Below, one piece after another: positions 1-45,287 of a DNA stretch of 45,287 bases. Source of the DNA: a virus. The first letter of the stretch is position 1; the number at the start of each line of letters is the position of its first letter. The DNA is taken from IMG/VR virus record IMGVR_UViG_3300032053_000150, positions 1 through 45,287 of that record; one strand, 5' to 3'. The notes under the pieces were generated by a model. It did not search any database and had not been told where the DNA came from. It worked only from the letters and a program-made list of their open reading frames with translations. A program made the translations under genes and the position numbers.

Positions 1-494
1 TCAAAGCAGTTCTTGTGCCGGAGATTCATTGTATCCCTGACCAAGAAATACTTTTTGAGTTTCACGACGTAGATGATGTCTCCTGACCGGAGTTTGCTGT
101 TCCAGATGTCCTGGCTGACCGCCACGAGACCTTCTGCAACCATATCGCCGGTTGCTGTAAGGTTCGGCGTGCTGTCAGTCTGATGCCTTTCATTATTATA
201 GCAGGTTATGCTTGCTCTCTTGAATGCTACCACTTCCAAGCCCATATCGACGGAAAGTTCGTAATGCAGGGGGATACTTATCTGGAAAGGTTTGCTGATA
301 AAGGCTTCCAAGGAACGCTCTGTCTCTGCCGTCATTTTACGTTCCTGATACCTCGCAAAGTAAAATATGAATATTGACGTAAGTGCGGTGATGATAAAGC
401 AAGTGAACAATACAATCCCTATCAGTCTAATCCAGAATCTCCGTTGCTTTGACACAATCCGCTCAACCGTTTTTCTTGTCGTCTCGTCGGACAT
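1..494 (-). CDS. 3D-domain (lytic transglycosylase-like) protein, partial at window edge
   Basis: Reading from the ATG at 494 gives 164 codons with no stop before the left edge, so the C-terminus is missing. The start has a strong ribosome binding site (AAGGAGACCACG-ATG) and overlaps the previous gene by 32 bp. Residues about 20-47 form one membrane segment (IGIVLFTCFIITALTSIFIF). After about residue 95 the pattern 'ITCYNNERHQTDSTPNLTATG', then 'GLVAVSQD', 'LRSGDIIYV' and 'VRDTMNLRHKN', matches the 3D domain (double-psi beta-barrel) of MltA/YabE-type peptidoglycan enzymes, including the DTM aspartate. By family it would be a membrane-anchored cell-wall cleaving or binding protein, possibly for lysis. 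The domain call is inferred from motif order; enzymatic activity cannot be judged without the C-terminus. Confidence 0.7.
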   Translation of the reverse strand, partial: MSDETTRKTVERIVSKQRRFWIRLIGIVLFTCFIITALTSIFIFYFARYQERKMTAETERSLEAFISKPFQISIPLHYELSVDMGLEVVAFKRASITCYNNERHQTDSTPNLTATGDMVAEGLVAVSQDIWNSKLRSGDIIYVVKLKKYFLVRDTMNLRHKNCF

Positions 495-831
495 CGTGGT
501 CTCCTTTTTCCTTTGGTCTTACTTGGCTGATAATCAGGTTTACAAAATCCTCCGGAATTGATTTCATCTCTGCTTTCAGGTGGACTTCCTTCCACCATTT
601 GATTGTCTCGGCTTCCGCAACGCTTCGCACTCGCCCTTCCCCTTTAACTCCGCCAGCCACAGCATTAAATACTTCCATCATCAACTTATCAATGATTCTT
701 TTGCGTATCCCTATGACCATAAGCCTCATCATATTCTCGTCCTTAATGACTCGGAGATTATCCTTGTAACTCTCTTTCATATTCCTGACCATTGCATCTA
801 CGGATAACGCAACCGGCAGATTAGGATACAT
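463..831 (-). CDS. hypothetical protein, 122 aa
   Basis: A 122-residue protein of unknown function. Its ATG at 831 is preceded by a good ribosome binding site (AAGGAGAAAAAAG-ATG) that lies inside the small upstream membrane-protein gene, so the two overlap by 11 bp. The protein is charged and probably mostly alpha-helical, with a basic, Asp/Lys-rich C-terminal tail ending DDKKNG. There is no signal peptide or membrane segment. Its 3' end overlaps the start of the 3D-domain gene by 32 bp, so the three genes are probably translated from one message. No family was recognised. Confidence 0.7.
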   Translation of the reverse strand: MYPNLPVALSVDAMVRNMKESYKDNLRVIKDENMMRLMVIGIRKRIIDKLMMEVFNAVAGGVKGEGRVRSVAEAETIKWWKEVHLKAEMKSIPEDFVNLIISQVRPKEKGDHDVRRDDKKNG

Positions 832-946
832 CTTTTTTCTCCTTCAATTTATCAGTCCACTTATCCAGTAGATGCACAAGCAATAGACCGCCGCCTATGC
901 TGACCGCCAGAGTTACTATCAATACTATGAGTGTTCTTGTCCACAC
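821..946 (-). CDS. small single-pass membrane protein, 41 aa
   Basis: A 41-codon ORF starting with GTG at 946 that shares one base with the stop codon of the upstream gene (TAGTG). It ends at TAA 823-821, 11 bp inside the next gene. The peptide has a hydrophobic core (LIVLIVTLAVSIGGGLLLVH, residues 6-25) and a charged tail (DKWTDKLKEKKDVS). It fills what would otherwise be a gap of more than 100 bp in a tightly packed operon. The ribosome binding site is weak, so expression may depend on translational coupling. A small membrane peptide beside a putative cell-wall enzyme could act in lysis, but nothing in the sequence proves it. Confidence 0.55.
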   Translation of the reverse strand: MWTRTLIVLIVTLAVSIGGGLLLVHLLDKWTDKLKEKKDVS

Positions 947-1146
947 TATAATGCCACCGATAAATAGCAAGGATTCTTGCTGATTTTCCTTTCAACAACT
1001 ACGTCGCTGAAATTCGTGAACATAACTTTCCAGACCTCAAAGTTGCCTTCGTCTCTTACATACCTCAAAAGAATAGCCTCGCCTTCCTCTTCCTTTTGAG
1101 TTTCCGGGTCCTTGTAAACCATTACCGCTCTGTTTTTTTCTAACAT
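946..1146 (-). CDS. hypothetical protein, 66 aa
   Basis: The chosen start is the ATG at 1146-1144, which overlaps the upstream stop codon (TAATG) and has GGAATGAACTA upstream. The longer frame beginning at 1182 would overlap the previous gene by 37 bp for no reason. The product is a small soluble protein with an acidic middle (PETQKEEEGE) followed by a beta-like stretch (FEVWKVMFTNFSDVVVERKI). No family was recognised. The overlaps on both sides place it in the accessory operon. Confidence 0.65.
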   Translation of the reverse strand: MLEKNRAVMVYKDPETQKEEEGEAILLRYVRDEGNFEVWKVMFTNFSDVVVERKISKNPCYLSVAL

Positions 1147-1607
1147 TAGTTCATTCCTTTGAACACTTCGTCCAGGAAGCATTCGTCGTTATCGTTTGTA
1201 ACGTCAATCAGTTCGTCCTTGAATATATATTTACCGTCAACGCTCTCGTATTCAATGCTGATATGGAAAGATTTCTCTGGGGTCTTGGCTACAACTAATA
1301 TCCCGGGAACCTTCTCGGCATTGACATCTTTCTCGTAGTCCTCTGGCGTTTTGTATTTATATCTCGTAACCAGCGACGCCATAATGAAGCCGTACAGCTG
1401 TTGTTGTTTCAGATGGGCTACAAGGTCTGTCAGGACACCCTCACGTTCTTCTTTGGTCTCCCATTTGGGTAAGTTGATAAGACCATTGCCATTGGTCAGG
1501 GAATAAGATATCACAAAGGGCGGAAACGTGCCGTCTTTCTGCAACTTGCCTTTCGTCAGATTGGCGACCTTGTGCATTTCAACGAAGACGTCTTTTTTCT
1601 CTGTCAT
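1146..1607 (-). CDS. hypothetical protein, 153 aa
   Basis: A 153-residue soluble protein of unknown function that starts at an ATG with a strong ribosome binding site (AAAGGAGAGGTATC-ATG). It has alternating beta and alpha patterns (FVISYSLTNGNGLINLP, TDLVAHLKQQQLYGFIMASL, HISIEYESVDGKYIFKD). The middle helix ending 'QQQLYGFIMASLVTRYKYK' and the acidic C-terminus (DNDECFLDEVF) are its clearest features. There is no signal peptide, membrane segment or catalytic motif. It sits in the small-gene cluster at the left end, downstream of both consensus promoters. Confidence 0.7.
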   Translation of the reverse strand: MTEKKDVFVEMHKVANLTKGKLQKDGTFPPFVISYSLTNGNGLINLPKWETKEEREGVLTDLVAHLKQQQLYGFIMASLVTRYKYKTPEDYEKDVNAEKVPGILVVAKTPEKSFHISIEYESVDGKYIFKDELIDVTNDNDECFLDEVFKGMN

Positions 1608-1619
1608 GATACCTCTCCT

Positions 1620-1817
1620 TTAATCAATGATTGCTACATTCGGGAACGTATGATAGAGTTCCCTTCTCTTTTCTCTTATCTCATGCTCTGCCTTCGTGAG
1701 TTCAGCATACTTCTCTGGGTGTTTATCTCTTACGTGGTCCCTGATAGTGAACTGTATTTTATTCCCATGTTCCCTGAAAATTTCAGGGCAAAATGGGCAA
1801 GGTCTGATTTCTTTCAT
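1620..1817 (-). CDS. small zinc-finger protein, 65 aa
   Basis: The start was set at the ATG at 1817, which follows AGAGGAGAAAGCG; the upstream in-frame start lacks such a site. The N-terminal sequence has CPFC (from residue 6), followed by a helix with H..DH...H (RDHVRDKHPEKY), giving a C2H2-like zinc-binding arrangement with two Cys and two or more His. The C-terminal half is a charged helix (AEHEIREKRRELY). Such proteins in phages are usually small nucleic-acid or protein binders, often acting on host transcription. The zinc site is read from the motif; the role is not known. Confidence 0.65.
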   Translation of the reverse strand: MKEIRPCPFCPEIFREHGNKIQFTIRDHVRDKHPEKYAELTKAEHEIREKRRELYHTFPNVAIID

Positions 1818-1847
1818 CGCTTTCTCCTCTATTGGTAATAATAACAA

Positions 1848-2369
1848 TTATCTTTCTGTTACGTGCAAATATTTCTCCTGGCGTAACGGAAAACTCATTT
1901 TTATACTAAAATATATTGAATAAATGTTAACATTATAATCATAATTATTGCTATCAGAAACACTCGAAGAAAAAGTTTTCAATCCTATTTCAAATTTAGA
2001 TTTTGAATTTGTTAATCCACAAAACACAGAAACTCGTGGAAAATATTCTACCCTATAATTCAAAGAATCCGCTTCTATTGTAGGTATAAACATCCCTAAT
2101 CCGTAATATTTTGAATTCTCAAATTTACCTACATTTATATATATATCCCGATAATGCACGTTTACTGTACAAAAAGAACTTATGTTGTATCTAAACGGAG
2201 CCGAAAATTCTATCCCGGACATAAGCATAACTCCCTCGCTTACTATTTCGTATTCAGCAAACAAGAAACGTGTATACTGGTCGTTCTTAACCCCGACAGC
2301 CATAGAATCCTGTGCATAAGAAACCACTGAAAAAAGTAATGCTAAAATCATCATTAAAAACGTTTTCAT
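1848..2369 (-). CDS. secreted, probably outer-membrane beta-rich protein
   Basis: A 173-residue protein with a clear Sec signal peptide (MKTFLMMILALLFSVVSYAQ; cleavage likely after SYA or AQ). The mature part has alternating hydrophobic/polar strands rich in Tyr, Phe and Ser (NISSFCTVNVHYRDIYINVG, YYGLGMFIPTIEADSL, NYDYNVNIYSIYFSIKMSF) and resembles a small outer-membrane beta-barrel. The start follows AAAAGGACAAAAAC. The gene is locally AT-rich compared with the tail genes and sits among accessory genes. It could be a surface-modifying 'moron', such as a superinfection-exclusion factor acquired from a bacterium. That role is inference; the signal peptide is directly visible. Confidence 0.6.
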   Translation of the reverse strand: MKTFLMMILALLFSVVSYAQDSMAVGVKNDQYTRFLFAEYEIVSEGVMLMSGIEFSAPFRYNISSFCTVNVHYRDIYINVGKFENSKYYGLGMFIPTIEADSLNYRVEYFPRVSVFCGLTNSKSKFEIGLKTFSSSVSDSNNYDYNVNIYSIYFSIKMSFPLRQEKYLHVTER

Positions 2370-2443
2370 GTTTTTGTCCTTTTTATCTCCTATTCTCTAC
2401 GCCCTGAAGACGTATAGAAAGGGGGATACCCCTCATATATATC

Positions 2444-2731
2444 CTACTGTACTGCTATTCCCTTTGAATTGTAATCATTCCCATCCTCTTCGTTTTCCAA
2501 TAAATATAGACTACAACCTCTTGGGTCGCCCTGATGATATGCCAATATTCCAAACTTTTTTGCTATATTTTGTGCTTTTTCAAAAAGAGTGTTTTCTCGT
2601 TTTTCCTGTTTTGGAGTTAATCCAAAATTACAGTTGTCTTCATCTAACTTATGTAATTGCCTTGATATTTTTCTTAATTCATCATAGCAATAAAGGAAAT
2701 TTCTTAAAGATTCAAAATTTAAGTTATGCAT
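2444..2731 (-). CDS. hypothetical protein with YHQGDPRG motif, 95 aa
   Basis: The start at 2731 (residue 10 of the longer frame, MHNLNFESL) is preferred because AAAAGGATGTGGCAAA lies just upstream and the overlap with the previous gene shrinks to 8 bp. The N-terminal two thirds are helical and charged (LRKISRQLHKLDEDN). The C-terminal part contains 'LAYHQGDPRGCSLYLL', which I associate with small phage-encoded proteins of unknown function. No enzymatic role can be assigned. Confidence 0.65.
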   Translation of the reverse strand: MHNLNFESLRNFLYCYDELRKISRQLHKLDEDNCNFGLTPKQEKRENTLFEKAQNIAKKFGILAYHQGDPRGCSLYLLENEEDGNDYNSKGIAVQ

Positions 2732-3122
2732 TTTGCCACATCCTTTTTTCCAAGACATTTTTTAATGCCAGTGCTTCCCTGTTATCAGGAAAATATTTCA
2801 ATGCCAGATTAACGGCATACTGAACTCCGGTTACATTCCCCCCTCTACTCTTTAATTCAGCCCATGCGACGGCAATCATTTGTTTTATTTCGCTTATGCC
2901 GGGATTATAGTAATCCATATCTCTCATAAGTTCTGTATGCCTTTTTTTGTACGCGCTTAAAATCTCTTCAAATCCGTTTTCATCAATCATTCCAAATTCA
3001 GCCCTATGCATTATCATATAACGAATATATTCATCCAGTCTTGCCCAATTCGGCATTGTATTTATATCTCCTAATGAATCTTCCTTTTTTGTAGTCCACG
3101 ACGCCTTAATTATCCATCTCAT
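2724..3122 (-). CDS. hypothetical protein, 132 aa
   Basis: The ATG at 3122 directly follows the stop of the upstream gene, and the ribosome binding site (GGAGGCAATTAA) lies within the end of that gene. The product is a soluble, mainly helical protein rich in Met, Tyr and Glu (YIRYMIMHRAEFGMIDENGFEE, then SAYKKRHTELMRDMDYYNPG). Its C-terminus (ALKYFPDNREALALKNVLEK) looks like a short TPR-type helix pair. No family was recognised. It is the second gene downstream of the promoter at 3447-3475. Confidence 0.65.
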   Translation of the reverse strand: MRWIIKASWTTKKEDSLGDINTMPNWARLDEYIRYMIMHRAEFGMIDENGFEEILSAYKKRHTELMRDMDYYNPGISEIKQMIAVAWAELKSRGGNVTGVQYAVNLALKYFPDNREALALKNVLEKRMWQNA

Positions 3123-3410
3123 TTAATTGCCTCCCGTATAAATTATCAGCCATATAAGACTTTTGCTTTCTATCTTGCTTATGATTTTTGAATAATATTT
3201 CTCAACAAATCTTTCGACCTTGCCGTGTTTCTTATATTTCCAGCCCAAGAACTCTTTTGCCCCCTGGTTTTCTTCGGTAAGTCCATGCCGTATCTTATAC
3301 ATATTCGGGGCTATAGTCATGTGTATGTTGTCCAGCGTCCCGATAATTACATTATAAAGCATTTTCCTTGCATACTCATTCCTCAAAACCCTGAAATAAA
3401 CGCTTGTCAT
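3123..3410 (-). CDS. hypothetical protein, 95 aa, first gene after a promoter
   Basis: This is the first gene downstream of the consensus promoter at 3447-3475, starting at an ATG with GGGAGGGTAAAA upstream. The protein is basic (YKKHGKVERFVEKYYSKIISK) with no recognised motif, and its C-terminus (SLIWLIIYTGGN) is hydrophobic. The last codons also carry the ribosome binding site of the next gene. Being promoter-proximal it may be made early and in quantity, but that is inferred from position only. Confidence 0.6.
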   Translation of the reverse strand: MTSVYFRVLRNEYARKMLYNVIIGTLDNIHMTIAPNMYKIRHGLTEENQGAKEFLGWKYKKHGKVERFVEKYYSKIISKIESKSLIWLIIYTGGN

Positions 3411-3446
3411 TTTTACCCTCCCGACATCTTATCTACTTCTACTATA

Positions 3447-3475
3447 TATATAGCATAAATTACTTACATTGTCAA
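3447..3475 (-). promoter_or_regulatory. sigma70-type promoter (accessory cluster, inner copy)
   Basis: On the minus strand, -35 TTGACA (3475-3470) and -10 TATATA (3452-3447) are separated by exactly 17 bases. A T/A-rich element (GAAACTTTTTT) lies just upstream of the -35. The element sits in an 84-bp gap between two genes and closely matches the promoter at 5233-5261, including the AACCCTTGACA context. Confidence 0.8.
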
Positions 3476-3494
3476 GGGTTTTCTGAAAAAAGTT

Positions 3495-3881
3495 TCAAAT
3501 CACCAATTTGGCATAACAGACCTTCCAATCGTTTCCGTCGTAGAACTCGGTTTTTTTGACAGGTTTCAGGTAGAACACCCCCAGCCTCTTTCTCAAACAC
3601 CAGACCTTACGACCGCACCGGAGTGCGTGGTCAACTTCGTGGTACACTCCCTTACCAATATATCCTTTATATTCAGAGCAAACCACGGCGTCGTGTTCAC
3701 CGACTGCTCTTAAATAAGGATTCACATCTCCAAGTTCTCCCATATCGCTGTTCGGGTCCAGTACCTTGGCGAACTTTTTCCGCAACCATTTCAGTTCAGA
3801 TTTTTCTCTGGGCGTGTTATAGATACATTTAGAATGAGCATAATAAACTGTTTCTTTTTTCATTGGTTTATTCATAAGCAT
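3495..3881 (-). CDS. nucleoside 2-deoxyribosyltransferase / SLOG-like protein
   Basis: A 128-residue protein with the layout of the nucleoside 2-deoxyribosyltransferase/SLOG-type Rossmann fold. It has an N-terminal strand 'TVYYAHSK' (11-18), a helix, then 'VLDPNSD' (40-46), 'GEHDAVVC' (61-68), 'YIGKGVYHEVDHALRCG' (74-90) with a Glu in the place of the family's catalytic Glu, and a final strand 'KVWCL'. Known members cleave or transfer the base of nucleosides or bind nucleotide-derived ligands. The gene overlaps the previous coding region by 14 bp; a start at the Met at 3863 is also possible. The fold is inferred from motif order. Substrate is unknown: it might serve nucleotide salvage or degrade a host defence signal. 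Confidence 0.5.
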   Translation of the reverse strand: MLMNKPMKKETVYYAHSKCIYNTPREKSELKWLRKKFAKVLDPNSDMGELGDVNPYLRAVGEHDAVVCSEYKGYIGKGVYHEVDHALRCGRKVWCLRKRLGVFYLKPVKKTEFYDGNDWKVCYAKLVI

Positions 3882-4473
3882 ATACCTTAACTTCCTTATC
3901 AGTAAAAATCATATCCAAATCATTATCTGGCATAGGTTTTGATTGCACAGACCGGTCAACCGATTCAATTATTCCTATATCTATAAGGCAGTAATAACTT
4001 ACCGAAAAATCACTCCATCCTTTATAACAATAACAAAAAACAATCTCATCATCACAAATTTCCTTAACATAAGCCATATCTATTTTAGTTTTCCAACTAT
4101 TATCAATATCCTTTCCACGTCCTCGCCATATAACAAAAACCAAATCTCCTACTTCAACTCCCAACATAAATTCATTGAATTCCTTTTTACTCATACGACT
4201 TTCATTGAGTTTTTTACGTTCACGTTTAATTTCTTCGGTTTGTTCAGCATCTCTCTTTTTCTGTTCTGCTTCTCTTTTAATTCTTATTTTTTCAAGCCTA
4301 ATTTTTTCTTTTTCCCACTTAATCCTTTCTTTCTCCTGCTGAACTTCATATCTTTTCTGTGCATACAAATCCCCAATTTTTACATGCAAAAGATTTCTTA
4401 TTCTATAAAGTTTAACCTTTTCTTCTTCGATGAATATTGATGAATAAAGAATCTTTCTAGCCCAGTCTATCAT
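3868..4473 (-). CDS. coiled-coil protein with C-terminal beta domain, 201 aa
   Basis: Residues about 40-95 are a very charged, long helix (EKERIKWEKEKIRLEKIR, KREAEQKKRDAEQTEE), almost certainly a coiled coil. The following part (about 100-185) is beta-rich (VEVGDLVFVIWRGRGKD, DDEIVFCYCYKGWSDF) and resembles a small SH3-like barrel. The ATG at 4473 overlaps the stop of the small upstream ORF (ATGA). The coding sequence is AT-rich compared with the structural genes. Function is unknown; a DNA- or protein-binding role is only a guess from the architecture. Confidence 0.65.
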   Translation of the reverse strand: MIDWARKILYSSIFIEEEKVKLYRIRNLLHVKIGDLYAQKRYEVQQEKERIKWEKEKIRLEKIRIKREAEQKKRDAEQTEEIKRERKKLNESRMSKKEFNEFMLGVEVGDLVFVIWRGRGKDIDNSWKTKIDMAYVKEICDDEIVFCYCYKGWSDFSVSYYCLIDIGIIESVDRSVQSKPMPDNDLDMIFTDKEVKVYAYE

Positions 4474-4604
4474 CTTATCCTCACTCCATCCCTGACCACT
4501 ATCCTGCCGGGCTTCGGCGGATGCAAGAACTTCTTGCCGGTCCTTGTGGAATACTTGTTCCCCCAGGAGTATTGCCTCTTATATTCCTTTGTATTACCCC
4601 CCAT
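4470..4604 (-). CDS. small basic protein, 44 aa
   Basis: An ATG at 4604, inside the end of the histone-like gene, opens a 44-codon frame. It ends with TGA at 4472-4470, making a 4-bp ATGA overlap with the next gene. The peptide is strongly basic and aromatic: it starts MGGNTKEYKRQYSWGNK and later reads TGKKFLHPPKPGRIVV. The overlaps on both sides and the sensible composition favour a real gene filling an otherwise empty 120-bp gap. A strong ribosome binding site is not seen at optimal distance. Nucleic-acid binding is possible from the charge. Confidence 0.5.
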   Translation of the reverse strand: MGGNTKEYKRQYSWGNKYSTRTGKKFLHPPKPGRIVVRDGVRIR

Positions 4605-4803
4605 TCCTTTTCTTTATCCTGTGCCAGTGCAGATATTCCGCCAGAGTATCTCCGCGGAAGGTCTTTGCCGGCTTCGTCCAGTTGACCACCTGCATGAGAA
4701 TGGTCTCCACGGTAAGGTCAAGCATATGGTAAAACGTCGGGGATACACGGTACCCGAGCTGCCTGACCCTTGTCTTTACCGCTTTCTTTTTAACGTAAAG
4801 CAC
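4594..4803 (-). CDS. histone-fold-like small DNA-binding protein (tentative)
   Basis: A 69-residue basic protein starting with GTG at 4803 after AAGGAGGCAGC. The pattern 'VKTRVRQLGYRVSPTFYHML' followed by a long amphipathic helix and 'AKTFRGDTL' resembles the helix-strand-helix layout of bacterial/phage histone-fold (DUF1931/HMF-like) proteins. In those, a basic N-terminal segment precedes '(s)..fy..Ld..V...l..A' and a final R.T/D-type loop. If correct it would be a DNA-binding, possibly chromatin-like or transcription-modulating protein. The similarity is from memory of family patterns, so confidence is moderate. It follows the membrane protein in the promoter-driven accessory unit. Confidence 0.45.
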   Translation of the reverse strand: MLYVKKKAVKTRVRQLGYRVSPTFYHMLDLTVETILMQVVNWTKPAKTFRGDTLAEYLHWHRIKKRNGG

Positions 4804-4831
4804 GCTGCCTCCTTATTATATAATATATTTA

Positions 4832-5194
4832 CTATTCCTTCTTATCGCCCTTGCAGGCGCCGGTAATCATTGCGCCTACGGCTACAATCGCCATGAATAT
4901 GGCAGGACCAAGGAAAAGACCGACCAAGAATCCAAACCAAAATTGCCATGTCTTATACCTGTCCTCTATCTTTCCATGCCGCACTAATGCTCCCCATGCT
5001 ATCAGCCCCGTAAGCAATCCAAAAAGAATCCACGCAATGAGAAACATTACATTCATGAGAAGAACCCCATTGGGCGTTCCCTGGCAATTTGGAGTGTTAA
5101 TGAATGGCGTCCCTACTCCCCAGAGGAAATAAGTGATTGGTCCCACTACCCATTCCACGCAACCAAGCCACCATTTGAAATATGCAGCAATCAT
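4832..5194 (-). CDS. small multi-pass membrane protein, 120 aa
   Basis: The start was set at the ATG at 5194 because AAGGAGG lies directly upstream; the TTG at 5212 is in the same frame but would place this site inside the gene. The protein has about three to four hydrophobic segments: WWLGCVEWVVGPITYFLWGV, LLMNVMFLIAWILFGLLTGL and FWFGFLVGLFLGPAIFMAIV. It has a basic loop (RHGKIEDRYK) and tail (CKGDKKE). It is the first gene after the promoter at 5233-5261. A holin role is possible from topology, but position in the accessory cluster rather than beside the endolysin makes it uncertain. Confidence 0.65.
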   Translation of the reverse strand: MIAAYFKWWLGCVEWVVGPITYFLWGVGTPFINTPNCQGTPNGVLLMNVMFLIAWILFGLLTGLIAWGALVRHGKIEDRYKTWQFWFGFLVGLFLGPAIFMAIVAVGAMITGACKGDKKE

Positions 5195-5232
5195 GTGTCC
5201 TCCTTGCCTCAACCTATCCTATCTACACTATA

Positions 5233-5261
5233 TATATATCATATCCTTGTTGATTTGTCAA
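5233..5261 (-). promoter_or_regulatory. sigma70-type promoter (accessory cluster, outer copy)
   Basis: Minus-strand -35 TTGACA (5261-5256) and -10 TATATA (5238-5233) have a 17-base spacer. An A/T-rich stretch (GGAAACTTTTTTTAAATAACCC) lies upstream. It is located between the intrinsic terminator of the upstream operon and the membrane-protein gene. Much of the surrounding sequence is shared with the promoter at 3447-3475. Confidence 0.82.
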
Positions 5262-5317
5262 GGGTTATTTAAAAAAAGTTTCCAAATGGCAGGAAGGGGG
5301 TATTTCTCCGACGGAAC

Positions 5318-5356
5318 AAAAAAAAGACCTGGCATAATCAACCAAGTCTCTTTTTT
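5318..5356 (-). terminator. intrinsic terminator closing the late operon
   Basis: On the minus strand AAAAAAGAGACTTGG and CCAGGTCTTTTTTTT form a long stem (with G-U pairs) around a nine-base loop, and the 3' arm ends in eight T. It sits just downstream of the amidase-like gene and upstream of the promoter at 5233-5261. The A-tract on the other side would let it work in both directions. Confidence 0.85.
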
Positions 5357-5378
5357 GAAAATTGAAAATCAAAAGGTT

Positions 5379-6128
5379 TTATCCGGCATTTATGAACTTG
5401 TAAATACCGGCAAATATTCCAAGGCTAACCCACTGTCTCCAAAAACCTTCTTTCATGAAATTTGAAGTCCGTCCATCTGCGGCTGACCCGCACTTCAATA
5501 TAACCGACGGGCATAAAAGACTATTGTATTTTATTTCCATCGGTTCCTCAACATAGGATACTCCCTTAACCACCGACCTTGTTCTTTTTGATGTTTCTTC
5601 GAGAATATGGTGTGCTAATTCTTCGCTGCCCACGGCTTTATTACAGACAGCTTCCATTCCGGTATCGGTAATGTATACAGTGGCGTCAATGGTAATCATA
5701 ATATCTACATCAAGAAAATTAGCATAATTTATCCTTGCATTGAAATCTTGTTCCAGGACGGTTTTCCCTTCGCTATAAATCTCCGGCGGAACGTATCCTT
5801 TCTCTTTTTCCTTTTCGTAAGTCACAATGGATTTTAAATATTGAATAGCGCATTCACGGAAACGCGGTTGCTGGCTTTCGCCCATTTGACCGTCCCATTT
5901 GTTATTGAAAGATTTGGGAATTTTATTCAGCAGTCTGGTAGAATACACTTTAAAGCCTACGGTCTTTAATATATCCGCCAGAGGTATCGCCACGTCAATC
6001 GCAAAAGTATCTATATACAAATTATTGAATATGGGTTTCTGGTACACCCATTGCTTAACAATGTCATTGTAATACAGACCGCCCACCGGATTGATTAAAA
6101 TCTTGTTCACTTTGCCTTTGTCGTTCAT
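5379..6128 (-). CDS. amidase_3-fold protein lacking catalytic residues (pseudo-amidase)
   Basis: The start at 6128 follows AAAGGAGAAGTGTG. The 249-residue protein tracks the N-acetylmuramoyl-L-alanine amidase (Amidase_3) fold: strand 'ILINPVGG' near the N-terminus, 'LADILKTVGFKVYSTR' (about 50-65), 'ARINYANFLDVDIMITIDAT' (about 131-150), 'GSEELAHHILEE' and 'CPSVILKCGSAADGRTSNF' (about 206-224). In active members the equivalent places read GHGG, SIHaN and vE.GF. Here they are PVGG, TIDAT and LKCG, so the zinc His residues and catalytic Glu are replaced. The fold call is fairly good; an enzyme activity is unlikely by this route. It may bind peptidoglycan or have been repurposed. It is the last gene before the terminator. 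Confidence 0.6.
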   Translation of the reverse strand: MNDKGKVNKILINPVGGLYYNDIVKQWVYQKPIFNNLYIDTFAIDVAIPLADILKTVGFKVYSTRLLNKIPKSFNNKWDGQMGESQQPRFRECAIQYLKSIVTYEKEKEKGYVPPEIYSEGKTVLEQDFNARINYANFLDVDIMITIDATVYITDTGMEAVCNKAVGSEELAHHILEETSKRTRSVVKGVSYVEEPMEIKYNSLLCPSVILKCGSAADGRTSNFMKEGFWRQWVSLGIFAGIYKFINAG

Positions 6129-6152
6129 CACACTTCTCCTTTGTCTTTGATT

Positions 6153-6644
6153 TTAGAAATCTATCCTGAAATATATGCCTGGATACGTCTTCTCTCCCAT
6201 GTCAATCTTTCCGCCTATATGGAAATTTTTCAGCATCCTGTAATCAGCGCCTACGGTTTTCACGGAATCAGTGTTTAATTCTCCCTGAAAACCCCACTTC
6301 CTGACCTGCCCGGCAAGAGCCAACTCGGATTTGAGCTTGGCGTTCTCCGCTTTGAGATTGGCAATCTCATCCAGCATGGACTGGGGAACTTCCACTATCG
6401 TTATGGTTTCGCTGACCGGTGACATAATAACATCTCCGGAAGGGCTTACCACCGGCTTGTAAACCGTTTCCTTCTTGCTCGTAACCTGCGGTTTCGCAGC
6501 CAGCTGTTTCTTTTGGATTTCTACGATGTTCGTGTAAAGGGCTACCTGCTTTTTAAGGGATTTATTGCTTACAATCAGAAACGCTATCGCAATCCCCATT
6601 ACAATAACCACAGCCGCCAAAACATAAATAATCTTGTCTTTCAT
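6153..6644 (-). CDS. spanin-like membrane/coiled-coil protein
   Basis: A 163-residue protein with an N-terminal membrane segment (IIYVLAAVVIVMGIAIAFLI, residues 5-24). Helical stretches likely to form coiled coil follow (SLKKQVALYTNIVEIQKKQL; later EIANLKAENAKLKSELALAG), then a C-terminal beta-like part (FHIGGKIDMGEKTYPGIYFRI). The ribosome binding site is AGGGAGGAAGC. Placement right after the endolysin and the N-in membrane anchor plus coiled coil resemble an inner-membrane spanin (Rz-like), but the beta-rich end is not typical. A separate lipoprotein partner was not found. Treat as a lysis-module membrane protein of uncertain exact role. Confidence 0.5.
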   Translation of the reverse strand: MKDKIIYVLAAVVIVMGIAIAFLIVSNKSLKKQVALYTNIVEIQKKQLAAKPQVTSKKETVYKPVVSPSGDVIMSPVSETITIVEVPQSMLDEIANLKAENAKLKSELALAGQVRKWGFQGELNTDSVKTVGADYRMLKNFHIGGKIDMGEKTYPGIYFRIDF

Positions 6645-6657
6645 GCTTCCTCCCTAT

Positions 6658-6688
6658 CTTTGAATTTGTATGTAATCTACGAGTTCCT
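6658..6688. repeat. 31-bp direct repeat, copy 1
   Basis: One of two direct copies of a 31-bp sequence (starting ctttgaatttgtatg on the plus strand) in the 103-bp gap between endolysin and the spanin-like gene. The copies differ at one base and are spaced 55 bp start to start. This copy ends 14 bp upstream of the spanin-like start codon. Confidence 0.85.
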
Positions 6689-6712
6689 ATATATAAAGGA
6701 AAGGTGATGATG

Positions 6713-6743
6713 CTTTGAATTTGTATGTAATCTACAAGTTCCT
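6713..6743. repeat. 31-bp direct repeat, copy 2
   Basis: Second copy of the 31-bp direct repeat, immediately after the endolysin stop codon. On the minus strand this copy contains TTGTA-GATTACA-TACAA, an interrupted palindrome; copy 1 has CTCGTA in place of CTTGTA, which weakens it. It could be a regulator or promoter element, but no consensus -35/-10 pair is seen. Confidence 0.85.
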
Positions 6744-6747
6744 GTCT

Positions 6748-7398
6748 TTATACCACCCTTTCCCAGACCGCATCCAGTCCGCCGAATTTATATAAAGCAA
6801 GAGCATCTTCTATTGTAAGGTCTCCGTGGTACTGGAAATGGGGGGCATCTACCGGCACCGGCTTTTTCCACCTTCCGCCCCACGTAAGCCCGAAGGACTC
6901 CCCTATTTCTCCCAGTTGCGTCCAATCGTTAACCTTATCCCCATTAGCATCCTTAAACGCTCCCCAGGAAGGCTGTAAGCCGGGTCTCGGGCTCCCATCC
7001 ATTACAATGTCAGCTGCAAGCGCGTGGTTGTGCCAGGAATAGCCTGGAAGGGCATTTGTGACCACTTCTTTCTGATTTGTGACCTGCCAGACGCCATTGA
7101 CCTGTTTCCTGCCCAGGGCATACAGTTCCGCCTGTCTTTTAAAGGTTCTGATACCCATATAAATTCCGACCTTCAAACCGGTCTGCCCAGCCTTAACAAG
7201 CGTCTTTCTGACCATTACCTTGACCACGGGATGAAGCATGGCAATTATAACCGCATCAGATTCAAGCAGAAATTGCTTCTCGTATTCCACGAGCCTTGCA
7301 TGTTCCTGTTCCTGCTGCAATTTTTTCTCTTTCAGGAGTTTAAGTTCTTCCTCAATCTTAAATATTTCAGAATCGGAAAATATAGTCCAGATATTCAT
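6748..7398 (-). CDS. endolysin: M15-family (L-Ala-D-Glu / VanY-like) peptidase
   Basis: A 216-residue lysis enzyme cleaving peptide bonds in peptidoglycan stems. The C-terminal domain shows the zinc-peptidase M15 signatures: 'IRTFKRQAELYA' (83-94), 'SWHNHALAAD' (121-130; SxHxxGxAxD with Ala for Gly), 'LTWGGRW' (171-177) and 'DAPHFQY' (184-190). Likely zinc ligands are H123, D130 and H187. Residues about 10-45 form a charged helix (EEELKLLKEKKLQQEQEHAR), an unusual addition ahead of the catalytic domain. There is no signal peptide, so release would need a holin. The ribosome binding site is AAGGAGATATT. It follows the tail fibre gene and precedes the spanin-like gene. Confidence 0.9.
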   Translation of the reverse strand: MNIWTIFSDSEIFKIEEELKLLKEKKLQQEQEHARLVEYEKQFLLESDAVIIAMLHPVVKVMVRKTLVKAGQTGLKVGIYMGIRTFKRQAELYALGRKQVNGVWQVTNQKEVVTNALPGYSWHNHALAADIVMDGSPRPGLQPSWGAFKDANGDKVNDWTQLGEIGESFGLTWGGRWKKPVPVDAPHFQYHGDLTIEDALALYKFGGLDAVWERVV

Positions 7399-7407
7399 AA
7401 TATCTCC

Positions 7408-10400
7408 TTACGTATACAGTGTCATTGCCGTCCGTATTAACGTTACATTCGTTCCTTCCAATGCGCAAGTCGCAGCAGACAAAGATGCTGCTTGGACATT
7501 AACGGCACCGCTGGCACGCAACAGCCTGGCGTTTACTCCGCCATTAACATGAGAATGAGTTATTGTCAAAACCGGCGTACTCGTCGTAATATCTATGTAA
7601 ATTCCAACGCACCCCGCATTGCTTGTAGGTAAATTAAACCTGCAAAAATCTATTGTCGGGACAGAAGCTGACAAAGCAATTATTATGCAGCTGTTTGTTG
7701 CCTGTGCTGTGCCGGAATTTAAGAAACTACATCTTCTTATCGCGGGACTTGACCCTGTGCATAATATAGTGTTTCCGTCACGCAAGAAATCACAGGAGTT
7801 TATGGCAACCGCACCCGCGCTGGTCATTGAAATAGATGCTGAATTGGAAGCGTAAAACATGCAGCTCCTAAAAGAAGGGGCAGCACTTGTTGTTATAGTT
7901 ATCTGGACACCGGTACTCGCCTGAAAAGTAGAATCTAAAAATATAGGATTTGCCCCGCTGCCGGTTATACTTGTAACGCTTGATATTGTACAGGAATAAA
8001 ACAACGAAACCCCGGCTCCTGATATAAGAGCAATTATCCCGATATCGCACGATGCAAATTCAGGAGACGCAGTTGTTATGGAAATATCACCGGTTATAAT
8101 ACAAGCAAGGAAACGAGCGTTAGTGCTGGTTATTGTAATTGTGCTTGCGAAAGAACAGCCCTGGAAAGAAGATGCTGCAGCGCTTGTTAAGGTAAGAGCT
8201 GCGGAAAAACTGGAAGCCACAAACGTGCAAATTGCGGAAGTATTGAGAGTAAGAGCCTGGACAAACATGCACGTATTAAATGTTGGATTGCAACCCGCTC
8301 CGATTGTCACGGCAGCATTCACGTTACAACACGCCAACATCGCCGTTGAACTTGTAATAAACGTAAGAGCCCCGTTAAACATGCAGTTATTCACAGTACC
8401 ATTATATGCCGTAAAAGTTGCTGTACTGTTGAAAATACAGAAATTCAATGATACTGGAACCGCCCCCCAGCTCATGGTTCCGCTAAACGTGCAGCAATCA
8501 AGAAGAACTGAACCCGTGGTCGACGGAGTAAAACTGGTTATTATGCAAGCGCTGAACGAAGCAACAACGGCATTCGTTAAGGTAAGCGTTGCAATTGTTG
8601 CAGCTAAAATATTTGATTGCGCAGTAGCTGCGGTTGACAGACTTAATGCGGTATAATCGGTTGCCCGTGAATTTATTACAGCTGTCGCTGAAATAGTCGC
8701 AGTAGTTATAATTGAAGAAGCAATGGTAAGCACCACCGTATTAACTGCTGTTATAGTCGTAATTCCGCATCCGCTAATGTACGGAGCTGCTGTTCCTGTA
8801 GCAGCAAATGTTCCGCTTACCGTAGACGTTCTTAAATGGAATGTTGTATTATCGGTAACGGTAACATCTTTTAAAATACAACTGTAAAATCTCACGAGAT
8901 GAACGGTATCGCTTAAAACAGCATCGTCATTGTAACACCCGATAAAGTCAGCAGCATACGAAACATGCAGTTTGTTTTTCCCTGAAGGTCCTACCATCCT
9001 GACCGTTGCGAACTTTGTGGGCGCAACAACATAAACGGCATCATTTGACGTCACTGTATCGCCGGTATTCCACTCCTGCTTGACAACGTCGACATCGCTA
9101 AGGGTACTTGTACCGTTAAGATGCAATAGCCTGTCATTTCCGTGGATAATGCAAGAAGCCATGTCTAATGTTCCGTTGACGGTCGTATCGGTCTGAATGG
9201 CAATAAATTTTGTCTGTCTCATTCTGGACCCTACGATTTTTATGGTGCTATAACCCGTTGAATATATGGCTTGCTTGTTCGCAGACCTCGTATTTACGTC
9301 GCAGTTCAGCATATAAACATATCCATTGGATACGTATAAGCCGCCATATACCATATTAAGATTCGCAGCTGGACCAAGGTCTCCTATCTTGCAATTGGCA
9401 AACGTTACCACTCCCGGAAGGGCGGGGTTGGCGGAATCTATTTTTATCAGCCAGTTATTCGTTGTGTAAGCCGCATTTTTTATCCTTATCGTCAAATCGG
9501 AAAATTCTACGGTGGCGCCCGCTGCCATGGAACCGATGTTAATCCATGGAATCGAATCCGTCATTAAACTATACAAATCATCAAACTCCAGTATAGTCTT
9601 ATCAGCTCCTTCGCCGCAGATTTTTATATATCCTGTCGTGCCGATGTTGAGCTGGTACGGGCAGGTATGAAGACCTGCCAGCAATTTTATAATATATGGA
9701 TTGTTTGCTGCCGGCGTAATAGGCAGCGCAATGGGAGATTCAGATATCTGGCTGGGAAATATTTCGTAAATATCCCTGTATTTCCCGCCGCTTGCTCCAA
9801 CCGTGATTACTTCGCCGTTTAAAAGATTATCCGTATTAACGGAAAATTTCGGTCTTAAATCCCAGATATCCCCATTGGTAATAACGTTGCCGTCCTGCCG
9901 GACTATCACTGCCAGCCTTACTCCGTGTTCACCGGCTGTCAATCCTGCTATGTCGGGGTTCTTGATAACATTGTCTCCCTGTTGATATACGAACTCGTAA
10001 TACCATTTTTCACGATGCGTTGTTTCGCCCAATACTCCATCCCGCATTTCAGGGTCATCGTTGGGAATATACTCTTTCCTGTAAAATTTTACATAAACCA
10101 AATCATAGCGGTACCCTGTAGGGTTGGGTTCCGTAATAGTCAGTTCGTAATAATCTCCGGTCAATCCGTGTTCATATGTCAGCGTAGAGTAGTTTGTAAG
10201 CACATCGGGAAGTTCCAGCCTTATGCCGGAATATTCAGGTCCTCCCGTGGTTGGTTCGCCTGCCTGGACCCAGCCCCTTCCTTTATATATACGAATTTTA
10301 GTCGTGCTTGGCGTACCCGCTTCAAATACCTTAAAACCGTCCCCAATAAACCCACAATTCATTGTATTGTCTATAAGTTGCTGCTGTTCGTAATTCAGCA

Positions 10401-10521
10401 TATCCTGAATTTCAACCATTTCAAAATCAGTAGGGTTTTTTCCAGCCTGCACTATGACATTGTTGTAGCGTTTCTCCTTCCAATGAGCGTCATCAAAAAA
10501 TTCCCTTTTACTTACAGTCAT
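7408..10521 (-). CDS. tail fibre / tailspike-like protein with long beta-helix
   Basis: A 1037-residue protein at the end of the baseplate operon, most likely the host-binding fibre. The N-terminal about 230 residues form a baseplate-attachment region that resembles DUF4815-type tail proteins (NYEQQQLIDNTM, then YRYDLVYVKFYRKEY and 'DIWDLRPKF'). From about residue 240 onward it is Thr/Ser/Ala-rich with repeats of 20-25 residues, each with a short strand and a Cys-x-(F/I) step (e.g. CTFSGTMSW, CMFNGALTF, CSFASTITI, CMFYASNSASISM). This fits a right-handed parallel beta-helix. The ribosome binding site is AGGAGGCACAG. No pectate-lyase or hydrolase active site could be picked out, so it may bind rather than degrade its receptor. 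Confidence 0.8.
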   Translation of the reverse strand: MTVSKREFFDDAHWKEKRYNNVIVQAGKNPTDFEMVEIQDMLNYEQQQLIDNTMNCGFIGDGFKVFEAGTPSTTKIRIYKGRGWVQAGEPTTGGPEYSGIRLELPDVLTNYSTLTYEHGLTGDYYELTITEPNPTGYRYDLVYVKFYRKEYIPNDDPEMRDGVLGETTHREKWYYEFVYQQGDNVIKNPDIAGLTAGEHGVRLAVIVRQDGNVITNGDIWDLRPKFSVNTDNLLNGEVITVGASGGKYRDIYEIFPSQISESPIALPITPAANNPYIIKLLAGLHTCPYQLNIGTTGYIKICGEGADKTILEFDDLYSLMTDSIPWINIGSMAAGATVEFSDLTIRIKNAAYTTNNWLIKIDSANPALPGVVTFANCKIGDLGPAANLNMVYGGLYVSNGYVYMLNCDVNTRSANKQAIYSTGYSTIKIVGSRMRQTKFIAIQTDTTVNGTLDMASCIIHGNDRLLHLNGTSTLSDVDVVKQEWNTGDTVTSNDAVYVVAPTKFATVRMVGPSGKNKLHVSYAADFIGCYNDDAVLSDTVHLVRFYSCILKDVTVTDNTTFHLRTSTVSGTFAATGTAAPYISGCGITTITAVNTVVLTIASSIITTATISATAVINSRATDYTALSLSTAATAQSNILAATIATLTLTNAVVASFSACIITSFTPSTTGSVLLDCCTFSGTMSWGAVPVSLNFCIFNSTATFTAYNGTVNNCMFNGALTFITSSTAMLACCNVNAAVTIGAGCNPTFNTCMFVQALTLNTSAICTFVASSFSAALTLTSAAASSFQGCSFASTITITSTNARFLACIITGDISITTASPEFASCDIGIIALISGAGVSLFYSCTISSVTSITGSGANPIFLDSTFQASTGVQITITTSAAPSFRSCMFYASNSASISMTSAGAVAINSCDFLRDGNTILCTGSSPAIRRCSFLNSGTAQATNSCIIIALSASVPTIDFCRFNLPTSNAGCVGIYIDITTSTPVLTITHSHVNGGVNARLLRASGAVNVQAASLSAATCALEGTNVTLIRTAMTLYT

Positions 10522-10542
10522 CTGTGCCTCCTGTGGTTTCCG

Positions 10543-11310
10543 TTAGATTGTAACTTCCCACATTATCCTTAAATTTTCCGATTCCAGAAGTGAATGGTCG
10601 GATATCTTTGCATATGCAAACATGTGCGGATATGCGTTAGTATCAAGAATAAATATGGCTATTTCGCGTATTGTCTTTACTATCGTGGGACCAAAAAACC
10701 CCGTGTATCTCAATATATTAGTCGGCTGAATAGTAACTTTGGCGCCGGTATTAATGTCAAGAAAATCAAGATAAGTGATAGTATTCGCAAGAAAGGCAAG
10801 GTCTATGAGCCTGCCCATATTATGCAGGATAATTTCATCGTTGGCACCGCGGTATATCCAGCCGATATACACAATTCTTGTCCCAACGGGAATAGGCTCG
10901 CTCGCATTCGCTGTCGGGTAGATTTCTATCTTGCCTATGTGGGCTACCGGCACAGGCGTTTCCTGCACAAGAAATAAATGGTTATACGGAGTCGCTCCGC
11001 TTGTAAGGGAAGCCAATGCTATGACTTTATCGGTGGAAGGGTCTATGGCGTCAATGTAATAATAGTCCTGCGACAGCGTATCTATGTAAACAGGATAATC
11101 ATTGTGAATGGTTAATTGCTCGGTACCATCATCCCATTCCATTTCAAAATTATTCCCCAGTGTGGGATTTACGTCTTTGCCTGTCTCCGCCAGACCGCTT
11201 CCGATAGCCATAATGAATCTCGCTGAAGGGAGCAAATCTTTCAGAATGCTTGCTATCTGCACTTTTGACGATACCGCTAAATCAATTGAACTTGGATTTA
11301 ATCCGCTCAT
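10543..11310 (-). CDS. baseplate/tail protein upstream of the fibre
   Basis: A 255-residue protein between the gpI-like gene and the fibre gene, the place where contractile-tail phages keep fibre connectors. It is beta-rich (YIDAIDPSTDKVIALASL, GKIEIYPTANASEPIPVGTR) with a hydrophobic segment before 'TGFFGPTIVKTIREIAIFI'. No membrane anchor or catalytic motif is seen. The ribosome binding site is AAAGGAGTTGGAAAT. Assignment as a structural tail protein rests on position and composition. Confidence 0.55.
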   Translation of the reverse strand: MSGLNPSSIDLAVSSKVQIASILKDLLPSARFIMAIGSGLAETGKDVNPTLGNNFEMEWDDGTEQLTIHNDYPVYIDTLSQDYYYIDAIDPSTDKVIALASLTSGATPYNHLFLVQETPVPVAHIGKIEIYPTANASEPIPVGTRIVYIGWIYRGANDEIILHNMGRLIDLAFLANTITYLDFLDINTGAKVTIQPTNILRYTGFFGPTIVKTIREIAIFILDTNAYPHMFAYAKISDHSLLESENLRIMWEVTI

Positions 11311-11334
11311 ATTTCCAACTCCTTTACGTTACTC

Positions 11335-12324
11335 TTACGTGACATATTCAGGCAAGCTCGGGGACCCAAACCCCAGGTCGCTTGGTCCTACCGAAACAGG
11401 GCTTCCAAATGGCTGCATGCTGAAGCCTAAAATACTATTGGCTATGGGAATCATTCTCGTACTTTCATCTTTCGACTTATATGCAATTAATATTTCTATG
11501 TCTGTCACGATTATCTTATAATATATTCCAGCCGGCTTCACTAATCTTTGCAGTGACGGAATCACGTATTGCTCGGTCTGCCCTATTTCATCGGCATTAA
11601 TTCCCCTCAAATATATCTGGACTCCGAAAAGAAAGTACCCGAGTACGCCCAGGTCAGGAACCCACGGATGGTTGCCATTCCAGATATTACCTAATATCTC
11701 TTTACATGTATAAGTAATATAATATATCTGACCTTCATCCGGCTCGTCTCCTCCGCTTCCGCGCCAATGTATAAAATAATCGTTTGGGTCAGCGGGAATC
11801 TCGTAATCAACGCCTTCGGTATAATCGGTTGAAGTGGGAGTCAATCCTACACGTGTAACGCTGTATACCTTGCCTTTAAGTGCATCGTTGGACGTATCTC
11901 CCCTGACCACCTCTTCCGTAGTCAGCAAACCTCCCGCTCCCATAAATTTAAACGACGTGTTCTGCCAGTCGTAACCCACCATATCTTCCGGTCTTTTCCA
12001 GTATTCCGCTATGTCAATTTCAGCTGTCGGGAAATAAGCGTGAACGATATCCTTGATATTCTGATTTACGGAATCAGACAATGTGACTTTTACCAGCGCT
12101 ATAAGCAGGTTCCTGTACTGGGTAATATTAAAATCAGAAGTAAATACCTGACCTACCCTTACCCCCCAGATGCTGTCTATGTATTCATCTCGGCAGGTCA
12201 TTATGTTCTGGTCATTCTTTACGCGGGAGAATTCCTCATCAAGCAGTTGCAGCTGTTTTGAGTAAATGTAAAGTGTCGCCAGAAGATTGGACGCAGTTAC
12301 TTTTGTAGGAATGAATTCTCCCAT
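11335..12324 (-). CDS. gpI-like baseplate protein
   Basis: A 329-residue protein that follows baseplate J and a small Ig-like protein, as gene I follows J in P2-like tails. The N-terminal half is helical (LLATLYIYSKQLQLLDEEF, 'NITQYRNLLIALVKVTL', 'IKDIVHAYFP'), typical of gpI/DUF2612-type baseplate proteins that sit on top of gpJ. Residues about 152-207 are an inserted beta-domain ending 'GQIYYITYTC', also found in three other virion proteins here. The C-terminal part (EQYVIPSLQRLVKPAGIYY, IIVTDIEILIAY) again fits tail protein I, which places fibres. Function is inferred from order and pattern. Confidence 0.65.
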   Translation of the reverse strand: MGEFIPTKVTASNLLATLYIYSKQLQLLDEEFSRVKNDQNIMTCRDEYIDSIWGVRVGQVFTSDFNITQYRNLLIALVKVTLSDSVNQNIKDIVHAYFPTAEIDIAEYWKRPEDMVGYDWQNTSFKFMGAGGLLTTEEVVRGDTSNDALKGKVYSVTRVGLTPTSTDYTEGVDYEIPADPNDYFIHWRGSGGDEPDEGQIYYITYTCKEILGNIWNGNHPWVPDLGVLGYFLFGVQIYLRGINADEIGQTEQYVIPSLQRLVKPAGIYYKIIVTDIEILIAYKSKDESTRMIPIANSILGFSMQPFGSPVSVGPSDLGFGSPSLPEYVT

Positions 12325-12335
12325 AATATCCTCTT

Positions 12336-12617
12336 TTACTCGAAGTTCACGACTATATTGTTTTCGTCCCTTACCGGCATGACGGATACCGAGAAACTCC
12401 CATCCCCCAGAGCGTCTGTCTCGGCATTTAACACTCCGTTTATATAGACCTTAACGTGGACATTCGGAACGCCGGTATTCCCCGTCAGAGTCAGGGATTT
12501 GTCCAGAAATACAAACCTGTCAGCGCTGATAGAGTAGATTTTGGGATTCAAATCCAGCAGCATTGAATTGAAAAAACTATTGGAGCGTTCCTCGAAAGTA
12601 GCAAATTTAAGGCGCAT
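12336..12617 (-). CDS. small Ig-like structural protein, 93 aa
   Basis: A 93-residue protein between baseplate J and the gpI-like gene. After a helical N-terminus (FEERSNSFFNSMLLDLNP) it has the pattern 'SLTLTGNTGVPNVHVKVYIN' and 'ALGDGSFSVSVMPV', typical of a bacterial Ig-like (big/invasin-type) single domain in which G.p...v.v...g....t...DG.fs.s repeats. Such small domains usually decorate or link baseplate parts. The ribosome binding site GTAGGAGTGAAAA is good. Confidence 0.6.
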   Translation of the reverse strand: MRLKFATFEERSNSFFNSMLLDLNPKIYSISADRFVFLDKSLTLTGNTGVPNVHVKVYINGVLNAETDALGDGSFSVSVMPVRDENNIVVNFE

Positions 12618-12626
12618 TTTTCACTC

Positions 12627-14258
12627 CTACATAATTCTGTTTATCGTAATAGCCCCGGCACGCGGATATTCATTTCCATACAGACGAATAGTATTAACCA
12701 GATTTTCCGTGTTTCTGCATAGTTTGGTTAACGGCATTAAATCCTCTACGCCCGGCGTGTCATGTATGATATTAATAATATCCCCATATACGATAAGCGA
12801 ACCTATTTCCTTTGCTTCTATATATTCCGTAATGGCATTGATTATGCTGGTCTGGACGTCTACAAACACATAGCCGGACGCTATTTTGACGGCTCCGGTC
12901 ACGTCAATGAACGTTTCAACGGCGCCACGGACTAAATCGTCTATGCCGGCACGATGGTACTGGTCGCTGTCAAGCAGGTCCTGTATATCGTTGAAAAGTT
13001 TGTTATATACGTAACTGATTCTTACCTGGTCGCCGGGAGTCGGAATATCAGGGTAAAGGAACCGCAACTTATCCAATGCCCGCGTTGAATTCTGTAATAT
13101 TCCGGTATCCTTGACCAACTCGTATTCATCGCTTGGCACAGGGTCATAAGCGCCGCTTCCCTCGGCTATTTCCACGGATATAATGCTTATTACCGGTTGT
13201 TTAAGGAACGTATAATCCCCGGCATAAACATACTCTTCCCCTATGACGTTTCCCTCAAATCCAGATTCAGCCTGGATATATTCATCTACTTTACCGCCCA
13301 ATCCGCCGTCACGGACCATAACGGGGTCTCCGACATCTGCCATGTAAACATCAATCACATTTGGCTGTGCCAGCACAAAACCTCTTATTCCGTTCACGGT
13401 AGCAATATTGCGTGCTTTGAATACATCTATCAGTCTCTTGGCGTAGTCCTCGTTGGATTCCTGGTCCTGACCGCCGGTTGTAGCGACAATGTTTGTAACG
13501 CCGTCCACGTCAAGGGTCTCAATCATTATCACAACTGTATTTGCGCTGACATTGCCGGACAATCCAGAGATGTCCGCTTCTATCGGCACAAGGACATACA
13601 GTTGACCCGCAAGAATTGTTGCCGCCTCTGTGGTAGAAAACGTAATCTGCTGGTTATTTGTCAGGGATGGCATCGTGGCTATTTTCGTGCCTGACGGAAT
13701 GCTCACGGAATATCCCCTGGCTATGTTCATATAAAACTTGGCTGTGCCTGACGATTTGGTTGAAGGAAGCCTCGGTTTGCTGTAACTTACACCCACGGCG
13801 TCCAGCTCGGCATCTGAAAATTCACTTACGTTTTGCAGCATCTGGATAAGTGAAATATGCCTTGCCACGGCATATTCGTCTACGAGCTGCCTGGCAGGAA
13901 CATTGACAAAAAGGTCTTTTGCCGCGGATTTGGATACGTCAAGATTAGGCAGTACGGTATTGTAATCGCTCTGCAATTCGTTGGCGATTGTATCAAAATC
14001 CTTAATGGACTGCGTGGGATTGTATTTGTAAGTGATGTAATATGGCTGACCGGGCGTAGGCTCGGCGCCGGCAGGCATCCAGCTTATAGCACTTCCGCTG
14101 ATGGTATAATCCACAGGCAAAGTGTATTCGCTTGTATCCGCCTTCAATCCAATACGGACGACTTCCGTAGGAGTATAAAGCAACTGGTCGCTTGTTCCGG
14201 GGACATCCCCCCTTATTATCCTTTGGGTTATCTGGTTGACTACTGATGTTATTACCAT
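12627..14258 (-). CDS. baseplate J-like protein
   Basis: A 543-residue baseplate wedge protein. The central part has the gpJ family features: 'SGTAKFYMNIARGYSVSIPS' (start of a wedge beta-sandwich, 'ipkGT..ts'), 'ATTGGQDQESNEDYAKRLID' (the E.D...R.R motif), 'IATVNGIRGFVLAQPNVIDV' and, near the C-terminus, 'VFVDVQTSIINAITEYIEAK' and 'IVYGDIINIIHDTPGVEDL'. Residues 43-80 are an inserted beta-domain (PVDYTISGSAISW to YYITYKY). In contractile tails six J wedges ring the hub and trigger sheath contraction. It lies directly after the gp25-like gene, the usual W-J order. Confidence 0.88.
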   Translation of the reverse strand: MVITSVVNQITQRIIRGDVPGTSDQLLYTPTEVVRIGLKADTSEYTLPVDYTISGSAISWMPAGAEPTPGQPYYITYKYNPTQSIKDFDTIANELQSDYNTVLPNLDVSKSAAKDLFVNVPARQLVDEYAVARHISLIQMLQNVSEFSDAELDAVGVSYSKPRLPSTKSSGTAKFYMNIARGYSVSIPSGTKIATMPSLTNNQQITFSTTEAATILAGQLYVLVPIEADISGLSGNVSANTVVIMIETLDVDGVTNIVATTGGQDQESNEDYAKRLIDVFKARNIATVNGIRGFVLAQPNVIDVYMADVGDPVMVRDGGLGGKVDEYIQAESGFEGNVIGEEYVYAGDYTFLKQPVISIISVEIAEGSGAYDPVPSDEYELVKDTGILQNSTRALDKLRFLYPDIPTPGDQVRISYVYNKLFNDIQDLLDSDQYHRAGIDDLVRGAVETFIDVTGAVKIASGYVFVDVQTSIINAITEYIEAKEIGSLIVYGDIINIIHDTPGVEDLMPLTKLCRNTENLVNTIRLYGNEYPRAGAITINRIM

Positions 14259-14271
14259 GGTTTCACTCCTT

Positions 14272-14688
14272 CTATTTTACGCTGACAGCGAATGCTTCCT
14301 GCAATCCCCTGACCGTGGTTAAAACAATGTCAAATTCTATTTTTTTGAGTTCTATCTGCTTTATTACAAGGGCGTCAAATGTCGATATCTGCTCGTAAGC
14401 GGAAAGCGTCTGTATCAATGCCTGCGCGTTCTGCTGGTCAATCATGTGCTGGATTCCGAAGTAAACGTCTTTGTTTAACAGCATTTCTACCAGGTCCTTT
14501 GGCAATGCCTTGCCAAGCAGGTCAATTACGCCGCAGCCTTCATTTACGTCAAATTTATTATCCCCTCGGGACGTGTACGCCAGCCTGTTGAGGTCTTGTT
14601 CAAGTTTGTCATATCCTTCAAGGACAATGACGTCTCCCTGGTAGTCAACGACTATATCCCCATTATTTAGTTGCAGGTCGTACGACAT
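14272..14688 (-). CDS. gp25/gpW-like baseplate wedge protein
   Basis: The start was set at the ATG at 14688 (MSYDLQL), which follows AGGAGATTGCCC; the longer frame from 14730 lacks such support and overlaps more of the upstream small gene. The 138-residue product follows the gp25 (GPW) pattern: 'DYQGDVIVLEGYDKLEQDLN' and 'RLAYTSRGDNKFDVNEGCGV' with the conserved early loop, and then a helical centre and a strand-rich end (KKIEFDIVLTTVRGL). The protein is lysozyme-like in fold and non-enzymatic, and it sits in the wedge that links sheath and baseplate. The position right before baseplate J supports it. Confidence 0.8.
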   Translation of the reverse strand: MSYDLQLNNGDIVVDYQGDVIVLEGYDKLEQDLNRLAYTSRGDNKFDVNEGCGVIDLLGKALPKDLVEMLLNKDVYFGIQHMIDQQNAQALIQTLSAYEQISTFDALVIKQIELKKIEFDIVLTTVRGLQEAFAVSVK

Positions 14689-14785
14689 GGGCAATCTCCT
14701 GTTTGTGTATGTCAAATTTGTCTTTGACAATGATGAGCGTCAGTATTGACAGCCACAAAATAATTATAACCATTGAAAGTTTCAT
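14663..14785 (-). CDS. small single-pass membrane peptide, 40 aa
   Basis: An ATG at 14785 after TGAGGATTCAACA opens a 40-residue frame with a membrane segment (LSMVIIILWLSILTLIIV, residues 3-20) and a polar tail (KDKFDIHKQEIAHVVRPATK). The longer frame from 14872 would overlap the upstream gene by 77 bp. It overlaps the gp25-like start by 26 bp. Together with the next upstream gene (a membrane anchor plus coiled coil) it makes a pair of membrane proteins inside the baseplate cluster. A lysis or spanin-like role is possible; the sequence does not settle it. Confidence 0.5.
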   Translation of the reverse strand: MKLSMVIIILWLSILTLIIVKDKFDIHKQEIAHVVRPATK

Positions 14786-14795
14786 TGTTGAATCC

Positions 14796-15122
14796 TCAAA
14801 AGAAAATATACTTCTTGCTGGGTTTTTCAGGAGGCTTCCTGTTCTCCTCCCTTCTGACCTTTTCCAGACCAAGTATCTTGATTTTCAAGTCCCTGTTTTC
14901 CTTTTTCAGTGCTTCTATGTCGCTTTCAATATCATTAAACCGGGAATTAATAGTAACTACAGCTACCTTCATTCTCGTATCTAATCCCGTCGTAACCGTT
15001 ACATTCTCATTATAGGATTTAATCCTGTCCCTTATTTTGCCATACCCCAGGAATATACCTGCTATAAAACTCTGTATGACCAGTATGGCTCCTATGGTGG
15101 CGGCAACGTTTTTTATGTTCAT
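14796..15122 (-). CDS. membrane-anchored coiled-coil protein, 108 aa
   Basis: N-terminal membrane segment (VAATIGAILVIQSFIAGIFL, residues 5-24), then a coiled-coil region (INSRFNDIESDIEALKKENR, LKIKILGLEKVRREENRK) and a Pro/Lys tail. This layout (N-in anchor, periplasmic coiled coil) is that of i-spanins or XhlA-like proteins. There is no clear Shine-Dalgarno motif before the ATG at 15122, unlike most genes here. Its place between the baseplate accessory gene and gp25-like gene is unusual for lysis proteins. Confidence 0.55.
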   Translation of the reverse strand: MNIKNVAATIGAILVIQSFIAGIFLGYGKIRDRIKSYNENVTVTTGLDTRMKVAVVTINSRFNDIESDIEALKKENRDLKIKILGLEKVRREENRKPPEKPSKKYIFF

Positions 15123-15160
15123 TTTTTTAACAGTTTAACCAGCACCCACCGTTCCTCCTG

Positions 15161-15658
15161 TTATACGAGCGTTGTTGTCGTTACCGGCAACGTCGCATTC
15201 GTAACCCATACCAATTTTGTAAAAGTATCTATTGCGCTTGATATTTCCTGTGCCTTTGAATCTTCCGTTCCTCCAACCACAATGAATATGGCTGTAAGAG
15301 CAATAATCAATGCCGCTGTTCCCGCAACAAGCGAAACCGCTACGGGGGGAACAAGGGAAAACACTATCGGCGGTGTCAACCAAAACACTGTCAAGGCATT
15401 CGCTATCGCCGTAGCCATCGCTATCGCTGCGGTGGGTGGCGGTACATCGCTTATGTTAGAAAAAGCCGTTTCAAGAGAACTTTTCATAGCAGTTTTGGCG
15501 CTAGCCGGTATTGTCGGGCTATATATGAATCCTAACGCATCTCCTGCATAATCAACGTAAGCATCAACCCAGTTCTGCGCCGCATCGTCATATGTCTCCG
15601 CTTTTTCAATTAATAAATTCTTTATATTTGCTTTCAACTTATTTGGGTCTAATGCCAT
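15161..15658 (-). CDS. tail-associated hydrophobic protein, 165 aa
   Basis: Starts at an ATG overlapping the spike gene's stop (TAATG). The N-terminal part has Trp and Tyr in helices (NWVDAYVDYAGDALGFIYSP), then 'ASAKTAMKSSLETAFS'. The centre is hydrophobic and Pro-rich (LTPPIVFSLVPPVAVSLVAG, then ALIIALTAIFIVVGG). This pattern (W..Ay..Ya......P......A...f...l, then tpPi.p) recurs in small genes next to baseplate spike genes in many contractile phages. The function is not established; it may be a tail or membrane-interacting component. Confidence 0.55.
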   Translation of the reverse strand: MALDPNKLKANIKNLLIEKAETYDDAAQNWVDAYVDYAGDALGFIYSPTIPASAKTAMKSSLETAFSNISDVPPPTAAIAMATAIANALTVFWLTPPIVFSLVPPVAVSLVAGTAALIIALTAIFIVVGGTEDSKAQEISSAIDTFTKLVWVTNATLPVTTTTLV

Positions 15659-16641
15659 TATTCCAATGCCACCTTTTGAGAAAATGCGCTAGCCGGTATA
15701 GGCACAGATGGAGGACCGCTTGGTCCCACCCCTGTGGGATGGGTATGGGCTTCCAGCCATGCCTTTATTTGATTCCCCAGGACACCAGGCTCAACGGCAT
15801 CATCTTTCCCAAGATTTATTTTCTTGCCCGATGACACAACGGCTGCAATATTTCCGTCCTTGTCCAAGACAATACTATTGCCATCTCCGGCATTTACCGT
15901 GGTACTATCAGATGATACGTCAAGCTTCTGTATGCCGGTAACCGTCAGGTTGCTCTGGTCGTCAAACTGGATATCTATTATGCTGCCCTTGGTAAAGCCA
16001 TCGCTTGCATCAAGACCGTCATTGAGTTTTATCTGCATTTTACCGTCTTGCTGCATATACACCAGGATACCCATCTGTATCTTGTTCACTGTCCTTATAT
16101 CGGTATGGTTGTCTTCGGGTATTATGGCAGGGACATTGCACGCTGGCGAAGGGCATCTTTCTGTCTGTATCCCTTTCAGTGTTGGATAGATTTTATCATC
16201 AACATAGCCATAATTTTCCGCCCAGTCTTTAAGCGTAGACACTGCCTTGCATACCCTGCATTTAGCTTTCAGTATCATGTTCCGCAAAATCATTTCTCCG
16301 CTTTTGAAACCCTGCGGCATATTGGATTGCTGTTTGTACTGTTTCCAGAACGAATCATATCCCATAAAATTGGTAGGGATATAAGCGATAATAACAGGAA
16401 ACTCGTATGGTCTGGTCATGCACACCACAATGCTATTTTTCCTTGGCATTGTGTAAATACCCCATCCCTGTTCGCAGAAGGGCATGGACAACGGTACCTG
16501 GACGCGTCCGCCGGATTTGTCAAGCCATTGCAGCGAAACCACCGCCCTGTCTTCGTCCACGTTGATAATAGTGGCTAATCTCAAACCTTTGTAGAGTTCA
16601 AGATTGTCCTTGTCCCCTGAATTTGAAAATATATTTCTCAT
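15658..16641 (-). CDS. baseplate spike (gpV/gp5-like OB-fold) protein
   Basis: A 327-residue protein directly after the hub gene, overlapping it by 4 bp. The N-terminal region is OB-like (LYKGLRLATIINVDEDRAVV, 'VPLSMPFCEQGWGIYTMP', 'VVCMTRPYEFPVIIAYIP'). A Cys cluster follows (CRVCKAVS, then CPSPAC), probably a small zinc-binding insertion. The C-terminal third is beta-helix-like (DGNSIVLDKDGNIAAVVSSG), and 'LEAHTHPTGVGPSGPPSVP' is typical of spike tips with metal-binding HxH. The spike pierces the host envelope on contraction. The Cys insertion is not usual for the smallest spikes. Confidence 0.75.
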   Translation of the reverse strand: MRNIFSNSGDKDNLELYKGLRLATIINVDEDRAVVSLQWLDKSGGRVQVPLSMPFCEQGWGIYTMPRKNSIVVCMTRPYEFPVIIAYIPTNFMGYDSFWKQYKQQSNMPQGFKSGEMILRNMILKAKCRVCKAVSTLKDWAENYGYVDDKIYPTLKGIQTERCPSPACNVPAIIPEDNHTDIRTVNKIQMGILVYMQQDGKMQIKLNDGLDASDGFTKGSIIDIQFDDQSNLTVTGIQKLDVSSDSTTVNAGDGNSIVLDKDGNIAAVVSSGKKINLGKDDAVEPGVLGNQIKAWLEAHTHPTGVGPSGPPSVPIPASAFSQKVALE

Positions 16642-18896
16642 ACTAAATAACCTTTCCCCGTATTTGTTCCATAAATGTTACCCAGCGGATTAACGTATTT
16701 ATCCAATAAGATAGATTTCCTGTCTATCAAAGAAAAAGAATCTATCACTGAAGGAGCATTCCTTGTTATTGGTCCATAGCCAATTGCTTTCCTCATTAAT
16801 TCCACGGCGTTATTGTCTTGCCCGAAGTATTTTCTCATTAACGCCGCCAATTCATCGTGGTCATCCAATGAGAATGAATATCCGACGGAGCCAGTAGCCA
16901 GCCCGCTCCACCTTCTGCCGTGAGTCAATGTAAGGGTAGTGGTAAAACTTCCGCCCTGCGTATACTTGTGGCTTATCCCGCTGATGTAATAAACCGGTAT
17001 ATTGTTTATTATTGAACTATCGGAAGGTGTCTTTGTCGTTCCCACTTCTATATTATATATTCCCGTAACTCTGCTGGCTATCTGACCAATGGTAGACAAA
17101 GCCAGTTGCTTTGTAATATCATTCAAATCGCCCACAAAGGCAACGGTATTGCAGAGATATAATTCAGGCGTCCCGGGAATTTCCACTGTCGCTGATTTCA
17201 GTTCGGCATTCCTCCGGTTAATCCATGCCCTTGCATACAGATTCCTTGCCTTATGTGTAATCTCTGATGCAGGACCCTCTTGCACTCCCACGTCTGTCCC
17301 TGACAGGGCAGGAATGTTTTTCGTCCTGAATTTAAGACCGTATCTCTGGATAATATCGTCCGGCGCCTTGGCAAAGGCAGACAGGAACTTCGCTATGTTT
17401 TCCATCTGTATTATCTGGGGCTGGGATACTATTTCCACCGAAGTCACAACGTTGGTCTCATCAAACTTATGATTTTCGGATAAAATCTCCTTGTCCTCAA
17501 TGAAGTATTTAACGTTTGCCGGATTCCAGTTATAAAATGGCGGATGATAGTTTATTGCCCCGAAATTGTCGGCATAGAACTCAAATTCCATTACGTCTGA
17601 TATTTCCTTGCATATATCCCACCGGTACTTGTAATCGCTTTCCCACAGCCTGAACGCATTCTTAAAAGTAATCACATAAGGTCGCCAGCACTTTGTAATC
17701 AAATCATCGTACAAGTTCAATTTTATTTTATCAAACTCCCACGGCATATGGACAAGGGATACCCCCATATGCGTGAATATGTCTCTTGCGTCGTTTTTCT
17801 CCGCTTTATCCCCGGTTGATTTATAAAAATACTGACCTGTGGTGTCGTTGAACTCCATGCCATCTTGAACTTCTATCGCCGATACTCCTCCCCAATATCC
17901 CGCTTTCCCTTCGACTAGACCACGGATATATTCGGAAGGAGACGTAAAAGGAACGTCCGGAGATGCTAGTTTGTTCGTGTAAGCAGAAACGTTTAATTCC
18001 TCCCAGCGGAACCGGGGGTCAAGGCTGGGGTCAACGTTCACCCTTGAAAGCCTCAAACAGCGCCCGGCGTCCTCGCAGTCTATTGTGATTGTATAGCTCG
18101 GGGACTGACCTCCGGTATAATTAACTCCGCTTGCTTTGACGAATCCTGTAAAGCCCGAAACATAATCTCCGGGGAACTTCGGGATTCCAATTTCGCTTTT
18201 TACGGTGTTCTTTTTTGCCAGTGTATCCGCATATCTTTTTGAAAACCATATTTGAATCATGTCGCCAGGCAGCAAAGCGCATTCACGCCTGTCTACCTTG
18301 TCGCCTATAACCTTGAAAATATTTAACTCTCTTGGAGACGCTTGTTTGAGCTGGGAACTTTGCTGCTTGAACTGTTCGTCTAAATTCCACATATCGTTGT
18401 CTTCAAATGCGTAAAGTATATTCTCGTAAAATCCATTTTCTTCCAAAGGTAACTTTATAACTACGGAAGCGCTGCCTATCCCTGCCCTTAAAATTGTTGT
18501 CTGCACTGAATAAACACCGACTGTTATTTCCAGCAATAAAGGCTCATAGGTCGCTCTTACCGCTGACAAAGACCTTTTCTCGCTTTCGATTTTTACGTCA
18601 TTATAATATTTATCCACCCCCGTCAAAGTTTTGCTTTTTTCTATATCCGCTGCAAGGGTTTTTTGCAGCAATGAAACATCATTGGCATCACCATTGCCGA
18701 ATCCCGTTTTGTAATAATCAATCAACTTTGGAAAAAACATGGCTGGTTTATAATCAGCAAATGCCTTTCTCAACACTTTACTGGAAATATGGGTTTCATT
18801 TGGCGAGTCAAGATTGGCAGATACTCCTACTTTCGGGATAACAAGCCTCTTCACGAATACTCTGCAATCAGGATGATGTTCGGATACGTAATACAT
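16638..18896 (-). CDS. baseplate hub protein (gpD-like)
   Basis: A 752-residue protein between a tail protein that follows the tape measure and the spike gene, the place of the gp27/gpD hub. Stretches such as 'GDMIQIWFSKRYADTLAKKN', 'SGFTGFVKASGVNYTGGQS', 'YTITIDCEDAGRCLRLSRVN' and, near the C-terminus, 'ISGISHKYTQGGSFTTTLTL' match the late-control D-like hub pattern (G..v.i.......f.G.v.......~y~i.~~D...~L and a final vs.~h.y~~~~~~ttl.l). The hub forms a trimer linking tube and spike. The N-terminal about 180 residues are extra and not recognised. Confidence 0.75.
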   Translation of the reverse strand: MYYVSEHHPDCRVFVKRLVIPKVGVSANLDSPNETHISSKVLRKAFADYKPAMFFPKLIDYYKTGFGNGDANDVSLLQKTLAADIEKSKTLTGVDKYYNDVKIESEKRSLSAVRATYEPLLLEITVGVYSVQTTILRAGIGSASVVIKLPLEENGFYENILYAFEDNDMWNLDEQFKQQSSQLKQASPRELNIFKVIGDKVDRRECALLPGDMIQIWFSKRYADTLAKKNTVKSEIGIPKFPGDYVSGFTGFVKASGVNYTGGQSPSYTITIDCEDAGRCLRLSRVNVDPSLDPRFRWEELNVSAYTNKLASPDVPFTSPSEYIRGLVEGKAGYWGGVSAIEVQDGMEFNDTTGQYFYKSTGDKAEKNDARDIFTHMGVSLVHMPWEFDKIKLNLYDDLITKCWRPYVITFKNAFRLWESDYKYRWDICKEISDVMEFEFYADNFGAINYHPPFYNWNPANVKYFIEDKEILSENHKFDETNVVTSVEIVSQPQIIQMENIAKFLSAFAKAPDDIIQRYGLKFRTKNIPALSGTDVGVQEGPASEITHKARNLYARAWINRRNAELKSATVEIPGTPELYLCNTVAFVGDLNDITKQLALSTIGQIASRVTGIYNIEVGTTKTPSDSSIINNIPVYYISGISHKYTQGGSFTTTLTLTHGRRWSGLATGSVGYSFSLDDHDELAALMRKYFGQDNNAVELMRKAIGYGPITRNAPSVIDSFSLIDRKSILLDKYVNPLGNIYGTNTGKGYLV

Positions 18897-18911
18897 GTAA
18901 CGTTTTATCCC

Positions 18912-19610
18912 CTAGTAAAGTTTCACTCCCCAGCCCTTTGAAAAACTGACGTAATCTTTCAAATCATTGCCGGTATTATACGGTGATGCAAATTTATCGG
19001 CAATTTTCATAATAGAACTCAAAACCGGAACACTGACCAGTTCAACTACGGTAAAAGTAAAATCATAGGTTATAATGTAAGGTCGTTGCTGGACAACGTT
19101 ATATGTAAGGTTGTTGAAGTATCCTCGCAACGCCTGGCTTTCATACATCATTGTGATAATTGGAATAGATTTAAACGGTTTCTTTGGGCTATATCTTCCC
19201 TGAAAACAATAGTCTTTGAACAGATTAAACGCCTGCAGCGGCGCACTGCTCAACCCGAAATAGCCGGTCTCCGCTTTCACGGATATAGTTTCAAGGTCAG
19301 GTCCCCAGAACTGGACCACGAATCCGCCCTTTGTTATCTGCTTGTTGAGCAGTATGTTCTTGCTTACGGCTACGCTTTGTGGGTTGATAAACAGTGAAAT
19401 CACGGGGTTTTTTATCATTGTTATGACAAAATCCATGGATTCAAATATTTCAACAGCCTTTTGAACGCCAGTTAAATCGCCCGTGCGGAAAAGAAAATTA
19501 CTCATTCCCGTTGCCAGGTCAGACACTCCTTTCAAACTAAAAGAAGGTATAAAATCCGTAAATGACATCTTGGTTTTTACCTTATTTGTAATCCACGTAT
19601 TCTCGGACAT
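18912..19610 (-). CDS. tail tip / baseplate hub-adaptor protein, 232 aa
   Basis: A protein directly after the tape measure gene. Residues about 65-230 are beta-rich with 'SLFINPQSVAVSKNILLNKQ', 'GFVVQFWGPDLETISVKAET', 'PIITMMYESQALRGYFNNLT' and 'RPYIITYDFTFTVVELV'. This pattern (inP......k.v....T.gG....~wG~~~~~i~~~G~t) is known from phage proteins that bridge the tape measure/tube end and the hub (gp53/LysM-type adaptors). A peptidoglycan-binding LysM motif was not found. The start follows AAAGGATAAGTT. Confidence 0.6.
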   Translation of the reverse strand: MSENTWITNKVKTKMSFTDFIPSFSLKGVSDLATGMSNFLFRTGDLTGVQKAVEIFESMDFVITMIKNPVISLFINPQSVAVSKNILLNKQITKGGFVVQFWGPDLETISVKAETGYFGLSSAPLQAFNLFKDYCFQGRYSPKKPFKSIPIITMMYESQALRGYFNNLTYNVVQQRPYIITYDFTFTVVELVSVPVLSSIMKIADKFASPYNTGNDLKDYVSFSKGWGVKLY

Positions 19611-19621
19611 AACTTATCCTT

Positions 19622-21631
19622 TCAATGGGAATTCTGGGAAACCGTCCACTGGTCAGCCACATGCTCATCTACCTTGCCAAGAATATGGTCTGTGAATTTA
19701 TCCAGTTGTTCCCTTATCTGAACTTTCAAGTCGCCTCCACCGGCAGCAACACCAATATGAACATCTCCAATGTTAAGAGTTGCTCCCCTGCCTTCTTTTA
19801 CCATTCCCCTTGCTGCTTTTATGTCAGCGTCTGTGATTTTCAGGGAAGATGGTGATATAGCAAATGAAGTATCCATTCCCAGCGTGGACATTTTTCCTGC
19901 AATATCTTCCCTTTCCCCGATGGTCATCTTTCCCGCTTTTTTAGATGATTCCAATCCCGCAGGATTCCATATGTAAAGCACATAATCTCTAAACATTTCT
20001 ACTCCCACTGCCGCTCTTTCACTGAATGATTCCACTGGTTTAAAACTATCCATCATGCCCTGCAATGTTATCGGCTTAAATCCGCCTTCCATGGCTTTCT
20101 TGAGTTTTTCCGGGTCTTTCAGTGTATTAACAGCATCAAGCAATGGCACCTGAACTCCTGTCAATTGTTGAAGTATCATCTGGGCTTTAACGGCTTGGTC
20201 TCCCTCTGTTCCACCCCCAGACAATCCGGTGAGAAGTTTGCCCATGCCGAAAGCAAGGGCTTTTGATTTATCCTTATCCCCAGCCGCCCGTTGCATGGCA
20301 AGTATATCATCCGTCAAACTCTTTCCGGTAATGCCTATGTCTGCTGCTTCTTTCGGAGCAAATCTACCCATCATTGCCGCTACCGCCCCCTGCTGCGGCA
20401 GCGACCACATAGCAGGAGTTATTATCTTGGACAGGTCCTGCATGGATATAGTGCCTTTTTTAACTTCTTCTCCGAAAGCGTCAAGCATCAGCATTGCGCC
20501 TTCTGTCCCACCGCCGAACCTTCGGGTTGTTTCCATGGCAGTAGTCATTTCAGCGATATATCGCTGCATATGCAAAGCGCTCTTTTGTCCATGACCGGCA
20601 ATTTCAAGGAACGTGTCTCCCAACGCTTTCCCATGCAAATTCAATGACGTGGAGAAAGTACCCAGGGATTTAACCGTGGACCCCATATCCACTCCAAATC
20701 CCTTGAACATTCCACCTACTATATCCTCTATTGTTGTGATTGTGCCTGCGCCGCCAACGCCCATTGCGGACAATGGGGCAACGGCTTTTGCCATTTCCTC
20801 TCTTAACATTCCCCACTTGCTTGATATGCTTGTAAATTCCTTGTTGAATTCTTCCATTGCAGTGGTATTTTCACCATAACTCTCGCCTAGCCTGCCGAGA
20901 GTATATATAACTTCTCTCTTGGCTTTAATGGAAGTATCGTATGCCTGCGCCAGCGCTAATCCTGTGGTAATAGCCAGAGTTACCGGACCTAAAATCTTTG
21001 TTATTGTTTGGCTGAATTTGCTCATTGTTTCAGAGGCTTTTGTTATCTCCTCTTCTATGTCGAACATGTTTTTTATAAGGTCTTTTTCATTATCTTCCAT
21101 GTCGGCAAACTGATTATTCAAATCATTGAATAATTTTTTCTCGGTTTGAGTTGTAAGACCAAGATGCTGCATGGATTTTATTGCATCGTCAAGTTTTAAT
21201 TTGTTTTCCTGCAAAACTTTTATCTGACCCTGATAACTTTCTTTCTGTTCATTCAAGGCATCTATGTTCAGCATGGATTCACGTGTTGCCATGGCTATAT
21301 GATGAGCCATTTCAGGCATTACCTTGCCACCCAGCATGCCAAAGGCGGATATTAATCCTTCAACGCTGGACGTTGCTCCCTTTATATTCTGACCAAGTTC
21401 ATTTATTGCCCTGGCGGTTGTATATAACACTACATTGGTTTTTTCAAGTATGGACATGAATTCAGTGAAGGAATAATGGGACTTATGCATCGTTTCAAGC
21501 ATGAGGCTCAATGAACTATAACCTGCCTGATTAGCCATAGCCATTTCATTCATGGTCTGTATGTAATCACGCATTGAGTCTGTTACGCGCAATTTCTCAC
21601 TTATGTCGGCTCCGCTGATTTCCGGTGGCAT
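19622..21631 (-). CDS. tail tape measure protein
   Basis: A 669-residue protein right after the tail chaperone genes; its ATG shares a base with the previous stop (TAATG). The first about 220 residues are long helices (DALNEQKESYQGQIKVLQEN, 'FADMEDNEKDLIKNMFDIEEE'). They are followed by a hydrophobic stretch (KILGPVTLAITTGLALAQAY) that could insert into the host membrane, and then a Gly/Met-rich region (APLSAMGVGGAGTITTIEDI, GTEGAMLMLDAFGEEVKKG). At about 1.5 angstrom per residue the tail would be near 100 nm long, a short to medium contractile tail. No lytic transglycosylase or peptidase domain was seen. Confidence 0.85.
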   Translation of the reverse strand: MPPEISGADISEKLRVTDSMRDYIQTMNEMAMANQAGYSSLSLMLETMHKSHYSFTEFMSILEKTNVVLYTTARAINELGQNIKGATSSVEGLISAFGMLGGKVMPEMAHHIAMATRESMLNIDALNEQKESYQGQIKVLQENKLKLDDAIKSMQHLGLTTQTEKKLFNDLNNQFADMEDNEKDLIKNMFDIEEEITKASETMSKFSQTITKILGPVTLAITTGLALAQAYDTSIKAKREVIYTLGRLGESYGENTTAMEEFNKEFTSISSKWGMLREEMAKAVAPLSAMGVGGAGTITTIEDIVGGMFKGFGVDMGSTVKSLGTFSTSLNLHGKALGDTFLEIAGHGQKSALHMQRYIAEMTTAMETTRRFGGGTEGAMLMLDAFGEEVKKGTISMQDLSKIITPAMWSLPQQGAVAAMMGRFAPKEAADIGITGKSLTDDILAMQRAAGDKDKSKALAFGMGKLLTGLSGGGTEGDQAVKAQMILQQLTGVQVPLLDAVNTLKDPEKLKKAMEGGFKPITLQGMMDSFKPVESFSERAAVGVEMFRDYVLYIWNPAGLESSKKAGKMTIGEREDIAGKMSTLGMDTSFAISPSSLKITDADIKAARGMVKEGRGATLNIGDVHIGVAAGGGDLKVQIREQLDKFTDHILGKVDEHVADQWTVSQNSH

Positions 21632-22029
21632 TAATGTATCTCCTCAACCCCGAATCCCTTGTATTTTCCGCCTGATTCCACAATCCTGTCAAATTCCGTG
21701 GACATTATCTTGTGAATCTCTATCTGCTCTCCGTGTCCCCCGTGTACGGTATAGGAAACATTCGGATTATCTATCGTCGGTTCCTGACCCACGTAGCCTT
21801 CTTTTACAGGACTCTTCGGATTTTTAGGTTCTGGATTCCCGACCAATACCTTGATGGCGATGTCTATAATGGTCTTGATTTTCTCGTTCAGTTCCTTTTC
21901 GTCTTCAAGAACATTGTTCTGGCACATACGCCATTGAATCTTGGACATGGACTGAATCAATGGGTCGTTAGGTGTTTTTCTCAAAGCCCGCAGTACCTTC
22001 CACCTTAACCGGAGGTATGCGGCTGCTGA
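21631..22029 (-). CDS. tail assembly chaperone, downstream frame reached by -1 frameshift
   Basis: This frame lies between the first chaperone ORF and the tape measure gene, in the place of lambda T in the G/GT pair. Its only internal start is a TTG at 21984, but the frame is open upstream to 22029. There the first ORF carries A-AAT-TTT in the right phase for a -1 shift. The shifted product would be 127 residues of the first ORF followed by about 132 residues here (SAAAYLRLRWKVLRALRKTP, then NDPLIQSMSKIQWRMCQNNV), about 259 residues in total. The remainder is acidic/Pro-containing with Gly near the end (HGGHGEQIEIHKIM). Chaperones of this kind load tape measure and tube subunits and are absent from the virion. 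Confidence 0.75.
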   Translation of the reverse strand, partial: SAAAYLRLRWKVLRALRKTPNDPLIQSMSKIQWRMCQNNVLEDEKELNEKIKTIIDIAIKVLVGNPEPKNPKSPVKEGYVGQEPTIDNPNVSYTVHGGHGEQIEIHKIMSTEFDRIVESGGKYKGFGVEEIH

Positions 22030-22409
22030 AAATTTCCTTTTTCAAGTTCCCCTAAAGCCTCGTTGGCTTTCTTTTCCAGCTGCTCGTATTTAAAATAGAA
22101 ATAATCAATGACGTTCCTCTGCCACTTGCGGATTGTCTCACGCGCCTTTTCCACCGGCTTCATTTCATCTCTCTTGTCCTGCGGAATGAGTTCCAGCCAG
22201 GTATGACCGTCAATGGAGTCAATGGCGCGGGCGAGCTTCTCTATCTTCAACAGGTTAAGGCGTGTGTAATCGTCAAAGGAAGGAGTTGACTGCAAAGAAC
22301 TGATAAATTCATCACCATCAAGCGTATGCCACTTGACTTTCTTCCCGAAGATAGCGATTTCCTCTGTCAGCTTGTTAAAAAAAATTAATTCCTCAATTGG
22401 ATTAGCCAT
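22005..22409 (-). CDS. tail assembly chaperone (gpG-like)
   Basis: A 134-residue, mostly helical acidic protein directly between the tail tube and the tape measure genes, the fixed place of tail assembly chaperones. It contains 'KVKWHTLDGDEFISSLQSTP' and 'RLNLLKIEKLARAIDSIDGH', a layout like the gpG/'phage tail assembly chaperone' families (strand pair, then helices). A -1 slippery heptamer lies near its end, giving a longer fused product. It has a strong ribosome binding site (AAAGGAGATAAATA). Confidence 0.75.
   Translation of the reverse strand: MANPIEELIFFNKLTEEIAIFGKKVKWHTLDGDEFISSLQSTPSFDDYTRLNLLKIEKLARAIDSIDGHTWLELIPQDKRDEMKPVEKARETIRKWQRNVIDYFYFKYEQLEKKANEALGELEKGNFQQPHTSG
22029..22035 (-). 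promoter_or_regulatory. -1 programmed ribosomal frameshift slippery site
   Basis: The minus-strand heptamer A AAT TTT (XXXYYYZ) lies in zero-frame phase seven codons before the first chaperone's stop. The -1 frame it leads to is open through to the second chaperone region. This is the expected place for the G-GT shift in tailed phages. Confidence 0.8.
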
Positions 22410-22446
22410 TATTTATCTCCTTTGAATTTGTTTTTGGGTGACTATG

Positions 22447-23079
22447 TTATGATACTACTTCTACGCTTCCGTTCGTAATCTGCCTGCCCTGCGAGTATTT
22501 CACGTACTGCGCGTTAATGTCGGCTGTTTCCGCTATGAGCAGGTCGCCGCTGGCAACGATTGGTCTGGTGTACCTGACTATCCAGCAGTTGATATACTTC
22601 GCTATCATAATCTCCGAGCCGGGAGTTGTTCCCGCTGGAAATATCTCATCGCACTGGATTTCAAAACCAACGGGTATGTCAGCGAGAGAAAATACTTGCT
22701 TCATGTTTCCGCCTGCGCCGCCTGTTGCCTGTTTCTGTCCCAGCCAGTATTTCAGCGCTGTTTGCGCTTCGGCAAGGCTTAATCCTGGTGGTGGCGTAAT
22801 TGAGGCAAGGTTGTTGCTGTTTAACGCATTAGCGATAACGTTGATAAGGTTGCCGCCGTATATCGCTATTTTCGTGCAAGCCAAGGTTACCGCTGCCGGC
22901 TGCGCGGGAACAATGTCAATCGGACCAACTGTCCCTACTTCGTACTGCGGATTCGCCGGTCTCGCCTGCGTCTCGGTTATGTTGCGTATGTACCCGATTA
23001 TCCAGCTACCAATCTTGATTTTGATGTTGGTAGATATGACCGCATTATTAACCGGTTTGCTTCCTGTGATGTCTGCCAT
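22447..23079 (-). CDS. tail tube protein
   Basis: A 210-residue beta-rich protein directly downstream of the sheath gene, the standard sheath-tube order. It starts with a disordered N-terminus and then 'TNIKIKIGSWIIGYIRNITE', resembling the first tube strands ('a.v.i.g..vG.iqs...~~~'). It continues with 'PQYEVGTVGPIDIVPAQPAA' (the E.Gt......pg.......~~~r motif), and near the end come 'INCWIVRYTRPIVASGDLLI' and 'ETADINAQYVKYSQ'. Hexamers of it form the inner tube carrying DNA. The ribosome binding site is GGGAGGTTGAACAAAC. Confidence 0.82.
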   Translation of the reverse strand: MADITGSKPVNNAVISTNIKIKIGSWIIGYIRNITETQARPANPQYEVGTVGPIDIVPAQPAAVTLACTKIAIYGGNLINVIANALNSNNLASITPPPGLSLAEAQTALKYWLGQKQATGGAGGNMKQVFSLADIPVGFEIQCDEIFPAGTTPGSEIMIAKYINCWIVRYTRPIVASGDLLIAETADINAQYVKYSQGRQITNGSVEVVS

Positions 23080-23111
23080 GTTTGTTCAACCTCCCATTTT
23101 TGTGTAATTTT

Positions 23112-24485
23112 TTATCCTGCTAACCCTATATCCACAGAAAACTTTACTTTTATATCCCTGACCTTGGTCACGGGGAGATATGTGAAGGTTATTTCCCACC
23201 TGCGCAGGCTGCCTGTCTGCCTGTTTGCTGTTACAGAACCCATTCCCGCTATCGTTCCGTCGGCTACTCTCTGGGCAAGATAATCCTCAACGTAGGACTT
23301 CAACTCTGAACTTACGGAATTCGTTCCCCTTGCTCCCTTGAACTTCCTGTCTATCTGCGTCCTCAAAGTCATGATGAGGATATCCCTCGCCTCAACGGTA
23401 TTAATGTCAACTTCAATCTCGTCGCTTGTGTTCGTGGTGATATCATCAACGACTTTGATTATGCTGGACAATTCTTCGGCAACGCAGACTCCGCCGTCAA
23501 CCAGATTATCAATGTCAATGTCTCCCCATCTGGTATTGAACCCGGTGAATGCTCCTACGATAGGTCTATTCATCATCGGGTCGGAAATGAACTGCGTGCA
23601 TCTGAATGCTGCCAGGCTGACTGCCTGGAAGCAACCGTCAAGGACGATACTCTCGCTGTCAATGACGCGGATTGGGTCATAATTTCCGCAGAGGACTTCC
23701 CTGCTGGAAAGCAGGGCTTCCGCTTCGTTTACGAAGTCATCCACTCCGAGTTCCGAGCCTGAACCGCCGTAGTTCTTTTTGCCGGTGTAAAGCATGCGTT
23801 CCTTGCCGAATTCCTCACTTGCCATTTTATTGCAATGCGCAAGGGCTAACGCTTTCACGGCGTCAAATTCGTCTATTGCCAATGAACCCAGCAATGGAAC
23901 GATATAGTAAGGGTTAACGGAATTCACCGGATTTTCCAACCTGGTTAAAGCAGCCTCGTAGCCTGCCTGGTCATTGGTGATAATAGGGCATATAATCACC
24001 TGCCTTACGCCGATATTAAAGGCAATTTGCGCTGCCTCCGTCAGATAAGATGCAACGTCCAGAACGCCGTTGGTGGCATGAATTATGCCTTCTTTTGTCA
24101 CGACATCGCTGAAATTGTCCGTAAGATACGGAAGGTAATCAACTTCTTCGTCCTTATCATAAGTATAAGTTACGTAATAAGTCGCTCCTACTTCCGGTTC
24201 CTTGGCTCCGGCACCGCTCGGAGACCAGTCTATTTTGCCGCCGGTTAAAAGGTAATCCGCGGTAGCGGCATAGTTTTGTGTTCCCTTATAATCGCCCACT
24301 TTGACAATTGCAGTGGCAATGTTAGCCAGCGTGTCTTCGCCTCCGGCTGAACCCTTCACAACCGCTTCCTGGATTGTAAAACTGTCGCTTCCAGGACCTA
24401 TGATTGCCATTACTCTTGTGCCGACCGCAACTGGACTCGCTGCCGGTGTTGCTACAAATTGACTCGTAACTCTTGGTCTTCCCAT
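23112..24485 (-). CDS. contractile tail sheath protein
   Basis: A 457-residue sheath subunit. The C-terminal half has the sheath signature regions: 'GVCVAEELSSIIKVVDDITT', then 'VEARDILIMTLRTQIDRKFK' and 'LKSYVEDYLAQRVADGTIAG' (the conserved helical domain that mediates sheath packing), ending with beta strands 'LRRWEITFTYLPVTKVRDI'. The middle region carries 'ASYLTEAAQIAFNIGVRQVI' and 'YYIVPLLGSLAIDEFDAVKA'. Residues about 66-110 are the small beta-domain ending 'ATYYVTYTYD', also seen in other virion proteins here. It proves a contractile (myovirus) tail. The start follows GGGAGGAGCATT. Confidence 0.93.
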   Translation of the reverse strand: MGRPRVTSQFVATPAASPVAVGTRVMAIIGPGSDSFTIQEAVVKGSAGGEDTLANIATAIVKVGDYKGTQNYAATADYLLTGGKIDWSPSGAGAKEPEVGATYYVTYTYDKDEEVDYLPYLTDNFSDVVTKEGIIHATNGVLDVASYLTEAAQIAFNIGVRQVIICPIITNDQAGYEAALTRLENPVNSVNPYYIVPLLGSLAIDEFDAVKALALAHCNKMASEEFGKERMLYTGKKNYGGSGSELGVDDFVNEAEALLSSREVLCGNYDPIRVIDSESIVLDGCFQAVSLAAFRCTQFISDPMMNRPIVGAFTGFNTRWGDIDIDNLVDGGVCVAEELSSIIKVVDDITTNTSDEIEVDINTVEARDILIMTLRTQIDRKFKGARGTNSVSSELKSYVEDYLAQRVADGTIAGMGSVTANRQTGSLRRWEITFTYLPVTKVRDIKVKFSVDIGLAG

Positions 24486-24509
24486 AATGCTCCTCCCTTT
24501 AATTTTACT

Positions 24510-25349
24510 TTACGACTGCATTACTTCTTCGGGCAGCACTGCCTCCGCATGAACTTGTATACCTTCAATAGTATCAAGATAATAAACCAGCTGCCTGAAC
24601 TCCGTCGCGCAACTTACCGTCATACGCCCTATATATATTTTATCAGCACCAAAATCCTGCTGGGATGTTCCACTGTACGAAACGTCAAGGATAATCAGCC
24701 CCTTAACCATTATCTCACGTTTCTTTGAAAACCAGAGCATTGCCCATAACTTATCAAGGACAATCTCTCTCTCGACAGGCGAAAGTGTTATAACAAACAA
24801 TTCCGTCTTGAAATCAAAGAACCCGCCGTACTGTTCTGCTGTTGGCGACTTGCTTATAAGACTAAAATTGCTTGCCGGAAACGTTCCATATGGTCCTATA
24901 TTGGTTCCGGTAAGTTCAATGTATCTTACCGGCGGATTGCTCAACGGAACCTCCTTGACGTTGACAACCCATTTACATGGGTCAGTCGCTATATCACCGT
25001 TATAATTCGCTTCTATCTCGGCGTCAACCGGCACGATATTGCTGATTAGGAACTTTCTGTAAGTCTCTGAACTGACAGTTTTGTCCTCTGTACCATTGAC
25101 CCCGAAATATGGAATTGCTGCGGCATCTCCTATCCCCATGCGACGATTTTGCCCGGGAACTGCGTTCACTATAATGCTGGGATATTCCCGTATCTTGTAA
25201 TTCCAGCTGTCAAGGACCTGCGGTATATTTATCCTGTTCTGAATGCTGTTGTCGGTATAATATAAATCCTTATCCTTGTTGAATCCGTCTCGGATTTCAT
25301 TGCAAAGAATATTCGTAACCGCATACGTTAAAAGAAACCTAGAAGGCAT
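24510..25349 (-). CDS. probable tail terminator / neck-tail completion protein
   Basis: A 279-residue protein immediately upstream of the sheath gene; its ATG overlaps the previous stop (TGATG). In phages with this gene order the position holds the tail terminator or tail completion protein. It has 'YPSIIVNAVPGQNRRMGIGD' and, in the second half, a beta/alpha pattern with 'LFVITLSPVEREIVLDKLWA', 'MLWFSKKREIMVKGLIILD' and 'DKIYIGRMTVSCATEFRQLV'. This fits the small terminator fold enlarged by an N-terminal addition. It presumably caps the tube and sheath and joins the neck. The role is inferred from position and pattern. Confidence 0.55.
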   Translation of the reverse strand: MPSRFLLTYAVTNILCNEIRDGFNKDKDLYYTDNSIQNRINIPQVLDSWNYKIREYPSIIVNAVPGQNRRMGIGDAAAIPYFGVNGTEDKTVSSETYRKFLISNIVPVDAEIEANYNGDIATDPCKWVVNVKEVPLSNPPVRYIELTGTNIGPYGTFPASNFSLISKSPTAEQYGGFFDFKTELFVITLSPVEREIVLDKLWAMLWFSKKREIMVKGLIILDVSYSGTSQQDFGADKIYIGRMTVSCATEFRQLVYYLDTIEGIQVHAEAVLPEEVMQS

Positions 25350-26632
25350 CAGTAATACCCTGCCTCTTGATTAAATTTCTTATTGTCAGTATTTCCCGGG
25401 GCGACAGCGAACTGACCGTATAGTTGCTTTACCATTTCCTTGGTTACGCCATTCCTGAAATCTATCGTATCCCCATTGTCAAATGACGACCCGACATTGT
25501 ATATCGGCGCCGTAGGGTCAAGAAGGTCAATGTCAAAACTCTGTAAAATCACCGCCCCTTGCGGAGCAACCGGAGATACCTGCTTAATCTGGTATCTCTG
25601 CGTAAACGCTTGAATATAGTCATAGGTTACATAATAGGTGGTCCCGGTGGCAGGCTTGCTTCCGCCTTCCAGCCATATGATTTTATTCCCTGAAATTGTG
25701 GCAAGAAATGATTCCAAGGGATATGTCGTTGTATTGTCTATTCCGGTCTGACTTATCGTAAAAACGAAGAATCCAGCATCTGCGCCGGTTCCAGCCACCA
25801 ACGTAGCGTCCTTTAACCCAGTCCACGCCAAATCATTCTGAATTTTTACGTTCATTCCAGCAACTAATCCGGCGTTCAACGCAAAAAGCTGGACCCCCGT
25901 CCCAAGAAAGATAGGTGGCTTCTTGCCCAGCAGTCGCAGAGTTCTGGTATTTACCATTGGCAATGCTCCGGATTCTTGAAGGGTAAGTTCCCCGCCGTTC
26001 AATATATAATCCGTGCCTTCGGTATAATCGACTGCCGCAGCGTTCTTTGAGTTGGATATTTTATAAATAGTCATGTCGTTGATGTACCGCAGGATATCGG
26101 AATCCGCGGTATAATTTCCCCTTATAACCGGCTCGTCAATTATCCTTAACTGACCGCTCAATGGAAGTGCCATGCGCCGGACAAGAAAATCTCTTTCTTT
26201 AAGCATCGGGAAATTCAATGTCCATGGGGTCGCTATTTCCTGCATTTTCAATCCTAACTCGGAGATGATTTTTGTCTTGGGTACCTGCGGAAACTGCACG
26301 AGCACTTTGCCCATGTAATCGTATCCGCCGACATATTTTGTTCCGTGGCAGACGGGACAGGAACTCACCGCGGACTGCCTGTTCAGGTCAACGCAGGAAC
26401 ACATTTCACCGGACTGTTTCTGCCTATAAAATAGCACTTGCTCGCCAAATGCTTTCAGCCCAAGGAACAGCCTGTTCTTTACTTGGTCGTATATGAGGTC
26501 GTCCTCAACGGCTTCGTCCGGCTCGTGGCGATACCTTTCAATAGGATTAGGAAACTTACTGGCTTCCATATCCGTAATCCCAGCCGGCAATGAAAATGGT
26601 GTCTCAATAAATGGTTTATTTATAAGAGGCAT
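25349..26632 (-). CDS. neck/connector protein with Cys cluster and YYVTY domain
   Basis: The start is put at the ATG at 26632 (GGGGGAGAG upstream); a GTG at 26701 in the same frame would overlap the upstream gene by 56 bp and has a poor ribosome site. The roughly 427-residue protein begins with an extended segment. It then has 'EMCSCVDLNRQSAVSSCPVC' followed by HGTKYVGGYDYMGK, a zinc-binding-like cluster (C.C, C..C) that I associate with phage head-tail joining proteins. The C-terminal half contains beta-domains, including one that ends 'TGTTYYVTYDYIQ', related to domains in sheath, J and gpI-like proteins. It probably sits at the head-tail interface. Confidence 0.5.
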   Translation of the reverse strand: MPLINKPFIETPFSLPAGITDMEASKFPNPIERYRHEPDEAVEDDLIYDQVKNRLFLGLKAFGEQVLFYRQKQSGEMCSCVDLNRQSAVSSCPVCHGTKYVGGYDYMGKVLVQFPQVPKTKIISELGLKMQEIATPWTLNFPMLKERDFLVRRMALPLSGQLRIIDEPVIRGNYTADSDILRYINDMTIYKISNSKNAAAVDYTEGTDYILNGGELTLQESGALPMVNTRTLRLLGKKPPIFLGTGVQLFALNAGLVAGMNVKIQNDLAWTGLKDATLVAGTGADAGFFVFTISQTGIDNTTTYPLESFLATISGNKIIWLEGGSKPATGTTYYVTYDYIQAFTQRYQIKQVSPVAPQGAVILQSFDIDLLDPTAPIYNVGSSFDNGDTIDFRNGVTKEMVKQLYGQFAVAPGNTDNKKFNQEAGYY

Positions 26633-26645
26633 CTCTCCCCCAATA

Positions 26646-27407
26646 TCACCTAACCCTGTACTGCCTTGGAGCGTAAGTCCTGATTTTAAACGGTAAATCA
26701 CTGGTCAATATTCCGCCAGGCGATACAGCGAACATCACCGAAGCCAATTTCGCCTTGTGCAATCTTTCATTATAAGCCGTGCGCTCGGCAGTGGATACAG
26801 CGAGATACTTCTGTGACCGGTCAATGCCCACTGATACTCCGCCGAATGCAAACTGGAATTCTTTCGCTACTTCCAGACCAGCCCTGCTTGAAAGAGCCTC
26901 AATTTTTGCCCTTATAAGAACCAGACTTCTCCATCCAGGAGGTAAAGTTTCCAATGTATATCTTGACGTCGGTGGTTCCGTGTTAACATCATCAACTCCC
27001 ACGTTGATATATTCAATCAGCTGCTCGTCAGTCCACCGTTTCATGCGCGGGTCAGCCGGAATGTCCATTAAGTAGGATTCCCTCAACCTCGCAATCAAAT
27101 CCTCAAATGCCAGCGAATAATTTGAGGCGATATTTGATATACCGCTTTCTGATGGAGTCGCCCCGCTTTTATGCGTGGTTACGTAATAACTCACGTAATT
27201 AACGCTTCCCATTGACGATTCATCAAGGTATTGGGTTATAAGGTCATCAACTTCCGCCAGTTTTATGTCATTGCGGTATATGAAATACTTGTCAAACGGG
27301 TCGCTGCCGACAGGGGCAGTCCAAACCAACTTTACCTGCAAAGTATTCTTGTTAGTTGACTTATTCTGATAAGAGCCGGTTACGCTATTCGGCGGAAGCA
27401 GAGGCAT
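26646..27407 (-). CDS. head-tail connector-type protein with N-terminal Fn3-like domain
   Basis: A 253-residue protein. Residues about 20-100 look like one fibronectin type III domain ('LQVKLVWTAPVGSDPFDKYF', IYRNDIKLAEV, 'NYVSYYVTTHKSGATPSES'). The C-terminal about 150 residues are helical ('LIARLRESYLMDIPADPRMK', 'RWTDEQLIEYINVGVDDVNT', 'LVLIRAKIEALSSRAGLEVA'), the layout of gp6/gp15-type head completion adaptors. An Fn3 module on a connector could bind the capsid or cell surface. The ribosome site (GGCAGGAGAAAAAG) lies inside the previous gene, with a 23-bp overlap. Confidence 0.5.
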   Translation of the reverse strand: MPLLPPNSVTGSYQNKSTNKNTLQVKLVWTAPVGSDPFDKYFIYRNDIKLAEVDDLITQYLDESSMGSVNYVSYYVTTHKSGATPSESGISNIASNYSLAFEDLIARLRESYLMDIPADPRMKRWTDEQLIEYINVGVDDVNTEPPTSRYTLETLPPGWRSLVLIRAKIEALSSRAGLEVAKEFQFAFGGVSVGIDRSQKYLAVSTAERTAYNERLHKAKLASVMFAVSPGGILTSDLPFKIRTYAPRQYRVR

Positions 27408-27729
27408 CTTTTTCTCCTGCCTTGAAACTTTCTTTTAACTTGGACTTAAACAAATTCTCACGAGTCAGATACCCCACCGTAAGACACGTAAGAAGTATTT
27501 CCTGCAATTTCGCATAGACCACCGGTCTCAATTCCATTCCGATGATATCCGCAAACGTATTAATGTACGTGCCGGTGTATTGTAGGAATGCATCACGAAT
27601 ACCCGGTTCCTTGGAAAGAAAATCCCTAACCCGAATGAAGTCAATAGGAAATTCCTGGAAAATCTTGACGATTTCCTGTTCACTGATAGGTTCAGGATTG
27701 ACAAAACTTAACGGTTTAAGTTGTTCCAT
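27385..27729 (-). CDS. hypothetical head-tail region protein, 114 aa
   Basis: A 114-residue helical protein with the stretches 'ISEQEIVKIFQEFPIDFIRV', 'SKEPGIRDAFLQYTGTYINT' and 'ADIIGMELRPVVYAKLQEIL', and a charged, disordered C-terminus. No family was recognised. Position between capsid and sheath genes suggests a head completion or connector role, but this is inference. It overlaps the next gene by 23 bp. Confidence 0.55.
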   Translation of the reverse strand: MEQLKPLSFVNPEPISEQEIVKIFQEFPIDFIRVRDFLSKEPGIRDAFLQYTGTYINTFADIIGMELRPVVYAKLQEILLTCLTVGYLTRENLFKSKLKESFKAGEKDASASAE

Positions 27730-27730
27730 A

Positions 27731-28057
27731 TTACCTTTTGTTCGTAAAAAGCGTTAATACAACGGTAAACACCGCCGATACACCCGTAGCCACCACAGCC
27801 GCTACAATGCTGGCTTCTTTTTTCAGGCTGTTGAGAGTGTATATTATACCGCCCTCGCCCATTTTCTCCTGGTTGCCGTAAAGAACTTTTTCGTGTTTAT
27901 CAACGCATTCTTTTACTTCTTTGATTTCAGCGATATCACTGCTCATCTGCAAAAGAGTCTTGTTGATAGAGAATACCTGCTGGAGTATTATCTTGTCAGT
28001 CTTTTGCTTATCGGTTGTGTTTTCAGAATTATCCCGTTCCAGTTCTTCGCCCGGCAT
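27731..28057 (-). CDS. XhlA-like coiled-coil membrane protein, 108 aa
   Basis: The sequence reads like a hemolysin-type (XhlA) phage protein. It has a charged coiled coil (FSINKTLLQMSSDIAEIKEV, 'KECVDKHEKVLYGNQEK'), then a single C-terminal membrane segment (ASIVAAVVATGVSAVFTVVL) and a short basic tail (TLFTNKR). XhlA proteins work with holins at the membrane. Its place in the head-neck part of the operon, about 20 kb from the endolysin, is unexpected. It could also be a capsid or neck component that contacts membranes. Confidence 0.55.
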   Translation of the reverse strand: MPGEELERDNSENTTDKQKTDKIILQQVFSINKTLLQMSSDIAEIKEVKECVDKHEKVLYGNQEKMGEGGIIYTLNSLKKEASIVAAVVATGVSAVFTVVLTLFTNKR

Positions 28058-28093
28058 TATACTCTCCGATACCTCTCATCAGTAAATTTTATT

Positions 28094-28699
28094 TTACTGG
28101 ATTACGCTTTCGCCAGTTGCTTTTGCTACGCTGAACGGCTGAAATTCCCAGCTGTCTATGCTTGTGATATCGTTATTGTCGTCATCAACCGAACCTTCAA
28201 TCAGCTGACCTTCGTTCACCCATCCACGCAAAGTCATGTACTGGACTTTCGCCGCTTTTCTTACTTCCGGCAGCGTCTCCGGATTCGTCAATATATCTTC
28301 CAGACGAGAAAGCAATGTGCAGTCGCTGATTTCAACTATCGAATCGCGGACCTTTGCCTCTCTTATTTTCGTTTGGAGTTCCGATTGAATCTGTGATGCG
28401 TTCTTTGGCTTTACTTCCACTGTTTCAGTTTCCACCGCTTCGGAAGCAGGCTGCGCGGGATTTGCAGGAACAACATTAGAGTCCTGCGGCGACGTTACCT
28501 CTTCCAGTATCTGGTGATGGATGAAATTGTATATCTCCTGCGTCGCATCGGCTAACTGCGCCTTGCGGAACATCATGCGGAGATTGACTGTCTCGCCAGG
28601 ACCAATCTCTATACCGTTCAGGGTAGAAAGAACAGCCTTGGAATTCTTGGTCTTGTTGCGTACCACTGCGTAAATCTTGTCATCATTAAATTCATTCAT
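28094..28699 (-). CDS. hypothetical protein downstream of capsid, 201 aa
   Basis: The start is the ATG at 28699, with GGAGACAATCC upstream. The longer frame from 28765 would run through the terminator hairpin, which argues against it. The protein has an N-terminal beta-like part ('IYAVVRNKTKNSKAVLSTLN', GIEIGPGETVNLRMMF). A disordered Pro/Glu/Ala linker follows, and then a helical part ('ASQIQSELQTKIREAKVRDS', LEDILTNPETLPEVRKAAK). No family was recognised; a head-associated role is suggested by position only. Confidence 0.6.
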   Translation of the reverse strand: MNEFNDDKIYAVVRNKTKNSKAVLSTLNGIEIGPGETVNLRMMFRKAQLADATQEIYNFIHHQILEEVTSPQDSNVVPANPAQPASEAVETETVEVKPKNASQIQSELQTKIREAKVRDSIVEISDCTLLSRLEDILTNPETLPEVRKAAKVQYMTLRGWVNEGQLIEGSVDDDNNDITSIDSWEFQPFSVAKATGESVIQ

Positions 28700-28743
28700 T
28701 GGATTGTCTCCTTCAATTTTATCTTTGTTGGTTTGAATTTCGC

Positions 28744-28785
28744 AAAAAGGCTTGGGAAGGGGCATTACCGCCCCCTCCCAACCTT
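28744..28785 (-). terminator. strong intrinsic terminator after the major capsid gene
   Basis: On the minus strand GGTTGGGAGGGGGC and GCCCCTTCCCAAGCC form a stem of about 12 bp, mostly G-C, with a six-base loop (GGTAAT) and CCTTTTT after it. It lies 32 bp past the capsid stop and ends the capsid transcript or makes most of it stop there, leaving read-through for neck and tail genes. Confidence 0.88.
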
Positions 28786-28816
28786 AATATCCGTTCAATA
28801 AAAAATACCAAAAAAA

Positions 28817-29540
28817 TTAGAATGGTATGAACGGAGTCTTGCCCGTAACCGTGATTTTGCTGGTAGCTCTGGGGTTGACTACTGCTACGCCGAGTTCTTC
28901 GTAAATGACCCAGCCCAGTCTCAGCCTTTCCGGTTTGTCCGCAGGGATTACGTTTACGTCCTGCCTGATTGGTACTACGCCGGTGAACTCTGGTTCAGCT
29001 ATTACCCAGATTGTGCCTCTCGGCACTACCTTGGATACGAGAATATCCAGTGTCCATAGATGACCTACCAGACCAGTCTGCAGAACTTCGCGCTGTGTAA
29101 CAGGGTCAAATTGGTCTCTCCCGAATTTCATGATATCCGCAAATTCCGAATAGTTCATCACGAACTTCGCTGGAATGAGGTCCCATTTCCCTATTTCAGC
29201 CAGACCCGCAACCATGGCGTCCCTTGTAAGAGATGCGCCGGAAACAGTTGATGGATTGAGAATGGTTGAAGAGCGGTCAACGGCGTTGAAAATGTTTCTG
29301 TCTTCCTCCGCCATCAGGTCAAGTTTCGCTCTCTGCTGCGCCCTGTCAATGAGATTGTAACGTCTTTCTTTGACCTGGCTGAAACGAACTTGGGGATAAG
29401 AAATGATTTCCCATGTTCCCACGGTAATCCTTTCTCCTTCCACAATCGTATCAGGAGCCTGACCTCTTTTACCCACGACTACGACCGGGATTTTTACGTC
29501 CTTGTCATAGACCGGGAGCGCGCCTTGCGGCAGCGGGTCA
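28817..29540 (-). CDS. major capsid protein, exon 2
   Basis: Main part of the HK97-fold-type major capsid protein. After splicing, the two exons give 292 residues. Exon 2 begins with the last base of a Val codon and reads DPLPQGALPVYDKDVKIP, then 'VEGERITVGTWEI', 'RRYNLIDRAQQRAKLDLMAE', 'DLIPAKFVMNYSEFADIMKF', 'LVGHLWTLDILVSKVVPRG' and an end rich in strands (EELGVAVVNPRATSKITV). This order (N-arm, E-loop-like segment, long helix, P-domain, A-domain) is that of small phage capsid proteins. The frame has no start of its own: a GTG inside (29476) is an ordinary Val codon, and upstream in frame a TGA in the intron blocks it. It lies after the decoration gene and before the terminator. Confidence 0.88.
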
Positions 29541-30556
29541 CAATTTGTTACTCATTATTTTTCAATAATGGGTGTGGTCATTTCTGCCACACTCTGTATA
29601 TCGCTATACAGTTCGGACTTTATCTTCGAGCCGGGCATAAAGTCTCTGAGGATTTGATGCTCTCCTATCTTATATAGCATTGTTTGACGAATATATGGAC
29701 GAATAAGATTTGTTAATTTCTTGCTTTCTTCAACTGAAAAATGGATATACATATAAGACCTTCCATCTTTCCTATTATGTGTATGAAGTGAACACTCAAT
29801 ATTCCACTTGTTCTTGAAATATTGTCTTATAAGCATATTCTCTTCATAGCTGAAAGCACAAGTAAATATTCTCATTGTTTTTTTGAGAATATCACGAGAA
29901 CCGTCGTCCATAAACCACACCGCTATACTCAAAGGAGATAACATTTGAAGAATCTTGTCTGAAACAATCTTTATTCCATCCTCGTAAAACATATTGTATA
30001 GATTGGTAAATTCATCATGTACGGAGGTGGTAATGCTAACACCTCTCCATTTACCGTTTTTAACACATAATGAATTACAGAATGGATTTAACGCTTCAAA
30101 TTTCCATTTCAGGTAATCAAATTGTTTCATACAATGAGATTCAATAAATCTTGCTTTCATCACTTTCCTTCCATGTAAAGCAAGACATCCATCTCCCATC
30201 ATAGAACCAATGATTATCTGTTTCTGTGTTTCAGATAGGGTTAAATTCCTCAAACGCCACGATTTTCGTTGAATCGGTATAATGGAAATGTTATATTTGT
30301 GAATATAACGAAGTATTGACTCTTTATTAGAATTCAACATAGACGCAATTTTCTTTGCGCTATACTGCTTTTCACAATAAAGATGAATCAACACTTCTTT
30401 TTCAATAACATTCCTTTTTCCCATAGTTAATTCAACGGAAACCACACACCATCTTTCCTGCTGATTGACTCCACCATAAAATTTTCACCGTAACCAACGG
30501 TATTTATGGATACAGAGTCTTTCCAGCAAATAGCCTGATTACGTGGCTGACATTCA
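29541..30556 (-). mobile_element. group I intron in the major capsid gene
   Basis: A 1016-nt group I intron with visible core pairings. P1 is exon CGTGGT with intron AGCCACG, U-G at the splice site (30557/30556). P4 is TGCTG/CAGCA inside P (TTTGCTGGAAA, 30530-30520) and Q (AATCAGCAGG, 30466-30457). P5 is GACTC/GAGTC with an inner CCATAAA/TTTATGG stem, and P6 is AGGA/TCCT. P7 is GACTTT/AAAGTC in R (CTCAGAGACTTT) and S (AAGATAAAGTCC, 29626-29615). P9 is CTGTATA-GCGA-TATACAG. P10 is GTCA with exon 2 TGAC. The last intron base is G (29541). Splicing restores the capsid frame. The endonuclease gene sits in the P6 loop, and its C-terminal codons run through R, S and P9. P3/P8 were not fully resolved. 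Confidence 0.92.
29555..30424 (-). CDS. LAGLIDADG homing endonuclease in the capsid intron
   Basis: A 289-residue endonuclease, AT-richer than the capsid exons. Residues about 12-45 form a helix-turn-helix ('KQYSAKKIASMLNSNKESIL') that probably helps DNA binding. Two LAGLIDADG motifs follow: 'QIIIGSMMGDGCL' (69-81, D78) and 'SIAVWFMDDGSRD' (166-178, D173/D174). Acidic catalytic residues are present in both, so it looks active as a monomer. By family it cuts intronless capsid alleles at the insertion site and drives intron homing. The ATG at 30424 lies two bases after the stop of the unspliced exon 1 frame. There is no strong ribosome site, so translation may be coupled to unspliced mRNA. Confidence 0.9.
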   Translation of the reverse strand: MGKRNVIEKEVLIHLYCEKQYSAKKIASMLNSNKESILRYIHKYNISIIPIQRKSWRLRNLTLSETQKQIIIGSMMGDGCLALHGRKVMKARFIESHCMKQFDYLKWKFEALNPFCNSLCVKNGKWRGVSITTSVHDEFTNLYNMFYEDGIKIVSDKILQMLSPLSIAVWFMDDGSRDILKKTMRIFTCAFSYEENMLIRQYFKNKWNIECSLHTHNRKDGRSYMYIHFSVEESKKLTNLIRPYIRQTMLYKIGEHQILRDFMPGSKIKSELYSDIQSVAEMTTPIIEK

Positions 30557-30711
30557 ACCACGAGCAGTTTCCTGCCGATACCCTGATAGTCCAGTGTAAG
30601 CCTTATCGGGTTAGCCATAGAACTGGCAAGAGCAATACGCCCTTCTTCCGTCTGGAGCGCCTGTTCAATAAGAAACTCCTTTTGTTCAGGTGTGAGTGCT
30701 TGGTTTTCCAT
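30557..30711 (-). CDS. major capsid protein, exon 1
   Basis: First 51 codons plus two bases of the capsid gene. The ATG at 30711 has a very strong ribosome binding site (AAGGAGGTGAAAATACAA). The encoded N-arm reads MENQALTPEQKEF then 'MANPIRLTLDYQGIGRKLLV', the usual start of this capsid family, and continues in exon 2 as V-DPLPQG. If the intron stayed in, the frame would run 43 more codons to a TAA at 30427 and give a useless truncated protein. The longer upstream frame to 30861 is not used. Confidence 0.88.
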
Positions 30712-30756
30712 TTGTATTTTCACCTCCTTTTTTTGTTGGATAACAACGAACATTAA

Positions 30757-30778
30757 GGGAGACATTTGACTGTCTCCC
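30757..30778 (-). other. perfect stem-loop between decoration and capsid genes
   Basis: GGGAGACA and TGTCTCCC form an 8-bp perfect stem with a six-base loop (GTCAAA) in the 82-bp gap before the capsid start. No T-run follows, so it is more likely an RNA processing or stability element than a terminator. Confidence 0.7.
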
Positions 30779-30793
30779 ATGAATCTTCGCTGG

Positions 30794-31336
30794 CTACTCA
30801 GAAACAACATCAGTGATGTTGTCAATCTGCCACCTAAAACCAAGCAAAATACCGCTGGCAAGGTTCGGCACCTGAATTACGTGTCCGACGCACTTTCCAT
30901 TGGCAGCTGCTTTCCCCAGGCTATTGGTCAGTTTTCCTTTATGGGTTCCCGACTCAATAACAAAGAGTTCCTGCCCGATTACGTATACTCCGCCCATCGG
31001 ACTGGCGTCAAAGATGTCCGTGAAGTAGTCGCCGAAAAAAGAGTAATAAGTTGCCTTACCGCTCTTGAGTGTATCCACGTATGAGTCTGCAAAGATACCC
31101 TCTGGTTGAGTCCCGTCAGAAATCGTTACTGCGACGGTCCCATCGACTTCTGCCTTCAACTGGGCAATCATTCCAGCCGCAAATCCTATCGTCTGTTCAC
31201 CGTAAGGTTTCTGCAAACCCAAGTTGCTGGCGCCCAGAAGTTCCGGACTTACTGCTCCGACTTCGGTGTCAATCTCGGAATGGACTTTCTTGTCTCCGAT
31301 TGGCACTCCCTCGTAAAATCCCTGTGTTCTTAACAT
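30794..31336 (-). CDS. putative capsid decoration/stabilisation protein
   Basis: The start at 31336 (MLRTQGFYEG) follows GGGGAGGTGAAAAACAA; the longer frame upstream runs through the ribosome binding site. The 180-residue protein lies immediately before the capsid gene and shares its promoter and type of ribosome site, so it should be made in capsid-like amounts. It is Gly-rich and beta-rich: 'GFAAGMIAQLKAEVDGTVAV', 'GIFADSYVDTLKSGKATYYS', 'FIVESGTHKGKLTN'-like strands, and 'GKCVGHVIQVPNLASGILLG' near the end. This fits small capsid-cementing proteins, though no exact family was recognised. Confidence 0.55.
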   Translation of the reverse strand: MLRTQGFYEGVPIGDKKVHSEIDTEVGAVSPELLGASNLGLQKPYGEQTIGFAAGMIAQLKAEVDGTVAVTISDGTQPEGIFADSYVDTLKSGKATYYSFFGDYFTDIFDASPMGGVYVIGQELFVIESGTHKGKLTNSLGKAAANGKCVGHVIQVPNLASGILLGFRWQIDNITDVVSE

Positions 31337-31373
31337 TTGTTTTTCACCTCCCCCCCCTGTGGATTCCAGGGAA

Positions 31374-31410
31374 GGTATCTTCCTTGGCAACCAAGGAATA
31401 CTACGATACC
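31374..31410 (-). promoter_or_regulatory. stable stem-loop in the capsid-operon 5' leader
   Basis: Minus strand GGTATC, a six-base bulge (GTAGTA), TTCCTTGG-TTG-CCAAGGAA and GATACC form a nested 14-bp hairpin. It lies between the promoter at 31431-31459 and the decoration gene's ribosome site. Such 5' hairpins commonly protect abundant phage mRNAs. Confidence 0.65.
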
Positions 31411-31430
31411 TACCCTGTATTACTATTAAA

Positions 31431-31459
31431 AGTATAGTAAAGTTTCAATTGGCTGTGAA
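31431..31459 (-). promoter_or_regulatory. promoter for the decoration/capsid transcription unit
   Basis: Minus-strand TTCACA (31459-31454), 17 bases, TATACT (31436-31431): each hexamer has one mismatch to consensus. It sits just after the scaffold gene stop and upstream of the structured leader. It shares the TGAAACTTT string with the two accessory promoters. Confidence 0.6.
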
Positions 31460-31471
31460 GTCCCCCCGCAA

Positions 31472-34408
31472 TTATTGCCGGACAGGGGGTTTCTTCCACA
31501 ACGCTTCAAGTTTCTCTCTCATTTCCGCAACGGGGCTTACCGTCCCGCTGCCCGTTATCTGTATCGGAATGTCAAGAGTTACTGTTTCGCCGCGGCTGGC
31601 ATTCTTGACCATATTGATTTTTTCGTCAATGGTTGTCGCTTTTTTCACTGTCGGGGCTTTCAGTATCGTACTTGCAAAAGTCTGGTACCCGGAATCGTCC
31701 ATCATCATCACACCGTCAACTACGGAGTCAAAATCTTTCTGGTCAACAAGACCTTTTTCAACCGCAACCCTTATCAGTTGCAGTGCTTTTTCAGCCTTCG
31801 CATGCAGAATTTGGTTTTCCTGCATTTCGGTGTTTTCCTTTGTGAGTACCGAAGTCTGTTTTTCAAGTTCTCCGACTTTCGTCTGCAACGTGCTGATTTG
31901 AAGGTCGGATTTCTTTTTCAGGTCTTTGAACAGTTCCTGCACATAAGACGCGGGGTAAATTTTCCTGTAATACGCCTTTGGGTCTTCGCCTTTTCCTTTC
32001 TTGGCGCTGATTTTAATCATTGACCCTATGCCGAGTTTCTCTCCGGTTGCAACGAGACCATCGTTCAGTACCGCGGAAAGAAGCTTCTGACCGTATTCCT
32101 GCGAACTTACCCAGTCAAACGCTTCCACTGCCTTGTCCTTGTAAAGGTCTTCCACTGTCGCCCTTACAACCAGTTCTTCCCCGCGGTACACTGACCAGAA
32201 GGAATTTTTCTTGTCAACCGAAGCCTCTTTCTTTTCGGTGCGAAGTTTTCTCTTGGCTTCCTCATATTCTGGAGTACCAATTTGAGGATATTTCTTATTA
32301 AATTCTGCCATCTCTCCTTCTTGTTCTGGGGATAATTTTTGGTGCTTACCTAACTGTTCGGGGTGTTTCTCTGCTTCTTCCGCTGCCGCCCTCGCTGCTT
32401 CTGCCGATGACGCTGGCTCACCGAGTTTCGTGAACACCGCTTTCCATCCCATTGTTTTCCGCAGTTTCTTTATCTCGTTCCATTTCTGGTCGGGCATAAG
32501 GCTGGGGTCTTTTTTGACTTCCTCAACCAACTGCTCTTCTTCCTCTGCGGTTTTGGGCATCATGCCTACCCATGACATCATCTTGGGTGGCATTGACGGT
32601 ATTTCTCCCTCTCCGCCCATCATCCCGGGTTCTTTCTCCGGCAGACCGCCGGCACCGGGCATGCCTGGCAATTCAGCCGGCAATCCAGGAACTTTTTCTT
32701 CCGGTCCCATTGGCGGTTTCATCGGTGGAATTCCGGTTTTCTTTTCCACGCCTTCCAGGTGGCTGTCTATTTCCTCGGACATTTCAGTCGCTGTATCACG
32801 GATGCTCTTGAGCAGGTCAAGGGTTTCCTTGCTGACGTCTTTCACTTCTTTTTTCTTGCCCTTGCCTTTCGGACCCTTATCGTCGTCTTTCTTTTCCGGT
32901 TTCTCTCCGCCTTCGTCCTTGTCTTTTGGTTCGGGTATCTCTTCCTTTTCCTCCACTTCCTTTTCAACTTCGGCGGCTTCTTTGAGGAATGGAGTCAGCG
33001 CAGAACTTATTTCCGCAAGCGTGACCTTTAAGCCCGCGTAAAGTTCGTTGCCTTTCCTTATAATGCTTTCAAACGTTCTTTCTTCCCCTGCAGATGAAAG
33101 TTTCTCTATCTGGCTTTCAAGGGTGGATACGTTTGATTCAAGAACCTGAAGGTTCCTTATATCCTCGTCGCTTTCGCCCTTGATTCCTTTCAGCGCTTCC
33201 TTGTAAGCCGCTATCTGTTTCTTTGCCTGTTCCTTGTCAATGGCTGCCGTCACAGTCTTTCCTTCTTCGGACCATAGCGTGGTTTTCAGAGGGGATTTTA
33301 CGCCGGTGTCTTTCGCCCTTTCCGCATGCTCCGACTTTATCGCTTTCTCCGTCGCTTTCGCCATTCCCTCAAAATCCTGGTCCGGCGATTTCTCAACGGG
33401 GTATTTTATCTTTATCGGGAAGTTGTTCTCTTTTCTCCATGTGCCGTCTGATTCCGCGAAAACTTCCAGTGAAGCAAGTTTGCCAGCCAAAGACGCTTTC
33501 TTGTGGACTACCGGGCGTTCCTGGTCAGGTTCTTTCTTCGCTGCTGCCATGTCCTTGTCTCCCTTGGAGATGGCGTCCTTCGCTTCCTTTTCCCTTATGT
33601 CGTTGCCTTTGTCCGGCGAATACCGCAGCTTGCCTTCCGGCATAGCTTCGAGCGGTCTGTCTTCTTTCTCGCCTTTCTTAATGCTTTTCACGCTTTCCTC
33701 CGGTGTCTTTCCCGCATCTTCTCCGCCTTTTACAGGGTCAACAAGGGCGCCGTCAACCTTCGCCCTTCTTTGCAGAACTCTCTGACGAATTCTTGCAATA
33801 ATACTTTCCTTGTTCTCGGCTGGCTGTACAACCTGTTTGTCAGTTAAAACCTCTGACATTTCATCAACAGCCAGTTTCATCTGCTTCGCTCTTGCCACTA
33901 CTTCTGCAATAGCGTTTTCCGCAGCACTTTTCACGGAAATCTGTTTCTCCACTACTTTTTCCGCTTCACCGTGTTCCTTCGTGCTGGGCATGTTTTTCAG
34001 CTCCTGATTAATCTCCTTGTTTGTTTCGGGAGCAGTAACTTTTTCCGTGGCTGTGATAACAGCCGGAACTGATTCGTTATGCGGGTCAAGACTTCTGGCT
34101 AATGCCATGAAATCCGTTCCCGGAACTTCTCCGTTTCCGCCAGCCATAGCAGAAATTATCGCTGGGTTGATTACTTTTCCGTCCTGGACGGGCGCTCCGT
34201 CCCTTGAAATTGGTTTATTCATTTCTGTATTACCTCCCTCTTTGTCTGTGCCTTCCCTTATATTTGAAGCGTTAATTATTTTGGGATTGTGTTCATCGCC
34301 GACAGGCGTTAAATTTTGGTTTTCACCTCCTTTCCCTATCTTTAGGGACATAATATTTTGCAATTCTGCAATCTTTTGATTCACCTGTTCAATTATAGTC
34401 TTGTCCAT
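31472..34408 (-). CDS. putative scaffold / prohead core protein, 978 aa
   Basis: A very large, highly charged protein between protease and capsid, the slot of the scaffold in many phages. The N-terminus is helical (TIIEQVNQKIAELQNIMSLK). Long Lys/Glu-rich helices follow (ENAIAEVVARAKQMKLAVDE, LQVLESNVSTLESQIEKLSS), then an acidic KPEKKDDDKGPKGKGKKK tract and a Pro/Gly/Met-rich stretch (about residues 570-620, GLPAELPGMPGAGGLPEKEP). The C-terminus has a coiled coil (SDLQISTLQTKVGELEKQTS) and a final region 'GETVTLDIPIQITGSGTVSP'. Few hydrophobic core regions and many possible cleavage sites fit a core removed by the protease. At 978 residues it is unusually long. Two Shine-Dalgarno-like sites lie inside the first 65 codons. 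Confidence 0.55.
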   Translation of the reverse strand: MDKTIIEQVNQKIAELQNIMSLKIGKGGENQNLTPVGDEHNPKIINASNIREGTDKEGGNTEMNKPISRDGAPVQDGKVINPAIISAMAGGNGEVPGTDFMALARSLDPHNESVPAVITATEKVTAPETNKEINQELKNMPSTKEHGEAEKVVEKQISVKSAAENAIAEVVARAKQMKLAVDEMSEVLTDKQVVQPAENKESIIARIRQRVLQRRAKVDGALVDPVKGGEDAGKTPEESVKSIKKGEKEDRPLEAMPEGKLRYSPDKGNDIREKEAKDAISKGDKDMAAAKKEPDQERPVVHKKASLAGKLASLEVFAESDGTWRKENNFPIKIKYPVEKSPDQDFEGMAKATEKAIKSEHAERAKDTGVKSPLKTTLWSEEGKTVTAAIDKEQAKKQIAAYKEALKGIKGESDEDIRNLQVLESNVSTLESQIEKLSSAGEERTFESIIRKGNELYAGLKVTLAEISSALTPFLKEAAEVEKEVEEKEEIPEPKDKDEGGEKPEKKDDDKGPKGKGKKKEVKDVSKETLDLLKSIRDTATEMSEEIDSHLEGVEKKTGIPPMKPPMGPEEKVPGLPAELPGMPGAGGLPEKEPGMMGGEGEIPSMPPKMMSWVGMMPKTAEEEEQLVEEVKKDPSLMPDQKWNEIKKLRKTMGWKAVFTKLGEPASSAEAARAAAEEAEKHPEQLGKHQKLSPEQEGEMAEFNKKYPQIGTPEYEEAKRKLRTEKKEASVDKKNSFWSVYRGEELVVRATVEDLYKDKAVEAFDWVSSQEYGQKLLSAVLNDGLVATGEKLGIGSMIKISAKKGKGEDPKAYYRKIYPASYVQELFKDLKKKSDLQISTLQTKVGELEKQTSVLTKENTEMQENQILHAKAEKALQLIRVAVEKGLVDQKDFDSVVDGVMMMDDSGYQTFASTILKAPTVKKATTIDEKINMVKNASRGETVTLDIPIQITGSGTVSPVAEMREKLEALWKKPPVRQ

Positions 34409-34417
34409 ACTTCCCCC

Positions 34418-35395
34418 TTATAATAAAATCGCCTGACCTATCGCATAGTGAAGTAAATTATTCACTTTGAAATAGTTCGGGTTCTGCATATCCAACTCTT
34501 TCATCGCTCCGGTTATATATTCATCAAGCATCATCTTGTTTTTTGCATGGTTGAGATGAGCAATTTTTTCAAGATATTTCGCCTTGGAATCGGCGCCTAC
34601 TGTTACCCACGAAAGTTCTATGAACTCAACACCACGGTTATCTTCGTACGCCAGTTTCGGCATCCAGTTTGTTTCCGGTCCGCTGTAATGCTGACCTTTC
34701 CAGTTCTTTATATGAGAGCAATATTCATATTCATTGTGGGCGACTTTACTGCAAATGGAACAGATGCTATATGTTACTCTGGCACCCATAGAAACGTCTG
34801 TAATATATCCCTGGTTGATTCCCCTGACCAGCATCGGGTCTTTCGCCTTATCCACCGCTACAAGCAGTTCTATGCCCTTTACTTTGTGATTTGGCACACT
34901 GTCAAGGAGTATGCCCACCGCTTTGACCACCGAGTCATTCTTATGGTCTTTATAATTGCCTTTCCCGATGAACGTGGAATAAACCTGCCTGCCGGTTTTT
35001 TCATCAAGCCGGAGAAGTTCAGGCAGGGTAGGGTCATCAGTGCTTCCCCACCGGAACATATCGCCATTAACGTTTGGCACGTCTCCGTGGACCCCGAGAA
35101 CCCTGAAAAATTCAAATTCACTGTTATATGGAGCGACCTGATGGATATTCAAAGATTTTTTATAACTGCTTAAAACGGAAGCATACCTTTCAGGAACACT
35201 GACTTTTTTCGCTTTATTGCCATTCCGTTCAATGAAATAATGGAGATTGGCGTCAGGAGTAAATCCTGCTTCCCTGAAAGACTCTTTGTTTATACAGGCG
35301 CCGCCACAAGCACACTTCGGTGTCGGTATTACGGTGCCGTAAAACGAAGCGTATTTAAGAAATCCACCGCTTGACAATGATATTGTTGAATTCAT
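34418..35395 (-). CDS. prohead maturation protease with Cys/His insertion
   Basis: The start is the ATG at 35395, which overlaps the previous stop (ATGA) and follows AGAGGGGATGCCAGC; the frame back to 35518 is not needed. The 325-residue protein has the order of prohead serine proteases: a His in 'YKDHKNDSVVKAVGILLDSV' (about residue 151), then 'GIELLVAVDKAKDPMLVRG', and Ser in 'TDVSMGARV' (about 202), as in G..~gvSiG~. Directly after it 'CSICSKVAHNEYEYCSHI' has C-x2-C and C-x-H, a likely zinc knuckle. Early Cys residues (PKCACGGAC) may add another. It would cleave scaffold and other head proteins. The protease call rests on motif order and position before the scaffold and capsid genes. Confidence 0.65.
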   Translation of the reverse strand: MNSTISLSSGGFLKYASFYGTVIPTPKCACGGACINKESFREAGFTPDANLHYFIERNGNKAKKVSVPERYASVLSSYKKSLNIHQVAPYNSEFEFFRVLGVHGDVPNVNGDMFRWGSTDDPTLPELLRLDEKTGRQVYSTFIGKGNYKDHKNDSVVKAVGILLDSVPNHKVKGIELLVAVDKAKDPMLVRGINQGYITDVSMGARVTYSICSICSKVAHNEYEYCSHIKNWKGQHYSGPETNWMPKLAYEDNRGVEFIELSWVTVGADSKAKYLEKIAHLNHAKNKMMLDEYITGAMKELDMQNPNYFKVNNLLHYAIGQAILL

Positions 35396-35769
35396 GCTGG
35401 CATCCCCTCTTGTCTCGGAAGTTCTGGTGGTGTTGCTGTTTCTACCGGCATTTCCGCTTCCTCTGAAAAGTCCAACGTTTCTTCTTCCCTTGGTACACGC
35501 TTCAAAAGACATTTGCAACCAACGTGTGATTTTTCGTATTTCGGTGCGTTGTGTGCCAAGTTTTGAAGCATCTCTTTTATCTTAAAATGCTGTCCATCCA
35601 ATGCTTTACAAGTCGGACACACACCGCCCATTTCCAACCACTTATTATTATCCTGCCAGGGTTCGTCCTGATATAACCAAGAACATTCCCTGAATCCGTT
35701 GTCCAGCCAAGCCTGCAGGACTGTTCCCGATGTATCCTCTGCTACCGCAACGATTGTTATATAATTCAT
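35392..35769 (-). CDS. stand-alone MuF-type head morphogenesis C-terminal domain
   Basis: A 125-residue protein with 'GGVCPTCKALDGQHFKIKEM' and 'SHVGCKCLLKRV', the Cys-rich signature (C..C...dG.......P.H..C.C) of the C-terminal domain of phage Mu gpF / SPP1 gp7 minor head proteins. The first part (AWLDNGFRECSWLYQDEPWQ) corresponds to the strand before it. Typical MuF proteins are 250 residues or more, with an N-terminal helical part that is missing here. The C-terminus is Glu/Pro-rich. It lies between portal and protease, as expected. The usual role is a few copies in the head, helping assembly or DNA ejection. Confidence 0.7.
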   Translation of the reverse strand: MNYITIVAVAEDTSGTVLQAWLDNGFRECSWLYQDEPWQDNNKWLEMGGVCPTCKALDGQHFKIKEMLQNLAHNAPKYEKSHVGCKCLLKRVPREEETLDFSEEAEMPVETATPPELPRQEGMPA

Positions 35770-35772
35770 AGT

Positions 35773-36147
35773 TCATTCTTTGCTTGGCATAATTTTTTCC
35801 ATATCTGGTCTTGGCAATTTGGGTTTCTCTGGCATTTTCCACGGTTTGCCTTCCAGTTCCGACGATGGTTGAGTGAACGTCATTGGTCGTTCAGGAACTT
35901 CTTCTCCCAGATACTTAAACAATTCCATAAAGTTTATATTCCGTGTCCTATCCCACTGGGTAGGATTCTTCAAGACCTCGGTTATCATATCTTCAAAGAA
36001 CGTACGAAGTTTCTTGTCAAGCGTCGCTTCATCAACCTCAACGCCTTTTTCTTTCAGGTAATTCATAAGATTACCGTACTTACCTACCGGCTTTTCCTGA
36101 CCCTTCGGTTGAAGTTTCTTGTAATCTATGTTCGGTAAACTTTTCAT
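35773..36147 (-). CDS. hypothetical head protein with LPNIDY N-terminus, 124 aa
   Basis: Overlaps the portal stop by 4 bp. The first residues MKSLPNIDYKKLQ match the starts of three other proteins of this head module. The body has helices (NYLKEKGVEVDEATLDKKLR, TFFEDMITEVLKNPTQWDRT) and a Pro-rich, charged tail (KPWKMPEKPKLPRPDMEKIM). No family was recognised. The shared N-terminal peptide and position suggest a small head or prohead component, perhaps targeted to the prohead. Confidence 0.6.
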   Translation of the reverse strand: MKSLPNIDYKKLQPKGQEKPVGKYGNLMNYLKEKGVEVDEATLDKKLRTFFEDMITEVLKNPTQWDRTRNINFMELFKYLGEEVPERPMTFTQPSSELEGKPWKMPEKPKLPRPDMEKIMPSKE

Positions 36148-38843
36148 ATCGTCTCCGGTATACCTTCCGCTCCGCCACCACCTGGTCCACCTGGCAGTTC
36201 AGGGGCGCCACCTGGACGTTCCGGCGCTTCTATTCCCACCATTCCTTCTCCGCCGCCCATGCCTCCGCCCAGTTCTGGAATAGGTATTTTGCCTTCATCT
36301 TTCGTATGTGCAGCCGGGGGCAATTTTTCTTTCTTATCTTCTTCATATTCTTTCTGTACCATCTTTTTCTCTTTCTCGTAGTTAAGACCGATATAATTAA
36401 AGAACGTCTGCTTGGACAACACACCTGTTTTCATTAACTCTTTCATCAGCTGCTTCATCTGGGTGTCGTCTTTGAGGTTCATGAACTCAAATTCAATTTC
36501 GGGGATTATGTATTCCTCGTCTCCCCACTCGTTTATCCGCTTGAATTCCTGCTGTATGGCAACCGGCTTGAATACGTAGTTCTTAACCCAGTCTTTCAGG
36601 ATTTGCTGGTTGCGAAGATACCGGTTTACGAGTATCCGCAGGGCAACACTGGCTGTCGCAAAGTTGGGTCCTGAACCGTCAATGATTGTCTTGGAACCAA
36701 GCAGTGCCGCCGTAATCTCTTTATCTATCCAGTCGTACTCTCTATCGAGAGGCAAGACTTTGCCGGCAGATGACACGTAATCAAAACTGATTGCGTGATG
36801 ATAAAAAAACCAGCTGGAAAGGTCATAGTTCAATTCATCAAAAGCGTCCTTTGCAGCCTGTATCGCTTCCGGAGTCGCCGGTATCTGGTCAGTTCCTACC
36901 TTGACCACCTTAATCGGCGTTATATGCCGTTCTGCGATGGCTATTTGCGCCCTGCGCAAGATATCCTTGTATATAAGTGGTTTAAACGCCCTGAACATAA
37001 TCGGCGTGCCTACGGTTTCGTACGGCGACAATTTATACGCGATATGGCTGACCCTGAACTGATTGAGAGGAATTTTCTCTCCACGCGCAATCAAGCTGGC
37101 TATCCTGCCGCCCTGCAACTGGGCAAGTTGATTATAAAGTTCTCTCGGCTGCCTTGACTGGACAATGCGTTTCATATTATCATCAGGGTCAAGTTTCAGG
37201 ACAGGCTCATCTATAAGCATTGATTTCTCTACTTCCACGAAATCAGGATTAAGCAGTACAAACCGCGTCCAGATTCCTTTGTCTCCGTTCCACTCACCAA
37301 ACGGAAATACATTGCCTATTTTCCAGTATTCAAGGTTGATGTCCAAGAGCAGCTTCTCGCCCCGGAGAACGTCAAAGAACAGGATTTCAAAGAACTTCTT
37401 TATCTTTTTATCCTCGCAGGTAATATGACAACTTGTAAGCGGAAACTCACTGTGAAGGTCTATGAGGTTTCCTATTATGCCGTCAGTATTATGAACAATT
37501 GCCCCATTAGCAACAAACGAATTATTACCTGCTACGTTGAGGTTATAAACATATCCACTGTAATCAAAAGTTCTTATTTTTTGTATCCTTGAAACCATCC
37601 AATCTTTAAACCACCAATGGTGAACATTATTCCTACCCTTATCATCCATTTCCGGTATTCTGCCAATTAGCTGTTGTGCGGCATACGGCGGCACTCTCAC
37701 TTGCCATGCCTTGTATATTCTCTTTTCCCCCTTGTAATTGCAAGAAGAATTATATGCAAATATCGTTGAATCCATACCGCAAGAAACAAACAATTGTTGC
37801 ACTTGACTCGCCAAATTTCTTGAAGCAAGATTTATAACTATTTGTCCCGGATTGGTATTCCCCTTTCTCTCTATGTGACCATCTCCATCCACAAATGCTC
37901 TTAAAAATGCCATTTTAACATTATCAGGCATGTAAAATATTCTGGAATTCAAGGTTTTTGTCTTTGCTCTTCCATCGCACCAATGTTTAAAATATTTCAT
38001 TACTTCTTTGTTGTTTATCCTTAACTCAATGCATCCTCTTCCATAGGAATATTCATTGACCTTTTTACCGAATTTTTTGAAACATATATCTTTAACTATG
38101 GGTATTAAAGTATCTTTCTCTTTTTCGGCAAAAGAAAATCTCACCGCCTCTCTGTATTTTCCTTCCGATAAACTTCCTTCTGCCGCATAATATCCCAACA
38201 ATAAAGCCTCGTCTTCAGTTAATATCTCAACGTCATCAAAATCATTGTTATATACTTTTATCTTAGGACTTAAAAGAAAATCCCCTTCTTTTATATTAAT
38301 AGCTAATTCCCATCGTTGCAATGGTTCTATTGTTGTCTGTTTCCATCTCCATTGGTCAGCCCATTTCGGCAACATATAGAAAGGATGGTTGCGTGTTATA
38401 GTAGTTTCCGGTAAACCAACCGCTTTAATTGCTATCATTTTTGTTTTAACTTTTTTCTTAAATACTTCATTTACAATCCCTATAGTTCCATCTTCCGTTA
38501 TAACTCTTTCTCCAATTTTTACTTTCTCTATTTCTTTCAACGTACCGTCTGCCATCAATACTGTGCTTCCGGGAACAAAACACTTGTAAAAATGCCTCGC
38601 CCACTGGTTTATTTCCCTGGTTTTGGTAGGCAGCTGCAAATTGATTTTTTCAAAGAGCGGATGATAGAATTGCGGTGCCTGCCGGACAATCCCCGGCTTC
38701 ATGGACGCAGCGTTTTTTATCAGCGAATTTAACCGGGACTTGGACATATCAACTATGGAAGATTCCTGCCGCATCTCCTTCCAGTAGTTTTTGACTTCCT
38801 TGAACCTGTCGTTTAAGTTCGTTGTGATTATTTCGCCTGGCAT
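36144..38843 (-). CDS. portal protein (contains intein)
   Basis: An 899-residue precursor; the portal itself is 534 residues after removal of the intein (residues 88-452). The N-extein ends 'EINQWARHFYK' and the C-extein starts 'TDGIIGNLIDLHSEFPLT'. Conserved portal-like regions follow: 'LNPDFVEVEKSMLIDEPVL', 'QFRVSHIAYKLSPYETVGT', 'MFRAFKPLIYKDILRRAQI', 'YDWIDKEITAALLGSKTII' and 'ASVALRILVNRYLRNQQI', the wing-stem-crown order of large myovirus portals. The end is Gly/Pro-rich (LGGGMGGGEGMVGIEAPERP). Twelve copies form the DNA channel and packaging motor dock. The terminase is not seen in the window. It is followed by the 124-aa head gene with an ATGA overlap. Confidence 0.85.
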   Translation of the reverse strand: MPGEIITTNLNDRFKEVKNYWKEMRQESSIVDMSKSRLNSLIKNAASMKPGIVRQAPQFYHPLFEKINLQLPTKTREINQWARHFYKCFVPGSTVLMADGTLKEIEKVKIGERVITEDGTIGIVNEVFKKKVKTKMIAIKAVGLPETTITRNHPFYMLPKWADQWRWKQTTIEPLQRWELAINIKEGDFLLSPKIKVYNNDFDDVEILTEDEALLLGYYAAEGSLSEGKYREAVRFSFAEKEKDTLIPIVKDICFKKFGKKVNEYSYGRGCIELRINNKEVMKYFKHWCDGRAKTKTLNSRIFYMPDNVKMAFLRAFVDGDGHIERKGNTNPGQIVINLASRNLASQVQQLFVSCGMDSTIFAYNSSCNYKGEKRIYKAWQVRVPPYAAQQLIGRIPEMDDKGRNNVHHWWFKDWMVSRIQKIRTFDYSGYVYNLNVAGNNSFVANGAIVHNTDGIIGNLIDLHSEFPLTSCHITCEDKKIKKFFEILFFDVLRGEKLLLDINLEYWKIGNVFPFGEWNGDKGIWTRFVLLNPDFVEVEKSMLIDEPVLKLDPDDNMKRIVQSRQPRELYNQLAQLQGGRIASLIARGEKIPLNQFRVSHIAYKLSPYETVGTPIMFRAFKPLIYKDILRRAQIAIAERHITPIKVVKVGTDQIPATPEAIQAAKDAFDELNYDLSSWFFYHHAISFDYVSSAGKVLPLDREYDWIDKEITAALLGSKTIIDGSGPNFATASVALRILVNRYLRNQQILKDWVKNYVFKPVAIQQEFKRINEWGDEEYIIPEIEFEFMNLKDDTQMKQLMKELMKTGVLSKQTFFNYIGLNYEKEKKMVQKEYEEDKKEKLPPAAHTKDEGKIPIPELGGGMGGGEGMVGIEAPERPGGAPELPGGPGGGGAEGIPETI
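37488..38582 (-). mobile_element. intein with LAGLIDADG endonuclease inside the portal protein
   Basis: Residues 88-452 of the portal precursor (365 aa). Block A 'CFVPGSTVLMADGTLKEIE' starts with the Cys nucleophile. Block B 'TTITRNHPFY' has the T..H motif. Endonuclease blocks are 'LLLGYYAAEGSL' (about 214-225) and 'FLRAFVDGDGHIE' (about 313-325), both with acidic residues. Block F is 'YVYNLNVAGNNSFVANG' and block G is 'GAIVHN' with the usual His-Asn end. The next extein residue is Thr. All splicing residues are present, so it should be active and mobile. The insert is visibly AT-richer than the exteins. Confidence 0.95.
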
Positions 38844-38893
38844 TTCCTAACTCCTTATGTTACACTTTGACTTTGAGTGCAATCCTTTATCTT

Positions 38894-39238
38894 TTACAGC
38901 AGCAAATCCTTTCCGCTAACTTCAACCATTTCTATTATCCTTGAAGCCTTCCTTATCTGATTCATTTTCACCTTAATAGCCGTGTTTACACCGGAAGGTT
39001 TAACGTAAACTTCATCATATCCTTTAACATCAGACACACTGCCTTCTGTGCCAGCTGGAAATTCTCGCCCCGTATCATCAACGGCTGTTCCCATAAATAT
39101 TACGTTATCGCCTACATTTACACTGACTTGTCCTGCGGGGTCACCCATTGCTTTCTCCGGATACAATATTGCTTCCTTCTTTATTTTTTTGTCATTTACT
39201 GATTTACTTAAAACATTGTAATCAAGATTTGGTTCCAT
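38894..39238 (-). CDS. hypothetical head protein with PNLDY N-terminus, 114 aa
   Basis: A 114-residue protein starting MEPNLDYNVLSKSV, one of four with a similar N-terminal peptide. The remainder is a compact beta domain ('QVSVNVGDNVIFMGTAVDDT', 'GTEGSVSDVKGYDEVYVKPS', IKVKMNQIRKA) that resembles an SH3-like/KOW-type barrel, as in proteins that bind nucleic acid or act as small linkers. It starts 1 bp after the stop of the upstream UVR-motif gene. Function is unknown. Confidence 0.6.
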   Translation of the reverse strand: MEPNLDYNVLSKSVNDKKIKKEAILYPEKAMGDPAGQVSVNVGDNVIFMGTAVDDTGREFPAGTEGSVSDVKGYDEVYVKPSGVNTAIKVKMNQIRKASRIIEMVEVSGKDLLL

Positions 39239-39239
39239 G

Positions 39240-40298
39240 TTATTTCTCCTGCATGTCGTTAAATTCCCGCCAAGTTTCTGTAGTCTGCTTTTCCTCTAAT
39301 GGGTCCCTTTCCATTTTCTCGTTTGGCATATTGACTTCAAGCGGTCTCATTACGGGTTTCAGTCTTGGTTTATCCGCAGCAATAATATCAAGCGGTGATT
39401 TGCAACTATTACAGGTAGCCACGTGATAATCTTTCTTGGGCGCATGACATCTGCAGGTATGAATATCCCCACAATCGCAAATGAATCTTGCGTGGTGATT
39501 ACAACCGCAATCGCCAAGTTTATGCATTAAGTATAATTGCTCATTGGCAAAATTTCCGCTTGCCGGACTGCCCACGTCTTCATACTGGTCAGAACCGATT
39601 CCTTTGTCCTTGTTCTTTGTTCCATCCATTCCTTCCCACATCATCTCATCGGCGCCGCCCGGTTCGTTTCTATACCTGAACTGATGGCGCTTCCTGACCT
39701 CTTGCAGATTTTTTTCATCGTATGGCTTATTGATTTCCACAAGGTCAAGATTGTCCGCGGTAACGACCATCTGGCTGATTACTTTCGCTATTGCTAGTTC
39801 AGGGTCAATCTGTTTCAGCCGGTTGATTTGCTTTTGCAGTTTATCAGCGTCTTCGTAGCGTTCCTCTAATATGGCGTCGTCCAGCTGCCTTTTCAGGTTG
39901 GGGACGCCTTCCGTTTCGTGGTATTTCCTTTTGAAACTGATTAGCCTGTCAATAACAGGGAGTATTTTTTCTCTCGGCATCTGCATCTCAACCATTGACT
40001 GTACTTCTTCGCCGTTTACAACCTCATCAAGCAAATCCTTCAAGTCGTTCTGTTTCTTTCTCAACGACTTCATCTTGCCGTAGTCGTGGGTTTCGGTTGC
40101 CTCTATATTTGCCAACTCTTCCAATTCGTCAATATCCTGCAGCAATTTCTCATAAGCACCGGCATGTTCGCTTGTGGGAGCCGTGCGCTGGGGAGCAGGT
40201 CTCTGCTGCGTGCGCTCTATCGGTCTGTTTTCAGGCTCATCCGTCGTTTCAAGCGCCTTTTTAAGCATGTTCCAGTCAAGATTCGGTAGTTCTCTCAC
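39240..40298 (-). CDS. UVR-motif protein with Cys/His-rich region, 352 aa
   Basis: Starts MRELPNLDWNMLKKAL, with the shared N-terminal peptide, and overlaps the upstream gene by 4 bp (ATGA). Residues about 50-100 and 130-170 are helical hairpins; 'LDDAILEERYEDADKLQKQI' is a UVR motif as in UvrB/UvrC. The C-terminal half has 'GDCGCNHHARFICDCGDIHT' then CRCHAPKKDYHV and CNSCKS, a dense Cys/His region that could bind two zinc ions. The end is charged (EEKQTTETWREFNDM). UVR motifs are protein-protein interaction helices. In the head module this is probably a structural or assembly factor; DNA repair is not implied. Confidence 0.6.
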   Translation of the reverse strand: MRELPNLDWNMLKKALETTDEPENRPIERTQQRPAPQRTAPTSEHAGAYEKLLQDIDELEELANIEATETHDYGKMKSLRKKQNDLKDLLDEVVNGEEVQSMVEMQMPREKILPVIDRLISFKRKYHETEGVPNLKRQLDDAILEERYEDADKLQKQINRLKQIDPELAIAKVISQMVVTADNLDLVEINKPYDEKNLQEVRKRHQFRYRNEPGGADEMMWEGMDGTKNKDKGIGSDQYEDVGSPASGNFANEQLYLMHKLGDCGCNHHARFICDCGDIHTCRCHAPKKDYHVATCNSCKSPLDIIAADKPRLKPVMRPLEVNMPNEKMERDPLEEKQTTETWREFNDMQEK

Positions 40299-41080
40299 TG
40301 TACGTCTCCTCTGTGAAGCGTACCATGGTACTGCCTGCCAAGTATCTTGTTCAGCCGTTTAATTTGCTCTTGTAATGCTGGAACGTCTTCATAGCGTTCC
40401 TCGGCAATCGCTTTCGCCAGTTGTTCTTCCAGGGTAGTGCCTTTCTTTTTCTCTAATTCTTCCTTTTTCTTTTTCTCTGCCGCTTCCTCTGTGTCAATCT
40501 GCCTGGTCTGTATCTGCGTATGGACGTCAATGGGTATGGTCAAGGTTATGGGCGTCGGCAAGCCCGCGGCAACGTCAACAATGGATTTCAGGTAATCAAT
40601 CTCGTATTTCTTGCTATCCGGCAGAAGCAGCTCAATCATCTGGACAAATGCGTCCTGGTAGAGTTGGGCGTCGGGTACATTGGGCATCTGCCTCTTCATT
40701 ATTTTCTTGAAATTTTCAAGATATGTTTTCAAGTATACAGGGTCCAATGGGTCTCCGCCGAGTGCGCCTTCATCCGGACCTTCCGGTGATTGCTGTGGTA
40801 ATGCGAATCTGTCCATGCTTGCTCTCCTATGCCAGCGTTCAAGCCACTGTTCTGTTATTGGGTTTTCTCCCAGACTTTTGAACATTGCTTCTGGGTAATA
40901 AACATCTTTATATTTTACGGTTTCGTCTCCATTGAATACAATCACGTCAACGTACCAATAATCACCTTGGAACCTGACATTTTCAATTTTTACGCTGACA
41001 CCTGCCAATCTACCTCCGGCAGAATGCTCGTAATATTCAAATTCCTGAATAGCCTTCTTTACCTTATCCAAATCAGGCAT
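40295..41080 (-). CDS. UVR-motif protein, 261 aa
   Basis: The first part (GVSVKIENVRFQGDYWYVDV, IVFNGDETVKYKDVYYPEAM) is a small beta domain, then helices 'DPVYLKTYLENFKKIMKRQM' and 'LYQDAFVQMIELLLPDSKKY'. After a Lys/Glu coiled-coil spacer, 'LAKAIAEERYEDVPALQEQI' near the C-terminus is a UVR motif almost the same as that of the next gene. The N-terminus MPDLDKVKKAI is a shorter relative of the LPNLD peptide. The two neighbouring UVR genes may be partly related by duplication or shuffling. The function is unknown. Confidence 0.6.
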   Translation of the reverse strand: MPDLDKVKKAIQEFEYYEHSAGGRLAGVSVKIENVRFQGDYWYVDVIVFNGDETVKYKDVYYPEAMFKSLGENPITEQWLERWHRRASMDRFALPQQSPEGPDEGALGGDPLDPVYLKTYLENFKKIMKRQMPNVPDAQLYQDAFVQMIELLLPDSKKYEIDYLKSIVDVAAGLPTPITLTIPIDVHTQIQTRQIDTEEAAEKKKKEELEKKKGTTLEEQLAKAIAEERYEDVPALQEQIKRLNKILGRQYHGTLHRGDVQ

Positions 41081-42610
41081 CTATTTCACCTGTGCCAGGC
41101 AAAGAGTTCCTTCAAATGACGCTATCTTTTCTGGCGGTACCGGAAGTTTTACCGGTTCTATGCTCTTATCTTTCGGCATAATCTCTTTTGATTTCGGGTA
41201 ATTATCTTTTGCTTTCTCGTAATCTTCAAGTGCTTTCACTTGGGCTGGTTTCAGGGCGCCGGGTACGCAATCTCCCTTGGCTGTCCTTACCGAGGCAGCC
41301 TTCTCGTTCAGGTCCCTGTCCTCTATGGCAACTTCAACTTTATCATTGAAGCCTTCATCGTAAACGTCCATCTGGCTTTTATATTTGTCAAATTCATTAT
41401 CGGCAAACGCTTTCTGTTCCTCGCTGACCTGTGTGCCGTCTGCTTCCAGTTCCATTGGAGTAATCTCAATCACGTGATGTCCTTCAAACGCTTCGTCAAG
41501 CACTACCAGGTCATCTACGTCCCCAGGCTTGCTGTCCTGCGTTTCCATCCAAGTGCCGGTTACGGTTGGGTCAGATTTCAAGTGAACACGGTCATACTTA
41601 TTGAACCGCACACCTTCTTGGGCGATTCTGATAGAAGCCTTTTTTTCTTCTGATGTTTCTATCGGAGATTTGTCTTTCATCTTTATCTTGACCTTGGCAT
41701 TGTCATTGACTTCCAGTTTCTCAATGGAAAATTTCGGGTCCTGCGATTCAGCGTCGGCTTTCTTGACCAAGGATTCCTTATCAACTGCGAATATGGTCTT
41801 GTCGCCATTACGAATGGCAATCTGTATGCCGGAAAGTTTCTCAATGGCATCTACAACTGCCTCGCCATCTTTCTGGAAGTTCAGTTTGTTATCCTTGAAA
41901 TATTCAAACATATGCGTGGCAAGGCATAAAGGATTTACTCCCTGTCCGTGCATGGAACAAAGTTTTGAATGACCAATGATTTCATTTGCAATTATTTCAG
42001 GATTCCTGTCTTTTGCCTGACCTTTCCTGTGAGCATCAAGCAATGAAAGGCTTCCCATGAACGCTTTCTTCTGTTTCGGAAATACATCACCAATCTGACC
42101 CCAGCCCGTTGTATAGACAAGCATATGATGGCTTCTTGGGAAGAAATTATTAATATCTCCTCCGAGCGTGGCAAGGAGACAATTCTTGCATTTATCGCGG
42201 TAAGTTTCATGGGATGTATCGGACTCAAACCACACGCAATCGCGGCAGCGGTCTATGTCTATGTAAACCATCAGATTTCTCTTATCCGCTTCCATCTGTT
42301 CAAGTTCCTTTGCAACTTTCGGATTCATAGAACCAAGATAAGCCAGAGCAGACCGAACTTGCTTTTGGAGTTCTTTCTCCTGTTTCGCCACGCCGGTAAC
42401 GATAATGTCAGCCCTATTCCCAAGTTTTATTTTATACTCTCCGTTGGGGCGATACGAAATTATAAGTCCCTCTTTAACTATTTTCCTTTCTCCCCCAGGG
42501 ACTGACGCAAACTTCATCATCTCGTTTTTGACGTTGAGTTTGCTTACAAGCGTACCGTAAAAATCCTTTTCGTTGTTGTCTTTTTGCTGACTTACGAAAT
42601 TGATTCTCAT
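41081..42610 (-). CDS. large hypothetical head-region protein with Cys cluster, 509 aa
   Basis: A 509-residue protein with 'DIDRCRDCVWFESDTSHETY' followed by RDKCKNCLL, a possible zinc site (C..C...C..C) at about residues 118-140. Then come 'FFPRSHHMLVYTTGWGQIGD' and 'HSKLCSMHGQGVNPLCLATH' (more Cys/His). The second half is Lys/Glu-rich and probably extended, ending with 'GDCVPGALKPAQVKALEDYE' and 'GTLCLAQVK'. Repeated strings such as KKASIR, EKAASVR and EKIASF may be sites for head protease cleavage (speculative). No family was recognised. Confidence 0.6.
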   Translation of the reverse strand: MRINFVSQQKDNNEKDFYGTLVSKLNVKNEMMKFASVPGGERKIVKEGLIISYRPNGEYKIKLGNRADIIVTGVAKQEKELQKQVRSALAYLGSMNPKVAKELEQMEADKRNLMVYIDIDRCRDCVWFESDTSHETYRDKCKNCLLATLGGDINNFFPRSHHMLVYTTGWGQIGDVFPKQKKAFMGSLSLLDAHRKGQAKDRNPEIIANEIIGHSKLCSMHGQGVNPLCLATHMFEYFKDNKLNFQKDGEAVVDAIEKLSGIQIAIRNGDKTIFAVDKESLVKKADAESQDPKFSIEKLEVNDNAKVKIKMKDKSPIETSEEKKASIRIAQEGVRFNKYDRVHLKSDPTVTGTWMETQDSKPGDVDDLVVLDEAFEGHHVIEITPMELEADGTQVSEEQKAFADNEFDKYKSQMDVYDEGFNDKVEVAIEDRDLNEKAASVRTAKGDCVPGALKPAQVKALEDYEKAKDNYPKSKEIMPKDKSIEPVKLPVPPEKIASFEGTLCLAQVK

Positions 42611-42620
42611 TTTTCCTCCA

Positions 42621-43469
42621 TTATGTAGTTGCTATCGGTTCTCCGGGTTCTCCTCCCATAGAAAATTGCTGGGATTCCGGCGTTTGATTTTGATTTATAT
42701 ATTGCAAATCCGTTTTGCTGTAATCCACTTGGTCTTTATTATATTCCTCTATACTCCACCAATCGTGGCGCCTATGAGGAGATTTTTGTCTTTTGCTTTT
42801 CGGTAGAACCGATTGACCGGGAAACGATTGCGATTTCTCGCCCATAACTCGTTTCTCGTATACGTTCCGTATTTCCTGTTTAAGTTCTTCCAGTGGTCTA
42901 TAAAAGAACGACTGTAATTCCTCTATTGTATTGAGAGAATTTTCAGCAGCCAACTTCATAAAAATCTTATAGACCTTACTCTCGGTGGTTATTATGTTCA
43001 GTTCCAAGAGGGCAGCCTTGATGACATTCGCTATTTTGAGGTCGTATCTTGATTTTTTGGCGGTCTTATAAAACTCACGATTCGCTGCCAAATCTTCCCG
43101 GATTGACACCGATGATACAACCACGTTGCCCTTACGCCCGCTTTCAACAGACCCCAAAGATTTGTAAGTTTCAACCGGCGTCCTCCCCACCCCTATGTTT
43201 GTAGGAATTCCGATGTAATGCTCATACACATCGGCAATTCCTTCAATTAGTTCCTCGTCATAAGGAACATAAACAATCAAGTTTGTCAAATTTTCAAAAA
43301 CCAATTTTCCGCCAACCGCTTGTATGCTGTTCTTTATATCCTCTTGCGTTTCGCCGATTTGCTCTGATACCTGCCTTGCCCGTGCTACATCGTCAGAATC
43401 CAAGGCTTCATCTATTGCAGCCTTTGAATCACTGAAATCAACGTTGACGAATACATTGTTTTCCGGCAT
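42621..43469 (-). CDS. degenerate GGDEF/mCpol-like palm-domain protein, 282 aa
   Basis: Residues 7-118 follow the pattern of minimal GGDEF/CRISPR-polymerase-like (mCpol) domains, in order: 'VNVDFSDSKAAIDEALDSDD' in place of DGDdIG, 'ARQVSEQIGETQEDIKNSIQ' helix, 'GGKLVFENLTNLIVYVP' in place of vif.gGDe.l..vp, 'IGIPTNIGVGRTPVETYKSL' like t.SiGiG.t..eAy.A, and 'GRKGNVVV' like the GK..I end. The metal- and catalysis-related acidic residues (DGD, GGDE) are missing. The remainder (120-282) is helical with a Lys/Arg-rich segment (KSKRQKSPHRRHDWWSIEEY). It may be a nucleotide-binding or structural relic rather than an enzyme. The assignment is pattern-based. Confidence 0.5.
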   Translation of the reverse strand: MPENNVFVNVDFSDSKAAIDEALDSDDVARARQVSEQIGETQEDIKNSIQAVGGKLVFENLTNLIVYVPYDEELIEGIADVYEHYIGIPTNIGVGRTPVETYKSLGSVESGRKGNVVVSSVSIREDLAANREFYKTAKKSRYDLKIANVIKAALLELNIITTESKVYKIFMKLAAENSLNTIEELQSFFYRPLEELKQEIRNVYEKRVMGEKSQSFPGQSVLPKSKRQKSPHRRHDWWSIEEYNKDQVDYSKTDLQYINQNQTPESQQFSMGGEPGEPIATT

Positions 43470-43501
43470 ATTATCCCTGCGGAATATATCTCATAGTTTT
43501 T

Positions 43502-45287
43502 TTACTTATTAACTATTCTGTTTTTTTCAGTATCAAAGGAATTTACGCCGCTGTCGGGTTTCGACTGCCCGGCGAGGCTTCCCGGTAAGCATGTACCTTT
43601 CGGGTTGTGGATTACCACGTTGTAAGCGCAGTCCCATAACTTATGCCAGTCGCTTGTCATTGACTTGCTGCCAGGCTTTCCGGCAGGAATGAAATATCCA
43701 TCATCAACGCATTTTTTGCATATTTTTTTGCCACGTTCCGTTGCCTCGGTTTCCTCTTTTTCGGCAGCAGTTCTCGTGCTTTGGGCTATCTCTGAAATGA
43801 ACGGGTCAGTATTCACTCCCTGCTCACCGAGGTAATCTATCATTTCAAATTCATCACCGAAGGTCATCTGGTCCTGTGGATTACTTGCGTTCCTAATCTG
43901 ATGGAGTCTCATATCAACATAGTAAGAATCATTACCCATTTTGATTATAGGAAGTTGCCTTGGCGTAGTGCCTGCTTCTTCGCTTGCTTGTGCTTCTTTC
44001 TTTAATATCGGCTTTTCCCCTCTGTCTTTAAGTCCTTGGAATATAGTCTGGGTAGGTGTTTCGGGTTTCTGGGTGACTTCTTCGAGTATCGGGTCGTAAC
44101 CGCGGCATTCCCTCATGTACGCATACCGATATCCAATACATTGCTTACTGTTGCTCGCCGAGCAAAACGGTTTATCTTTATGGTCAAGAAACGTTAACTT
44201 TGCATATCCGGACGGAACAACGAGCGCACGGCAATTCTTGCATATCTCCGGAAAATCCTGGCAGGTAACTGCGTGCTTTTTGAGGCTTAGCATACCAGTA
44301 AGTTTTTTCCCGATTGCATATTCCAACTCGTTTTTATTCATGCTTTTTTTTGTCGGTATTCTGAATTTCCAACCGGTTTCATCTTTGATTTCATATCCCG
44401 TCATTTCGCCTCCCGCGGAACGCAAATCCCATACAGGAGTGACTTCAAATTTCCGGTTGTAAACGGTCAATACTTCACCTGTCTTAACCAACCTGTTTCC
44501 TGACGAAGCAAATTCCGGCAATGCTTCCGGTTTCTTTGTCAGCACGCCTTCCTCTGGTCCGCCTGCCGGCGGCATTGGCATCTCTCCGGCAGGTGGCATT
44601 CCTTGTTCTGGCTGTTGTATTTCGGGGGATTTTACTTGCGTCCTTCTGGATTTGGCGAGTTCCTGATATTGTTTAATTTGTGTAGTCAACACGTTTACTT
44701 CACCCATATCAACACCTGTCGCTGGCTCTTTTCCTTCAACTATGTTTCTTTCAAAACGTTCAGCAACCATCTGCCATGCTTTTTTGTATTGGTCGGTCAA
44801 GTTATTCAGTTCCGTGAATTCAGACGGTTCTAACCATTTTTCCATATCGTATGTCGGGTCAGAAAGTGGCTGTGGTATAGTAGGCGTATCATCTTGCGCG
44901 GTAACAACCATATGGGTTCCGTCTATGTAAGAAACAACGGTGGCTTCCTGCGGTTGCGCTGCCTGTTCCTCTTCCTTTTCCTTCTTGGCTTCCTCTCTTT
45001 CCTGCTTTCTTTCCGATTTCATCGCCCTTGAAAGTTCCCTGTCCAGCCGGTCAATTTCTTTTTCCCATTTCCTCTTGGCTTTTTCGTACCGGTCTTTCTC
45101 GCCATCGGTGAGTCCTTTTTCCTGCAACCGCTCAATATTGTAAGCCCTGCTGTCCCTTGCGTGTTCTATGTTACTCTTGATAGCGTCAATGGAAGCTGCC
45201 TCAACCACGTGTCCGGCGCCATTCATTGCCTCGTTTATCATTTCATCGTAGTATGCCGGATTTTCTTTCAGGTGGTCGGTAGCTATC
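43502..45287 (-). CDS. large Cys-rich head-region protein, partial at right edge (DUF5661-like N-terminal part)
   Basis: The frame stays open from the ATG at 45241 back to the window edge. The upstream codons read 'TDHLKENPAYYDE', which continues straight into MINEAM and resembles the end of DUF5661 ('a.DHL.EdP.YY..l'). There is no ribosome site before 45241, so the gene probably starts beyond the window. The visible part has a charged coiled coil (RYEKAKRKWEKEIDRLDREL, about 55-85 from 45241), a Pro/Glu-rich spacer and a beta domain. Two Cys clusters follow: CQDFPEICKNCRAL...FCSASNSKQC, and 'KKICKKCVDDG' with 'KGTCLPGSLAG' near the end. Function is unknown. Confidence 0.6.
   Translation of the reverse strand, partial: IATDHLKENPAYYDEMINEAMNGAGHVVEAASIDAIKSNIEHARDSRAYNIERLQEKGLTDGEKDRYEKAKRKWEKEIDRLDRELSRAMKSERKQEREEAKKEKEEEQAAQPQEATVVSYIDGTHMVVTAQDDTPTIPQPLSDPTYDMEKWLEPSEFTELNNLTDQYKKAWQMVAERFERNIVEGKEPATGVDMGEVNVLTTQIKQYQELAKSRRTQVKSPEIQQPEQGMPPAGEMPMPPAGGPEEGVLTKKPEALPEFASSGNRLVKTGEVLTVYNRKFEVTPVWDLRSAGGEMTGYEIKDETGWKFRIPTKKSMNKNELEYAIGKKLTGMLSLKKHAVTCQDFPEICKNCRALVVPSGYAKLTFLDHKDKPFCSASNSKQCIGYRYAYMRECRGYDPILEEVTQKPETPTQTIFQGLKDRGEKPILKKEAQASEEAGTTPRQLPIIKMGNDSYYVDMRLHQIRNASNPQDQMTFGDEFEMIDYLGEQGVNTDPFISEIAQSTRTAAEKEETEATERGKKICKKCVDDGYFIPAGKPGSKSMTSDWHKLWDCAYNVVIHNPKGTCLPGSLAGQSKPDSGVNSFDTEKNRIVNK

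What the first reader, a model, noticed from the sequence alone, without database searches (positions are those of the whole stretch)
29541..30556. Major capsid gene is split by a self-splicing group I intron with resolvable core and exact splice sites
Seen directly: P1, P4, P5, P6, P7, P9 and P10 pairings with P/Q/R/S-like sequences, U-G pair at the 5' site and terminal G. Removing 30556-29541 joins exon 1 and exon 2 in frame and restores the expected 'LLVVDPLPQG' passage. Automatic annotation would report a truncated capsid gene and a fragment with a false GTG start. Group I introns are known in phage genes, but I know few in a major capsid gene, a late, very abundant transcript.
Basis: partly seen in the sequence, partly recalled or inferred. 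Interest (0 to 1): 0.75.

Follow-up and report, generated by a model that had tools for sequence, protein, structure and literature searches.

The report
Homing intron splits phage capsid gene
A virus of bacteria carries, inside the gene for its main shell protein, a self-removing RNA insert that encodes its own DNA-cutting enzyme; such inserts are known, but this one lacks a normally conserved RNA helix, and one relative of this virus seems to carry nine inserts in the same gene.

Summary
Confirmed. The minus-strand major capsid gene (exon 1 30711-30557, exon 2 29540-28817) is cut by a 1016-nt group I intron at exactly 30556-29541. Close relatives (95% identical protein) have the same site uninterrupted. 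Rfam's general model fails its cut-off, but two models built from other introns hit each half of the core once in the window (E about 3e-15 and 3e-14). P1 (U.G at the site), P10, P3-P7, P9 and the terminal G are present. The intron encodes an I-SceI-like LAGLIDADG endonuclease.

An rRNA intron (L306) and a relative's capsid intron also lack it, so an assembly error is unlikely. (2) Exon 1's frame runs through the intron's 5' half and stops just before the endonuclease ATG, suggesting coupled translation; the only other case among 20 introns is also in a capsid gene. (3) In this phage-G-like clade the capsid gene is an intron target: L007 has an intron at codon 199, and L307 appears to have nine, one at that same site.

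Capsid-gene introns with LAGLIDADG genes are already known (mycobacteriophage LittleE). Splicing was not tested. Verdict: real; a variant of a known kind.

The parts
30557..30711 (-). Major capsid protein, exon 1 (codons 1-52 up to the second base of codon 52); preceded by the Shine-Dalgarno-like AAAGGAGGTG
   Evidence: 5' part homologous to uninterrupted capsid genes
29541..30556 (-). Group I intron, 1016 nt, 34% G+C against 50% in the exons; last exon base U, last intron base G
28817..29540 (-). Major capsid protein, exon 2
   Evidence: PHROG 2522, 3e-61; NF042927, 133 bits
30557..30562 (-). P1, exon side (CGUGGU)
   Evidence: pairs with 30547-30542, U.G at the splice site
30542..30547 (-). 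P1, internal guide sequence (GCCACG)
30548..30551 (-). P10, intron side (GUCA), pairs with the first four bases of exon 2 (UGAC, 29540-29537)
30533..30538 (-). P3 5' strand (UCAGGC)
   Evidence: P3 covaries across the family; here 5 of 6 pairs with 29636-29631
30451..30542 (-). 5' catalytic domain: P3 5' strand, P4 (UGCUG 30528-30524 / CAGCA 30463-30459), P5 (GACUC 30519-30515 / GAGUC 30471-30467), start of P6 (GG 30458-30457)
   Evidence: model R2, 71.3 bits, E 3.5e-15, only hit in window
30427..30429 (-). TAA that ends the exon 1 reading frame after about 42 codons inside the intron, 2 nt before the endonuclease ATG
29555..30424 (-). LAGLIDADG_2 homing endonuclease ORF (289 aa from ATG; 296 aa from GTG 30445), in L6 and running on through P7 and P9; motifs IIIGSMMGDG and IAVWFMDDG
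   Evidence: PF03161 1.5e-37; I-SceI family in PDB, E about 1e-9 to 3e-10; PHROG 11023
29592..29651 (-). 3' catalytic domain: P6 3' strand (CC), P7 (GACUUUAU 29644-29637 / AUAAAGUC 29623-29616), P3 3' strand (GCCCGG 29636-29631), J8/7, P9 (29611-29594, GCGA loop)
   Evidence: model R1, 61.9 bits, E 2.9e-14, only hit in window
29628..29630 (-). CUC, the three bases left where the P8 hairpin stands in relatives
   Evidence: shortest of 38 R-to-S stretches, 33 nt against 38-106; model position gap
29554..29592 (-). P9.1 (GUGUGG/CCACAC, 29592-29572) and P9.2 (AUUAUU-GAAA-AAUAAU, 29569-29554) hairpins

Best explanation
A mobile group I intron of a P8-less type sits in the major capsid gene of a phage-G-like tailed phage. 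Proposed working: the transcript folds into the ribozyme; P1 places the U at 30557, an external guanosine bound at P7 cuts there, and P10 and the terminal G align exon 2 for joining, giving an intact 292-aa capsid protein. The LAGLIDADG enzyme made from unspliced RNA cuts intron-less capsid alleles at the LVV/DPLP codons, and repair copies the intron in. Shown by sequence: exact site, core pairings, endonuclease family, intron-less alleles. Inferred: splicing, endonuclease activity, and translation of the endonuclease by coupling to exon 1 (its frame stops 2 nt before the ATG, and no Shine-Dalgarno is visible there).
For: Exact in-frame junction and uninterrupted close homologues. Two independent core models hit once each, in the right order on the right strand. 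Compensated P7 change (ACUUUA/UAAAGU against the usual ACUAUA/UAUAGU). P1, P10 and terminal G flush. I-SceI-like enzyme with both acidic motif residues kept. L007, 95% identical in capsid protein, has a group I intron at another site with an unrelated endonuclease. Intron sites lie in conserved capsid segments (permutation p about 0.006).
Against: P8 is missing and P3 has an A.C mismatch; Rfam's model stays far below its cut-off. No RNA reads, no in vitro splicing, one metagenomic contig only. The capsid gene could in principle be inactive.
Confidence: 0.9

Rival explanations
1. Decayed group I intron: loss of P8 has stopped splicing and the capsid gene on this contig is dead or depends on helper alleles.
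For: P8 present in 23 of 24 aligned relatives is absent here, P3 has one mismatch.
Against: All other core helices, splice sites and both exon frames are intact; P8 is also absent in L306, an intron in a 23S rRNA gene that passes Rfam's cut-off (59.1 bits) and must splice for a working ribosome unless other rRNA copies exist, and in L307 intron 1. The capsid gene is essential.
Confidence: 0.06
2. Assembly artefact: the P8 hairpin or the whole insert is an error of the contig.
For: Single short-read metagenome contig; no read data available.
Against: Insert is a coherent intron with exact P1/P10 matched to this site; the endonuclease ORF stays open through the P8-less stretch; other P8-less cases exist.
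Confidence: 0.02
3. Intein, removed from the protein instead of the RNA.
For: LAGLIDADG enzyme inside a coding gene; the same window has a true intein in the portal gene.
Against: Exon 1 frame meets TAA at 30429, the endonuclease is in another frame than exon 1, no Hint or intein-splicing domain matches in this ORF, and RNA core models hit.
Confidence: 0.01
4. Stand-alone endonuclease gene that broke the capsid gene without any intron.
For: Relatives carry free-standing LAGLIDADG genes just downstream of the capsid gene.
Against: Complete intron anatomy around the ORF.
Confidence: 0.01

Closest known systems
Major capsid gene intron of mycobacteriophage LittleE (Cluster J; PMC3706429)
   Same: About 820-nt, most likely group I, intron in an HK97-fold major capsid gene of a tailed phage; U before and G at the end; encoded enzyme described there as related to the LAGLIDADG I-CreI
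   Different: Unrelated phage; there the endonuclease is on the opposite strand and splicing was shown by RT-PCR and N-terminal sequencing. Here the enzyme is I-SceI-like LAGLIDADG_2, co-directional, overlapping the 3' core, and P8 is missing
Capsid gene intron of lactococcal phage Tuc2009 (named in PMC3706429)
   Same: Group I intron in a capsid gene
   Different: Not compared at sequence level here
L007 capsid intron (IMGVR_UViG_3300031873_000129)
   Same: Same intron family, same capsid gene, same overlap of endonuclease ORF with the 3' core, same stop-start arrangement
   Different: Codon 199 instead of 52; different endonuclease (weak DUF790 and Phage_endo_I similarity, below curated cut-offs); has P8; intron seems to end in A
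L306, 23S rRNA intron of an Omnitrophota MAG (JAGUYA010000162.1)
   Same: Same family, no P8, nearly the same 3' end (CCGAACTGCATAGCGATATGCAGAG, GAGTAACAAAATTG)
   Different: rRNA gene, no endonuclease, P3 fully paired
Group I introns of Jug and crAss-like huge phages (PMC12363816, PMC7886860)
   Same: Metagenomic large phages with many group I introns and endonucleases in essential genes
   Different: Other phage clades; the genes named there include terL and nrdD; capsid introns were not mentioned in the passages read

Membership tests
Group I intron | U.G pair in P1 at the 5' splice site and terminal G | tested here: met
   CGUGGU/GCCACG and ...AACAAATTG at 29541
Group I intron | P10 aligning the 3' exon | tested here: met
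   UGAC/GUCA flush with P1
Group I intron | P3, P4, P5, P6 core with conserved P and Q segments | tested here: met
   model R2 71.3 bits, E 3.5e-15; P3 5 of 6 pairs
Group I intron | P7 guanosine site with conserved R and S segments | tested here: met
   model R1 61.9 bits, E 2.9e-14
Group I intron | P8 hairpin of the P3-P8 domain | tested here: not met
   only CUC left between P3' and J8/7; also absent in L306, which passes Rfam's cut-off, so treated as a P8-less variant
Group I intron | Rfam RF00028 at gathering score | tested here: not met
   none at gathering; 22.2 and 11.9 bits in two pieces split by the ORF
Group I intron | Guanosine-dependent splicing | not testable with these tools
   needs RNA
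LAGLIDADG homing endonuclease (PF03161) | Family profile over its cut-off with both LAGLIDADG motifs and acidic residues | tested here: met
   129.6 bits against 25, full profile 1-168; I-SceI match
LAGLIDADG homing endonuclease (PF03161) | Cleavage of the intron-less allele | not testable with these tools
   intron-less alleles exist
Intein | In-frame insert with Hint splicing domain | tested here: not met
   TAA at 30429-30427; no Hint domain

The most novel reading that the evidence does not exclude
The capsid gene of this phage-G-like clade is a recurrent target of group I introns, up to nine in one gene (L307), and part of them use a working ribozyme core without P8; in two of them the endonuclease is made only by coupled translation from unspliced capsid RNA.
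Probability: 0.45. Interest if true: 0.7.

Novelty: new variant of a known kind. Interest (0 to 1): 0.5.

Why it matters
It shows how annotation and the standard RNA model miss introns in an essential, highly expressed phage gene: none of the introns in this gene in the window, L007 or L307 reaches Rfam's cut-off. If the P8-less core splices, it lowers the known minimum of the group I fold. The capsid gene of this clade gives a natural series (no intron, one, nine) for asking what introns cost a phage in a late, abundant mRNA.

Tried and rejected
Rfam at gathering: no hit, explained by the 800-nt ORF between the two core halves and the missing P8. Relatives of the endonuclease in viral contigs by peptide pattern: none; in phage records only 25-32% identical matches. 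Search for P8-less cores: 0 in viral contigs with a strict pattern, 1 in genomes (L306), 3 with a looser pattern, of which L307 is a real intron and L308/L309 show no Q segment upstream and are taken as chance. Downstream LAGLIDADG genes in L036, L045, L046, L055, L065, L076 were tested as possible capsid introns and are free-standing, after the capsid stop codon. L326, whose match ends at residue 248, looks like a chimeric contig, not an intron. Intein and stand-alone-gene readings rejected (see rivals). Subgroup (IA, IB ...) was not assigned: not tested. Literature search for natural group I introns lacking P8 found none in the held open-access library, which is not proof of absence.

Full report
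What was checked. The window is a 45,287-bp linear virus record. On the minus strand, ORF 30794-31390, the capsid gene and ORF 28094-28765 follow each other. Exon 1 starts at ATG 30711 behind AAAGGAGGTG. Joining 30557 to 29540 gives one open frame of 292 residues with LLVVDPLPQG. Exon 2 is an HK97-fold major capsid protein (NF042927 133 bits, cut-off 80; PHROG 2522 3e-61). The nearest described relative is gp27 of Bacillus phage G (64% identity). In viral contigs the capsid is up to 95% identical.

The insert is extra. L003, L004, L005, L006, L007 and L016 run straight through the junction without any additional base. Of 159 fetched capsid loci (some fetched twice) only L007 is interrupted. 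The search ranks uninterrupted genes higher, so interrupted ones are under-sampled.

It is a group I intron. Rfam's Intron_gpI does not reach its cut-off: it gives two weak pieces, 22.2 and 11.9 bits, separated by the ORF. I collected phage introns by two short core motifs and built models of the 5' half (17 sequences) and the 3' half (24 sequences), both without the window. Each model hits the window once, on the right strand and in the right order: 30542-30451, 71.3 bits, E 3.5e-15, and 29651-29592, 61.9 bits, E 2.9e-14. E-values from these models are rough. P1 is CGUGGU with GCCACG, with U.G at the site; P10 is UGAC with GUCA, flush; the intron ends in G. The junction could slide by up to three bases, but only this register has U before and G at the end. 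The P1/P10 combination arises by chance in about 0.3-0.4% of trials.

The missing P8. Between the P7 strands relatives have P3' plus a covarying P8 hairpin (23 of 24 aligned sequences). The window has GCCCGG, which pairs with UCAGGC in five of six positions as P3, and then only CUC. It is the shortest of 38 such stretches. A strict pattern search found a second P8-less intron in a 23S rRNA gene of an Omnitrophota genome, L306, which passes Rfam's cut-off and has nearly the same 3' end. A looser pattern found L307 intron 1, with P3 AUUUUAU/AUAAAAU and no P8. So the lack of P8 recurs; whether it needs a helper is unknown. My literature searches found no report of natural group I introns without P8, in an open-access library only.

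The endonuclease. The intron ORF is LAGLIDADG_2 (1.5e-37) with both motifs (IIIGSMMGDG, IAVWFMDDG) and matches I-SceI structures. It starts in L6 and, unlike 18 of the 20 endonuclease introns compared, runs more than 60 nt past P7; only L007 shares that. The exon 1 frame stays open for about 42 codons into the intron and ends TAA-CT-ATG at the endonuclease start. In L007 the same is TAA-T-ATG. No other of the 20 introns has this. With no visible Shine-Dalgarno before the ATG, translation by coupling to exon 1 in unspliced RNA is the simplest reading. This is inference, noticed after the fact. [quoted passage not shown] here ribosomes would cross the 5' half of the core.

The capsid gene as a target. 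L007 carries a different intron after codon 199 with an unrelated endonuclease. L307, a 158,834-bp record at 23% G+C, has a capsid gene in ten pieces. Nine insertions of 153-815 nt, with each upstream exon piece ending in T and eight of nine inserts ending in G, splice on paper to an intact 280-aa capsid protein, up to 81% identical to uninterrupted ones. Several have clear P1 and P10 (intron 1: seven and eight pairs); three of nine hit my 3' model (E 2e-6 to 2e-5). Junctions of introns 5 and 9 are less certain. One of the nine is at the same codon as L007's and carries an endonuclease that looks similar by eye. In the half of that genome I fetched, the capsid gene is the most fragmented place. 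The ten sites lie in more conserved capsid segments than chance (p about 0.006), as expected of homing. More distant relatives have free-standing LAGLIDADG genes right behind the capsid gene.

Known or new. Group I introns in capsid genes are known: LittleE, with a LAGLIDADG-related enzyme and RT-PCR proof, and Tuc2009 (PMC3706429). So the kind is known. What I did not find described is the P8-less core, the stop-start arrangement shared by two capsid introns, and a capsid gene with nine introns. Splicing itself remains untested here.

Noticed in passing
window 36144-38843 (-): Portal gene carries an in-frame intein (Intein_splicing, LAGLIDADG_3, intein_Cterm) about residues 88-453; so two neighbouring head genes of this phage host different self-removing elements.
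   Followed up: partly
L307 (IMGVR_UViG_3300031992_000022), reverse strand 433-3960 of the locus: Major capsid gene apparently split into ten exons by nine small A+T-rich group I-like introns that Rfam does not detect.
   Followed up: partly
L007 4597-5525; L307 reverse strand 3675-3900: Two capsid introns whose best splice register ends in A instead of G.
   Followed up: no
L306 95-330: P8-less, endonuclease-less group I intron in a 23S rRNA gene of an Omnitrophota MAG.
   Followed up: partly
L036, L045, L046, L055, L065, L076, just 3' of the capsid gene: Free-standing LAGLIDADG endonuclease genes directly after the capsid gene in distant relatives.
   Followed up: partly
L251 reverse strand about 4617 and 5707: Two group I R-S cores about 1.1 kb apart on one contig, the first with a very short P8 (38 nt).
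   Followed up: no
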